A stretch of 37,860 nt of DNA, taken from a virus. Made by a program: the position numbers and the translations under genes. The stretch spans positions 1 to 37,860 of the IMG/VR virus record IMGVR_UViG_3300023281_001371; one strand, written 5' to 3'. This document shows, piece after piece, positions 1-37,860 of the stretch. The notes beneath the pieces were generated by a model that worked only from the letters and a program-made list of their open reading frames with translations, did no database searches and had not been told where the DNA came from. Numbering within the stretch: the first letter of the stretch is position 1; every line of letters starts with the position of its first letter.

Positions 1-34
1 TACCGTCGATGATGATGCTTTTACACTTTGTCAT
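1..34 (-). CDS. Partial gene leaving the left edge, divergent from all others
   Basis: On the minus strand an ATG at 34-32 follows a GGAG Shine-Dalgarno (complement of 43-46, 8 nt spacing). It opens a frame reading MTKCKSIIIDG to the window edge. Only 11 codons are visible, so no function can be assigned. The IIIDG start is compatible with many phage enzymes, including 5'-3' exonucleases, but that is only a guess. It is the only minus-strand gene I support, so 35-744 is a divergent intergenic region. Confidence 0.5.
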   Translation of the reverse strand, partial: MTKCKSIIIDG

Positions 35-162
35 TTTGTTTTCTCCGTTTGGTTTAGTATGAGCTTGAGTTTTTTGTTCATTGAAGTGTTGGTTGCAGAG
101 GGGTTGTTTGGCGGCTATGTAATAAGGTAACAGGTAAGTGCATCGACGGCTAGCATAAAATT

Positions 163-198
163 TTACGACGCAAAACTTTTTTACGACGCAAAACTTTT
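163..198. repeat. Two perfect tandem copies of an 18-bp unit
   Basis: TTACGACGCAAAACTTTT occurs at 163-180 and again at 181-198 with no spacer. A shortened copy (ACGCAAAACT) lies at 639-648. The second full copy abuts the motif ACATGA-GAC-TATGTA at 199-213. The short copy lies about 26 bp upstream of the better motif at 676. The arrangement suggests protein-binding sites (activator, repressor or origin iteron). The function is inferred. Confidence 0.7.
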
Positions 199-213
199 AC
201 ATGAGACTATGTA
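199..213 (+). promoter_or_regulatory. Weak copy of the ACATGT-N3-TATAAT promoter-like motif
   Basis: ACATGA-GAC-TATGTA matches the window's recurring motif with mismatches but keeps the 3-nt spacing. It directly follows the 18-bp tandem repeat and a T-run. If active it would transcribe the hairpin-rich region 220-640. Confidence 0.35.
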
Positions 214-514
214 TCGTGACAAGCACCACATCTTCGGAGAATTCAAGTTTCAACTTGAGGTCCTCTAGGTTCAGCAGAGATGTGGGATTGATACTTGCTG
301 CGAGCAACCAAGCTGAATAGTTCATAGTTCATAGAGAGCTTGATAAGTAGAGGCGGGGTTGACCTAACCGTCCCAGTATCTCTCATGATACTGCACTCTA
401 GTAATCGAGTAGTGGGTGCTGTAGCTCTCGCATCGAATGGTGACCATCTAACACATGGGACGATTACTTCATACTGATTACTCACACACCTCACTTCTAC
501 TGAGGGAGTATCAT

Positions 515-583
515 AGAATCCTACTACGTGTCGTATACAAGTAGATCATCTCTTCTTCACTACGACCTACGTAGTAGGATTCT
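515..583. other. Long 21-bp stem-loop
   Basis: AGAATCCTACTACGT (515-529) is the exact reverse complement of 569-583. The stem continues with GTCGTA (530-535) against TACGAC (561-566) after a 2-nt bulge, leaving a 25-nt loop. The loop segment 551-560 (TCTTCTTCAC) is exactly complementary to 613-622 (GTGAAGAAGA), so a pseudoknot is possible. No U-tract follows, so it is not a simple terminator. It may be a structured RNA or an origin-type hairpin. Confidence 0.65.
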
Positions 584-675
584 CCTAACCCTCTCCTGCC
601 CTACTTCTACACGTGAAGAAGAATACATATCATCTTCCACGCAAAACTCTCATTCATCATGATCTCGAGAATAGT

Positions 676-690
676 ACATGTAAATATAGT
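676..690 (+). promoter_or_regulatory. Promoter-like motif ACATGT-AAA-TATAGT
   Basis: Copy of the recurring ACATGT-N3-TATAAT motif, about 55 bp upstream of the first + strand gene (745). No TTGACA-like hexamer is at the usual -35 distance. It probably drives the 745-1470 gene group. Confidence 0.55.
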
Positions 691-744
691 TGTGGGTGTA
701 AAAAGGTGTAAGTCCCTCAAGTATCGCACAGGTTATATCAAAGC

Positions 745-885
745 ATGAGCGAATTCATCAGTGGGATAACTGCTTTTCTACTCGCTGGCGCTGTAGCGTA
801 TTTCACGCTATCGCTGATAAACTTGATCTACCATCGTCACCTTACTAGGAAGCGACAGAAGGAATGGAGGAGGAAGAATGACTGA
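745..885 (+). CDS. Small single-pass membrane protein
   Basis: A 46-residue frame beginning MSEFISGITAF. It has one hydrophobic segment (about residues 8-28) followed by a strongly basic tail (RKRQKEWRRKND), predicting an N-out, C-in membrane peptide. It is first in a tightly overlapped trio: its last codons overlap the ATG at 878. No clear Shine-Dalgarno precedes it, but a promoter-like motif ends 55 nt upstream. Function unknown; small phage membrane peptides of this type are common and poorly conserved. Confidence 0.55.
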   Translation: MSEFISGITAFLLAGAVAYFTLSLINLIYHRHLTRKRQKEWRRKND

Positions 886-976
886 GTTAGGACCTGTATT
901 CTTCGCTGCGTTCATGGCGTCATTTGTATCGACTGTATTACTAGTGCGTCATTTACTTCGCGAGGAGATGAAATGA
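878..976 (+). CDS. Very small membrane peptide
   Basis: A 32-residue frame (MTELGPVFFAAFMASF...) preceded by a strong GGAGGA purine run inside the previous gene. It has a hydrophobic stretch at residues 5-23 and a charged end (RHLLREEMK). The stop codon overlaps the ATG of the HAD-like gene at 973 (ATGA), so the two are probably translationally coupled. Function unknown. Confidence 0.5.
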   Translation: MTELGPVFFAAFMASFVSTVLLVRHLLREEMK

Positions 977-1470
977 GTTTGCGTAAACAAGCTGAGAAGG
1001 ATGAGCCGTACTCAATCGCTGTAGATTTCGATGGCGTCATCCACAGCTTCACTTCGCCGTGGGGGAAGCCGTGGGACATTCCTGATGGGCCTGTTTTGGG
1101 GTCGATGACTTGGCTGCATTCGATGTTGCAGCACTTTGATGTTTACATCTTCTCTACTAGAGCGAGGGGTTGGCGGGGTAGATGGGCAATCAAACGTTGG
1201 TTCAAGCGGCATGGTAGAGAGTTTTGGCCTGATGAGCATGGTACGAGGGGCCTCAACAAGCTCAAGATCACTGGAACTAAACCGCCGTGCTTGATTTATC
1301 TTGATGATCGCGCGGTCAGGTTCGAGGGACCGGGTACGTTCCCTTCGCGTCAAGAGATTCACAATGCGCGCCCGTGGCACAAGCTGCGCAAGAAGGTGCG
1401 CGTCCTTACGAAGACAACGATGAGGGGCATGGAAGCTCCGCATCTTCCTGAAGCAGGGCATGACGACTGA
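973..1470 (+). CDS. HAD-superfamily phosphatase-like protein
   Basis: 165 residues with the HAD signature. Motif I is AVDFDGVI, with the nucleophile pair Asp18 and Asp20. Motif II is the Ser61-Thr62 in FSTRARG. A late LIYLDDRA with Asp111-Asp112 supplies the metal-binding acids. These residues support a Mg-dependent phosphohydrolase of the small phage type, possibly acting on nucleotides or on 5' or 3' phosphates of nucleic acids; the substrate cannot be read from sequence. The basic C-terminal tail (KLRKKVRVLTKTTMRG) could bind nucleic acid. It is third in an overlapped operon with two membrane peptides. Confidence 0.75.
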   Translation: MSLRKQAEKDEPYSIAVDFDGVIHSFTSPWGKPWDIPDGPVLGSMTWLHSMLQHFDVYIFSTRARGWRGRWAIKRWFKRHGREFWPDEHGTRGLNKLKITGTKPPCLIYLDDRAVRFEGPGTFPSRQEIHNARPWHKLRKKVRVLTKTTMRGMEAPHLPEAGHDD

Positions 1471-1476
1471 AGTTTT

Positions 1477-1491
1477 ACATGTGCCTATATT
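1477..1491 (+). promoter_or_regulatory. Promoter-like motif ACATGT-GCC-TATATT
   Basis: Preceded by TTTT and sitting 49 bp upstream of the gene at 1540. It matches the recurring motif except for one base of the -10-like hexamer. The position 17 bp upstream of the hexamer (about 1463-1468, GACGAC) is not a -35 consensus. Confidence 0.6.
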
Positions 1492-1539
1492 AGGTTAGGT
1501 AAACACAGGTACACGTCTCAAGCCCATTTCTCTAACTAG

Positions 1540-1932
1540 ATGAAAACATATACAATCAAGATCGAAGATGACGGCGTCAATGACATCGTCACAACAACAG
1601 CATCGCTGCTGAATATCACTCCTGATAGTGTGGTTGAATGCATGATCGTCAACGCGACGACGCAGTTCACTACGACTCCTACAGCGACTAAGTCGAGGGG
1701 CACGCGCAAGACCACACAGAAGACTTCGATTCGTCGCCGGAAGAATCGTGCAAGTAAAGTGACTTGTCCGCTCTGTCGCAAGCACTACTACGCGCAGGGC
1801 ATGACGAAGCACCTGCCCTCTTGCGCGGATAACAATGGAGTGCTGTTCGAGGAAGCGGTCAGCCAGATGCCGGACAAGACGGTAGCTCGTATTCCGTCGT
1901 TCGCAGTCAGGACCGCTAAGTTCGCCGACTAG
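1540..1932 (+). CDS. Small zinc-finger protein with basic linker
   Basis: 130 residues. The N-terminal third is acidic/neutral and β-rich, followed by a Thr/Lys/Arg-rich linker (residues 44-72). A zinc finger of CCHC type comes next: Cys76 and Cys79 in CPLC, then His91 and Cys95. The combination suggests a nucleic-acid-binding protein. It stands alone between a promoter-like motif (1477-1491) and a hairpin pair just after the stop (1934-1974), so it is probably a monocistronic early gene. No family name is recognised. Confidence 0.7.
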   Translation: MKTYTIKIEDDGVNDIVTTTASLLNITPDSVVECMIVNATTQFTTTPTATKSRGTRKTTQKTSIRRRKNRASKVTCPLCRKHYYAQGMTKHLPSCADNNGVLFEEAVSQMPDKTVARIPSFAVRTAKFAD

Positions 1933-1933
1933 A

Positions 1934-1974
1934 GTTAGGACTCGATGTCCTAACTAAAAAGGGCTTTTTGGCCC
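1934..1974 (+). terminator. Double hairpin after the zinc-finger gene
   Basis: GTTAGGAC (1934-1941) pairs perfectly with GTCCTAAC (1947-1954) around a 5-nt loop. A second hairpin, GGGC/GCCC around TTTTTG, follows at 1961-1974. The T-run lies in the second loop rather than after a stem, so this is an atypical terminator or a processing element. Confidence 0.45.
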
Positions 1975-1993
1975 CCTGGATGCGTGCCTACGT

Positions 1994-1999
1994 TATAAT
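1994..1999 (+). promoter_or_regulatory. TATAAT -10-like hexamer
   Basis: Perfect TATAAT upstream of the structured RNA candidate at about 2005-2190. It lacks the ACATGT element (CCTACGT precedes it) and has no -35 consensus at 17 bp. Confidence 0.35.
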
Positions 2000-2004
2000 A
2001 GGGT

Positions 2005-2190
2005 TAGCAATAGGGGGTCTTTCTCTTTGAATTGACCCGAGGATTATCTCTCATGAAGCAATAAATCTTGCAAAGTTCAGACTTGTTGTCTGGACGGCCC
2101 CTAGAGGGTTCTTTATTCAGCCAGACCCGAGGAGACCCAATAAGTCTCAACTGGTTGAAGGGGGTGTTCGCCCTCTAGGGGCTTTTCTCT
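2005..2190 (+). ncRNA. Candidate structured RNA with nested stems
   Basis: No open frame fits here, but paired arms are plentiful. GTTCAGAC (2075-2082) pairs with GTCTGGAC (2088-2095) around TTGTT. GCCCCTAGAGGG (2097-2108) pairs perfectly over 12 bp with 2171-2182. Nested inside are CAGCCAG (2118-2124) with CTGGTTG (2151-2157), and GAGAC (2132-2136) with GTCTC (2144-2148). The outer stem is followed by TTTT (2183-2186). The sequence GACCCGAGGA occurs twice (2034-2043, 2124-2133). A TATAAT lies just upstream. It could be a small RNA or an elaborate terminator/leader; no known family is recognised. Confidence 0.5.
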
Positions 2191-2220
2191 CTCTCTCTAA
2201 ATGCAACTAAGGAGGATGGA

Positions 2221-2316
2221 CTGAAGGTATTTCAAGTTTTCGGAATGCTGCTATTTGTGGGTGCGGTTTTCATCGTCGCTCCGATAGCGCTCCTGATCTT
2301 CTGGGCAAACATCTAA
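2221..2316 (+). CDS. Possible tiny membrane peptide with CTG start
   Basis: The frame CTG-AAG-GTA... encodes about 31 residues (LKVFQVFGMLLFVGAVF...) that are almost entirely hydrophobic. A textbook AGGAGG (2210-2215) sits 5 nt before the CTG at 2221. The ATG that touches the Shine-Dalgarno (2216) opens only a 2-codon frame. An in-frame ATG at 2245 would give 23 residues but has no ribosome-binding site. A CTG start is rare, so the call is tentative. Confidence 0.35.
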   Translation: MKVFQVFGMLLFVGAVFIVAPIALLIFWANI

Positions 2317-2371
2317 ACTAAATAATGGAAATATGCTTTGAAGAAGGGGTCCATCCGTATAGGCTACTACT

Positions 2372-2641
2372 ATGGAACAGATTCAACCCAACGTTCGAGT
2401 TATCGAAGATTATGTGACTTCGGGTTACTTGTGTAAGTTTTTCAAGCGGTCGTCTTTGACGATCCATCACTGGCGGGCCAGAAAAGGTCTACCATACGTG
2501 AGATTTCCTGGTGACAGCAGAGATACGATTCGGTACGTGATTGATGAAGTAATTTCTTGGGCGAAGGCGAACGATATCCAGATGTTCGGTGACGAATTGG
2601 CGCGAGATAGTGGATTATTCAACGCTAACAGGGCTGTCTAG
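2372..2641 (+). CDS. Excisionase/MerR-like helix-turn-helix protein
   Basis: 89 residues. The segment about 14-45 (GYLCKFFKRSSLTIHHWRAR and the KGLPYVRF that follows) has the pattern of a winged helix-turn-helix of the MerR/excisionase type: a helix, a recognition helix with HHWRARKG, then a β-wing. Such proteins act as small transcription regulators or recruit other proteins to DNA. It precedes the helicase genes and overlaps the next frame. Which promoter it would control is unknown. Confidence 0.6.
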   Translation: MEQIQPNVRVIEDYVTSGYLCKFFKRSSLTIHHWRARKGLPYVRFPGDSRDTIRYVIDEVISWAKANDIQMFGDELARDSGLFNANRAV

Positions 2642-3062
2642 AGATGATCTTCGCGAGCTAAAAGGCCGTGTTGAATATCTTCTCAAGGGCGATAAGAACG
2701 TCGATGATTGCGGCGCGCAGATTCACCGTGTAATCACTGACGAGCTGACGGCTCGGGGCATCTATGGGATGCCCTTCGGTGTTCTCAAGAAGCAAGCGTA
2801 CTATGCTGCTCATAAGGAAGGCAGCGCTTCGGTTGAAGAGTTCAGCAAGCGGTATATGAAGCCTCCTAGCAGAGTTGAAGCCCTCAAGGTCTATCGAGTG
2901 CTTGTCAAGATGCTAAGTAGACGCTTGATTGCTGAGGGGACGCCTCTGTCTCCTAAAACGATGTCGCAAGGACTGAAGAGAATTCCTGCAATCGTCGATT
3001 GTCAGTTTCCCGGTTATCGGGAATCAGGTTTACTTCCTGCGATTTATCGTTCTATTTCATGA
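2589..3062 (+). CDS. Hypothetical protein upstream of the replicative helicase
   Basis: 157 residues from a GTG at 2589; a GTG at 2610 is an alternative start (VDYSTLTGLSRDDLRELKGR). It is mostly helical and basic, with no motif I recognise. It overlaps the helix-turn-helix gene by about 50 nt in another frame and ends 14 nt before the DnaB-like gene. Its place fits a replication accessory role such as helicase loading or initiation, but that is inferred from position only. Confidence 0.6.
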   Translation: MTNWREIVDYSTLTGLSRDDLRELKGRVEYLLKGDKNVDDCGAQIHRVITDELTARGIYGMPFGVLKKQAYYAAHKEGSASVEEFSKRYMKPPSRVEALKVYRVLVKMLSRRLIAEGTPLSPKTMSQGLKRIPAIVDCQFPGYRESGLLPAIYRSIS

Positions 3063-3076
3063 GTGTATAGAGGGAC

Positions 3077-4486
3077 GTGCATCTTACGCTTGCGATTCAG
3101 GAGGCCCTCGTCGCCTTGTTGTGTTTCGACGATGAGGCTTCGGGCGCTTCAATGATCCGAAGCTTGGTGCCTCTATCAGCGTATGACGCTTACTATAGAG
3201 ATATCGCTGAAGCTGCGATATCCTACAATGAGCAGTATCAAGAGGCTCCACGCGAGCACACTTATGACCTCGTTGAGACGCTAATAGCTCGCTATCCTGA
3301 CCGGGAAGAGATCTATGGGCGCATCTTCAATTCGCTCAGTGAGACTAGGAATGGCATCAATAGGAACTATGTCGTTCAGCAAGCGCAGGTCTTCGCTAGA
3401 TTCCAATCCCTGAGATCGGGAATCAAGGAGGCGCTCGACTCCCTGAAAGCTGAAGATGAAGCGGGAGTTATGCTGGCTGAGGGTGCAATAGCTGAATGTC
3501 TCAAGTCGACGACTGAGATCTGCGAGCCAGGTATCCTCCTATCTGATGCAACCCAGAGTCTCAGGTTCCTTGATGAGGATGAGACGGTTTCATTCAAGAC
3601 AGGGATTGAGGAGATAGATTCAAAGGGACTTGGTCCTGCGAGGAAGCGGCTTCATGTGTTCGTAGGTCTTCCTGGAGCAGGCAAGTCATGGTGGCTTGTG
3701 AATCTAGCGAAGCAGGCGTTGTTGAATAGACAGAGGGTTGTCTATGTCACGCTTGAGTTGAGTGAGGTTGAGGTGAGCCAGCGCCTTATCCAATCACTTT
3801 ACTCAGTGTCAAAGCGCAAGATTGACTATCAGACGCATAGCTTTGAGCGCGACGAGCTTGGTCGGTTTGTTGATATGCACGCTGATATGATCGTGAATCG
3901 TCCGTCATTTGTCGACCAAGGGATTAGGAAGACGTTGACGAAGAAGCTGAAGCCGCTAAAGCAGAAGCCCGAGCTCTGGGTCAAAGAGTTCCCAACCGCA
4001 TCCCTGACAATCAATCAGCTGAACGCCTATCTTGATTCGTTGGAAGCGACCAAGAAGATGATCCCTGATTTGCTAATCGTCGACTATGCTGACCTGATGA
4101 CGCTGGGAACTGACAATTACAGGCTCGACGTGGGTAGTCTCTATAAGCGACTCCGCGGTCTCGCCATCACGCGTAATATAGGAGTCGCGACAGCTTCGCA
4201 GGCGAATAGGTCAGCCAGGACTGCGAGAGTCATTACGGACGAGCATATCGCTGAGGATTATTCAAAGATCGCGACAGCTGACTATGTGATTAGCTACAAC
4301 CAGACTCAAGATGAGCACGATCTTAGTCTTGCACGGTTGTTTGTTATCAAGGGAAGGACGGAGCAGGATAAGTTCGAGGTTCTGATATCACAGGCGTACG
4401 GCCTCGGTCAGTTTGTGATCGACTCTGTTGGAAAGATCAGTAGTTACTGGAATCAGATGCAAGCGCAAGGTGGAGATGACGACTGA
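3077..4486 (+). CDS. DnaB-like replicative DNA helicase
   Basis: 469 residues. The N-terminal helical domain (about 1-150) resembles the DnaB/gp41 N-domain. The RecA-like motor follows with Walker A GLPGAGKS (about 196-203), an arginine/glutamate strand VVYVTLELS, Walker B LLIVDYADL (about 331-339) and the late ATASQANR motif. The family unwinds the lagging-strand template as a hexamer, coupled to primase. The GTG start is preceded by GAGGG with good spacing. The last base is shared with the next gene's ATG. Replication partners in the window are the primase (6408), polymerase (14411), clamp and loader. Confidence 0.85.
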   Translation: MHLTLAIQEALVALLCFDDEASGASMIRSLVPLSAYDAYYRDIAEAAISYNEQYQEAPREHTYDLVETLIARYPDREEIYGRIFNSLSETRNGINRNYVVQQAQVFARFQSLRSGIKEALDSLKAEDEAGVMLAEGAIAECLKSTTEICEPGILLSDATQSLRFLDEDETVSFKTGIEEIDSKGLGPARKRLHVFVGLPGAGKSWWLVNLAKQALLNRQRVVYVTLELSEVEVSQRLIQSLYSVSKRKIDYQTHSFERDELGRFVDMHADMIVNRPSFVDQGIRKTLTKKLKPLKQKPELWVKEFPTASLTINQLNAYLDSLEATKKMIPDLLIVDYADLMTLGTDNYRLDVGSLYKRLRGLAITRNIGVATASQANRSARTARVITDEHIAEDYSKIATADYVISYNQTQDEHDLSLARLFVIKGRTEQDKFEVLISQAYGLGQFVIDSVGKISSYWNQMQAQGGDDD

Positions 4487-6042
4487 TGCCTGTCGCTAAG
4501 AGTGCGGTCGATGATTTCTTCAAGCGCAAGCTGAAGAACAGCGATAAGGCGCGTGATTTAGCAGAAGAAGAGCTTGCGGGATGGATCGACGCCCTCCCTG
4601 TCCCTCCCCGCTTTGAGCTCAAGCCCTACAGACATCAGCTGGTCTGCTTCTTGCTAGGGGTCAAGCGTGCGAGCTACTTCTTTATGCTCGACATGGGCTT
4701 GGGCAAGAGTGCGATCACGATCAATATCTTTCGATGGTTGCAGGATAATGACGAGGCGAAACGTATGCTCGTCCTCGTGCCAAACATCTCCAATATAGAA
4801 GCATGGGATGAGGAGTTAGGCATCCACGCTCCTGAGCTCACCAGTTCCTTATTTGACCAAGGAACTCGCAAGGTGAAAGAGAAGATGATCCTTGAGGGAG
4901 GTCAGGTTGCGGTCGTGACCTACATGGGCTGGCTCAGATTGATATCTAAGACTGTGAATGGCAAGCTGAAGATTGATCCGAAGCAAGCCAGTCTGCTTGA
5001 GAAGAATTTCGATATGGTCGTGTTCGACGAGAGCACAGCCCTCAAGAATCACAGGTCGTTGACGTTCAAAGCGTGTCGTAGACTGATAAAGACAACCCCG
5101 TTCCGCTATTGTCTGACAGGCACTCCGTTCGACAAGGACCCGCAGGACCTTTGGTCGCAGTTCTTTGTGCTCGATAGCGGAGAGACCTTGGGGCCTACCC
5201 TCGGGCTCTACAGAGCTGCGTTCTTCAAAGAGAAGGATGATTATTGGAGTGGAGGCAAGACTTACACGTTCGATAAGAAGCTCGACAAGGAGCTCAATCG
5301 AGTCATCAAGCATTCGTCCATCAGGTACACAGAAGAAGAGTGTCTGGACTTACCGGAGAGTATAGGAGGATTACTGTCTCCTGCTGGCCCGATGAGCAGG
5401 CAAGTATTGTTCGATCCTGAGACCCTTCAATACTACTACAGCTTGATTGATGAAGTCAGGGAGTCAGAAGGTAATCTCAAAGTCCTAGCTAATGTCTACA
5501 CGCGTATGCGTCAATTGACTGCAGGGTTCTTGCCGGTCAAGGATGATGAAGAGCGTTTTGACATCATCTTTGATAAGAACCCGAAGCTTGATGCGCTGAT
5601 GGATCTCATCAAGGAGATCCCGCCTAACTGTAAAATCGTAGTCTACAACGAATTCAAGATGAGTGGCGAGCTGATTTGTGCTAGACTCAAAAAAGAGAAG
5701 TTCAAGCACGCCCGAGTTTACTCAGGCACGAAGGATAAGAAGGCTGTCTTGACTCAGTTCAAGCAAGATCCCAAGACTAGAGTGCTGGTCGGGAGTAGGT
5801 CTATCGCTTTTGGACTCAATCTTCAGATTGCTAACTACATCATCTTCTTTGAATCTCCTGACTCGACAATCATTCGCAAGCAGGTTGAGCGTCGTATCAG
5901 AAGGTCAGGGCAGACCAAGCGTACTCACTTCTATGATCTCGTGATCAAGGGGAGTGTTGATGAGAAGATTCTCCGGTTCATGATTCAGGGGAAAGACCTT
6001 TTTGACGCTCTTGTTGAGGGAGAGTTCCATCATCTCGACTAA
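4486..6042 (+). CDS. SNF2-family helicase-like ATPase
   Basis: 518 residues with superfamily 2/SNF2 motifs in order. The Walker A variant DMGLGKS is at about 69-75, motif II FDEST at about 179-183, motif III LTGTPF at about 209-214, and the C-terminal lobe has VGSRSIAFGLNLQ and motif VI RQVERRIRRSGQ (about 464-475). Phage proteins of this type are thought to remodel or translocate on DNA during replication or recombination; classical unwinding is not assured for SNF2 enzymes. It starts directly on the helicase stop codon (TGATG), so the two are coupled. Confidence 0.85.
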   Translation: MPVAKSAVDDFFKRKLKNSDKARDLAEEELAGWIDALPVPPRFELKPYRHQLVCFLLGVKRASYFFMLDMGLGKSAITINIFRWLQDNDEAKRMLVLVPNISNIEAWDEELGIHAPELTSSLFDQGTRKVKEKMILEGGQVAVVTYMGWLRLISKTVNGKLKIDPKQASLLEKNFDMVVFDESTALKNHRSLTFKACRRLIKTTPFRYCLTGTPFDKDPQDLWSQFFVLDSGETLGPTLGLYRAAFFKEKDDYWSGGKTYTFDKKLDKELNRVIKHSSIRYTEEECLDLPESIGGLLSPAGPMSRQVLFDPETLQYYYSLIDEVRESEGNLKVLANVYTRMRQLTAGFLPVKDDEERFDIIFDKNPKLDALMDLIKEIPPNCKIVVYNEFKMSGELICARLKKEKFKHARVYSGTKDKKAVLTQFKQDPKTRVLVGSRSIAFGLNLQIANYIIFFESPDSTIIRKQVERRIRRSGQTKRTHFYDLVIKGSVDEKILRFMIQGKDLFDALVEGEFHHLD

Positions 6043-6153
6043 AAATAAAACTTGGGTTTTGTTTGGGTTGTATAAAATATTTTTGTATACTTTAGGGGTA
6101 GCCTATTACTCCCCATTCCGGCCCGTTTTCCGGTAAAACCAGAGAAATCAAGT
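6043..6153 (+). promoter_or_regulatory. AT-rich intergenic stretch, probable promoter
   Basis: After the helicase stop the sequence becomes AT-rich and contains TTGTATAAAATATTTTTGTA (6067-6086). This gives -10-like hexamers (TATAAA) without the ACATGT element. The short CCGG/CCGG arms at 6119-6134 could form a weak hairpin. It probably carries the promoter for the 6154-7397 pair. Confidence 0.35.
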
Positions 6154-6411
6154 ATGCCAAGGCAACGCGCTACAGTCGTCATCTCGTGTGTCACATGCTC
6201 AACCCTTATGGAGTTCGATCTAGTCGTCGGCCGCGCTATGTCAGGGCAGTCCTGCTCAGGCTGCGGGGTAACGATCTCATGTGTGCTGACTCCTTCAGAT
6301 GACCCGCAGCTACAGTCGTTCACAAATGTATGCGACACAAGAGATGGAGAGAGTGCAGTTGATGGTTATGCAGACGAGCTGCCGTTGACGTTCGCATTTA
6401 CAACGACGTGA
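6154..6411 (+). CDS. Small zinc-ribbon protein
   Basis: 85 residues with two CxxC knuckles, CVTC (about 12-15) and CSGC (about 34-37), predicting a zinc ribbon. The rest is short and acidic. It overlaps the primase GTG start by 4 nt, so it may act with or regulate the primase. No named family is recognised. Confidence 0.6.
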   Translation: MPRQRATVVISCVTCSTLMEFDLVVGRAMSGQSCSGCGVTISCVLTPSDDPQLQSFTNVCDTRDGESAVDGYADELPLTFAFTTT

Positions 6412-7397
6412 GTGGGTTTGATTGGAGAGCCTTCCTAGATAGAGCGGGTGTCTATTTCGTCGAGAAGGAAGGAGGTCAGAATATCTACACCAAGTGTCCC
6501 TTCTGCGGGATTGACGACCCCTCGGAGCACTTAGGCATCAATGTCGATGCTACGTCCCAGTATTTAGGCTTCTGGGGATGTTGGAGAGCGGAGACTCATA
6601 AAGGGAGGAGCCCGGTCGCGCTTGTCTCAGCAATTCTGAGATGTTCAGGGATGGACGCGCGTAAAATCGTCGCAGAGGGAGCTACTGCCTCTCTAAGTCC
6701 TATCAGTGAGCTTGAGGCTCAACTGAATGCGTTAGGGACGAAGCCCGCTCGACAACCCATCGCTATGCCTGCGACCCTCCCTGAGCAGTTCTCTGCTTTG
6801 AAGGATAAGTTCCGCTATCGAGGGCGCTTCTTCAAGTATCTCAGAGGTCGAGGCTTCGCGCGGGATGAGTTGGTAGCTGTCAGCGAGGCATACAATCTAC
6901 AAGGTGCGGTTACAGGTCATTTCAGAGATCGCATCATCTTTCCATTCTACAAGGATGAGGAACTGATAGGCTGGACTGCGCGAGCTATTGTCCCAGCGAA
7001 GCAGCGTTACGACACTTACTTTGAATCTGATGAGGCTCCGGCCTTCATTTTCAACTGCGACTGCGCCTATGAGCCTGCTGAGACTCTAATCATAGTTGAA
7101 GGCCCGATTGATGCAGTCAAGATGGATTTCTACGGTCGGGCGCACGGAGCCCGGACCTGTGGATTGTTAGGTCGAAACCTCAATGCTGCGAAGGTGCAAG
7201 AGATTGCCTACGTGGCTGATGAGTTTGAGAGGATCGTGCTCCTCCTTGATGCTGATGCTCGTGCGGTTGCGTTGCAACTCAAGCGTGAGCTGACGTGGAT
7301 TGGGAAGGAAGTTGTCATTATTGATATGCTTGATGACGTCGAGGATCCTGGCGAGATGCACCGGCACCAAGTCGAGCAGCTACTCGCAAGCTTCTAA
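6408..7397 (+). CDS. DnaG-type primase
   Basis: 329 residues. An N-terminal zinc-binding motif CPFC (about 30-33), followed by GCWRAETH, supplies a C-C-C-H set like CHC2 zinc domains. A DnaG core follows, with RDRIIFPFYKDEELIGWTAR. The Toprim domain has the catalytic glutamate in LIIVEGPIDA (about 226-235) and the metal-binding pair in LLLDADA (about 275-281). It would make RNA primers for lagging-strand synthesis with the DnaB-like helicase at 3077. It is shorter than bacterial DnaG (about 580 residues) and lacks the helicase-binding C-terminus. The GTG start overlaps the previous stop. Confidence 0.85.
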   Translation: MSGFDWRAFLDRAGVYFVEKEGGQNIYTKCPFCGIDDPSEHLGINVDATSQYLGFWGCWRAETHKGRSPVALVSAILRCSGMDARKIVAEGATASLSPISELEAQLNALGTKPARQPIAMPATLPEQFSALKDKFRYRGRFFKYLRGRGFARDELVAVSEAYNLQGAVTGHFRDRIIFPFYKDEELIGWTARAIVPAKQRYDTYFESDEAPAFIFNCDCAYEPAETLIIVEGPIDAVKMDFYGRAHGARTCGLLGRNLNAAKVQEIAYVADEFERIVLLLDADARAVALQLKRELTWIGKEVVIIDMLDDVEDPGEMHRHQVEQLLASF

Positions 7398-7509
7398 ATA
7401 AAAACAAAAAGGTGTTTTGGCTGAAGCGGTATTATGTTACCCTATAGCATACCACGGCTCAGCCCCCTTCCACCCCTAACCGACTCTTCAAGAGGATATC
7501 AGTTACCTC
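7398..7509 (+). promoter_or_regulatory. Leader of the sigma-like gene, with hairpin
   Basis: The spacer holds GGCTGA (7421-7426) complementary to TCAGCC (7457-7462), with an inner GGTAT/ATACC pair. Together they make an interrupted stem over a -10-like CTATAGC. This may be a promoter or an RNA leader upstream of 7510; there is no good ACATGT copy. Confidence 0.3.
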
Positions 7510-8067
7510 ATGGAGCGCATTCAACTCAACTTCGTCCCCAGTTGGGACGGTCCACTCGAAGGATGGTGCGTAAATTATATCAACAAGAATGTCTGGAGGG
7601 TAATCCCCGAACACGATAAAGATGATCTCTACCAAGATGCTTTCCTCTTCTTCTTGGTATGTAAAGAGAGGTACCCACAGGTAAGCGAGCCGCCCCACTT
7701 CATGGCATTGATGAAGACTTGCTTACGAAACCACATAAACGAACTCGCTACTAGGCGCACCCAGAGGTCAGAGGTCAAGAATTTCTCAGCCGTCTTAGAT
7801 GACGATGTTGAGAGGACTACGGGTCTAATAGAGCAGTTGGGTGTTGAAGACGACGCCGATGGGGTTGACTTCAAGATGATGTGCGGATCGGCACCTAAAC
7901 CCTTCAAGCGCATCTTGATTGCGTTCACGCAAAACCTGCTAGAGTATAACGCCGTAAGTGGCGTCCGCGAGACGACCAACGGTCTGCTCTGCCGGCTTGC
8001 CTGTGTTGAGGATCCAGACCTGCGAGTAAAGTTTGAGACGTGGTTGGTTGATGGCGTTCTCACATGA
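7510..8067 (+). CDS. Sigma-70 region-2-like protein, possible phage sigma factor
   Basis: 185 residues. The N-terminal half (about 15-88) has the layout of sigma region 2: VNYINKNVWRVI, then DKDDLYQDAFLFFLV, then a second helix ending NHINELATRRTQRSE. The acidic DDLYQ plus aromatic helix is typical of the core-binding part of sigma-70-like factors. The C-terminal half is not a clear region 4. It could direct host RNA polymerase to phage promoters, and the recurring ACATGT-N3-TATAAT motif is an obvious candidate target. The assignment is moderate; a diverged helical DNA-binding protein is the alternative. Confidence 0.55.
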   Translation: MERIQLNFVPSWDGPLEGWCVNYINKNVWRVIPEHDKDDLYQDAFLFFLVCKERYPQVSEPPHFMALMKTCLRNHINELATRRTQRSEVKNFSAVLDDDVERTTGLIEQLGVEDDADGVDFKMMCGSAPKPFKRILIAFTQNLLEYNAVSGVRETTNGLLCRLACVEDPDLRVKFETWLVDGVLT

Positions 8068-8076
8068 GAATATAAA
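8062..8076 (+). promoter_or_regulatory. Promoter-like motif ACATGA-GAA-TATAAA
   Basis: Copy of the recurring motif at the end of the sigma-like gene, 32 nt upstream of the ATG at 8108. It retains the 3-nt spacing. Confidence 0.45.
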
Positions 8077-8107
8077 TCATGATGGCCCAGGTCCAAAAGG
8101 AGAAGAT

Positions 8108-8563
8108 ATGGCGCTGACGCTAGTTGAAGACGAGATTCTCAAGAACGCAGAGGTATCAAGTCAACGCGATGGGGAAGATGATACGAAGTACAGGGCTAGG
8201 CTCGTAAGGGCGGGCGTTAGCCTTGTTGATGATCGTTGGCGCGGCTTGTCAGAGCCAACCCAAGTGTGGGTCAATGACGGGGCGGCTGCGATCAACGCTA
8301 AGGTTGATGTTCCTGATTTCCCGGAAGGCTTGGCTCCTGAGCCGACTATGCCTGAACCGGAGCCGCCGAAGCCCGCGCGAAAGCGCGGCGCCTGCAATTA
8401 CCTGCGAACGCTCTACATTACTAATCCTGATCTCACTCTCGATGAGCTGCTGAGAAGTACGCGCGACGCTGGGTATACAATTACATGGAACACAGCTTCC
8501 AATTCGTATCAAGAGACCAAAGCGTGCTTGAAGCTCTTGAAGGAACTGAATCTTCTAAAGTGA
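8108..8563 (+). CDS. Two-domain phage protein with Pro-rich linker
   Basis: 151 residues. The ATG at 8108 is chosen because AAGGAG lies 5 nt upstream; longer in-frame starts would overlap the sigma-like gene. The N-terminal domain (1-75) contains VDDRWRGLSEPTQVWVNDGA, a pattern I associate with phage proteins of unknown function. A Pro/Glu-rich linker follows (about 79-95). The C-terminal domain (about 98-150) is helical (LRTLYITNPDLTLDELL) and winged-helix-like. It may bind DNA. It ends 9 nt before queC. Confidence 0.6.
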   Translation: MALTLVEDEILKNAEVSSQRDGEDDTKYRARLVRAGVSLVDDRWRGLSEPTQVWVNDGAAAINAKVDVPDFPEGLAPEPTMPEPEPPKPARKRGACNYLRTLYITNPDLTLDELLRSTRDAGYTITWNTASNSYQETKACLKLLKELNLLK

Positions 8564-8572
8564 GTGACTGAA

Positions 8573-9427
8573 ATGACAAAGGCGCTAGTTGTGCTATCTG
8601 GGGGTCAGGACTCGACGACCTGCCTCTTCTGGGCCAAGTCGATCTTCAGCGAAGTTCATGCGTTGACGTTCGATTATGGTCAACGACATTCGATTGAGAT
8701 TGAAGCTGCTAAGCGAGTTGCTGCGCTGGCTGAAGTCGCTAGTCATGAAATTCTTGAGCTGGGTGGAGGCATCTTGCAGGGGAGAAGTCCCCTTGTGAAT
8801 CCTGATGTTGACGTTCAACACTACGCAAATCCCGCTGAGATGCCGGACGGCGTGGAGCCCACGTTCGTTCCTGGTAGAAACATTCTCTTTTTGACGATTG
8901 CTGCTAATCGAGCTTTTGTGAAACGGTGCGCCGCCGTCGTTCTGGGTGTGAGTCAAGAGGATTTCGGAGGCTACCCTGACTGTAGGGATAAGTTCATCTA
9001 CTTGATGAGGCAGGCTCTGAATGAAGGTCTCTATGGCAAGAATTCAGGCTTGGCTATCTACACTCCGTTGATCTTCAAGACCAAGAAAGAGACTGTGTTG
9101 TTGGCAGATAGTTTTGAGGGTTGTTGCGAAGCCTTGGCCTACACTCACACGTGCTATGATGGAGAATACCCTCCCAATCCTGCGAATCATGCGTCTATGA
9201 TCCGCGCTCGGGGCTTCAAAGAGGCTGGGTGTGATGATCCCTTGATTGTTAGGGCTAAGAGCGAGGGCTTGCTGCCTGCTGATTATCCGGGGCACGGTTA
9301 CATTGAGGCGAAGGTGATTATCGCGGTCGACGAGCTTGCTGTTGATGCAGATGATGTGAAAGAGATCAAGTCGCGTAGAGTCACTAAGCGTAAGAAGAGG
9401 AAGAAGAAGAATGATGAAGGTCAGTGA
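8573..9427 (+). CDS. queC: QueC, 7-cyano-7-deazaguanine (preQ0) synthase
   Basis: 284 residues from the ATG at 8573 (a GTG at 8564 would add three). It has the PP-loop [14 protein letters not shown], the [18 protein letters not shown] block, [11 protein letters not shown] and a TCYDGEYPP segment, all in QueC order. The enzyme converts 7-carboxy-7-deazaguanine to preQ0 using ATP and ammonia. The zinc site is unusual. Only Cys194 of the expected four cysteines remains, because the usual CGxCxxC that follows is replaced by an Asn/His stretch. The Lys/Arg-rich tail (about the last 18 residues) is longer than usual. It overlaps folE, forming the modification operon. Confidence 0.9.
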
Positions 9428-10832
9428 GTCCAAGGGATTGATTAGCGAGCATGACATTCGTAGGTTGATTTTCGCGTGCGGGGATGATGCTGATCGCGAG
9501 GGTATGAAGGAGACTCCTAAGCGATTTCTCAAAGCGATGGATTATTGGACGCGGGGATACGATGAGTCGGCTGAAGATGTGCTGAAGACCTTCGTTGATG
9601 GTTCAGAGAACTATGACGAGCTGGTATTTCAACGCAATATCCCCGTGTATTCTCATTGTGTCGTAGGATCAACCTTCGTCGAAACCCCGAAAGGTCGAGT
9701 ACCTATTTCATATTTGAATAATGGTGATTGGATCTACACCGTTGATTCCGATACTAGAGAACTTGGTTTAGTCAAATGTTCAAATCCACGAGTGACTAGA
9801 AGGGACGCTGAACTGGTGCGTGTAATCGCTGATACAGATACGGTTATCTGTACTCCAGATCATAAATTCTTGCTCGTTTCAGGCGACTGGGTGATGGCCC
9901 GTGATTTGCGGAATGGACACAGAATTCTTAGCCTCTATAAGTCAGCGATGGGGTCAGGAGAAGGGCCTTATTATTCCCAGCTTCGTGCAAAGCAGTGGGG
10001 TCATAGAACAGCTCCCATGCAAATCAAGGGTCAGAGTGTCTATCAGACTGAACACAGATTTGTTGTGTCTGCGCTCGAGCTCAATGGGTTTGAAAGGACG
10101 AAATGTCCTATCCATCATAAGAATGAGATGGTCTGGAATAACTCCCCAGAGAATCTTGAGGTTCTTTCAATTGCGGAGCATAATCGCAAGCATTCTCGAA
10201 CGCTGAAGCTGGCGAAAAATGCTAAGAGAATCAACGCTGCGGGGGATTCATCAAAAAGACTTAGTGTTCGAGAGAAACGGTCTAAGTCAGTCGCGAGTCA
10301 TTGGGATAAGATGACTGCTGACGAGAGACAAGAGCGTGGAGCCGCTATTGCGAGGGGCATTCATTCTGCGCGCAATCATGTCATTCTAGGTGTCGAGGAG
10401 CTTGAGCAGCGCGATGATGTCTGGTGTATGGATGTTCCTGATACGAATACCTTTTTCGCGAATGGTATGGCGGTGCATAATTGTGAGCATCACTTAGCTC
10501 CGTTCTTCGGTGTAGCTCACATCGCCTACGTCCCTGACAAACGAGTTGTGGGGCTGTCAAAGCTCTCTAGAGTACTTGAAGTCTTTGCGAGGAGGTTTCA
10601 GGTGCAGGAACGGCTGACTCAACAGGTTGCAACAGCTCTCTGGGAGAATCTCAAGCCGCAGGGAGTTGGGGTCGTCCTCGAATGCAGGCACATGTGTATG
10701 GAGAGTAGGGGCATTGAGAAGATGGGGACTGTGACTATCACTTCATCTCTCAAAGGTTGCATCAAAGATGAGCATGATGCGAGGAACGAATTCCTCGCAT
10801 TCGTCCGATCAGGTCAATCGACTCATATTTGA
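9411..10832 (+). CDS. folE: GTP cyclohydrolase I (FolE) interrupted by an intein
   Basis: 473 residues, of which about 198 are FolE. The N-extein (1-82) ends IPVYSH. The C-extein resumes at Cys358 in [10 protein letters not shown], the zinc-binding active-site motif, and ends with [11 protein letters not shown], which has the second zinc Cys429. The enzyme converts GTP to dihydroneopterin triphosphate, the first step to 7-deazaguanine. Residues 83-357 are an intein (see separate entry), so activity needs protein splicing. The start is ATG-ATG at 9411/9414, overlapping queC by 17 nt. Confidence 0.92.
9657..10481 (+). other. Intein with HNH homing endonuclease inside FolE
   Basis: 275 residues. 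Block A is [17 protein letters not shown]. Block B has TPDH in [19 protein letters not shown]. The C-terminal blocks read [20 protein letters not shown], with penultimate His and terminal Asn. Cys is +1, giving standard class 1 splicing residues. Between the splicing halves lies an HNH-type nuclease segment (about residues 231-263 of the whole protein), with paired His, then [10 protein letters not shown], then EHNRKH. The insertion point is immediately before the zinc Cys of CEHH. This is the usual habit of inteins: targeting an invariant active-site codon. Confidence 0.93.
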
Positions 10833-10835
10833 ATC

Positions 10836-11036
10836 ATGTTCTGGACCATCATAAGGATTCTGCTCTATTTCGTCGTGGCGATAGTCCACGCTCAATTCAT
10901 CTTTGAAGTGTGGACGTTAGATGTGGGCTTAGGATTCAAGTTGCTCGTATCGCTGTGGTTGGGGCTCGGACTTGGGCTGGCATTGGCGACGATGATAGGA
11001 GCAGCGACAAATCTACTGGGGGTGCGTGTTGACTGA
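10836..11036 (+). CDS. Small two-helix membrane protein
   Basis: 66 residues, mostly hydrophobic. It has two probable transmembrane helices, about 3-25 (IIRILLYFVVAIVHAQFIF) and about 33-58, which is Gly/Leu-rich. It starts 3 nt after folE and overlaps the next small frame. Function unknown. It could be a holin-like or host-membrane factor, but nothing proves this. Confidence 0.6.
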   Translation: MFWTIIRILLYFVVAIVHAQFIFEVWTLDVGLGFKLLVSLWLGLGLGLALATMIGAATNLLGVRVD

Positions 11037-11148
11037 CTATTCAGACTTGATTGAGTATTATCGGTCAGCGTTACGCTGGTCGCGGTTCTACAACTTCGCT
11101 CTCGTAGCAGCGCTTCTCTACTTCTTTCTATTCCATGGTACTGGTTGA
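11029..11148 (+). CDS. Small membrane peptide (TTG or GTG start)
   Basis: A 39-residue frame, MTDYSDLIEYYRSALRWSRF followed by a hydrophobic C-terminal helix (FALVAALLYFFLF). The start is TTG at 11029 or GTG at 11026; a G-rich run (11018-11022) provides a possible ribosome-binding site. It overlaps the gene before it and the gene after it, consistent with coupled translation. Function unknown. Confidence 0.45.
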   Translation: MTDYSDLIEYYRSALRWSRFYNFALVAALLYFFLFHGTG

Positions 11149-11812
11149 TAGCGTCGATAAGATTGTCGGGTCTTATTTCAAGCTCGTCACAATCGAGACA
11201 TTCGAATACAAGGGCAAGATCTATGAACCCAAAACCCTCAGAGTCTCTCCAGGAATCTTCAGAGGCTTTACGTGTCCTTCGGGATGCGGAGGCTGCTGTC
11301 CGAGGTTTTCTCTCGACTATCTCCCCTCTGAAAGTCGGCCCCCTGACAGTCGAATCAAGGAACGATGGGTTGTTTTTGATGGTCGACAAGTCAGGGTGTA
11401 CAGTGACCTACAAGCTGACCATGACAGTCATTTCTGCAGAAATCTCCAGCGAGACGACGGACGATGCGGGATCCACGGACGACAACCCTTCTCCTGCGAC
11501 TTTGAATTGATCCGCGCCATCACAACTGATGAGGAGTATCGACCGAATTGGATCACGACGCGGCTCTTTGGGAGGGGCTGGGCGTTCCTGAGAGTTGACG
11601 GAGAAAGAGGATCACTCTGCGAGATACTTCCGGTCACGCAGGAATCGTTACAGGACACTATAAGGAAGATGAAGAGGCTAATGGAATGGGCGGACCACTT
11701 CGGGCTGAAAACGTGCGTTCCCGATATCTTGCCCTGGCTGCGCTCAGGGCCACACGAGGAACCAATATGGGTCAACACACAATTCGCAAAAGTGAAGGCA
11801 GGACTACTGTGA
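11135..11812 (+). CDS. CxxCxxCC (YkgJ-like) metal-binding protein
   Basis: 225 residues. A cysteine cluster CPSGCGGCC (Cys47, 51, 54, 55) is followed by Cys101, Cys111 in RCGIHG and Cys121 in FSCDF. This is the pattern of the YkgJ/CxxCxxCC zinc- or iron-chelating family (Pfam PF03692). The family's biochemical role is not well known. Here it sits inside the 7-deazaguanine gene run, ending in the GTGA overlap with queF, which may point to a role in the modification pathway. That link is inferred from position. Confidence 0.75.
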
Positions 11813-12267
11813 GTAAATTAGAAGCGTTGCAAGAGAGTGCAGATAAGAACAAGAAGTCTTATCAGTATGACCAACCGAATTGGTTGCTGCTTGAGACTTT
11901 CACGAAGCCCCCAGGCAGGTCAACCTTAGAGCTCCACATCCAGGTTCCTGAGTTTACGTCGCTCTGCCCCATTACAGGGCAGCCTGATTTCGCGACTATC
12001 CTTATCGACTACAAGCCTGATAGGCTTTGTGTGGAGAGCAAGAGCCTCAAGCTCTATATGATGGGCTACAGGAACTACGGGGCTTTCCACGAGGCGTGTG
12101 TTGATTTGATGGCTGAGCATCTCATCAAGGTTCTTGATCCTCTTGAGTTGAAAATCACCGGAGACTTTGCAGCTCGAGGGGGCATTCCTTTTGAACCGAC
12201 CGTTAGTTACACGAAACAAACGACAGCTACTGCCATCACTGGATATGCCGACACCTCCCAGCACTAA
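11809..12267 (+). CDS. queF: QueF, NADPH-dependent preQ0 reductase
   Basis: 152 residues from the GTG at 11809, which overlaps the previous stop; an ATG at 11767 is an alternative. It carries [15 protein letters not shown] with catalytic Cys53 and Asp60, the family motif ESKSLKL (76-82), and [10 protein letters not shown]. The length matches the single-domain (B. subtilis type) QueF. The enzyme reduces the nitrile of preQ0 to the aminomethyl of preQ1 with NADPH. Its presence beside dpdA suggests that preQ1 rather than preQ0 is placed in the phage DNA. Confidence 0.92.
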
Positions 12268-13366
12268 TCACGTCGATCTTGTCCTCGATTCGGGCGCTTA
12301 TAGTGCCTGGAAGAAGCAGGAAGACCTCCCGATTGATGCCTACATCGCGTTCATCAAGAAGCATGAAGGTTGCTTTTCGCATGTAGTAAACCTTGATGTG
12401 ATTCCTGGTGAATGGGGAACCGTTCCTACTCCTGCTGAGGTTGATGCGTGCGCGACGCGAGGCTACAAGAACCTCAATATCCTGAAGCGCCGTGAAGGCT
12501 TTGATGTCATGCCTGTCTTCCACCAGGGAGAGGATTTCAAGTGGCTGAATTTACTCATCAGCGAAGGCTATGAGTACATTGGCATTTCTCCTTCGAACGA
12601 CAGGACTACAAAGCAGAAGCAGGTCTGGCTAGACAAGGTGTTCAGGTTGCTTTGCGGCACGAAGGGCTATCCCATCGTCAAGACCCACGGTTTTGGGATG
12701 ACCGCGCTTCCGTTGATGCATCGCTACCCTTGGTTCTCAGTTGATAGTGTGACCTGGTTGCTGATTGGAGGCTACGGTGGGATGCTCCTTCCAGTGAAGA
12801 ACTTCAAGGGAGAGTATGACTACACTCGCAATCCTGAAGTGATTCAGATCTCGGATAGGCAGCCAGGCAAGAATCAAGCACTACTTGCGCTCGAGCCGGG
12901 TAAGCATATTGACACTCTTGGATCAGGGATGCGTAAGTATGTCGAGGAGTACTTAGAGTCAGAAGGTCTTAGCCTTGAGGGTATGAGGACTGACTACGTG
13001 ACTCGACAGACTGCGGGCTGTAAATTCTTCAAGCGAGCATCAGATAGCTACACACCTCGACGCTATAAGCGAAAGGTTGTAGGCTTCTTTGATGGTAAGG
13101 AGAAGTATGAAGGGCGGTCAGAGCCGTGGGGTCAGATGAAAACTATCTTCACGCTGACGACGTCGCCTCAGCATTCTGGCATCCTAGAAGATGAGGGCAT
13201 CAAGGATCGTCTATTGACGTTCTATTACTTTCACAAAGCAAAGACGATGCCCTTCAACATTCATGACTATGTCAAGACAGGTCGTATTCCATATTCGCCT
13301 CGAGGGAAGGGCGATCCGAAAGAGCAACAACTGGCACTCGCAGGAGCTATAGATGCAACGCAGTAA
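12245..13366 (+). CDS. dpdA: DpdA, DNA 7-deazaguanine transglycosylase
   Basis: 374 residues from the ATG at 12245, overlapping queF by 23 nt. It shows the TGT-like barrel motifs of phage Dpd[10 protein letters not shown] (Asp15), VVNLDVIPG (Asp51), [15 protein letters not shown] and FSVDSVTW (Asp167). DpdA enzymes exchange guanine in DNA for a 7-deazaguanine base, protecting phage DNA from restriction. With QueF beside it, the likely base is preQ1. The C-terminal part (about 230-374) is less conserved and may select the target sequence. Confidence 0.88.
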
Positions 13367-14411
13367 ACTAGTAGAAGTATTGGCGCGGGTTCAGCCCGCA
13401 CTCTCGACGAAGGATTTTATTCCTGTCTTTAGTTGCTTCTGCTTCAAAGATAAGAAGGTCTACGCCTACAACGACATCATCGCTATTAGGGCTCCGATTG
13501 ATATGGAGCTCGAGGGTGGCATCCGGGGAAAGGTGTTGCTCGACTTCATGAAGGCTTCAACGTCTAATGAGGTTGAGTTGGTTCAGGGGAATGTCGGGGG
13601 AGTGACTGTCAAGGCAGGGAAGGGGTCTAAGTTGAAGCTTCCCATCGTTGACTCAGGGGAGTTCATCTTCAAGTTTCCTGATTATACAGAAGATGATCTC
13701 ATTGAGATTGAGTTGACTAAGGATGTTCTGGCTTCGTTTAGACGTTGCATAGTCTCGATGGGATATGATCCTGCCCATCCGTGGAGGCTTGGCGTGTCTG
13801 TGAAGATCACAGGTACGAAGCTCACCATGTATGCGTCAGACAACACGACGATGGCCCGGAGTTTGGTTGCAGCGAAGAATAATGTTGAAGACGAGGTCGT
13901 CATCGTGCTGCCCCCGAGGTTCTGTGAACTGCTGATCGCAGGAGCGAATAGAGACAAAGCAGAGATGCTATACGTCTCAGATAGTTGGGTCGTTGCGACG
14001 TTTGAATCAGGAGCCGAGCTCTTCGCTAAGACTATCGGAGCGCCTAACATTGATGCGTTCGAGCGTCAGTTCGGTGAAGTAGAATCCGAGGGAGCTATTG
14101 AGACTGTTGATTTGCCGTCGAACTTCGGTCCGACGCTTGACCGCGCGTTGGTCGTTCTCGCAACCGATCCTGATAAGCACGCGAAGCTTACAGTATCTGA
14201 CGGGCAGCTAGGGGTCTTCAGTCACTCAGCGTATGGAGAGGTTGATGACCATATCAGCCTTCCTGAGCATGATGATCTGTCCGTCATGTGCGCTCCTGAG
14301 TTGCTGAGACGCGGGCTTGATCATGTTGGAGGAATGTCAATTCTGGACGGCCAGTGCGTATACTTTGAAGGGGATATGTTCACCTACCTCGTAGCAGTGG
14401 TTACTGATTAG
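13353..14411 (+). CDS. DNA polymerase sliding clamp-like protein (beta type)
   Basis: 352 residues with the repeating β-α-β pattern of DnaN-like clamps, for example LVEVLARVQPALSTKDFIPV at the N-terminus, YAYNDIIAIRAPI, and LTMYASDNTTMARS in the middle. It is close to the bacterial beta length (about 366). It should ring DNA and tether the polymerase encoded next. The clamp loader ATPase is at 17369. Sequence similarity by eye is modest, but position and fold pattern agree. It overlaps dpdA and polA at both ends. Confidence 0.72.
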   Translation: MQRSKLVEVLARVQPALSTKDFIPVFSCFCFKDKKVYAYNDIIAIRAPIDMELEGGIRGKVLLDFMKASTSNEVELVQGNVGGVTVKAGKGSKLKLPIVDSGEFIFKFPDYTEDDLIEIELTKDVLASFRRCIVSMGYDPAHPWRLGVSVKITGTKLTMYASDNTTMARSLVAAKNNVEDEVVIVLPPRFCELLIAGANRDKAEMLYVSDSWVVATFESGAELFAKTIGAPNIDAFERQFGEVESEGAIETVDLPSNFGPTLDRALVVLATDPDKHAKLTVSDGQLGVFSHSAYGEVDDHISLPEHDDLSVMCAPELLRRGLDHVGGMSILDGQCVYFEGDMFTYLVAVVTD

Positions 14412-16960
14412 TGGTTCGGGTTGGATTCTTTACCCGTCAAGAGTCGAAGACGGGATTCAACAAAGTTACTAAGACGGGAATTACTTCAGAGCAACTGAGG
14501 TTGTTTGGAGTAGAGCACATGCAGCAGCGCGGGCTCGCTGGCATCGCTGATATGAATCCATCAGCGAAGTATCCTTGCATGGAGCCGTCTGGTTCAAAGA
14601 ATCCGCTCATTTACATGCTGGGTGAGGCTCCTAGTCTTGACGACGACCGTGAGGGTCGACACTTTGCGGGACCCGCGGGTAAGTTGCTGCGACCTGACTT
14701 CGGTACGCTGACGCCGAAGATTCGATTCAACAATTGTGTAAGGACGCATCCATCTGGAGGTAGGCTTCCGTCAATCAGTGAAGTCGAGTGCTTCAGGCAG
14801 TCTGTCGTAGATGATATTCAGGAGACTAAACCCAAGATCATCGTAGCGGTAGGAGCGCTGGCAGCTCAATGGTTGCTGCCCAAGCTCGGCAAGATCTCAG
14901 TGCTTAGAGGTCGACGATTTCCTGTCACAGTCGGCACGCATAGTTGCTGGGTCTATCCCATCTATCATCCGTCATACATCCTTAGAATCAAGGACAAACG
15001 TGAGGCTGATGTTGCTGGGGTTGAGTACCTTCGAGTGTTTCATGCTGATAATGAAGCAATCGTGAAAAACGCTCACTGCGTCCCAGAGACTGACATCATC
15101 GATGGGAGCTGTAACTCAGGTATCGAGTTTGCGTACACAGTCAAGAAGGTCGAAGCAGCATTAGAGAAGCTTTCAAAAGAGAAGTACGTCGCGTTTGACC
15201 TCGAGACGACGAGACTGAGACCCTACTACGCTGACTCAGAAATACTCTCAATAGCTATCGCGGGGTCAGACTTCTGTGTTGGTATTCCTATTGACCATCC
15301 CCAAAGCCCTTTCACGGTTAGCGAGAAGGCTAAGGTCAAGGATCTGCTATGGAATTGGCTCCTCAGTCCCAGCCGCAAGATCGCTCAGAACGCATCGTTT
15401 GATATCGAGTGGTTGACTTGGTGGTTTGGCCCCGATGCGGCGCGTGCCTCGTCATGGGAAGATACGATGGTGCAGTCATATGTCCTCGACTCCCGGCCTG
15501 GGGGTAAGGGACTCGACTTCATGATTAGACAGTACTTTGGATTCTCTCTGAAGAGCTTGTCTAACGTCAACTTCAAGGATCTAGGAGCGACTCCTCTTGA
15601 TGAATTGTTGAGCTACAACTGTCTCGACTCCAAGTGGACGCTGCCTTTGTTCAAAGTTCAACAAGCGAGAATCAAGAAAGACGGGCTGCTGCGTATTTAT
15701 GAAGAGCATATACGTAGAATCCCGACTGTGATCCTCGCTCAAGCGGCAGGACTCCCTGTCGATGTCGATAGGGTTGAGGCCTTCCAAGCAAAGTACACTA
15801 CTCGGATCGAAGCAGTGCGTGGGGAGATCGCAACGCTACCCGAAGTGATTGTTTATGAGCAAGAGTTCGGACACTTCAACCCAGCATCTACACCTCAACT
15901 GGTTACTATCTTTCGCGACATCCTCAAAAGGCCAGAAGGTCAAAGGGCGGGCACTAAATACTCCACGGACAAGAAAGCTCTGGGTGTTATGGAGGAAGTC
16001 CCGCTTGCCGAGAAGATCCTGGAACTTCGAACGTTAGTCAAACTCAAGAGCACATACATAGATAAGCTCCACCCGGATGCAAAGGGCTCGGATACTTATC
16101 CTGATGGCAGGATTCATCCTCTGTTCAAGACTGTATCAACAGTCACAGGGCGGCTGTCAAGCAGTGAACCTAATGGACAGAACTTTCCAAAGCGAACCAA
16201 TCCAGAGATTAGATCTCAGATTGTAGCTCTGCCTGGATGGAGTATGGTCAGCGTCGACTATGGACAGATTGAGGCTAGAGTGATCGCGATGGCCTCGGGA
16301 GATAAGTATCTCTTAGCTGCATTGTGGGAGGATTACGACATCCACATGCACTGGACTGAGCGCGTGATAGAGGTCTGGCCTAAGATCTTCAAGCAGCGGG
16401 GCGGAGATAAGAAGAAGTTCAGAGGGGACATCAAGAACCAATTCACGTTCCCGTTGTTCTATGGTTCCCGTCCCAAGAGTATTGCGAAGGCGTTGAGTAT
16501 GCCTGATGGCCTAGCTGACCGGCTCTATGATGAATTCTGGGATACCTTCCCCACAGTCTTGAAGTGGCAGTCCAAGTTGAAGAAGGACTATCAGAAGAAG
16601 GGCTATGTAGAGACATTGACTGGCCGGCGTAGATATGCTCCAATGAGCACAAACATGGTCATCAATACTCCAGTGCAGGGGACAGCTTCTGACATAGTAG
16701 TCGATGCGATGAATAGGTTGTCAGAGTATGCTGATGAGAAGCAGGTGTCCTGGTTGCAACCTGTTCTAAACATCCATGATGATTTGACGTTCCTCGTGCC
16801 TAACTCAGAGCTCGATGGGGCTATTGAGATTATCAAGAAGATGATGCTTGTCTGCGACTATGCGTGGTCGAAGGATGCACCTATTGAGATAGAGATGGCC
16901 GTAGGCCCTGATTGGTTTCGCTTGGAAGAGATTGGTAAATTTCAGTCGCATAAGGTTTGA
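14411..16960 (+). CDS. Family A DNA polymerase with UDG-like N-terminal domain
   Basis: 849 residues. Residues about 60-215 resemble a uracil-DNA glycosylase superfamily domain (LGEAPSLDDDREGRHFAGPA, then PIYHPSYILR). The 3'-5' exonuclease follows with AFDLETT (about 261-267), AQNASFDIEWL and YNCLDSKWTL. The polymerase has motif A SVDYGQIEAR (about 613-622), motif B region KNQFTFPLFYG and motif C NIHDD (about 785-789). It is therefore a proofreading replicative polymerase. A UDG-like N-terminal domain is also known in the SPO1 polymerase. The GTG start shares a base with the clamp stop (TAGTG). Confidence 0.9.
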   Translation: MVRVGFFTRQESKTGFNKVTKTGITSEQLRLFGVEHMQQRGLAGIADMNPSAKYPCMEPSGSKNPLIYMLGEAPSLDDDREGRHFAGPAGKLLRPDFGTLTPKIRFNNCVRTHPSGGRLPSISEVECFRQSVVDDIQETKPKIIVAVGALAAQWLLPKLGKISVLRGRRFPVTVGTHSCWVYPIYHPSYILRIKDKREADVAGVEYLRVFHADNEAIVKNAHCVPETDIIDGSCNSGIEFAYTVKKVEAALEKLSKEKYVAFDLETTRLRPYYADSEILSIAIAGSDFCVGIPIDHPQSPFTVSEKAKVKDLLWNWLLSPSRKIAQNASFDIEWLTWWFGPDAARASSWEDTMVQSYVLDSRPGGKGLDFMIRQYFGFSLKSLSNVNFKDLGATPLDELLSYNCLDSKWTLPLFKVQQARIKKDGLLRIYEEHIRRIPTVILAQAAGLPVDVDRVEAFQAKYTTRIEAVRGEIATLPEVIVYEQEFGHFNPASTPQLVTIFRDILKRPEGQRAGTKYSTDKKALGVMEEVPLAEKILELRTLVKLKSTYIDKLHPDAKGSDTYPDGRIHPLFKTVSTVTGRLSSSEPNGQNFPKRTNPEIRSQIVALPGWSMVSVDYGQIEARVIAMASGDKYLLAALWEDYDIHMHWTERVIEVWPKIFKQRGGDKKKFRGDIKNQFTFPLFYGSRPKSIAKALSMPDGLADRLYDEFWDTFPTVLKWQSKLKKDYQKKGYVETLTGRRRYAPMSTNMVINTPVQGTASDIVVDAMNRLSEYADEKQVSWLQPVLNIHDDLTFLVPNSELDGAIEIIKKMMLVCDYAWSKDAPIEIEMAVGPDWFRLEEIGKFQSHKV

Positions 16961-16966
16961 ATTTTT

Positions 16967-16981
16967 ACATGTGCATATAAC
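16967..16981 (+). promoter_or_regulatory. Promoter-like motif ACATGT-GCA-TATAAC
   Basis: Immediately after polA, preceded by TTTTT. Good match to the recurring motif. It is placed exactly upstream of a non-coding, structured and terminated stretch, so it probably drives an RNA gene starting near 16988. Confidence 0.65.
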
Positions 16982-16987
16982 TTGGGG

Positions 16988-17252
16988 TCCTTGGTGGGGA
17001 TGGGCCGGGATTTCCATGTCGGTTCCTCTGGTCCGTCCCCATCAGGGATACGTTGATAAGATGAACTGGCAAAGGCTTATCGACGTCGGCACATGAATTA
17101 GAGCCACGAAATGAGGTCCGCTTGACGCGGTTGTGGGTCTTACCTCGCCCATGATTGTCGATTGGAGTAGCGTAGATCTCAGGAGGAAGGGTCCGATTCA
17201 TTGTGCCCCACACTTGGGAGGCATCGGGACCAGGCCCGGTGTCTCCCTTTTT
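16988..17252 (+). ncRNA. Candidate stand-alone non-coding RNA gene, about 265 nt
   Basis: Promoter motif at 16967-16981, intrinsic terminator at 17216-17252, and no credible gene between. Paired arms are strong. GGGGATGGGCC (16996-17006) pairs with 17030-17040 over 11 bp with G-U pairs. CGTTGATAAG (17051-17060) pairs with CTTATCGACG (17076-17085) over 10 bp. CCGC/GCGG (17118-17130) lies inside GAGGT/ACCTC (17113-17146). GATTGGA (about 17160-17166) can pair with TCCGATT (about 17192-17198). No tRNA T-loop, tmRNA or RNase P signature was recognised. The role is unknown; a regulatory RNA, a protein-titrating RNA or a packaging-type RNA are possibilities. Confidence 0.7.
17216..17252 (+). terminator. 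Strong intrinsic terminator
   Basis: GGGAGGCATCGGG (17216-17228) pairs along all 13 positions with CCCGGTGTCTCCC (17235-17247), with two G-U pairs, around the loop ACCAGG. It is followed by TTTTT (17248-17252). The T-run is shared with the upstream edge of the next promoter motif. Confidence 0.88.
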
Positions 17253-17267
17253 ACATGTCCCTATAAT
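17253..17267 (+). promoter_or_regulatory. Promoter-like motif ACATGT-CCC-TATAAT
   Basis: Perfect copy of the recurring motif, directly abutting the terminator T-run. It should start a transcript near 17274 that reads into the clamp loader gene. No -35 consensus is present 17 bp upstream; that position is inside the terminator stem. Confidence 0.7.
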
Positions 17268-17272
17268 TGGGG

Positions 17273-17368
17273 GTGGCGGCAGTTTGGGCTTCCTAGTATG
17301 GCCGAACCCTCCGCCTGCCTCCTCTCCTCCTCAAGGCCGTGGGGTGGACTGTCGCCACACCTTTTTCT
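17273..17368 (+). promoter_or_regulatory. Structured leader or second small RNA before the clamp loader
   Basis: GTGGCGGCAGT (about 17273-17283) pairs over 11 bp with ACTGTCGCCAC (about 17348-17358). Inner arms ATGGCC and GGCCGT add to the stem. The structure is followed by CCTTTTTCT and then the ATG at 17369. No Shine-Dalgarno lies between stem and ATG. It could be an attenuator or terminator of a second small RNA, or a translation-control leader. Confidence 0.5.
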
Positions 17369-18358
17369 ATGGAACAACTCACCCTCAAGTATCGACCTAA
17401 ATCATTTGATGAAGTGGTTGGGCATGAACACGCTGTCACAGCTCTCAGGCAGACACTGAGTGATGGAAGTGCGCGTTCATTCATCTTCGCTGGTCCCTCT
17501 GGTATCGGCAAGACTACATTCGCCCGCATCATCGCTAATGAACTGAACTGTGACCCCTTCAATGTGAAAGAGATTGATGCCGCGACTCATACGGGCATCG
17601 ATGCTATGAGGGAGGTCACAGAGTCACTTCAGTACAGCACCTTTGGTACGAATCAGAGTCGGGTGATTCTGGTTGATGAATGCCATGCTCTAAGTAAGGC
17701 TGCGTGGCAGAGTCTACTCAAGATCGTGGAGGAACCGCCGGCCAATGTATATTGGTGTTTCCTCACTACGGAACCCGATAAGATTCCAGAGACGATCAAG
17801 ACGCGCTGCCAAGTTTATGCGCTGAAACCTCTTAGTGACGATGATCTGTTCAACCTCCTCATAGACATCTGTGAGAAGGAGAGCATCACGCCCGAAGACG
17901 GTAAAGCATTCGAGGGGGTGCTAGACCTTTGTGTCAGGCGAGCTGATGGTAGTCCGCGACGAGCGATCATGGCTCTGTCGAAAGCGAGTAAGTGTGCAGA
18001 TCGCAAAGAGGCAGCAGGACTCCTCGATGTCTTAGAGGATGATGACAGCGCTGACATCAAAGAGCTGTGCAAGATTCTCTACAAGCCAGGTCTCACGTGG
18101 AAGAAGGCGATGGGAGTTCTAACCAAGCTCAAAGGAATCCATCCTGAGACAATCAGGCTTCAAGTTGCAGCCTACTATCAAGCATCGCTTCTAGGTGCAG
18201 CGACTGATGGTCAGTCAGAGAAGAGCATCGTTCAATCATTACAGATTCTACAGGCGTTTGGTGAGCCCTATAAAGTCGGGTCGACAACCAACATGCTCTA
18301 TCCTGTGATCCTGTCTGTAGGAGAAGTTATCTACGGAGGAGAACATGAAGCTGGCTGA
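17369..18358 (+). CDS. Clamp loader AAA+ ATPase (DnaX-like)
   Basis: 329 residues from ATG 17369, opening MEQLTLKYRPKSFDEVVG, the standard DnaX/RFC start. Walker A is GPSGIGKTT (about 41-49), Walker B LVDECHALS, then SLLKIVEEPP and the sensor/finger region TTEPDKIPETIKTRCQ. It would load the 13353 clamp. It is shorter than bacterial DnaX and lacks the four-Cys zinc module. The C-terminal half (about 215-329) is the helical oligomerisation collar. A GTG at 17339 is a less likely start. No ribosome-binding site is visible. Confidence 0.87.
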   Translation: MEQLTLKYRPKSFDEVVGHEHAVTALRQTLSDGSARSFIFAGPSGIGKTTFARIIANELNCDPFNVKEIDAATHTGIDAMREVTESLQYSTFGTNQSRVILVDECHALSKAAWQSLLKIVEEPPANVYWCFLTTEPDKIPETIKTRCQVYALKPLSDDDLFNLLIDICEKESITPEDGKAFEGVLDLCVRRADGSPRRAIMALSKASKCADRKEAAGLLDVLEDDDSADIKELCKILYKPGLTWKKAMGVLTKLKGIHPETIRLQVAAYYQASLLGAATDGQSEKSIVQSLQILQAFGEPYKVGSTTNMLYPVILSVGEVIYGGEHEAG

Positions 18359-18566
18359 CCTTGATAAGCAGCAGCGTACTCGAGTTTGGATCAAGGATGC
18401 GATTAGATATGAAGAGCATGAAGGGGTCCATACTTATCACGCATGCCAGTGTGGTAGAAGGAACACAAGGTCAGGTCGCTGCGCTGAATGTTGGCGTGAT
18501 TGTTTGAAGGAGTTAGGAGATGAGCTGGCGAATCAATGCTGGGAGATGGACGTGGATGATGGTTAG
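18345..18566 (+). CDS. Small zinc-binding protein
   Basis: 73 residues. Four cysteines form CQCG and CAEC pairs about 15 residues apart, giving a treble-clef or ribbon-like zinc site. A GGAGGAG Shine-Dalgarno precedes the ATG, which overlaps the clamp loader end. It might be an accessory to the loader, but the function is unknown. Confidence 0.6.
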   Translation: MKLADLDKQQRTRVWIKDAIRYEEHEGVHTYHACQCGRRNTRSGRCAECWRDCLKELGDELANQCWEMDVDDG

Positions 18567-18960
18567 AAAACTATTGATAGCGATGTTGCTTGCTGGATGT
18601 GCAGATTCATCCTCAGCAGCAGTACCGATCGACGTGACGGGGACCTGGAAGGGTTCTTGGACAAGCACTGACTTTCCTGCGATGGGCTCTATTGAGTTTG
18701 AACTTGATGAGGATGGAGAGGGGCGGGGGCTCATCCAAGGATCAGTCTGCCTCTCTGGAATTGAGGTTCGAGCTACCATAGGCAGTTCGGGTCGTGTCGT
18801 TACAATCGAGATGCAGTCGCCTGTAGCCCTTCCTGCGTTGTTGGCTGAGCTATCTGTCTCTAGAAATTCGTTGCAGATGTCAGGAACATACCGGAATATC
18901 AATGGGGGTTTCCTGTGTGTTGGAGACGGAACAATGATTCTGCAGAAAGAAGTTGAATGA
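18556..18960 (+). CDS. Phage-encoded lipoprotein
   Basis: 134 residues from the first ATG of an ATG-ATG pair (18556/18559), preceded by GGGAG. The N-terminus MMVRKLLIAMLLAGCADSSS has the basic, hydrophobic and lipobox (LAGC, Cys15) parts of a type II signal peptide. The mature part is a β-rich domain starting VTGTWKGSWTS, resembling small β-barrel lipoproteins. Phage lipoproteins often modify the host surface, for example in superinfection exclusion. That role is inferred. Confidence 0.7.
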   Translation: MMVRKLLIAMLLAGCADSSSAAVPIDVTGTWKGSWTSTDFPAMGSIEFELDEDGEGRGLIQGSVCLSGIEVRATIGSSGRVVTIEMQSPVALPALLAELSVSRNSLQMSGTYRNINGGFLCVGDGTMILQKEVE

Positions 18961-19025
18961 AGCCGCTAGTGATATACGTAGGACCAACCGTTGTTTCCTA
19001 TTCTAACTGACCCAAAGGAGAAATC

Positions 19026-19526
19026 ATGAGTACGAGACCCGAATTAGGTGACCTCGAGAAGCACATCTTGATCGACAAGAATGATCTAGATGATGAGCTT
19101 GTTCACCAACCTGAAATCTACTTCCATGCTTGCGAAGGATATGCTCTAGCTGTATCCGAGCGCGACGCAGCGAAGTTGGATCAAGAGAAGATGGCAGCCC
19201 AAGTGTCCGTCGATTGTCGCGAGAAGTTAGAGGCTGACGGCAAGCGTGCAACTGAAGCGCTCGTCAGTTCCTGCGTCTTGCTTGATGATAGAATGATTGC
19301 AGCGAAGCAAGCGTACTTGGCTGCGAAGTTAGAGGCTGACCTGTGGTCTGCGCAGAAAGATGCTTACAGTCAGCGCGGTTATATGCTGCGGGATCTATGC
19401 GGACTCTACGTTGCAAACTACTATTCAGAGAGTGCAGTAGAGGGGCAGCACAGCAATAAGGTCATGGATCAGGCCAACATCAAAAATCGTCAACAAATAA
19501 GAGATAAAAAGTTGGCGAACGCCTAG
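19026..19526 (+). CDS. Helical phage protein upstream of ssb and recA
   Basis: 166 residues behind an excellent AAAGGAG. It is almost entirely helical, with a heptad-like central part (about 40-125: YALAVSERDAAKLDQEKMAA and beyond), suggesting a coiled coil. This type of protein is frequent in phages next to single-strand binding and recombination genes, but no biochemical name can be given. A recombination-mediator role is possible and unproven. Confidence 0.65.
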   Translation: MSTRPELGDLEKHILIDKNDLDDELVHQPEIYFHACEGYALAVSERDAAKLDQEKMAAQVSVDCREKLEADGKRATEALVSSCVLLDDRMIAAKQAYLAAKLEADLWSAQKDAYSQRGYMLRDLCGLYVANYYSESAVEGQHSNKVMDQANIKNRQQIRDKKLANA

Positions 19527-19536
19527 TTCTCAAGTC

Positions 19537-19551
19537 TCATGTAGATATGGT
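19537..19551 (+). promoter_or_regulatory. Variant promoter-like motif TCATGT-AGA-TATGGT
   Basis: Keeps the spacing of the recurring motif but has two changes in the -10-like half. It lies 52 bp upstream of the ssDNA-binding gene. Confidence 0.35.
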
Positions 19552-19603
19552 TTCGTATACAAGTTGGAACCAGTGGCTTTGACAGCCCTACAAGAGACTC
19601 AAA

Positions 19604-20467
19604 ATGGCCCGAAAGAAAACATTCAGTTACAAGAAGCGATCGAAGGAAAAGCTCCAGAAACGCGCTGAGCAGCAAGGAGGGCTGTTCGACAGCGTCTACA
19701 AGGATAAGTTCTCAACGTTTGTTCCTAAGGAGGGATCACATCGTCTGAGAGTTATGCCGCCGACCTGGGATGATGCAGATCATTATGGGTACGACGTCTG
19801 GCTGCACTCCTCAGTAGGTCCTGATAACCAGACCTATGTTTGTCTCAATGAGATGAACAAGGGAGCCTGTCCCCTCTGCGAAGAGCGGGCTAAGGCCCAA
19901 CGTCGAGGCGATGATGAGTACGCAAGCGAATTGCGTCCCTATCGCCGCGTTCTGATGTGGGTTGTCAACCGGGCTACAGAAGATGAAGGTCCTGTCCTTT
20001 ATCCGATGCCTTGGTCGATGGACCGAGACATCACAGCTATGTCGATCGACAAGCAGTCAGGAGAGATTCTCTACGTCGACGATCCTGAAGAGGGGTTTGA
20101 CCTCGACTTTGAACGTCGGGGAACAGGGATGACGACTAAGTATGTTGGCATCGCTATTGGACGCAGAAGTAGTCCGCTTGCTGATGATGAAGATGTCTCA
20201 GACAAGTGGCTGAACTTCATTACTGACAATCCTCTGACAGACGTTATCAACTTCTTTGACTACGAGCATATCTCGAAAGTCTTCAGCGGAGGGGCGGCAG
20301 CTTCTACTGATGATGACGACGATGACGATGACGATGATGCTGTTGTAATCGATGCTGATGATGACGACGATGACAATGAGGCTGACGCCGTTGACATCGA
20401 CGACGATGACGATGACGATGAGGAGCCTCAGACAGGAATGCGCCGCCGACAGCGAGTGCGTAATTAG
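19604..20467 (+). CDS. T4 gp32-like single-stranded DNA-binding protein
   Basis: 287 residues. A basic N-terminus (MARKKTFSYKKRSKEKLQKR) precedes an OB-type core. The core includes HRLRVMPPTW and a cysteine knuckle CLNEMNKGACPLCEE that parallels the zinc subdomain of phage ssDNA-binding proteins. The C-terminal tail (about 240-278) is a run of aspartates in three blocks, then a short basic end. Acidic tails of this kind recruit replication and recombination partners. It is followed by the RecA-like gene. The Asp tract is GAT/GAC low-complexity DNA. Confidence 0.8.
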   Translation: MARKKTFSYKKRSKEKLQKRAEQQGGLFDSVYKDKFSTFVPKEGSHRLRVMPPTWDDADHYGYDVWLHSSVGPDNQTYVCLNEMNKGACPLCEERAKAQRRGDDEYASELRPYRRVLMWVVNRATEDEGPVLYPMPWSMDRDITAMSIDKQSGEILYVDDPEEGFDLDFERRGTGMTTKYVGIAIGRRSSPLADDEDVSDKWLNFITDNPLTDVINFFDYEHISKVFSGGAAASTDDDDDDDDDDAVVIDADDDDDDNEADAVDIDDDDDDDEEPQTGMRRRQRVRN

Positions 20468-20475
20468 ACCGGGTC

Positions 20476-20560
20476 GAGGGAGGCGTATTGTTCTTGTTGG
20501 TGTGTGTCGTGGTTGTGTTACTCTCCTTCGCAATCAAAGCATTGATGATACGTCTCCCTC
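20476..20560 (+). promoter_or_regulatory. Long-range stem in the leader of the RecA-like gene
   Basis: GAGGGAGGCGTAT (20476-20488) pairs with ATACGTCTCCCTC (20548-20560) over 13 bp with one G-U. It encloses about 59 nt. The ATG at 20570 lacks a Shine-Dalgarno. A role in translation control or transcript stability is inferred. Confidence 0.45.
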
Positions 20561-20569
20561 ATTTTACTC

Positions 20570-21553
20570 ATGACTGAAGCAGCAGAGACAACAGGCGGCA
20601 TTTACTTCAAAGAGTCTCATGATACTGAGACCTTCACGACTGGTTGTACGCTGCTCGACTGCGCTCTCGGAGGGGGCTGGGCAGTCGGGAGAATATGTAA
20701 CATCGTAGGGGATAAGTCGACGGGCAAGACTTTGGCTGCGATCGAGGCTTGCGCTAACTATGCAGCTAAATACGATGTAGCCCCTATCTACTATGCAGAA
20801 GCAGAGGCTGCGTTTGATGTGACCTATGCCGAATCATTAGGTCTTCCTGTAGCAAGAGTGAATTTTGTCGAGGACTGCTTCACAGTAGAAGCACTCTTTG
20901 ATGCTCTAACTACAGTTGTCGCTGACCATGATGAAGCGCTGTTCGTAATCGATTCACTCGACGCATTGAGTGACCAGGCTGAGCTTGATAGAGAGATGGG
21001 TGCGGGAACTTATGGAGCATCGAAGGCGAAGCAGCTCTCTCAAATGTTCCGCCGCCTAGTGAAGAAGATGGGGGCCAAGAAGGTTACTGTGATGGTCATC
21101 TCTCAGGTTAGAGATAATATCGGGGTTACCTTTGGTAAGAAGGTTACACGGTCAGGAGGCCGGGCTCTCGACTTCTATGCGTCGCAGGTTTTATGGCTCA
21201 GCCACATCGCACGCATCAAGAAGATCCGTAAGGGGATTGAGCGCGTTGTGGGTGTGCGCGTGAAGGGGATGGTCGAGAAGAACAAGGTCGGTCTTCCCTT
21301 CCGTGAGATTGAGTTCCCTATCTACTTTTCCTATGGAGTAGAAGATGTTGTTGCTGGGCTCACATGGCTTATAGATAATAAGCAGACTAGCGTCTATAAT
21401 CTCGATGAATCAGCGGCCAAGAAACTGCTCAAGAGGATAGAGAAGGTAGACGATGAAGAATACTTCAAGCACAAGGAAGGGGTCAGCGCTGCTGTAAAGA
21501 AGGCGTGGGCTCAGGTTGAGCAGAGTTTTGCTCCGAGACGGAGAAAGTATTGA
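20570..21553 (+). CDS. RecA/UvsX-like recombinase
   Basis: 327 residues. It has a Walker A GDKSTGKT (about 47-54), the YYAEAEAAFD strand (the catalytic Glu region), Walker B ALFVIDSLDAL and an L2-like region VMVISQVRDNIGVTFGKK with RSGGRAL. The protein would form filaments on ssDNA and pair homologous strands, working with the upstream ssDNA-binding protein and the downstream Mre11/Rad50 pair. It is UvsX-like in length and lacks the long bacterial RecA C-terminal domain. It overlaps the next ATG (TGATG). Confidence 0.87.
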   Translation: MTEAAETTGGIYFKESHDTETFTTGCTLLDCALGGGWAVGRICNIVGDKSTGKTLAAIEACANYAAKYDVAPIYYAEAEAAFDVTYAESLGLPVARVNFVEDCFTVEALFDALTTVVADHDEALFVIDSLDALSDQAELDREMGAGTYGASKAKQLSQMFRRLVKKMGAKKVTVMVISQVRDNIGVTFGKKVTRSGGRALDFYASQVLWLSHIARIKKIRKGIERVVGVRVKGMVEKNKVGLPFREIEFPIYFSYGVEDVVAGLTWLIDNKQTSVYNLDESAAKKLLKRIEKVDDEEYFKHKEGVSAAVKKAWAQVEQSFAPRRRKY

Positions 21554-22086
21554 TGAACAGACGAGACTTATTCAAAGGCGCAGTAGGAGTCGTAGCAGGG
21601 ACGGCTCTCGCTGGCCGGGTTGCGGCTGAGGAGATTTTCCAACATCCTACTCAGCTTGATGGGCTAGATGCTCGCTACCTCGAGTGGGATGACTACTGGA
21701 ATGATCCTGATGATCCGCTTGGGCTCCCAGATCGGCTGGGGCGTTGGGGATTCGGACCTAATCAATATTGGTTGTCTGATATACGCATCTCGGGAGCGGG
21801 CGTACGTCAACTCAATGAAGCGTCTAGGGGCCATAAAGAGAAATCATATTCAATCGAGCTTGAGGGTTGTATGATTAGGGGTGAAGGCGAGCCTCTTGAT
21901 TTCATTACAAGAGCTGGGCCTGGATCAAGAGCGACTCGCTGTAAATTTGAACGGATAATCCATCAAAGCTATTGGTATTCGGGGACGACATCGGGGATCC
22001 AGACCAGCGATACGAGTGCCCCTGGCTGGACCATCACTCCAGACCCAACTGTCAACGACTGTGATCATCCCGATGTGAGTGCTTGA
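21553..22086 (+). CDS. Tat-exported protein of unknown function
   Basis: 177 residues from ATG 21553. The N-terminus MNRRDLFKGAVGVVAGTALA followed by GRVAAEE is a clear twin-arginine signal: RR at 3-4, a hydrophobic stretch, and an AxA-like site near 25. The mature part contains Trp/Asp-rich DARYLEWDDYWNDPDD and a segment (SIELEGCMIRGEG) reminiscent of a β-helix turn. Tat export of a folded protein is unusual in a phage. It sits between recombination genes with coupled starts. No enzyme family is recognised. Confidence 0.7.
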   Translation: MNRRDLFKGAVGVVAGTALAGRVAAEEIFQHPTQLDGLDARYLEWDDYWNDPDDPLGLPDRLGRWGFGPNQYWLSDIRISGAGVRQLNEASRGHKEKSYSIELEGCMIRGEGEPLDFITRAGPGSRATRCKFERIIHQSYWYSGTTSGIQTSDTSAPGWTITPDPTVNDCDHPDVSA

Positions 22087-22304
22087 TGGATTACGGGACT
22101 GACAACTACCCACACGAGTATCCTGTATTCGATAAAGCACTCAAGAGCGCTTACAGGACTGGTTGGCGTCGATGGAATGCAGGTGTTGAGTGTGATATGG
22201 ATGCTGGACCATGTGCTTGCGGGGCGTGGCATAACCACGATGAACAGCGTGTGTCTAAGTGGCCGTTGTTCAGGGATACTCAGTCGATTCCAGATTCATG
22301 GTAG
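22086..22304 (+). CDS. Small hypothetical protein
   Basis: 72 residues from an ATG overlapping the previous stop (TGATG). It contains HEYPVFDKALKSAYRTGWRRW and a Cys/His-rich CDMDAGPCACGAWHNHDE that could bind a metal. The 3' end overlaps the nuclease gene by 7 nt. Function unknown. Confidence 0.55.
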   Translation: MDYGTDNYPHEYPVFDKALKSAYRTGWRRWNAGVECDMDAGPCACGAWHNHDEQRVSKWPLFRDTQSIPDSW

Positions 22305-22852
22305 ACGGGTACCAAAAAGGTGCTCAATTTGAACGCGAGACTTGCGAACGGCTCTCCCTATGGGTTTCAAACCTGACCCGAGAAGATTCGTTCTGGCGGT
22401 CAGCATCATCTGGTGGAAGAGCGACGACACGTTCGCGTCGAACCAGAGAGAAGCAACCTAAAGTCTCCGCGCATGCAGGGGACGTCGTAGCGACACATGA
22501 GTCAGGCAACCTACTCATCAAGCTCTTCTTTATAGAGTGCAAGTTCTACAAAGCTTTGCGGTTTGACCTCGTCCTGTATGGGAAGATAGGGACGATGGAT
22601 ATCTGTTGGAAGACGCCTAGAGCGCAGGCTGCTACGCATGGCAAGCCCCCTCTTTGCATCGTCAAAGAGAATCGGAAGCAAGCCCTAGTTCTGACTGATG
22701 ATGAGGGACTGATGATTCTACGATTAGGCGCTGTATCGAAAAATGATCTAAAGGTTCAAGCCTACTTCCCTCAGTATGGAATGCATGTTCTCTACTTCAG
22801 AGATGTATTGACTGAGTGTGATTTCAATCTAGTCAGGGCGGCATATCTATGA
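22298..22852 (+). CDS. PD-(D/E)XK-type nuclease
   Basis: 184 residues from ATG 22298 (MVDGYQKGAQFERETCERLS). The catalytic pattern is visible: Glu12 on the first helix, Asp62 in AGDVVA, and Glu80-x-Lys82 in FFIECKFYK. This fits small phage endonucleases such as Holliday-junction-resolvase-like or restriction-type enzymes. Position just before the Mre11/Rad50 pair supports a recombination or DNA-degradation role. The specific substrate is unknown. Confidence 0.75.
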   Translation: MVDGYQKGAQFERETCERLSLWVSNLTREDSFWRSASSGGRATTRSRRTREKQPKVSAHAGDVVATHESGNLLIKLFFIECKFYKALRFDLVLYGKIGTMDICWKTPRAQAATHGKPPLCIVKENRKQALVLTDDEGLMILRLGAVSKNDLKVQAYFPQYGMHVLYFRDVLTECDFNLVRAAYL

Positions 22853-23865
22853 CAGGATTCCTCCTGACCTCTGATATTCATCTCACATCGAGAAGTCGCG
22901 ATGAGTACAGATGGCTGATCTTCGATTGGCTGCGTGTTCAAGCACTTAGTAGAGATGTGACTAACATCTTCGTTCTAGGGGATATCACAGACCAGAAGGA
23001 TCATCACGCTAATCTGCTAATCAACAGGATAGTTGATTCATTTGACGCTCTAGCTGCGGCGACATCAGCGACGGTTTGGCTGATGAAAGGCAATCACGAT
23101 TACATCGATCCTGAGTACCCTCTCTTGAAGTTCCTAGGGGGTGAAGGTGCAGTGAGATTCGTATCGAAGGTTCAAAAGGAGATTATCGACGATCAGCGCG
23201 TGTTGTTTCTGCCTCACCAGATGAAGGTTTTGGGGGCAAGGAATAAGCACGTCTGGCATGAGTATGATTTCAACGATTATGACTTCATCTTCTTACATCA
23301 GACGATGGATGGTTCAGTTGCGAGCAACGGCTTTCCACTTCCTGGACTTCAGCACAAACTTTTTGAAGGCACGCAGGCGACGGTTATCGCGGGAGACATC
23401 CACGTCCCTCAGAAGATCGGTCCGGTCACTTATTGTGGATCGCCACATCCTGTCCGGTTCGGAGATGACTTCAAACCAAGAGTCTTGTGGTGGAATGGAA
23501 CCGAAGTCAAATCAGTCTCAAGAGTGGCGTTGAAGAAAGCAGTCATCATCCTCGAAGACCCAGAAGATCTAGTCGAGAAGGCTGGGCTTGATAGGGGAGA
23601 CCAAGTCAAGGTCATAATCACGCTTGCCCGTGAAGACTTTCATACATGGGAGGACCGAAAGCGTAAGGTCTCTGCCATCTGTGAAGCGACTGGCTTGCTT
23701 CTGTATGGAGTTGAGTTGAAAGAGAAGCGTGAGATCGATCCAAGGATCAAGATAGGGTCGCGGCCAGCGCCAAAGAAGGCAACGGTTCCTGAGCTATTTG
23801 AGTCGTTCTGCGATTCACATCAAGTCGACAGGGAAATGCGCAGAGTAGGACGAACTTTGCTTTGA
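22849..23865 (+). CDS. Mre11/SbcD-like nuclease subunit (gp47-like)
   Basis: 338 residues with the metallophosphoesterase motifs SDIHL (8-12), VLGDITDQKD, KGNHDY and AGDIHVPQ in order. Together they hold two Mn ions and process double-strand ends. The protein pairs with the Rad50-like ATPase that starts on its stop (TTGA overlap at 23862), as T4 gp47/gp46 and SbcD/SbcC do. It lacks long extra domains. The start overlaps the nuclease gene by 4 nt. Confidence 0.88.
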   Translation: MTGFLLTSDIHLTSRSRDEYRWLIFDWLRVQALSRDVTNIFVLGDITDQKDHHANLLINRIVDSFDALAAATSATVWLMKGNHDYIDPEYPLLKFLGGEGAVRFVSKVQKEIIDDQRVLFLPHQMKVLGARNKHVWHEYDFNDYDFIFLHQTMDGSVASNGFPLPGLQHKLFEGTQATVIAGDIHVPQKIGPVTYCGSPHPVRFGDDFKPRVLWWNGTEVKSVSRVALKKAVIILEDPEDLVEKAGLDRGDQVKVIITLAREDFHTWEDRKRKVSAICEATGLLLYGVELKEKREIDPRIKIGSRPAPKKATVPELFESFCDSHQVDREMRRVGRTLL

Positions 23866-25778
23866 AGCTTTTGACCATCTCGATACAGGGATTCAGGTCA
23901 TTCAAGCGCGACGAGGTATTTGAGTTCCCCAGTACCGATGCAGGTCTCTTTCTAATATCAGGCGACAATCAGGTTGACCCTGAACTTGGAGCCAATGCAT
24001 GTGGGAAGAGTACTCTATGGGAAGCGCTTGTGTGGGCACTCTATGGCAAGACGTCGAGAGGGTTACGCGCGTCAGCGATAGCGAATTGGCATAGAGAGCA
24101 ACTATGCTCTGTCTCAGTCGAAATGGAGGTCAACGGGGAGCTCTATGCGATTCTCAGAACGTGGGATCCTAATACGTTGGTCTGTGAAAGGTTCACCAAG
24201 GATGATAAGCAAGAGCCCCAGGTAATCACTCAGGATCAGCTTGAAGATTTGATTGGGGTTGACTACACGACCTTCATGAATACTGTCTTGATGGGACAGT
24301 TCAACCAGTTCTTTTTCGATCTCACTGCGTCAGAGAAACTGACTATCTTCTCTCAGGCGCTGAACTTGCAAAGCTGGCTCGATGCAGCTGACCGTGCTCG
24401 AGATAGAGTGAGAGATTGCAAAGTCGAGATCCAAGAGCATGAGAAGGTCGAGGCGGCTCAGCAGGAGGGGCTGACAACGATCAAGCATTGGGCCATCCAT
24501 TTCAAAGAGAAGACCGCTTCGTTTGAGTTGAGTCGTAGCAAGAACATCAAATCAATCAGGAAAGCTGCTCGCCTTCTACGCGGAGATGTGGAACGGTTGC
24601 AGATAGAAATTGATAAACATGTGATACGCGAGAAGGTTTACAAGAAGCGAATCACAGATAGTGTAGTCAAGGTGACTGAACTGAAGCAGAAGCTCTCTGT
24701 CGCAAAGAAGCTGTTAGATCGTCTAAGCAAAGAGAGTATGGCCCAACTTCTTCTTCTTGATGACTTGAACGTGCGTGTCAAGAAGCTCCAAGCGATCGAC
24801 GCTGAATGCCCGCTCTGCGACCAAACAGTTAGTGCATCCCATCTCAGCGAGGTTGTAATTGACTTCAAGAACAAGGCCGTCGCAGCTCAGGCTACATATG
24901 ACGCATTGTCTCTAGATGAGACTAGGGCCGAAAAGCTCTTTCTGAAGGTCGATGAGAAGCTTGTAGAGCAGGAGACAGTCGGAGCTGAGGCCCAGATAGA
25001 CCTCGCTAAGCGGTCTGAAAAGATTCTATCGGCGACAACCCATCTATCTAAGCTGAAGTCGGACAGAGAGAGCTTAGGAGAAGACCTTGTCCGGGCTGAA
25101 CAAGAAGAGAATCCTTACACTGAGAACTTAGAACAGTGTGAAAGTGATGTCATTAGCAGAGAAACCAAGCTGCATGAAGTGAGACGTAAGTTAGTCGCGA
25201 GGAAGAAAGAGCGCGAGCGAGCATCATACTGGCAGAAAGAATTCAAGAACGTTAGACTCTGGCTCATCGAACGGGCTCTCGCGGAATTAGAAATACATGT
25301 GAACTCATCTCTGGTTGAGCTGGGACTGACTGACTGGGCTGTGACGTTTGATGTCGAGAAACCTAAGAGTGATGGCAAAAGTTTCACTAAAGGGTTTACG
25401 GTCTTCATCACACCTCCAGGATTCGACGAACCTGTTCCTTGGGAGTCGTGGAGTGGGGGAGAAACCCAGCGGCTCAGGATTGCAGGCGCGATTGGCCTTT
25501 CAACGCTAATATCGTCGAGGAGGGGCTTTGACCCATCTATCGAGATCTGGGATGAACCCACAGCGCACTTGAGCAGGGAGGGTATCGAAGATCTTCTCAA
25601 GTTCCTGGGCGCTAGGTCGAGAAGAGAACGTCGTCAGCTGTTTCTCGTCGATCACCGCAGCTTGAATGCAGGCGATTTTGATGATGAGTACATGATCGTG
25701 AAAAATGCTTCTGGGTCACATATCGTACAACCGACAAGAAAAGGGCAGTCGATTACGGCTAATACACCTGTGAGTTGA
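23862..25778 (+). CDS. Rad50/SbcC-like ATPase (gp46-like)
   Basis: 638 residues. An N-terminal ABC half has Walker A NACGKST (about 46-52), then long coiled coils (about 170-470) broken by a zinc hook ECPLCDQ (about 315-321). The C-terminal half has the signature SGGETQRLRIAGA (about 530-542) and Walker B IEIWDEPTAHLS (about 560-571). It acts with the Mre11-like subunit to tether and resect DNA ends. The start is a TTG overlapping the previous stop. The coiled coil is short compared with cellular SbcC. Confidence 0.88.
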   Translation: MKLLTISIQGFRSFKRDEVFEFPSTDAGLFLISGDNQVDPELGANACGKSTLWEALVWALYGKTSRGLRASAIANWHREQLCSVSVEMEVNGELYAILRTWDPNTLVCERFTKDDKQEPQVITQDQLEDLIGVDYTTFMNTVLMGQFNQFFFDLTASEKLTIFSQALNLQSWLDAADRARDRVRDCKVEIQEHEKVEAAQQEGLTTIKHWAIHFKEKTASFELSRSKNIKSIRKAARLLRGDVERLQIEIDKHVIREKVYKKRITDSVVKVTELKQKLSVAKKLLDRLSKESMAQLLLLDDLNVRVKKLQAIDAECPLCDQTVSASHLSEVVIDFKNKAVAAQATYDALSLDETRAEKLFLKVDEKLVEQETVGAEAQIDLAKRSEKILSATTHLSKLKSDRESLGEDLVRAEQEENPYTENLEQCESDVISRETKLHEVRRKLVARKKERERASYWQKEFKNVRLWLIERALAELEIHVNSSLVELGLTDWAVTFDVEKPKSDGKSFTKGFTVFITPPGFDEPVPWESWSGGETQRLRIAGAIGLSTLISSRRGFDPSIEIWDEPTAHLSREGIEDLLKFLGARSRRERRQLFLVDHRSLNAGDFDDEYMIVKNASGSHIVQPTRKGQSITANTPVS

Positions 25779-25806
25779 TATAGATGTGTATGGGGCGTGA
25801 TAAGTT

Positions 25807-26034
25807 ATGGCAACGACTCAGAAGACTTTAGTGTTCGATGTGGGTAGTAGTGAGGATCTAGACGCAGCGTTCTGGGCTTGCATCTTCGGTACACTCGTAA
25901 TCAAGCATGAGTATGACGACTCGCTTGAGCTGCCTTCTAAATTTGAATTCTGGCAAGTAAAGAACTTCGTATTCTGCACAGATTCGGCTGTCGATGAATC
26001 ACAGCTGATATTGTGGCTCGAAAAATTCCTATGA
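25807..26034 (+). CDS. Small hypothetical protein
   Basis: 75 residues, acidic, with alternating β and α segments (KTLVFDVGSSEDLDAAFWAC...). No motif is recognised. The ATG at 25807 has only a weak purine-containing upstream sequence. It follows the Rad50-like gene by 28 nt. Confidence 0.5.
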   Translation: MATTQKTLVFDVGSSEDLDAAFWACIFGTLVIKHEYDDSLELPSKFEFWQVKNFVFCTDSAVDESQLILWLEKFL

Positions 26035-26043
26035 GTTGATGTT

Positions 26044-26121
26044 ATGAAGCGGCGAAGGAGCCGGAAGAAGCGTCCGGTACATGAGCGGTTTCTAGAGCTG
26101 CGCATGGTGAAGCTGTTTTAG
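26044..26121 (+). CDS. Possible tiny basic peptide
   Basis: A 25-residue frame MKRRRSRKKRPVHERFLELR and a short end. It is extremely basic, 9 nt after the previous stop. There is no Shine-Dalgarno, so it may be fortuitous. If made, it would bind nucleic acid. Confidence 0.3.
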   Translation: MKRRRSRKKRPVHERFLELRMVKLF

Positions 26122-26185
26122 TCAAGCAGCAATAAAACCCAAACAGTTGTCCCTTCGAGGGCTAGGTAGGGTATCCTATAGCCTA

Positions 26186-26395
26186 ATGGTAGGACCTATC
26201 AAGGCCGCAAGCCCTCAAAGGCCCATAAACCAGTGCGACGGTTGTCGCCGTGGGCTGCCCCTTATGCCCTCTGGGTTCTTTGGTCAAGATGCGATTCATT
26301 ATGGGGAGGGGTATGATCTCATTGGTTGTACGGCGCATCTGTACGGCCACAAACCCAAAGCACGAGAGGAAGCAGATGTCCGATTACGATCCTGA
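26186..26395 (+). CDS. Small phage protein with CDGC zinc motif
   Basis: 69 residues from the ATG at 26186. The segment NQCDGCRRGLPL ... LIGCTAHLYG is a pattern I have seen in small phage proteins, with cysteines that could bind zinc. No ribosome-binding site is visible and a CTATAGCC -10-like sequence lies just upstream, so it may be translated from a very short leader. It overlaps the next gene by 20 nt. Confidence 0.55.
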   Translation: MVGPIKAASPQRPINQCDGCRRGLPLMPSGFFGQDAIHYGEGYDLIGCTAHLYGHKPKAREEADVRLRS

Positions 26396-26645
26396 AGTCG
26401 TCGCGGTCAGCAAAGACGCCTTTCCGGGGTGTTATGCCGTCGATATCAATCAATGGATTATCGATTGGCAAGATGCTCGAAGTGACGGACGAGAGGACTG
26501 TCCTACTGAGCTTGAGGTTAGCTGCATCAAGCAGATGCTCGGAGCGTTCGTCAGGAGCGCGCTCAACGATGGTTATGGCGATGTTGGAATCGTAGCCCTG
26601 GTCTACCAGCCGATTCAAAACGTCGAAGCAATCACGAGAAACTAA
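26376..26645 (+). CDS. Small acidic hypothetical protein
   Basis: 89 residues from ATG 26376, chosen because AGAGGA lies upstream; longer in-frame starts overlap the previous gene too far. It is helical and acidic, with DYDPEVVAVSKDAFPGCY at the N-terminus. No family is recognised. Confidence 0.5.
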   Translation: MSDYDPEVVAVSKDAFPGCYAVDINQWIIDWQDARSDGREDCPTELEVSCIKQMLGAFVRSALNDGYGDVGIVALVYQPIQNVEAITRN

Positions 26646-26673
26646 ATCACATCTAACTAGGAGAGGTAATCAA

Positions 26674-27141
26674 ATGGGAATGGATGTATTAGGGAAGTGT
26701 CCTACATGCGAGGTTGGACAGTACTTCAGAAACAATGTCTGGAGCTGGCGTCCTCTATGGGACTACTGCCTCGAAGTTTCTTCTGACGCCCGCCAAGTCA
26801 AATCGGGGCATACCAACGATGGTGATGGTCTTGATCGACGCGGGGCTCGTGCCTTAGCGTTGACCCTGGCTACCAAAATCGCTGATGGCCACACGCGGAC
26901 GTATGCCATCGCGTACAAAGCTACTAATGATGCTTTGCCTGATGAGACCTGCGTCCTCTGCGAGGGTACGGGCTCGCGCAAAGCGCCGCCTGATATTGGA
27001 GCGGGAGATGCGGGCTACTGCAACGCTTGCGCTGATACGGGTAAGCGTCGACCGTCAGCTACGATGTATCCTTTCAGCGAGGAGAACGTAATGGAGTTCG
27101 CAATATTCCTAGAAGCCTCCGGTGGCTTTGAAATCTGGTAA
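26674..27141 (+). CDS. Conserved phage/bacterial protein, GMDVxGK family
   Basis: 155 residues behind a GGAGAGG. The opening MGMDVLGKCPTCEVGQYFRN with WRPLWDYC is a pattern found in many phage and bacterial proteins of unknown role. A second part (about 90-125) has CVLC-EGTG and CNAC-ADTG knuckles resembling a DnaJ-type zinc-finger pair. The function is unknown. Confidence 0.65.
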   Translation: MGMDVLGKCPTCEVGQYFRNNVWSWRPLWDYCLEVSSDARQVKSGHTNDGDGLDRRGARALALTLATKIADGHTRTYAIAYKATNDALPDETCVLCEGTGSRKAPPDIGAGDAGYCNACADTGKRRPSATMYPFSEENVMEFAIFLEASGGFEIW

Positions 27142-27156
27142 TCAAAAGGAGATATC

Positions 27157-27378
27157 ATGATTGACCACGATCATTACTACGGCGAGGAAGAGTTTCTAAT
27201 CGACGGTGTCGGTTTCGCTGATCCTGGTGGAGGTAGCGCTCTTCGGGCTGAGACAAAGAACAATCCTCGAAACCTGCCTTGTCCTAACTGTGGAGAGAAG
27301 AATCGACTAACGCCGGCTGATAAGGCGCGGGGATATCAGTGTGATATTTGTGCTGATGCAGCCGAGAGGGGGTACTAA
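27157..27378 (+). CDS. Small zinc-ribbon phage protein
   Basis: 73 residues after AAAGGAG. GFADPGGGSALRAETKNNPR and the two knuckles CPNCG and CDIC form a zinc ribbon known from small phage proteins of unknown function. It is 15 nt downstream of the previous gene and 3 nt upstream of the next. Confidence 0.65.
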   Translation: MIDHDHYYGEEEFLIDGVGFADPGGGSALRAETKNNPRNLPCPNCGEKNRLTPADKARGYQCDICADAAERGY

Positions 27379-27381
27379 TTC

Positions 27382-27675
27382 ATGAGAGAAGCAAGCCATT
27401 ATCAGGCACGATACCTCATCAAGCCTGACATCATTGAGTCAATCGTAGCGTATGTCAACGATGGTCTACGTACAGGGGGTTTCCTCGAGGCTGTCTTGTG
27501 CAACGAGCTACTGTTATCAGTCATGCGGGCTGATAGCATAAATCGCGCTGCGTTACCGCTAATCGTGGAATTCATCTTCAACAACGTCCCAGCGAGCCTC
27601 TGGGGCTCGCCTGAAGCGGTCAAGAATCATCTGCTTGATAAGCAAACTGAACGCTTGGAGGTCGCTGATATCTAA
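27382..27675 (+). CDS. Conserved small helical phage protein
   Basis: 97 residues. The pattern YVNDGLRTGGFLEAVLCNEL, then a helix ending in FIFNNVPASLWGSP, is recurrent in phage proteins that have no assigned function. It shares one base with the next ATG (TAATG). Confidence 0.6.
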   Translation: MREASHYQARYLIKPDIIESIVAYVNDGLRTGGFLEAVLCNELLLSVMRADSINRAALPLIVEFIFNNVPASLWGSPEAVKNHLLDKQTERLEVADI

Positions 27676-27926
27676 TGCGAGTTAGAGTCACACTTACGCA
27701 AAAAGCGTTCGAAGATGAAATTCTACGCCAAGCGATGCGTGAATTGATGGTTACTTGGATGTCGATGACTAAGGTCGACGCCCGTATGCTCGATGCGCAT
27801 GGTTACTTCACAGGTGAAGTGACGAAGGTTCAATTCGACCGAGCAAATAAACGTCTACATCGTCATATCAAGTCGATAATCGACGTTCTCGCCCCCGTGA
27901 AGCCGCTTCGACCGGCCCACATGTAG
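27675..27926 (+). CDS. Small basic hypothetical protein
   Basis: 83 residues, helical and basic (FDRANKRLHRHIKSII). No motif is recognised. Its last codons overlap the promoter-like motif that precedes the AAA+ gene. Confidence 0.5.
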   Translation: MRVRVTLTQKAFEDEILRQAMRELMVTWMSMTKVDARMLDAHGYFTGEVTKVQFDRANKRLHRHIKSIIDVLAPVKPLRPAHM

Positions 27927-27933
27927 GTATAAT
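27919..27933 (+). promoter_or_regulatory. Promoter-like motif ACATGT-AGG-TATAAT ahead of the Ubl cassette
   Basis: Perfect copy of the recurring motif followed by TGGGGG. It lies upstream of the ARC-like AAA+ gene, so the ubiquitin-like cassette has its own promoter-like element. It also argues that the longer TTG start at 27933 of the AAA+ frame is wrong. Confidence 0.7.
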
Positions 27934-28001
27934 TGGGGGCACAGGAGGGGCCGCAAGCCCCGTCTACCATTCCCTTCAACCTCAAATGGAGTTCTACTCT
28001 T

Positions 28002-29846
28002 GTGACTGATTTCGATCCTGACCCTCAGCCAACTGATGTCGAGCATACAATCGGCAACTTGCCTGAGATCACGTATGAGATGGTAGAAGCGATGGAGAAG
28101 GCTCTACCGAGGAAGTCTCCTCGTCGCGCGCGAAAGCCCAACTCCAATAGCATGATGAAGATGTTTATGGATCCGGGCGTTGGCTTTGATACGAAGCGCC
28201 AACTGGCGACTCAAATCATGGCTAACAATGATGAAGGGGGGCTTCAGGTGCTAGCTGAAGTCTTCCTCAAGGCCGCTAATAGCGGTGAGGGCGAACACCT
28301 CCTTCAAGACAAGATGAAGGAGCTCAAAGAGTTCATTGAGATGTTGGGTTCAGGCCCCGTCAAGCTCGCCACATACCTTAGTAAGGATGCTGCCGGGCGC
28401 TGCAAGGTCGTCTTCGCAGACGGGTCTTACGCCTTTCCCACTTGCGCTGACAAGGCGCTTACTGCTGAACTCAAGGTTGGAGACCGCGTCTGGGCTGACA
28501 AAGCCGGGGCCATCCTGCTATTCAGAGATCCAGACACCAGCCTCTCTCTCGGAGAGCAATGCACGCTCGATCGGATCTATCCTGACGGTCGCTTGGATGT
28601 GACCTTCGGTTCCCATGATATGAAGTGTGTTGTTCGGGCATCAAATCTGCTGCTTGGACAGGTTGACGCTGGGGAGGCTGAAGTTGGTTCTGTGCTCATC
28701 GCTAGTATGCACAGCAAGCTGGCCTTCTACGTTGTGCCTCCTGAAGAGAAAATGGGCCACTTCAGATTCATTGCCCGCGATAACATTCCTGATGTTGTCG
28801 TTGACAGGGATGTCGGAGCGCCTGCCCCCTTTATTGGGGAGCTGGGGGACCATATCAGGCGGGAGATGACGAACCCTGGGCTGTCCGAGCGATACCGGAT
28901 GCGAAAGTCTATCTTCCGCATGTTGACTGGTTCGCCTGGAACCGGTAAAACCTTCAGCATCAACGCTACTTGGAACCTCATGTATCAAGTTATGGGCGAG
29001 GTTGTGGGTGTTGCTCCTGATGAGCTGCCGAAACGGGTGCTCCACCTGCGAGCGTCCGAAGTCAACAGCAAGTGGTTTGGTGAGTCAGATAAGAACATCG
29101 CTCAGTTCTTTGATGAAGTTGAGATGCTCGCAGCCGATCCCTACGTCGCTCCTGACGGCAAGGAATGGCATCTGCCTGTTCTTGTCATCGCAGAGGAGAT
29201 TGAGGCTATGGGCCGCAACCGCGGTGAAGATTCCATTCATGACCGCATCATGGCAACGCTCTTGCAGCGACTCGACCCTGGTAGGGACGCGTTCAAGAAC
29301 TACTGCGTCTGTCTTATCGCGACCAGCAACAATCCGCAATTGGTTGACCGTGCGATTCTCCGCCGGATAGGTGGGTCGATTACCCGGTTTGGTAGTCCTG
29401 ACAAGCACGTCTTCAGAGCTGTCTTGCAGAAGCAACTGCGTGATCTTCCTTTCGCAAAGGACAATCAACAGCAACGCACCCACGATAAGAATCGTGAGGC
29501 TGTCATTGAGATGTTGGTTGGAAGTCTTTATCGGCCGGGGGATGAACCGCTCGTGGAACTGACCTACGCTGGTCCTAACAAAGCGAAAGATTACAAGTTC
29601 AAACGGGATTTCATCACTCCTGCGTTGGTTGACCGGGCAGTTCAAGAGACCTGTCAAGCAGCCTGTAGAGCTGAGTGGGAAAATCAGGGCGACAACGCTG
29701 GGCTGTCTGGAAGTGACATCCTTGGAGCCCTGGAACAGCAGATTATCAATATCGCTGCGCTGGTTGAGCCCGGCAACGCAGATATGTACTTGACTCTCCC
29801 GGATGACGAGAGAGTTGTCGGTGTCAAGAGACTTCAAACTGTCTAA
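28002..29846 (+). CDS. AAA+ ATPase resembling proteasomal ARC/Mpa
   Basis: 614 residues from the GTG at 28002, which has GGAG upstream. A helical N-terminus (about 1-115) is followed by a β-rich OB-like region (about 118-245), then one AAA+ module. Walker A is GSPGTGKT (310-317), pore loop SKWFGES (356-362), Walker B-like VLVIAEEIE with Glu398 in place of the usual Asp, and finger region RAILRRIGG. The C-terminus (DMYLTLPDDERVVGVKRL) resembles the ARC/Mpa end. ARC/Mpa unfolds proteins for the bacterial 20S proteasome. The C-terminus ends QTV and lacks the GQYL-type docking tail. It heads the Ubl cassette. Confidence 0.72.
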   Translation: MTDFDPDPQPTDVEHTIGNLPEITYEMVEAMEKALPRKSPRRARKPNSNSMMKMFMDPGVGFDTKRQLATQIMANNDEGGLQVLAEVFLKAANSGEGEHLLQDKMKELKEFIEMLGSGPVKLATYLSKDAAGRCKVVFADGSYAFPTCADKALTAELKVGDRVWADKAGAILLFRDPDTSLSLGEQCTLDRIYPDGRLDVTFGSHDMKCVVRASNLLLGQVDAGEAEVGSVLIASMHSKLAFYVVPPEEKMGHFRFIARDNIPDVVVDRDVGAPAPFIGELGDHIRREMTNPGLSERYRMRKSIFRMLTGSPGTGKTFSINATWNLMYQVMGEVVGVAPDELPKRVLHLRASEVNSKWFGESDKNIAQFFDEVEMLAADPYVAPDGKEWHLPVLVIAEEIEAMGRNRGEDSIHDRIMATLLQRLDPGRDAFKNYCVCLIATSNNPQLVDRAILRRIGGSITRFGSPDKHVFRAVLQKQLRDLPFAKDNQQQRTHDKNREAVIEMLVGSLYRPGDEPLVELTYAGPNKAKDYKFKRDFITPALVDRAVQETCQAACRAEWENQGDNAGLSGSDILGALEQQIINIAALVEPGNADMYLTLPDDERVVGVKRLQTV

Positions 29847-29857
29847 GGAGAAACCAA

Positions 29858-30154
29858 ATGGAAGAGAAGAAGAAGAAGCAAGTTGAACAGTTCACTCCCG
29901 GCGCTGGGGGCAGCGATGATGCTGCTACAAGCGTTGTTGGTGACAAGAACGCAACCGTCAGCCACGGCCCTTACGCTGAGCAGTTGCCTGTCGCAGGGAT
30001 GACTGTAGGGGAGGTGCGAAAGCGCTTCGGTGATCGGCTTGACATCCATCCGGAGTCAACCCCGCTCATCGGAGGTAAGGCGGTCGACCCGTCTACTCGA
30101 ATCCAAGCAGGGGAAGTTCTCATGTTCATCCGACGCTCAGGAGAGAAAGGCTAG
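29858..30154 (+). CDS. Ubiquitin-like protein
   Basis: 98 residues. A disordered charged N-terminus (about 1-32) precedes a β-grasp-like domain: ATVSHGPYAEQLPVAGMTVG, a helix EVRKRFGDRL, then TPLIGGKAVDPSTRIQ and AGEVLMFIRR. It ends SGEKG, with Gly as the last residue, so it needs no processing before activation. PRTRC protein C-type ubiquitin-likes end in a similar GxKG. It lies between the ARC-like ATPase and the E2-like gene and would be the modifier. Confidence 0.75.
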   Translation: MEEKKKKQVEQFTPGAGGSDDAATSVVGDKNATVSHGPYAEQLPVAGMTVGEVRKRFGDRLDIHPESTPLIGGKAVDPSTRIQAGEVLMFIRRSGEKG

Positions 30155-30157
30155 TCA

Positions 30158-31069
30158 ATGGCAGCACCTCATATGCTCACCATTGTTGGTGACCAGATCA
30201 CATCAAAATCACCCGAAGGGAATCTACATGCAGCTTCTGTGAAGGAGTTCGTGCAGATTGTCACGAAGAGTCAAAAGGTTGTCGAAGACCTGATTCTTCC
30301 TGACGGCGTGAAGGCGGTTCTGCCTATGCGTCAAGGGCTTGTGGTGATTCACGAAGTTCCCCCACAGCTCCACGAGTTCAAGTGGATCACTGATAAGTCA
30401 GCTAAAGCTCGGGGAGCAGATAATGACTACAAGACAGTCAAGGTTGCGCTTCCTTACGTAGAGGTTTTCAACTTCTACCATAGAGCCCCTAATGGGAATC
30501 TCGTCATGAGCGGGGAGCATGAATGCTTCTTCATGAATAAGTCAATTCAAGAAGATGGCTTTGACTCTCAGCTGATGTTCCCAGCTCTACTCAACGTGAG
30601 TAAGCTCGAGGGTATTCCTGGAAGCTCGCACAGATGCCATGCTTGGATCTGTACTCAGTATCTAAGCCCCGCTGAATACAAATTGTCTTTGGCTGATTCA
30701 AAGAATGACCAGAAGGTTATTCACGCCGGGCTGGGAGCGTTGCTTAGACACTTGTTTGAGTCAGGGTTCAATATGTCTTCTGACTACAGCGAGATGGCGT
30801 CTTGGTTCACCGAGACCTGTAAAGCGAAGATTGATCCGAGGTTGAAAGACATTCATACCTGGGTTGAAGCTTCTGAGAAAGATCCTTTGTTTGCACTCGA
30901 AGTTCCTTGGCTGCCTGTCAAGAAGACTATCAGACAGCTAGTCAACTACAGAATCAAGAAACAAACTGGAGTAAACGTAGAGCATGCACGAGACCTGCTA
31001 CGACTGATGTTGCAGAGTAAGACATTCAAGAAGAAGGCGAAACTGCCGAAGGAGAACAATGGAGACTAA
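30158..31069 (+). CDS. Putative E2-like conjugating protein (PRTRC-B-like)
   Basis: 303 residues. The central part (about 55-170) fits an E2/PRTRC protein B pattern: β-strands GLVVIHEVPP and VALPYVEVFNFYHRAPNGNL, then LMFPALLNVSK in the place of the E2 HPN turn, then RCHAWICTQYL. Cys160 or Cys165 is the candidate acceptor. The C-terminal third is helical. The family match is weak by sequence and rests largely on neighbours: a Ubl before, JAB and E1 after. It overlaps the JAB gene by 11 nt. It would take the Ubl from the E1 and pass it to a target. Confidence 0.6.
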   Translation: MAAPHMLTIVGDQITSKSPEGNLHAASVKEFVQIVTKSQKVVEDLILPDGVKAVLPMRQGLVVIHEVPPQLHEFKWITDKSAKARGADNDYKTVKVALPYVEVFNFYHRAPNGNLVMSGEHECFFMNKSIQEDGFDSQLMFPALLNVSKLEGIPGSSHRCHAWICTQYLSPAEYKLSLADSKNDQKVIHAGLGALLRHLFESGFNMSSDYSEMASWFTETCKAKIDPRLKDIHTWVEASEKDPLFALEVPWLPVKKTIRQLVNYRIKKQTGVNVEHARDLLRLMLQSKTFKKKAKLPKENNGD

Positions 31070-32480
31070 GTTGCTACTAAACGATTCGGAGGGCTTTGAA
31101 TGGCCCAAGGATTCAATCTTCTACGCCTTGGGGTCAGATGGCCTCTATCTGGGACGTAACAACAAGTTCTACAAGAGCCTTATCAAGACTAAGGGTGGGC
31201 CAGGAGAACTGGAACCCCTCAAGGCTTCGCTTCGTCCACGATTCCCGAAGATCCCTCAAGAGATGTTTGAGAGGGTTGCGGGTTTTTTCGCCGATGTGGG
31301 GGAGCTTCACGACGCTGAATCGCAATGCTTGTTCTACTGGAATCCGACTGATGAGAAAGTCGAGGTTGTCGTTCCTGAGCAGAAGACGACCAAGAAAAGC
31401 TACTCAGTCAAGTATGAGCAACCGATTGATCTTCCCCACGAGTGGTTGCTGTTCGGCGATGCTCACAGCCATGTTCATCTGTCAGCGTATTGCTCTGGAA
31501 CTGATATAGCTGATGAAGAGCACTTTCCAGGCTTGCACTTCGTCTTTGGTCATATGGATCAGGATACGATTCAACTCCATTGCGAAGCGGTCGTAGATGG
31601 TTCAAGATTCACTATTGATCTTGACCACGTGGTAGAGGGGTTCGAGGGCTTCTTGTTCGACTATCCTAAGGAGTGGATGGAGCGGGTTGAAGTTATCGAG
31701 TATTCCTATCACTCGGTGTACGACGGCAAGAAGTATGGTGGAGGCGGTTTCAGCGACCACTATGGGGGTGACTTCGGGTTCGGAGGCTCAATTCCTCCGC
31801 TGGATATTGACCCACCAAACTACAAGCACGAGTGGCGAACTCCAGAGTCGCAAGGATGCCCTCCGTGGCCGATGGGGAAGTACGACTCTCCTGAGTGGAA
31901 GAAGATGAAGCGTCTCCGCGATGCTTGGATGGAGAGGAACGATCCTAACACTGAGTATAAGAAGGAGCGTGAAGAGTATTCAGAGAAGCGACGAGCCGCT
32001 TATGCCGCCGCGTTGAAGAAGCAGCATCAAGACGAAATCAATGATGCCCGCACAGCTGCTACTGACTCAGATGCTGACGCTAGTATGGGGTTCAGCCAGG
32101 CGTATGAAGACATGCTTCAAGAGGATGCTCTTATAGGAGATTCCATTGATGTGGATGTGAAAGCTGAATGGGAAGCGCTAGCTGACGCTTTTGATGGAGA
32201 TGACCAGCCACTAACTGAGCAAGATGATGATCTTGACATGGATCTTCCCGAAGATATCATGAAAGAGCGGGAGCTCGCACTCAATAACCTGGCTGAAGAC
32301 AAGCGGTATCTTGCCGAGCTGGATAAGAAACTGAAGAAGGCCAAGGCCAAAAAGAAGAAGGCCAAGGCCAAGATTCGAAAGAAGCAGATCAGGAAGGTCG
32401 CTCCTAGTGACAAAGAGAAGAAGAAGAAGAATACTTCGTCAAAGAGGGAGATCACCCGCTGGGGTACAGGATCCAAGTAA
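31059..32480 (+). CDS. JAB/JAMM metalloprotease (putative deubiquitinase-like)
   Basis: 473 residues. A textbook JAMM motif lies at His136-x-His138-x7-Ser146-x2-Asp149 (HSHVHLSAYCSGTD), with a candidate general-base Glu at 82 or 87. This motif binds zinc and hydrolyses isopeptide or Ubl-C-terminal bonds. Beyond the domain (after about 260) is a long charged extension with acidic stretches and Lys-rich coiled coil (LKKAKAKKKKAKAKIRKKQ). Since the Ubl already ends in Gly, deconjugation is likelier than maturation. Confidence 0.85.
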   Translation: METKLLLNDSEGFEWPKDSIFYALGSDGLYLGRNNKFYKSLIKTKGGPGELEPLKASLRPRFPKIPQEMFERVAGFFADVGELHDAESQCLFYWNPTDEKVEVVVPEQKTTKKSYSVKYEQPIDLPHEWLLFGDAHSHVHLSAYCSGTDIADEEHFPGLHFVFGHMDQDTIQLHCEAVVDGSRFTIDLDHVVEGFEGFLFDYPKEWMERVEVIEYSYHSVYDGKKYGGGGFSDHYGGDFGFGGSIPPLDIDPPNYKHEWRTPESQGCPPWPMGKYDSPEWKKMKRLRDAWMERNDPNTEYKKEREEYSEKRRAAYAAALKKQHQDEINDARTAATDSDADASMGFSQAYEDMLQEDALIGDSIDVDVKAEWEALADAFDGDDQPLTEQDDDLDMDLPEDIMKERELALNNLAEDKRYLAELDKKLKKAKAKKKKAKAKIRKKQIRKVAPSDKEKKKKNTSSKREITRWGTGSK

Positions 32481-33299
32481 ATGAAGAAGCCGCCGGTTCC
32501 TAACCCGGAGCTCCTCGACACCGTCAAGATCATCGGTCTTGGCGGGGTCGGGGGGCTGGTGGGTCGATATCTATTCCAATTCATGGCGTCGTTTGATGCC
32601 CCAACTCGCTTGGTGTTCATCGACGGCGATTCGTTCGAACCCAAGAACGCGCAGCGAATGTTCTTCTCAGAGGAGGGCATGAAAGCAGAGGTCGCAGTCA
32701 AAGACATCTTAGCCCTCGTTCCTGAGTCAGGCGTCAGTCTTGAGTCAATCGAGTCGTACGTCAACAATGACAATATCAAGGATCTGCTGTTCGATGGTGA
32801 AGTCATCATCCTTGCAGTCGACAATCATGCAACTAGGAAGCTGGTTAGTGATTACTGCTCCAAGAACCTCAAGAACTTCTGCTTGATCTCAGGCGGGAAC
32901 GATGGAGCTGGGGAAGATGCTGAGGGTTATGAGCTGCGAGGAACATACGGGAACGTCCAAGTCCATCATCGTAAAGACGGTGTAGACCAGACGCCTCCGA
33001 TTACAACCTTCCATCCTGAGATTGACAATCCAGCAGACAAGTTGCCTGATGACTTGGATTGTGTTGAGGCCTTGAAATCAACGCCTCAGATTCTGTTCGC
33101 GAATATTGCAGCAGCGTCTGTGATACTCAACGCGACATGGCTTTATAGCTGTGAATCGCTCCACTATCCGGAACTGTGCTTTGACATCTTTGACGGTGTC
33201 ATGCGGCCGGTTCCACTACCCTGTATAATCAATGACAAAGACTACAATGACAAAGACTACAAAGAAAGCAAAGAAGAAAGTACGCAAGTCGCGAGCTAA
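32481..33299 (+). CDS. ThiF/E1-like Ubl-activating enzyme
   Basis: 272 residues. Nucleotide-binding IIGLGGVGG is at 17-25. The family contacts VFIDGDSFEPKNAQR (Arg59), AVDNHATR (Asp114, Arg119) and Cys194 in DDLDCVEAL follow, then PQILFANIAAASVI. This matches the ThiF of PRTRC cassettes. It should adenylate the Ubl C-terminal Gly and carry it as a thioester. It begins right after the JAB stop (no gap). Its 3' end overlaps the ParB-related gene by 68 nt and contains a 15-bp tandem repeat. Confidence 0.88.
   Translation: MKKPPVPNPELLDTVKIIGLGGVGGLVGRYLFQFMASFDAPTRLVFIDGDSFEPKNAQRMFFSEEGMKAEVAVKDILALVPESGVSLESIESYVNNDNIKDLLFDGEVIILAVDNHATRKLVSDYCSKNLKNFCLISGGNDGAGEDAEGYELRGTYGNVQVHHRKDGVDQTPPITTFHPEIDNPADKLPDDLDCVEALKSTPQILFANIAAASVILNATWLYSCESLHYPELCFDIFDGVMRPVPLPCIINDKDYNDKDYKESKEESTQVAS
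33231..33260 (+). repeat. Tandem 15-bp duplication in the E1/ParB overlap
   Basis: AATGACAAAGACTAC occurs at 33231-33245 and 33246-33260. It encodes NDKDY twice at the E1 C-terminus and MTKTT twice at the ParB-related N-terminus, giving two possible starts (33232, 33247) for the latter. Probably a slippage duplication. Confidence 0.85.
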
Positions 33300-34167
33300 A
33301 ATTCATACCGAGCCGTCAGTGGCTATTGTGACATTCACTCCTGAAGAGTGTATGATGCATCTTGAGGCAGCTGAGGCTGTGAACGCAAACCCGCGACCGC
33401 TTAGTCAAGTGAGGGTCGCGCAATATACTCGTATGCTCCAAGAGGGGGATTGGGAGTTCAACGGCCAGTCAGTTTCGTTCGACAAGAACGGGCACCTGGT
33501 CAACGGCCAGCATCGGTTCTGGGCTAGCGTTGAAGCCAATCGTCCCATCACAACCGTCGTCGCCTACAACGTCGAAGGTGCGCTGTTCACTGACCAAGGA
33601 GCGAAGCGAACCGCTAGGGATGTCTTGAAGGATCGTTTCGGTGCAGTTACTGGAATGGCAGTCACGATCTCCCGCGCTGTTATCTCTGAGAGTCGTTGCG
33701 GCCTCTACAGAGCTATCGCTGGCGGTCTTAGAGAGGCAAACCCCCACATCAAAGAGGTTTGTGAGCGCATTGAGACCGACCCTCAAATTGTCAGGAGCGC
33801 AGAACTTGCCCGCAAGGGATTCACAGGGATTGCTCCTAGCAGCGTTATAGGCATCGCGCATTACTTCGCAACGAAGACTTGGGGAGCCAAAATCTCCGAT
33901 GAATTCCTTGAGATCATGAGGACGGGGGACGCGCCGATGGGCTCTCCGCCTAGAACGCTACGCGAGCGTCTTATGCGAACGCGTGAGTCGTTGCCTCGTA
34001 CTGATGTCCTCGCGTTGACTATTCGTGCTTACAACCTCTTCGCTAGAGGGAAGGACTGGAAGAAGGCTGTTCTCGCTGGCAAGAACGCACAGAAGTGGAA
34101 CGCGAAGTCTTACCCCACGTTCATCCCGATCGCGAAAGCGCGTCATGGCCGCAACAACTATGCGTAG
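33232..34167 (+). CDS. ParB/Srx-fold protein, ParB-related
   Basis: 311 residues. After a basic N-terminus (about 1-24), the core has the ParB-like pattern: NPRPLSQVRVAQYTRMLQEG, then FDKNGHLVNGQHRFWASVEA, then FTDQGAKRTARDVL. The rest is helical. Phage proteins with this core are common and may act as nucleases or nucleotide-using enzymes. Here it directly follows the ThiF gene, echoing the ParB-related, ThiF-related cassette. The ATG at 33232 overlaps the E1 end; 33247 is an alternative. Confidence 0.75.
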   Translation: MTKTTMTKTTKKAKKKVRKSRAKIHTEPSVAIVTFTPEECMMHLEAAEAVNANPRPLSQVRVAQYTRMLQEGDWEFNGQSVSFDKNGHLVNGQHRFWASVEANRPITTVVAYNVEGALFTDQGAKRTARDVLKDRFGAVTGMAVTISRAVISESRCGLYRAIAGGLREANPHIKEVCERIETDPQIVRSAELARKGFTGIAPSSVIGIAHYFATKTWGAKISDEFLEIMRTGDAPMGSPPRTLRERLMRTRESLPRTDVLALTIRAYNLFARGKDWKKAVLAGKNAQKWNAKSYPTFIPIAKARHGRNNYA

Positions 34168-34182
34168 AACGCTAGGAGTGTG

Positions 34183-34683
34183 ATGCCGAAATCAAAAGGT
34201 TTGTTGAGTGACAGCAAGAAGCACAAGAGTCACGAGTCCAAGTCTGGTACCTACTTCGATGGTACGCCAAAGAAAGTTGAAGGAGAGTTCTCTGCTAAAA
34301 TCGTCCAGGCGAAGATAAAAGAGATTCTCTGTCGATGCTATCCACTCAAGTGGTGCTCACAGATAAGTCTGTGGACGCAAATAGCAGGTCTCACACCAGA
34401 GAAGCGTCCAAGTCAGATGAAAGGTACGCCTCAGTTTTTGCTCTACAAGAGGATGAGTAGTTACTTGACCTCGATGCAGAAAGCTGGGCTTGCTATATCA
34501 GAGCGTTGTGGGAGCGAGAATGATTGGAAATGGCATACGTCCATGCCCTTCATTACTGAGGAGGCTGCTGATGCTGCCACAGTCAATGTAGTTCTCAACA
34601 ATCAGCCAGCCACCTTCACTATCACAGGTATGCAGATGACTGATGCTGGTGTTGAGTTGGAAGGAACTTTGACCACGAAGTAG
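34183..34683 (+). CDS. Hypothetical protein after the Ubl cassette
   Basis: 166 residues from ATG 34183 (AGGAG four nt upstream; a GTG at 34180 would be too close). The N-terminus is Lys/Ser-rich. The middle region (about 45-100) is helical and basic with IKEILCRCYPLKWCSQISLW, possibly a DNA-binding domain. The C-terminus is β-rich. No family is recognised. It lies 15 nt after the ParB-related gene, so it may share its transcript. Confidence 0.55.
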   Translation: MPKSKGLLSDSKKHKSHESKSGTYFDGTPKKVEGEFSAKIVQAKIKEILCRCYPLKWCSQISLWTQIAGLTPEKRPSQMKGTPQFLLYKRMSSYLTSMQKAGLAISERCGSENDWKWHTSMPFITEEAADAATVNVVLNNQPATFTITGMQMTDAGVELEGTLTTK

Positions 34684-34729
34684 TCATGAAGGCTTGTAGA
34701 AATCACAGTAAGCCCCTGCTATGTCGAGT

Positions 34730-34827
34730 GGGGGGTAGGGGGTTAGCCCCTACCCCTACCCCCAAAACCCAGCAGCGGCCAACGCAGGCCCCCTGCTGGC
34801 CCCGTTATAGGGGGTGCCCAGGCCCCC
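34730..34827 (+). other. Three consecutive G/C-rich hairpins
   Basis: GGGGTAGGGG-type arms at about 34731-34742 pair with CCCCTACCCC at 34747-34756. CCAGCAG (34769-34775) pairs with CTGCTGG (34793-34799) and encloses GGCC/GGCC. GGGGG (34810-34814) pairs with CCCCC (34823-34827). There is no T-tract, so this is not a standard terminator. It fills the 162-nt gap between 34683 and 34846 and may be a processing or regulatory RNA structure. Confidence 0.6.
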
Positions 34828-34845
34828 AAGCCCCTGGAGGGTCTC

Positions 34846-35019
34846 GTGCCTAAATGGATCTGTGTCAAGTGCGGATGCAATAGTTCGACTGATGGGAGCC
34901 CCTTCACTGAAGGGCGCGACCCCAGACCTCTATGTTGGACCTGTCGCTACGAAGAGGCAGCTGACTACGTACTCAGAAAGAACGAGAAGCTCTACAACAG
35001 GTTACAAGACAATGACTGA
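34846..35019 (+). CDS. Small zinc-ribbon protein (GTG start)
   Basis: 57 residues from GTG 34846, behind GGAGG at 34836-34840. It has a four-cysteine ribbon: ICVKCGC, then LCWTC. A helical tail follows (YEEAADYVLRKNEKLYNR). The frame differs from a longer, less plausible frame that covers the same DNA (34814-35317). Function unknown. Confidence 0.65.
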   Translation: MPKWICVKCGCNSSTDGSPFTEGRDPRPLCWTCRYEEAADYVLRKNEKLYNRLQDND

Positions 35020-35317
35020 GCTCGAAGGAGGAGACTGTTTCAGGGTTGCTGCGAACCTGACGCTACAGCTCGGTGATCGCGCGCGATTGATACATGGGCA
35101 GCCAACGCTCACCCGTCCGCCCTACATCAAATACGATCACGCATGGGTCGAAGTAGGGGATGAGGTGCTAGACCTCTCTAATGACAAAGCATACGCGATC
35201 TCGCGCGAGCTCTACTACGCAGTTGGGCACATCGATTCAGAAGAGAGTGAAAGTTACTCGTCTGAAGAAACCCGCTCACAGTTACTCGAACACGAGCACT
35301 ATGGCCCGTGGAAATGA
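35012..35317 (+). CDS. Small hypothetical protein
   Basis: 101 residues from ATG 35012, overlapping the zinc ribbon stop by 8 nt. The pattern (GGDCFRVAANLTLQLGDRAR ... YDHAWVEVGDEVLDLSN) resembles small phage or bacterial domains in which Cys, His and Asp recur in papain-like order. That Cys-His-Asp arrangement (Cys9, His in YDHAW, Asp in LDLSN) could be catalytic, but this is speculative. Confidence 0.55.
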   Translation: MTELEGGDCFRVAANLTLQLGDRARLIHGQPTLTRPPYIKYDHAWVEVGDEVLDLSNDKAYAISRELYYAVGHIDSEESESYSSEETRSQLLEHEHYGPWK

Positions 35318-35319
35318 AT

Positions 35320-35334
35320 GCATGTAGGTATAAT
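35320..35334 (+). promoter_or_regulatory. Promoter-like motif GCATGT-AGG-TATAAT
   Basis: Near-perfect copy of the recurring motif, with the same AGG spacer as the cassette promoter at 27919. It is 21 nt upstream of the gene at 35355. Confidence 0.65.
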
Positions 35335-35354
35335 TGCCTATTAGGGGTGTGTAA

Positions 35355-35657
35355 ATGGGCTATCCGCTAGAACTCCATGATGATGATTGGCGCTCACGTT
35401 GGCTCGTCTTTGAGAGTTGGCGCTGCCTTCATCGCGTTGCTGAGATCGCTTGGTGGGATGACAGCGACAAGATTCGCGGCGACGGTGTCACAGTCTGTGG
35501 GACTGAAGGCTTCCTCATGATGCCTGGGATCATGTCAAGGATGGGTCTACGGCGCTGCAAGAAATGCTGTGATATGATGGGCGTTCCCTCCGGTGAAGGC
35601 TCACCTTACAATGAAGGGGTGCGCAGCCTTGAAGAACAACCAGTACTGCCGAAATAG
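35355..35657 (+). CDS. Small Cys-rich hypothetical protein
   Basis: 100 residues behind a promoter-like motif. It contains EIAWWDDSDKIRGDGVTVCG and a late RRCKKCCDM cluster that could bind zinc together with an upstream Cys. Function unknown. Confidence 0.55.
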   Translation: MGYPLELHDDDWRSRWLVFESWRCLHRVAEIAWWDDSDKIRGDGVTVCGTEGFLMMPGIMSRMGLRRCKKCCDMMGVPSGEGSPYNEGVRSLEEQPVLPK

Positions 35658-35666
35658 GCTCAATAC

Positions 35667-35933
35667 ATGTGGAATTCAACGCTGATACATGTGATTCAGG
35701 ACATGAAACCTGAAGAGTGCGTTTGTGCTTGTGAAGCGGCGTCGACTGGTTGGGCTGGAGCTTCAGTTCTTCTTGGTTTCTTCTTTCTTCTTGGATTCAT
35801 CGTATACATCGGTTCTACATCGGTTCGAAAACCTAATGGCAAAAGCAGTCACTTGTACCCGCAGACTTCAGTTCTGCGCCGGTCATCGCGTTCACAAGCA
35901 CGAGGGCAAATGTCGCGCGCTACATGGACATAA
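35667..35933 (+). CDS. Possible small membrane protein overlapping queD
   Basis: 88-residue frame with one hydrophobic segment (about 30-50: ASVLLGFFFLLGFIVYIG). Its last 33 codons overlap queD in another frame, which is long for this phage. The N-terminal half, up to the membrane segment, is the more credible part. Confidence 0.35.
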   Translation: MWNSTLIHVIQDMKPEECVCACEAASTGWAGASVLLGFFFLLGFIVYIGSTSVRKPNGKSSHLYPQTSVLRRSSRSQARGQMSRATWT

Positions 35934-36309
35934 TTATGTTGGCTATTTCACTGCCCAAGCGAAGAGCGTGGGCCAGATGGAAGGCAAACATCTTGATATT
36001 CTAGGCAGGGTCATTGATTTCGGCGTCTTGAAAGAACGCATCGGCGGCTACATAGACGAGTTCATTGACCACGGATTCATTGTTTGGATTGAAGACCAAG
36101 AAGTGATTGAGGCACTGAAATTAGTCCTGAATCAGAAGGTCTACATGATTAGTGAGAATCCGACAGCAGAGAATATCGCAAAGCATCTACTCGACGACAT
36201 CTGTCCAAAAATCTTTGAGGATAGCCCGATTGAAATCATTGGGATCGTCTTAGAAGAGACTGAAAACTGTTTTGCTGAAGCTAATAATGCAGAGGCGCGA
36301 GCGACATGA
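35836..36309 (+). CDS. queD: QueD, 6-carboxytetrahydropterin synthase
   Basis: 157 residues from ATG 35836; an upstream start at 35725 is less likely. The zinc ligands His17 (FCAGHR), His30 and His32 (CRALHGHNY), and the catalytic Cys26, follow the QueD order. The enzyme converts dihydroneopterin triphosphate to 6-carboxy-tetrahydropterin, the second step after FolE. It lies 23 kb from queC/queF/dpdA. A promoter-like motif at 35320 is upstream. The next gene starts in its stop codon (ATGA). Confidence 0.88.
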   Translation: MAKAVTCTRRLQFCAGHRVHKHEGKCRALHGHNYVGYFTAQAKSVGQMEGKHLDILGRVIDFGVLKERIGGYIDEFIDHGFIVWIEDQEVIEALKLVLNQKVYMISENPTAENIAKHLLDDICPKIFEDSPIEIIGIVLEETENCFAEANNAEARAT

Positions 36310-36446
36310 GAAGCTGTTGGTGTAGATACATCAAGAAGAGAGTGTGGTCGAGTAGACCAATGAGGCCAAACTGGGCCGCTCTCTCAGCCCCTCGCCAGGT
36401 TCCTCTACCAGCTCCAGGCTATCCATCCTATTCAAATCAACCATGA
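36306..36446 (+). CDS. Small basic, Pro-rich peptide
   Basis: A 46-residue frame starting in the queD stop (ATGA). The N-terminus is basic (MRSCWCRYIKKRVWSSRPMR) and the rest Pro-rich. It is kept because of the coupled start; function unknown. Confidence 0.4.
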   Translation: MRSCWCRYIKKRVWSSRPMRPNWAALSAPRQVPLPAPGYPSYSNQP

Positions 36447-36459
36447 GAGAGGTTAGGAG

Positions 36460-36633
36460 ATGAATCAAGTGGCCGCTGATATTTGGGTTGTGATTACGAC
36501 AATCATGGCGATTGCAGTCTTCTGGCATTTTGAATCTTTCAAATCTACAGTCGCGAAACAGCGTCTAGCATTCATTACAACCGGGCTGCTCGTCGCCGCA
36601 GCAATCTTCATTCTGAATCTAAATCATGAATAA
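36460..36633 (+). CDS. Small two-helix membrane protein
   Basis: 57 residues after a GAGAGAGG run 7-14 nt upstream. Two hydrophobic helices, about 7-22 (DIWVVITTIMAIAVFW) and about 36-53 (LAFITTGLLVAAAIFIL), flank a basic loop. It overlaps the next ATG. Possible holin-like or envelope protein; unproven. Confidence 0.55.
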   Translation: MNQVAADIWVVITTIMAIAVFWHFESFKSTVAKQRLAFITTGLLVAAAIFILNLNHE

Positions 36634-37009
36634 AGAGCGAGCGTTGAAGTGGGCTGACGCCCTCGAATCTGGTGAGTATGAGCAGGGTACTGGAACTCTC
36701 AGAGCAGGCGATCAGTACTGCTGTCTAGGCGTTCTCTGCGACCTCTATCACCGCGAGACGGGTGACGGACGCTGGGCAGCGCATCTCAATTCGGCTGTGA
36801 ACTTGTATACTTTCATTACTGACGGTTCCTCCGCTTCTGGCTATGACCCGCAGAAAGTTAGAAATTGGATAGATCCTGACCGTGAAAGTAGGGATGGTTT
36901 CATTCAAGGGCAACTCACCGCAAAGCAGGGTCGTTTCGCTAATCTGAACGATAACAAGGCAATGTCATTCAAGGAAATCGCAGCAATAATCAGAAAGGAA
37001 GTCGAATGA
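36626..37009 (+). CDS. Conserved small phage protein (CCLGVLCDL type)
   Basis: 127 residues. The pattern KWADALESGEYEQGTGTLRA, then YCCLGVLCDLYH, then FANLNDNKAMSFKEIA is common in phage proteins of unknown function. The first codons overlap the previous membrane gene and the last overlap the next ATG (ATGA). Confidence 0.65.
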   Translation: MNKERALKWADALESGEYEQGTGTLRAGDQYCCLGVLCDLYHRETGDGRWAAHLNSAVNLYTFITDGSSASGYDPQKVRNWIDPDRESRDGFIQGQLTAKQGRFANLNDNKAMSFKEIAAIIRKEVE

Positions 37010-37422
37010 ATAATGGATTCAGCATATCGGGTCCGCTCCAGAATATGAGTTCCGATGAGCGAATAGAGGCTGGGTTTGATCTACTCGCTAACATATTCAA
37101 CCTCAATCATCTCTTTCATGATGATTTCAAAGAGGCTGAAGCTATGTTCGGCATTTATATGTCGATCATTGAAGCCGGAGCTCAGCAGCTCACTGAGACC
37201 GTCGCTGAGACTGTCGCTGACCCGCTAAACCCAAAGAACAGGGCTCAGATACTAGGCCTGGCTAAGGAGATGGTCGTCGAGTGGACTTGTCCTGAGGACT
37301 TGAAGGACTTTGAGCACTATTTCACTAAGGCGCGAAAGATAGCGATGAAGATTACTGAGGCCAAAGACATCATCAACAGCGCCGAACCCAAACCCCGCTT
37401 TGACCCCGCTTGGATGAATTAG
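37006..37422 (+). CDS. Helical acidic hypothetical protein
   Basis: 138 residues, mainly helical, starting in the previous stop (ATGA). It includes LFHDDFKEAEAMFGIYMSII and a C-terminal amphipathic helix. No motif is recognised. Confidence 0.5.
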   Translation: MNNGFSISGPLQNMSSDERIEAGFDLLANIFNLNHLFHDDFKEAEAMFGIYMSIIEAGAQQLTETVAETVADPLNPKNRAQILGLAKEMVVEWTCPEDLKDFEHYFTKARKIAMKITEAKDIINSAEPKPRFDPAWMN

Positions 37423-37431
37423 GAGTGGCTA

Positions 37432-37668
37432 GTGCTAGAAGAGCTGAGGACCTTGAATCAAATGATCTCGGGCATGAAAGGGCTCGAGAAATACCACAAA
37501 CGCGGTCAGAACGCCAGCACTATCAAGAACGTACTCAAGCTCTTAGAAAGCATGAAGACTGATATGATGGAGACTATGACCAAGCAATTAGAGGACGCTC
37601 AAATCGACAATCTATTGTTCGACAAGAAGAAACCCAAAGACATCGCAGACCCTGATGAGGAATGCTAA
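37432..37668 (+). CDS. Small coiled-coil-like hypothetical protein (GTG start)
   Basis: 78 residues from GTG 37432, with AGGAG 7 nt upstream. It is rich in Lys/Leu heptads (LKLLESMKTDMMETMTKQLE). Coupled to the next gene (TAATG). Function unknown. Confidence 0.5.
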   Translation: MLEELRTLNQMISGMKGLEKYHKRGQNASTIKNVLKLLESMKTDMMETMTKQLEDAQIDNLLFDKKKPKDIADPDEEC

Positions 37669-37823
37669 TGAGCCTTGAAGCAGTAGGGATACGGGCCGTT
37701 GATACTGCCCCCTTGTTCGAGCTAGTAGAGGAGCGGACATATGGTGTAATCGTCGACTTGATTGACGCGACAGAAAAGCTGGTCTCAGAGCTTGCAGTTA
37801 GGGAGAGAATGCCTGAGAACTAG
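37668..37823 (+). CDS. Small hypothetical protein
   Basis: A 51-residue frame starting in the stop of the previous gene. It is acidic and helical (LFELVEERTYGVIVDLIDAT). No motif is recognised. Confidence 0.5.
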   Translation: MSLEAVGIRAVDTAPLFELVEERTYGVIVDLIDATEKLVSELAVRERMPEN

Positions 37824-37824
37824 C

Positions 37825-37860
37825 ATGGAGGCCAACAATCCATTGAAGTTTCATGAACAT
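37825..37860 (+). CDS. Partial gene leaving the right edge
   Basis: ATG 37825 opens a frame MEANNPLKFHEH that continues past the window. It starts one base after the previous stop. Only 12 codons are visible. Confidence 0.45.
   Translation, partial: MEANNPLKFHEH

Follow-up and report, generated by a model that had tools for sequence, protein, structure and literature searches.

Why would a bacteriophage keep ubiquitin-like (Ubl) conjugation genes next to an ATPase of the proteasomal type, and what might the two accomplish together? We addressed this question in a 37,860-nucleotide stretch of viral DNA (IMG/VR record IMGVR_UViG_3300023281_001371), the whole of which is referred to here as the window. 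Its cassette is a variant of the known PRTRC/'6d' Ubl cassettes to which an ARC/Mpa-like AAA+ protein is added.

Organization and gene identities

The original prediction placed six consecutive genes behind a promoter-like motif. All six genes are indeed open, tightly packed on the + strand and correctly delimited:

27928..27933, + strand: TATAAT hexamer, weak, upstream of the cassette; seen in the sequence, without a -35 box
28002..29846, + strand: ARC/Mpa-like AAA+ ATPase, 614 aa; GTG start, the ORF opening at TTG 27933
29858..30154, + strand: Ubl, 98 aa; from family profile and fold
30158..31069, + strand: E2-like protein of the Prok-E2_D type, 303 aa; from family profile
31059..32480, + strand: JAMM/JAB metallopeptidase; from PRTRC_A and profile
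32481..33299, + strand: ThiF/E1-like Ubl-activating enzyme, 272 aa; from PF00899 and profile
33232..34167, + strand: ParB-like phage protein (phrog_5931), overlapping the 3′ end of the E1 gene

The five adjacent cassette genes, from the ATPase to the E1, span 28002-33299 with spacings of 11, 3, -11 and 0 bp (negative values denote overlap), and an AAGGAG lies 5′ of the Ubl ATG. The promoter-like motif did not hold up. It is a lone TATAAT that was absent from the consensus matches of a promoter scan, and the region as a whole gave 8 promoter-like matches against 6.6 +/- 2.4 expected, which is chance level.

Family profiles were built leaving the window sequences out and were then run on the window proteins. 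They recovered the Ubl, E2, JAB and E1 (E = 2.6e-12, 9.7e-19, 1.3e-52 and 4.8e-54, respectively), and shuffled copies of the window proteins gave zero matches; these four identities are therefore not a product of chance. The Ubl, predicted to end in SGEKG, has a beta-grasp core at residues ~28-92 and the C-terminus ..MFIRRSGEKG, and both its profile match and its predicted fold bear out the assignment. An AlphaFold2 model reached a pLDDT of about 91-96 over residues 31-90, and its top Foldseek matches in the PDB were in most cases ubiquitin or a ubiquitin-like protein (E down to 1e-3, probability 1.00). The ..KG ending is kept across the family, as a single KG rather than GG.

The predicted E2-like protein draws its support from family profiles. 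Cys165 (in WICTQ) is invariant in 47/47 sequences, Pfam Prok-E2_D (PF14460) is matched by 33 of the 47 aligned family members (best E 8.9e-15), and a family member also matches PRTRC_B. The E2s of the window, L096 and phage G060 have no direct Pfam match. The E2 model (pLDDT 78) consists of a helix, a beta-meander, a Cys loop and further helices, but Foldseek retrieved no E2 from the PDB and, from BFVD, only phage proteins of unknown function. Used as a query over viral contigs, the window/L096 pair of E2s found nothing, and an alignment of JAB sequences proved too divergent to serve as a query. Another placement of the E2 Cys, from a MAFFT alignment of five sequences, was dropped once larger alignments had fixed Cys165. 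We counted both the E2 model without an E2 structure match and the KG, rather than GG, end of the Ubl as points against a conjugation pathway.

The other two enzymes were identified as expected, and their catalytic residues are intact, as is Cys165 of the E2. The JAMM protease matches PRTRC_A (E 7.7e-9) as well as its window-free profile, and comprises a metallopeptidase domain (residues ~1-220) and a long, charged C-terminal extension; Glu87, His136-x-His138, Ser146 and Asp149 are invariant. The ThiF/E1 was confirmed by PF00899 (E 1.9e-15) and its window-free profile, and it also matches PRTRC_ThiF (3e-5) and the ThiF/MoeB models. It carries GLGGVGG, Arg59 and a candidate thioester Cys194, and the GxGGxG motif, Asp48 and Cys194 are invariant across its relatives.

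The sixth gene, predicted to encode a ParB-related part of the cassette, did not fare as well. Its product matches phrog_5931 at E 2.4e-35 and the ParB-like phrog_1033 only at 0.085, with no match to PRTRC ParB or to any NCBIfam model. The records of 62 phages, infecting many different hosts, contain a match to it, and no ParB-like gene was found across 44 related cassette loci; this spread and this absence rule the gene out as a cassette member. The phrog_5931 gene encodes a common phage protein, neither the PRTRC ParB nor a conserved part of the cassette.

The ARC/Mpa-like ATPase

The AAA+ protein was predicted to resemble ARC/Mpa, and profile, structural and alignment searches all favoured that group. 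It matched the TIGR03689 proteasome ATPase model with an E of 5.7e-32 over residues 102-589, PF00004 with 6e-17, and other models more weakly (CDC48, 1.8e-10; PAN, 4e-6). Its best PDB matches were Mpa/ARC structures (E 4e-23 to 2e-19, over 103-584). With hhalign, residues 103-611 aligned to ARC over 461 columns (E 4.5e-32), compared with only 195 columns for CDC48 (1e-18), and the ARC/Mpa alignment covers the OB, AAA and C-terminal parts. An ARC N-terminal profile matched at 1.2e-9, whereas shuffled controls never fell below 0.05, and the G060 orthologue scored above the cut-off of PF16450 (Proteasomal ATPase OB). We checked specifically whether the protein would fall outside ARC/Mpa, and it remained with that group.

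The protein consists of a unique N-terminal region of ~100 aa, a short coiled-coil remnant, an OB domain (~130-255), the AAA domain and an ARC C-terminal domain. The N-terminal ~100 aa are unrelated to ARC, and of the coiled coil only the final part can be aligned, to residues ~103-119. Walker A is GSPGTGKT at 310-317, the pore loop is KWFG, and EE replaces DE in Walker B; Walker A/B, pore loop, sensor 1 and Arg fingers are all present in the alignments. ARC runs on to a terminal GQYL, but this tail is absent from both phage proteins (window, ..RVVGVKRLQTV; G060, ..SVVSVETRRA). The score against TIGR03689 was 111.1 bits, missing the curated cut-off of 504.75 bits. These features indicate that the protein is related to ARC/Mpa by architecture and is not an orthologous proteasome ATPase.

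In a tree of AAA domains, the window and G060 ATPases sit on a very long branch and receive no placement. Since the tree cannot place this branch, the kinship with ARC rests on architecture and full-length profiles. As a query by itself, the ATPase found nothing over viral contigs, and tblastn against phage records gave zero matches. ARC-like AAA+ genes were also found in phage contigs that lack the cassette; together with the long AAA branch, this was also counted against a pathway.

Recurrence in other phages

We searched for co-occurrence of the genes and found all five together in G060, a 45-kb circular phage in which Ubl, E2, JAB, E1 and ARC form one run of nearly abutting genes (40, 31, 37, 43 and 35% identity to the window, respectively). 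Beyond these five, no other window ORF has a match in G060. The predicted attachment of an ARC-like unfoldase to a PRTRC-like Ubl cassette is therefore conserved linkage, and a cassette confined to this window is ruled out. Finding this set of five in a phage that is otherwise unrelated makes it very probable that the genes function as a unit.

A second type of ATPase, CDC48/IetA-like, lies downstream of the Ubl gene in 15 viral loci (L175-L189), directly so in 14 of them. It also comes first in a MAG contig with the order AAA-E2-JAB-E1-Ubl (L092), whose E1 is the nearest to that of the window (46%) among the E1s of one alignment (A12). Given this recurrence beside the ARC case, the Ubl pathway has apparently been joined to an unfoldase at least twice. 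Two large phages (G032 and G033) have the cassette plus a separate ARC, and none of the 44 related loci surveyed has an AAA+ gene beside the cassette. Most cassette phages thus lack an adjoining AAA+ gene, and the unfoldase would not be needed by every version of the cassette. Searches of the open-access literature turned up no account of a phage Ubl cassette linked to ARC.

Comparison with known systems

One close parallel is with the PRTRC or 'group 6d' Ubl-JAB-E1-E2 cassettes found in plasmids and bacteria (Iyer, Burroughs and Aravind 2006, PMC1779556; Pfam Prok-E2_D). Similar to the window, these are compact operons on mobile elements, with a Ubl that has a conserved C-terminal Gly, a separate Prok-E2_D-type E2 with an invariant Cys, a JAB with the JAMM motif and a stand-alone E1/ThiF. 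The window differs in its extra ARC/Mpa-like AAA+, its own ..SGEKG tail and the absence of a detected PRTRC ParB. The JAB, E2, Ubl and ThiF correspond to PRTRC proteins A, B, C and ThiF at the level of homology only, far below NCBIfam cut-offs, and an NCBIfam scan that covered the six genes, the gene after them and QueD gave no match to PRTRC D, E or F. Homologous E2, JAB and E1 occur in the large-phage loci L009-L012 and L039-L082 as well as in Bacillus phage KLEB27-3 (OM634661 gp194-199), Vibrio phage D69 and Salmonella phage Arash. The Ubl tail of the KLEB27-3, D69, Arash and large-phage cassettes (..G.KG) resembles that of the window but, unlike in the window, no AAA+ gene adjoins. KLEB27-3 has a tandem poly-Ubl, and in most of the large phages the E2 is part of a long fusion protein of about 800-880 aa.

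The mycobacterial Pup-proteasome system likewise ties a protein modifier to an AAA+ (Mpa/ARC) with an OB, an AAA core and an ARC C-terminal domain. Its modifier is Pup, handled by PafA/Dop, in contrast to a beta-grasp Ubl with E1, E2 and JAB. The N-terminal coiled coil of ARC/Mpa binds Pup; the window ATPase lacks most of this coiled coil as well as the proteasome-docking GQYL tail, and the window yielded no recognizable proteasome gene. The archaeal SAMP system (UbaA, JAMM, PAN/Cdc48, 20S) also combines a Ubl, an E1-like protein, JAMM and a proteasomal-type AAA+, and sets a precedent for their cooperation on tagged proteins in that PAN2 and Cdc48c are needed (PMC4895103). In contrast to the window, SAMP is cellular, lacks a dedicated E2, uses PAN or Cdc48 as its AAA+ and ends in the proteasome. 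The anti-phage Bil and type II CBASS systems share the E1/E2/JAB logic and the context of phage conflict but differ in E1-E2 arrangement and effectors. PADLOC defence models gave only weak E1-E2 matches (E 2.6e-5) and did not match the Ubl, E2 or JAB.

Proposed pathway and alternatives

Based on these observations, we infer the reactions, partner specificity, substrates and purpose as follows. The cassette would provide a self-contained, phage-borne pathway of Ubl conjugation and protein remodelling, most likely for removing host or defence proteins during infection, a reading to which we assign a probability of roughly 0.55. ThiF/E1 would adenylate the C-terminal Gly of the Ubl and then carry it on Cys194. 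The Ubl would be handed to Cys165 of the E2, which may join it to target lysines without a dedicated E3. A ring of the ARC/Mpa-like ATPase would recognize tagged targets, with the N-terminal region and the OB ring probably making the contact, and would thread them through its pore, so that they are unfolded or freed from complexes. The JAMM protease would recycle the Ubl and, where required, trim its precursor.

The GQYL tail docks ARC/Mpa onto the 20S proteasome. Since the phage ATPase lacks it, the enzyme is most likely a segregase that works by itself, in the manner of Cdc48/p97, or else passes substrates to another protease; judging from the protein's C-terminus, unfolding for a host proteasome appears less likely than either. 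We would put at even odds the broader proposal of a mobile, proteasome-independent ubiquitin-segregase, in which E1, E2, Ubl and JAMM plus a tail-less ARC/Mpa unfoldase are shared as one unit by unrelated phages and a second AAA+ family was recruited independently to the same end. If true, some bacteriophages hold a compact counterpart of the ubiquitin-p97 pathway of eukaryotes, with its steps of tagging, extraction and recycling, and Ubl tagging is coupled with a dedicated unfoldase in viruses of bacteria. This would hint at a route by which ubiquitin signalling could have come to be linked with proteasomal ATPases in the absence of any proteasome, and would offer a small, testable five-protein set for finding which host or phage proteins are removed by the cassette.

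Conjugation may also be real but directed at virion or tail proteins, either the phage's own (maturation, quality control) or a competitor's (superinfection interference), with the ATPase serving assembly. Bacterial Bil systems modify phage tails. Further, lambda gpI/gpK form a Ubl/JAB pair in tail assembly, according to a conference report (PMC12908700), a role that had been proposed earlier (PMC1779556). Downstream of the G060 cassette, and in its orientation, are genes for terminase, portal and capsid, and the E2 and E1 homologues of phage Arash are labelled 'structural protein', although this label is annotation only. The window cassette, however, has genes for replication and recombination and small early-type genes in its vicinity, and among the scanned window proteins none was recognized as structural. 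We consider a virion target unlikely, though deserving of real weight.

Alternatively, the Ubl could be a ThiS/MoaD-like sulfur carrier, with ThiF loading it and JAB setting it free, that serves to thiolate a nucleotide, tRNA or cofactor and is perhaps tied to the 7-deazaguanine DNA-modification genes of this phage. The E1 matches to ThiF/MoeB models, the QueC, FolE, Tgt-like and QueD genes of the window, and the JAB-ThiF-Ubl sets known from sulfur metabolism (PMC1779556) are consistent with this. Nevertheless, sulfur transfer offers no obvious task for a recurrent AAA+ or for an E2-like protein whose Cys is invariant, and the candidate thioester Cys is conserved in the E1. What G060 has in common with the window is limited to the cassette, and none of the deazaguanine genes has a match there, so the link to these genes is disfavoured and sulfur transfer seems improbable overall.

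We see very little probability that the ATPase is a Cdc48-like chaperone of the phage replication machinery, with the Ubl flagging phage proteins of replication or recombination, rather than host proteins, so that they are removed at a set time. The window does hold DnaB, PolA, clamp, UvsX, RusA and SbcCD, and SbcC is near the cassette in 16 relatives, but the G060 cassette adjoins packaging genes instead. Finally, a PRTRC plasmid-type maintenance module to which the ParB-like gene belongs and beside which the AAA+ gene lies by accident, suggested by the PRTRC_A, PRTRC_ThiF and PRTRC_B matches and by the ParB-like gene coming next after E1, is already disfavoured and has only a slight chance of being correct, given that PRTRC cut-offs were missed, that the ParB-like gene is a phrog_5931 gene of many other phages missing from cassette relatives, that G060 repeats all five genes with ARC included, and that a second AAA+ type recurs with the cassette.

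Results

All six genes of the original prediction are present in the window as open frames in the same direction. The Ubl, E2-like, JAMM and ThiF/E1 identities were each recovered by profiles built from relatives with the window left out (Ubl, 2.6e-12; E2, 9.7e-19; JAB, 1.3e-52; E1, 4.8e-54); with 100 shuffled copies of each protein, the profiles gave no match. The structure model of the Ubl is a confident beta-grasp, and ubiquitin and ubiquitin-like proteins make up most of its top PDB matches. JAB keeps Glu87, His136-x-His138, Ser146 and Asp149, and GxGGxG, Asp48 and Cys194 of E1 are kept across aligned relatives. For the E2-like protein, all 47 aligned sequences keep Cys165, and 33 of them have a match to Pfam Prok-E2_D; no E2 structure was retrieved among the PDB matches of its model, so only homology supports an E2 fold. 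The Ubl ends in KG in the window and in KGGR in G060, a second phage with the cassette. In 20 of the 59 detected family Ubls, the last KG is followed by one more residue, often Cys, as if maturation were needed. Bacillus phage KLEB27-3 (L003, 2676-3425) encodes a tandem poly-Ubl of four near-identical repeats ending ..KAGVKG.

Two elements of the prediction were not upheld. The ParB-related gene is phrog_5931 and was not found in 44 related cassette loci, and it was therefore rejected as a cassette part. The promoter signal of the region was at chance level in a promoter scan.

The description of the ATPase as ARC/Mpa-like was borne out. The window protein matched TIGR03689, the proteasome-ATPase model, over residues 102-589 (E 5.7e-32), far better than CDC48 (1.8e-10) or PAN (4e-6). 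In the PDB it is closest to Mpa/ARC (E 4e-23 to 2e-19), in alignments that run through the OB region, the AAA core and the C-terminal domain. The N-terminal part was matched by an ARC N-terminal-only profile (E 1.2e-9; no shuffled control below about 0.05). When the window and G060 ATPases were combined into a two-sequence profile, ARC aligned with it across 461 columns (E 4.5e-32), whereas CDC48 aligned over the AAA domain only (195 columns, E 1e-18). The G060 orthologue matched Pfam 'Proteasomal ATPase OB' above cut-off. The AAA domain by itself has diverged too far to be placed in a tree. The phage ATPase shares the ARC/Mpa architecture, but judged by the curated cut-off and the docking tail it does not count as a proteasome ATPase; both phage proteins stop where ARC runs on into its GQYL-bearing tail.

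Co-location of the ATPase with Ubl, E2, JAB and E1 was also seen in G060 (IMGVR_UViG_3300015259_000002, 45,377 bp), which was found by a scan with the E1s of smaller cassettes. Its ends overlap by a 123-bp direct repeat, and it is therefore probably circular. Terminase, portal and capsid genes are present. The five genes lie on the same strand:

2426-2112, Ubl, 40% identity to the window
2109-1279, E2, 31% identity
1282-404, JAB, 37% identity
407-1, continuing 45376-44885, E1, 43% identity
44883-43189, ARC-like ATPase, 35% identity

The remaining window ORFs had no match in G060; the two phages share the five-gene unit and nothing else detected. The ATPase gene lies at opposite ends of the unit in the two phages.

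Many large phages carry relatives of the cassette, as do Bacillaceae plasmids and named phages. No AAA+ matching the window ATPase was found within 10 kb of the cassette in 44 loci examined; two related phages of very large size have a full-length ARC as well as the cassette, at a distance of about 95 kb from it. Fifteen viral loci (L175-L189; several near-duplicates, roughly ten distinct) have the order E2-JAB-E1-Ubl-AAA with a CDC48/IetA-like AAA+. MAG contig L092 (AAA-E2-JAB-E1-Ubl) also carries a CDC48-like AAA+, and its E1 is the nearest to that of the window (46%) among the E1s aligned. Attachment of two kinds of AAA+ to the same cassette is strong evidence, from gene context, for a Ubl pathway that feeds an unfoldase.

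Other arrangements were observed. In L175-L189 the AAA+ is similar to IetA, from the anti-phage system IetAS (for L178, PADLOC E 4e-30), and a few kb downstream there are often one or two more E2-like genes. Assorted viral contigs (L118-L133) have ARC-like AAA+ genes with no Ubl cassette nearby. MAG contig L096 (8902-11082) has E2-E1-Ubl amid polysaccharide genes, with the WICTQ motif of the window E2 and no adjoining JAB or AAA+. Many of the large phages represented by L009-L012 and L039-L082 have a second E1-like paralogue ~0.1-1 kb downstream of Ubl, and L009, L011 and L012 also have a large RNA polymerase beta'-like gene nearby.

Discussion

The window cassette shares homology with the PRTRC/'6d' cassettes reported in 2006 (PMC1779556), but it falls short of the PRTRC cut-offs and has no PRTRC ParB; the tests made here do not class it as a PRTRC system. 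In a limited search of open-access literature, no earlier account of an ARC-linked phage Ubl cassette turned up.

From family enzymology, E1 would adenylate the C-terminus of Ubl, which would then pass from E1 Cys194 to E2 Cys165 and on to lysines of targets. JAMM would trim and recycle Ubl, and the ATPase ring would unfold or extract tagged proteins. Loss of the GQYL tail suggests that the ring does not dock to the 20S proteasome. The archaeal SAMP system, in which Ubl, E1-like, JAMM and PAN/Cdc48 act on one substrate, is a precedent for such joint action (PMC4895103).

The window is a single viral record of 37,860 bases and probably represents only part of a larger phage genome, because its DNA polymerase is closest to those of Vibrio and Edwardsiella phages of ~71-79 kb (33-35% identity). 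It encodes DnaB, PolA, clamp, clamp loader, UvsX, a gp32-like SSB and SbcCD. As the cassette sits among such replication-type genes and no structural gene was identified among the window proteins scanned, our first choice among the possible purposes is that it removes host or defence proteins. The main rival, a role in virion assembly or inter-phage interference, draws on the position of the G060 cassette upstream of packaging genes and on 'structural protein' labels in phage Arash.

The window also has genes for 7-deazaguanine synthesis and insertion (8564-14411 and 35836-36309), namely QueC (Pfam E 9e-54), FolE, QueD and a Tgt/DpdA-like transglycosylase (phrog_887, E 2.7e-47), which suggests that the phage DNA is modified. 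The FolE (GTP cyclohydrolase) frame (9411-10832) contains an in-frame HNH endonuclease-like segment at about residues 202-286, resembling an intein or homing insertion.
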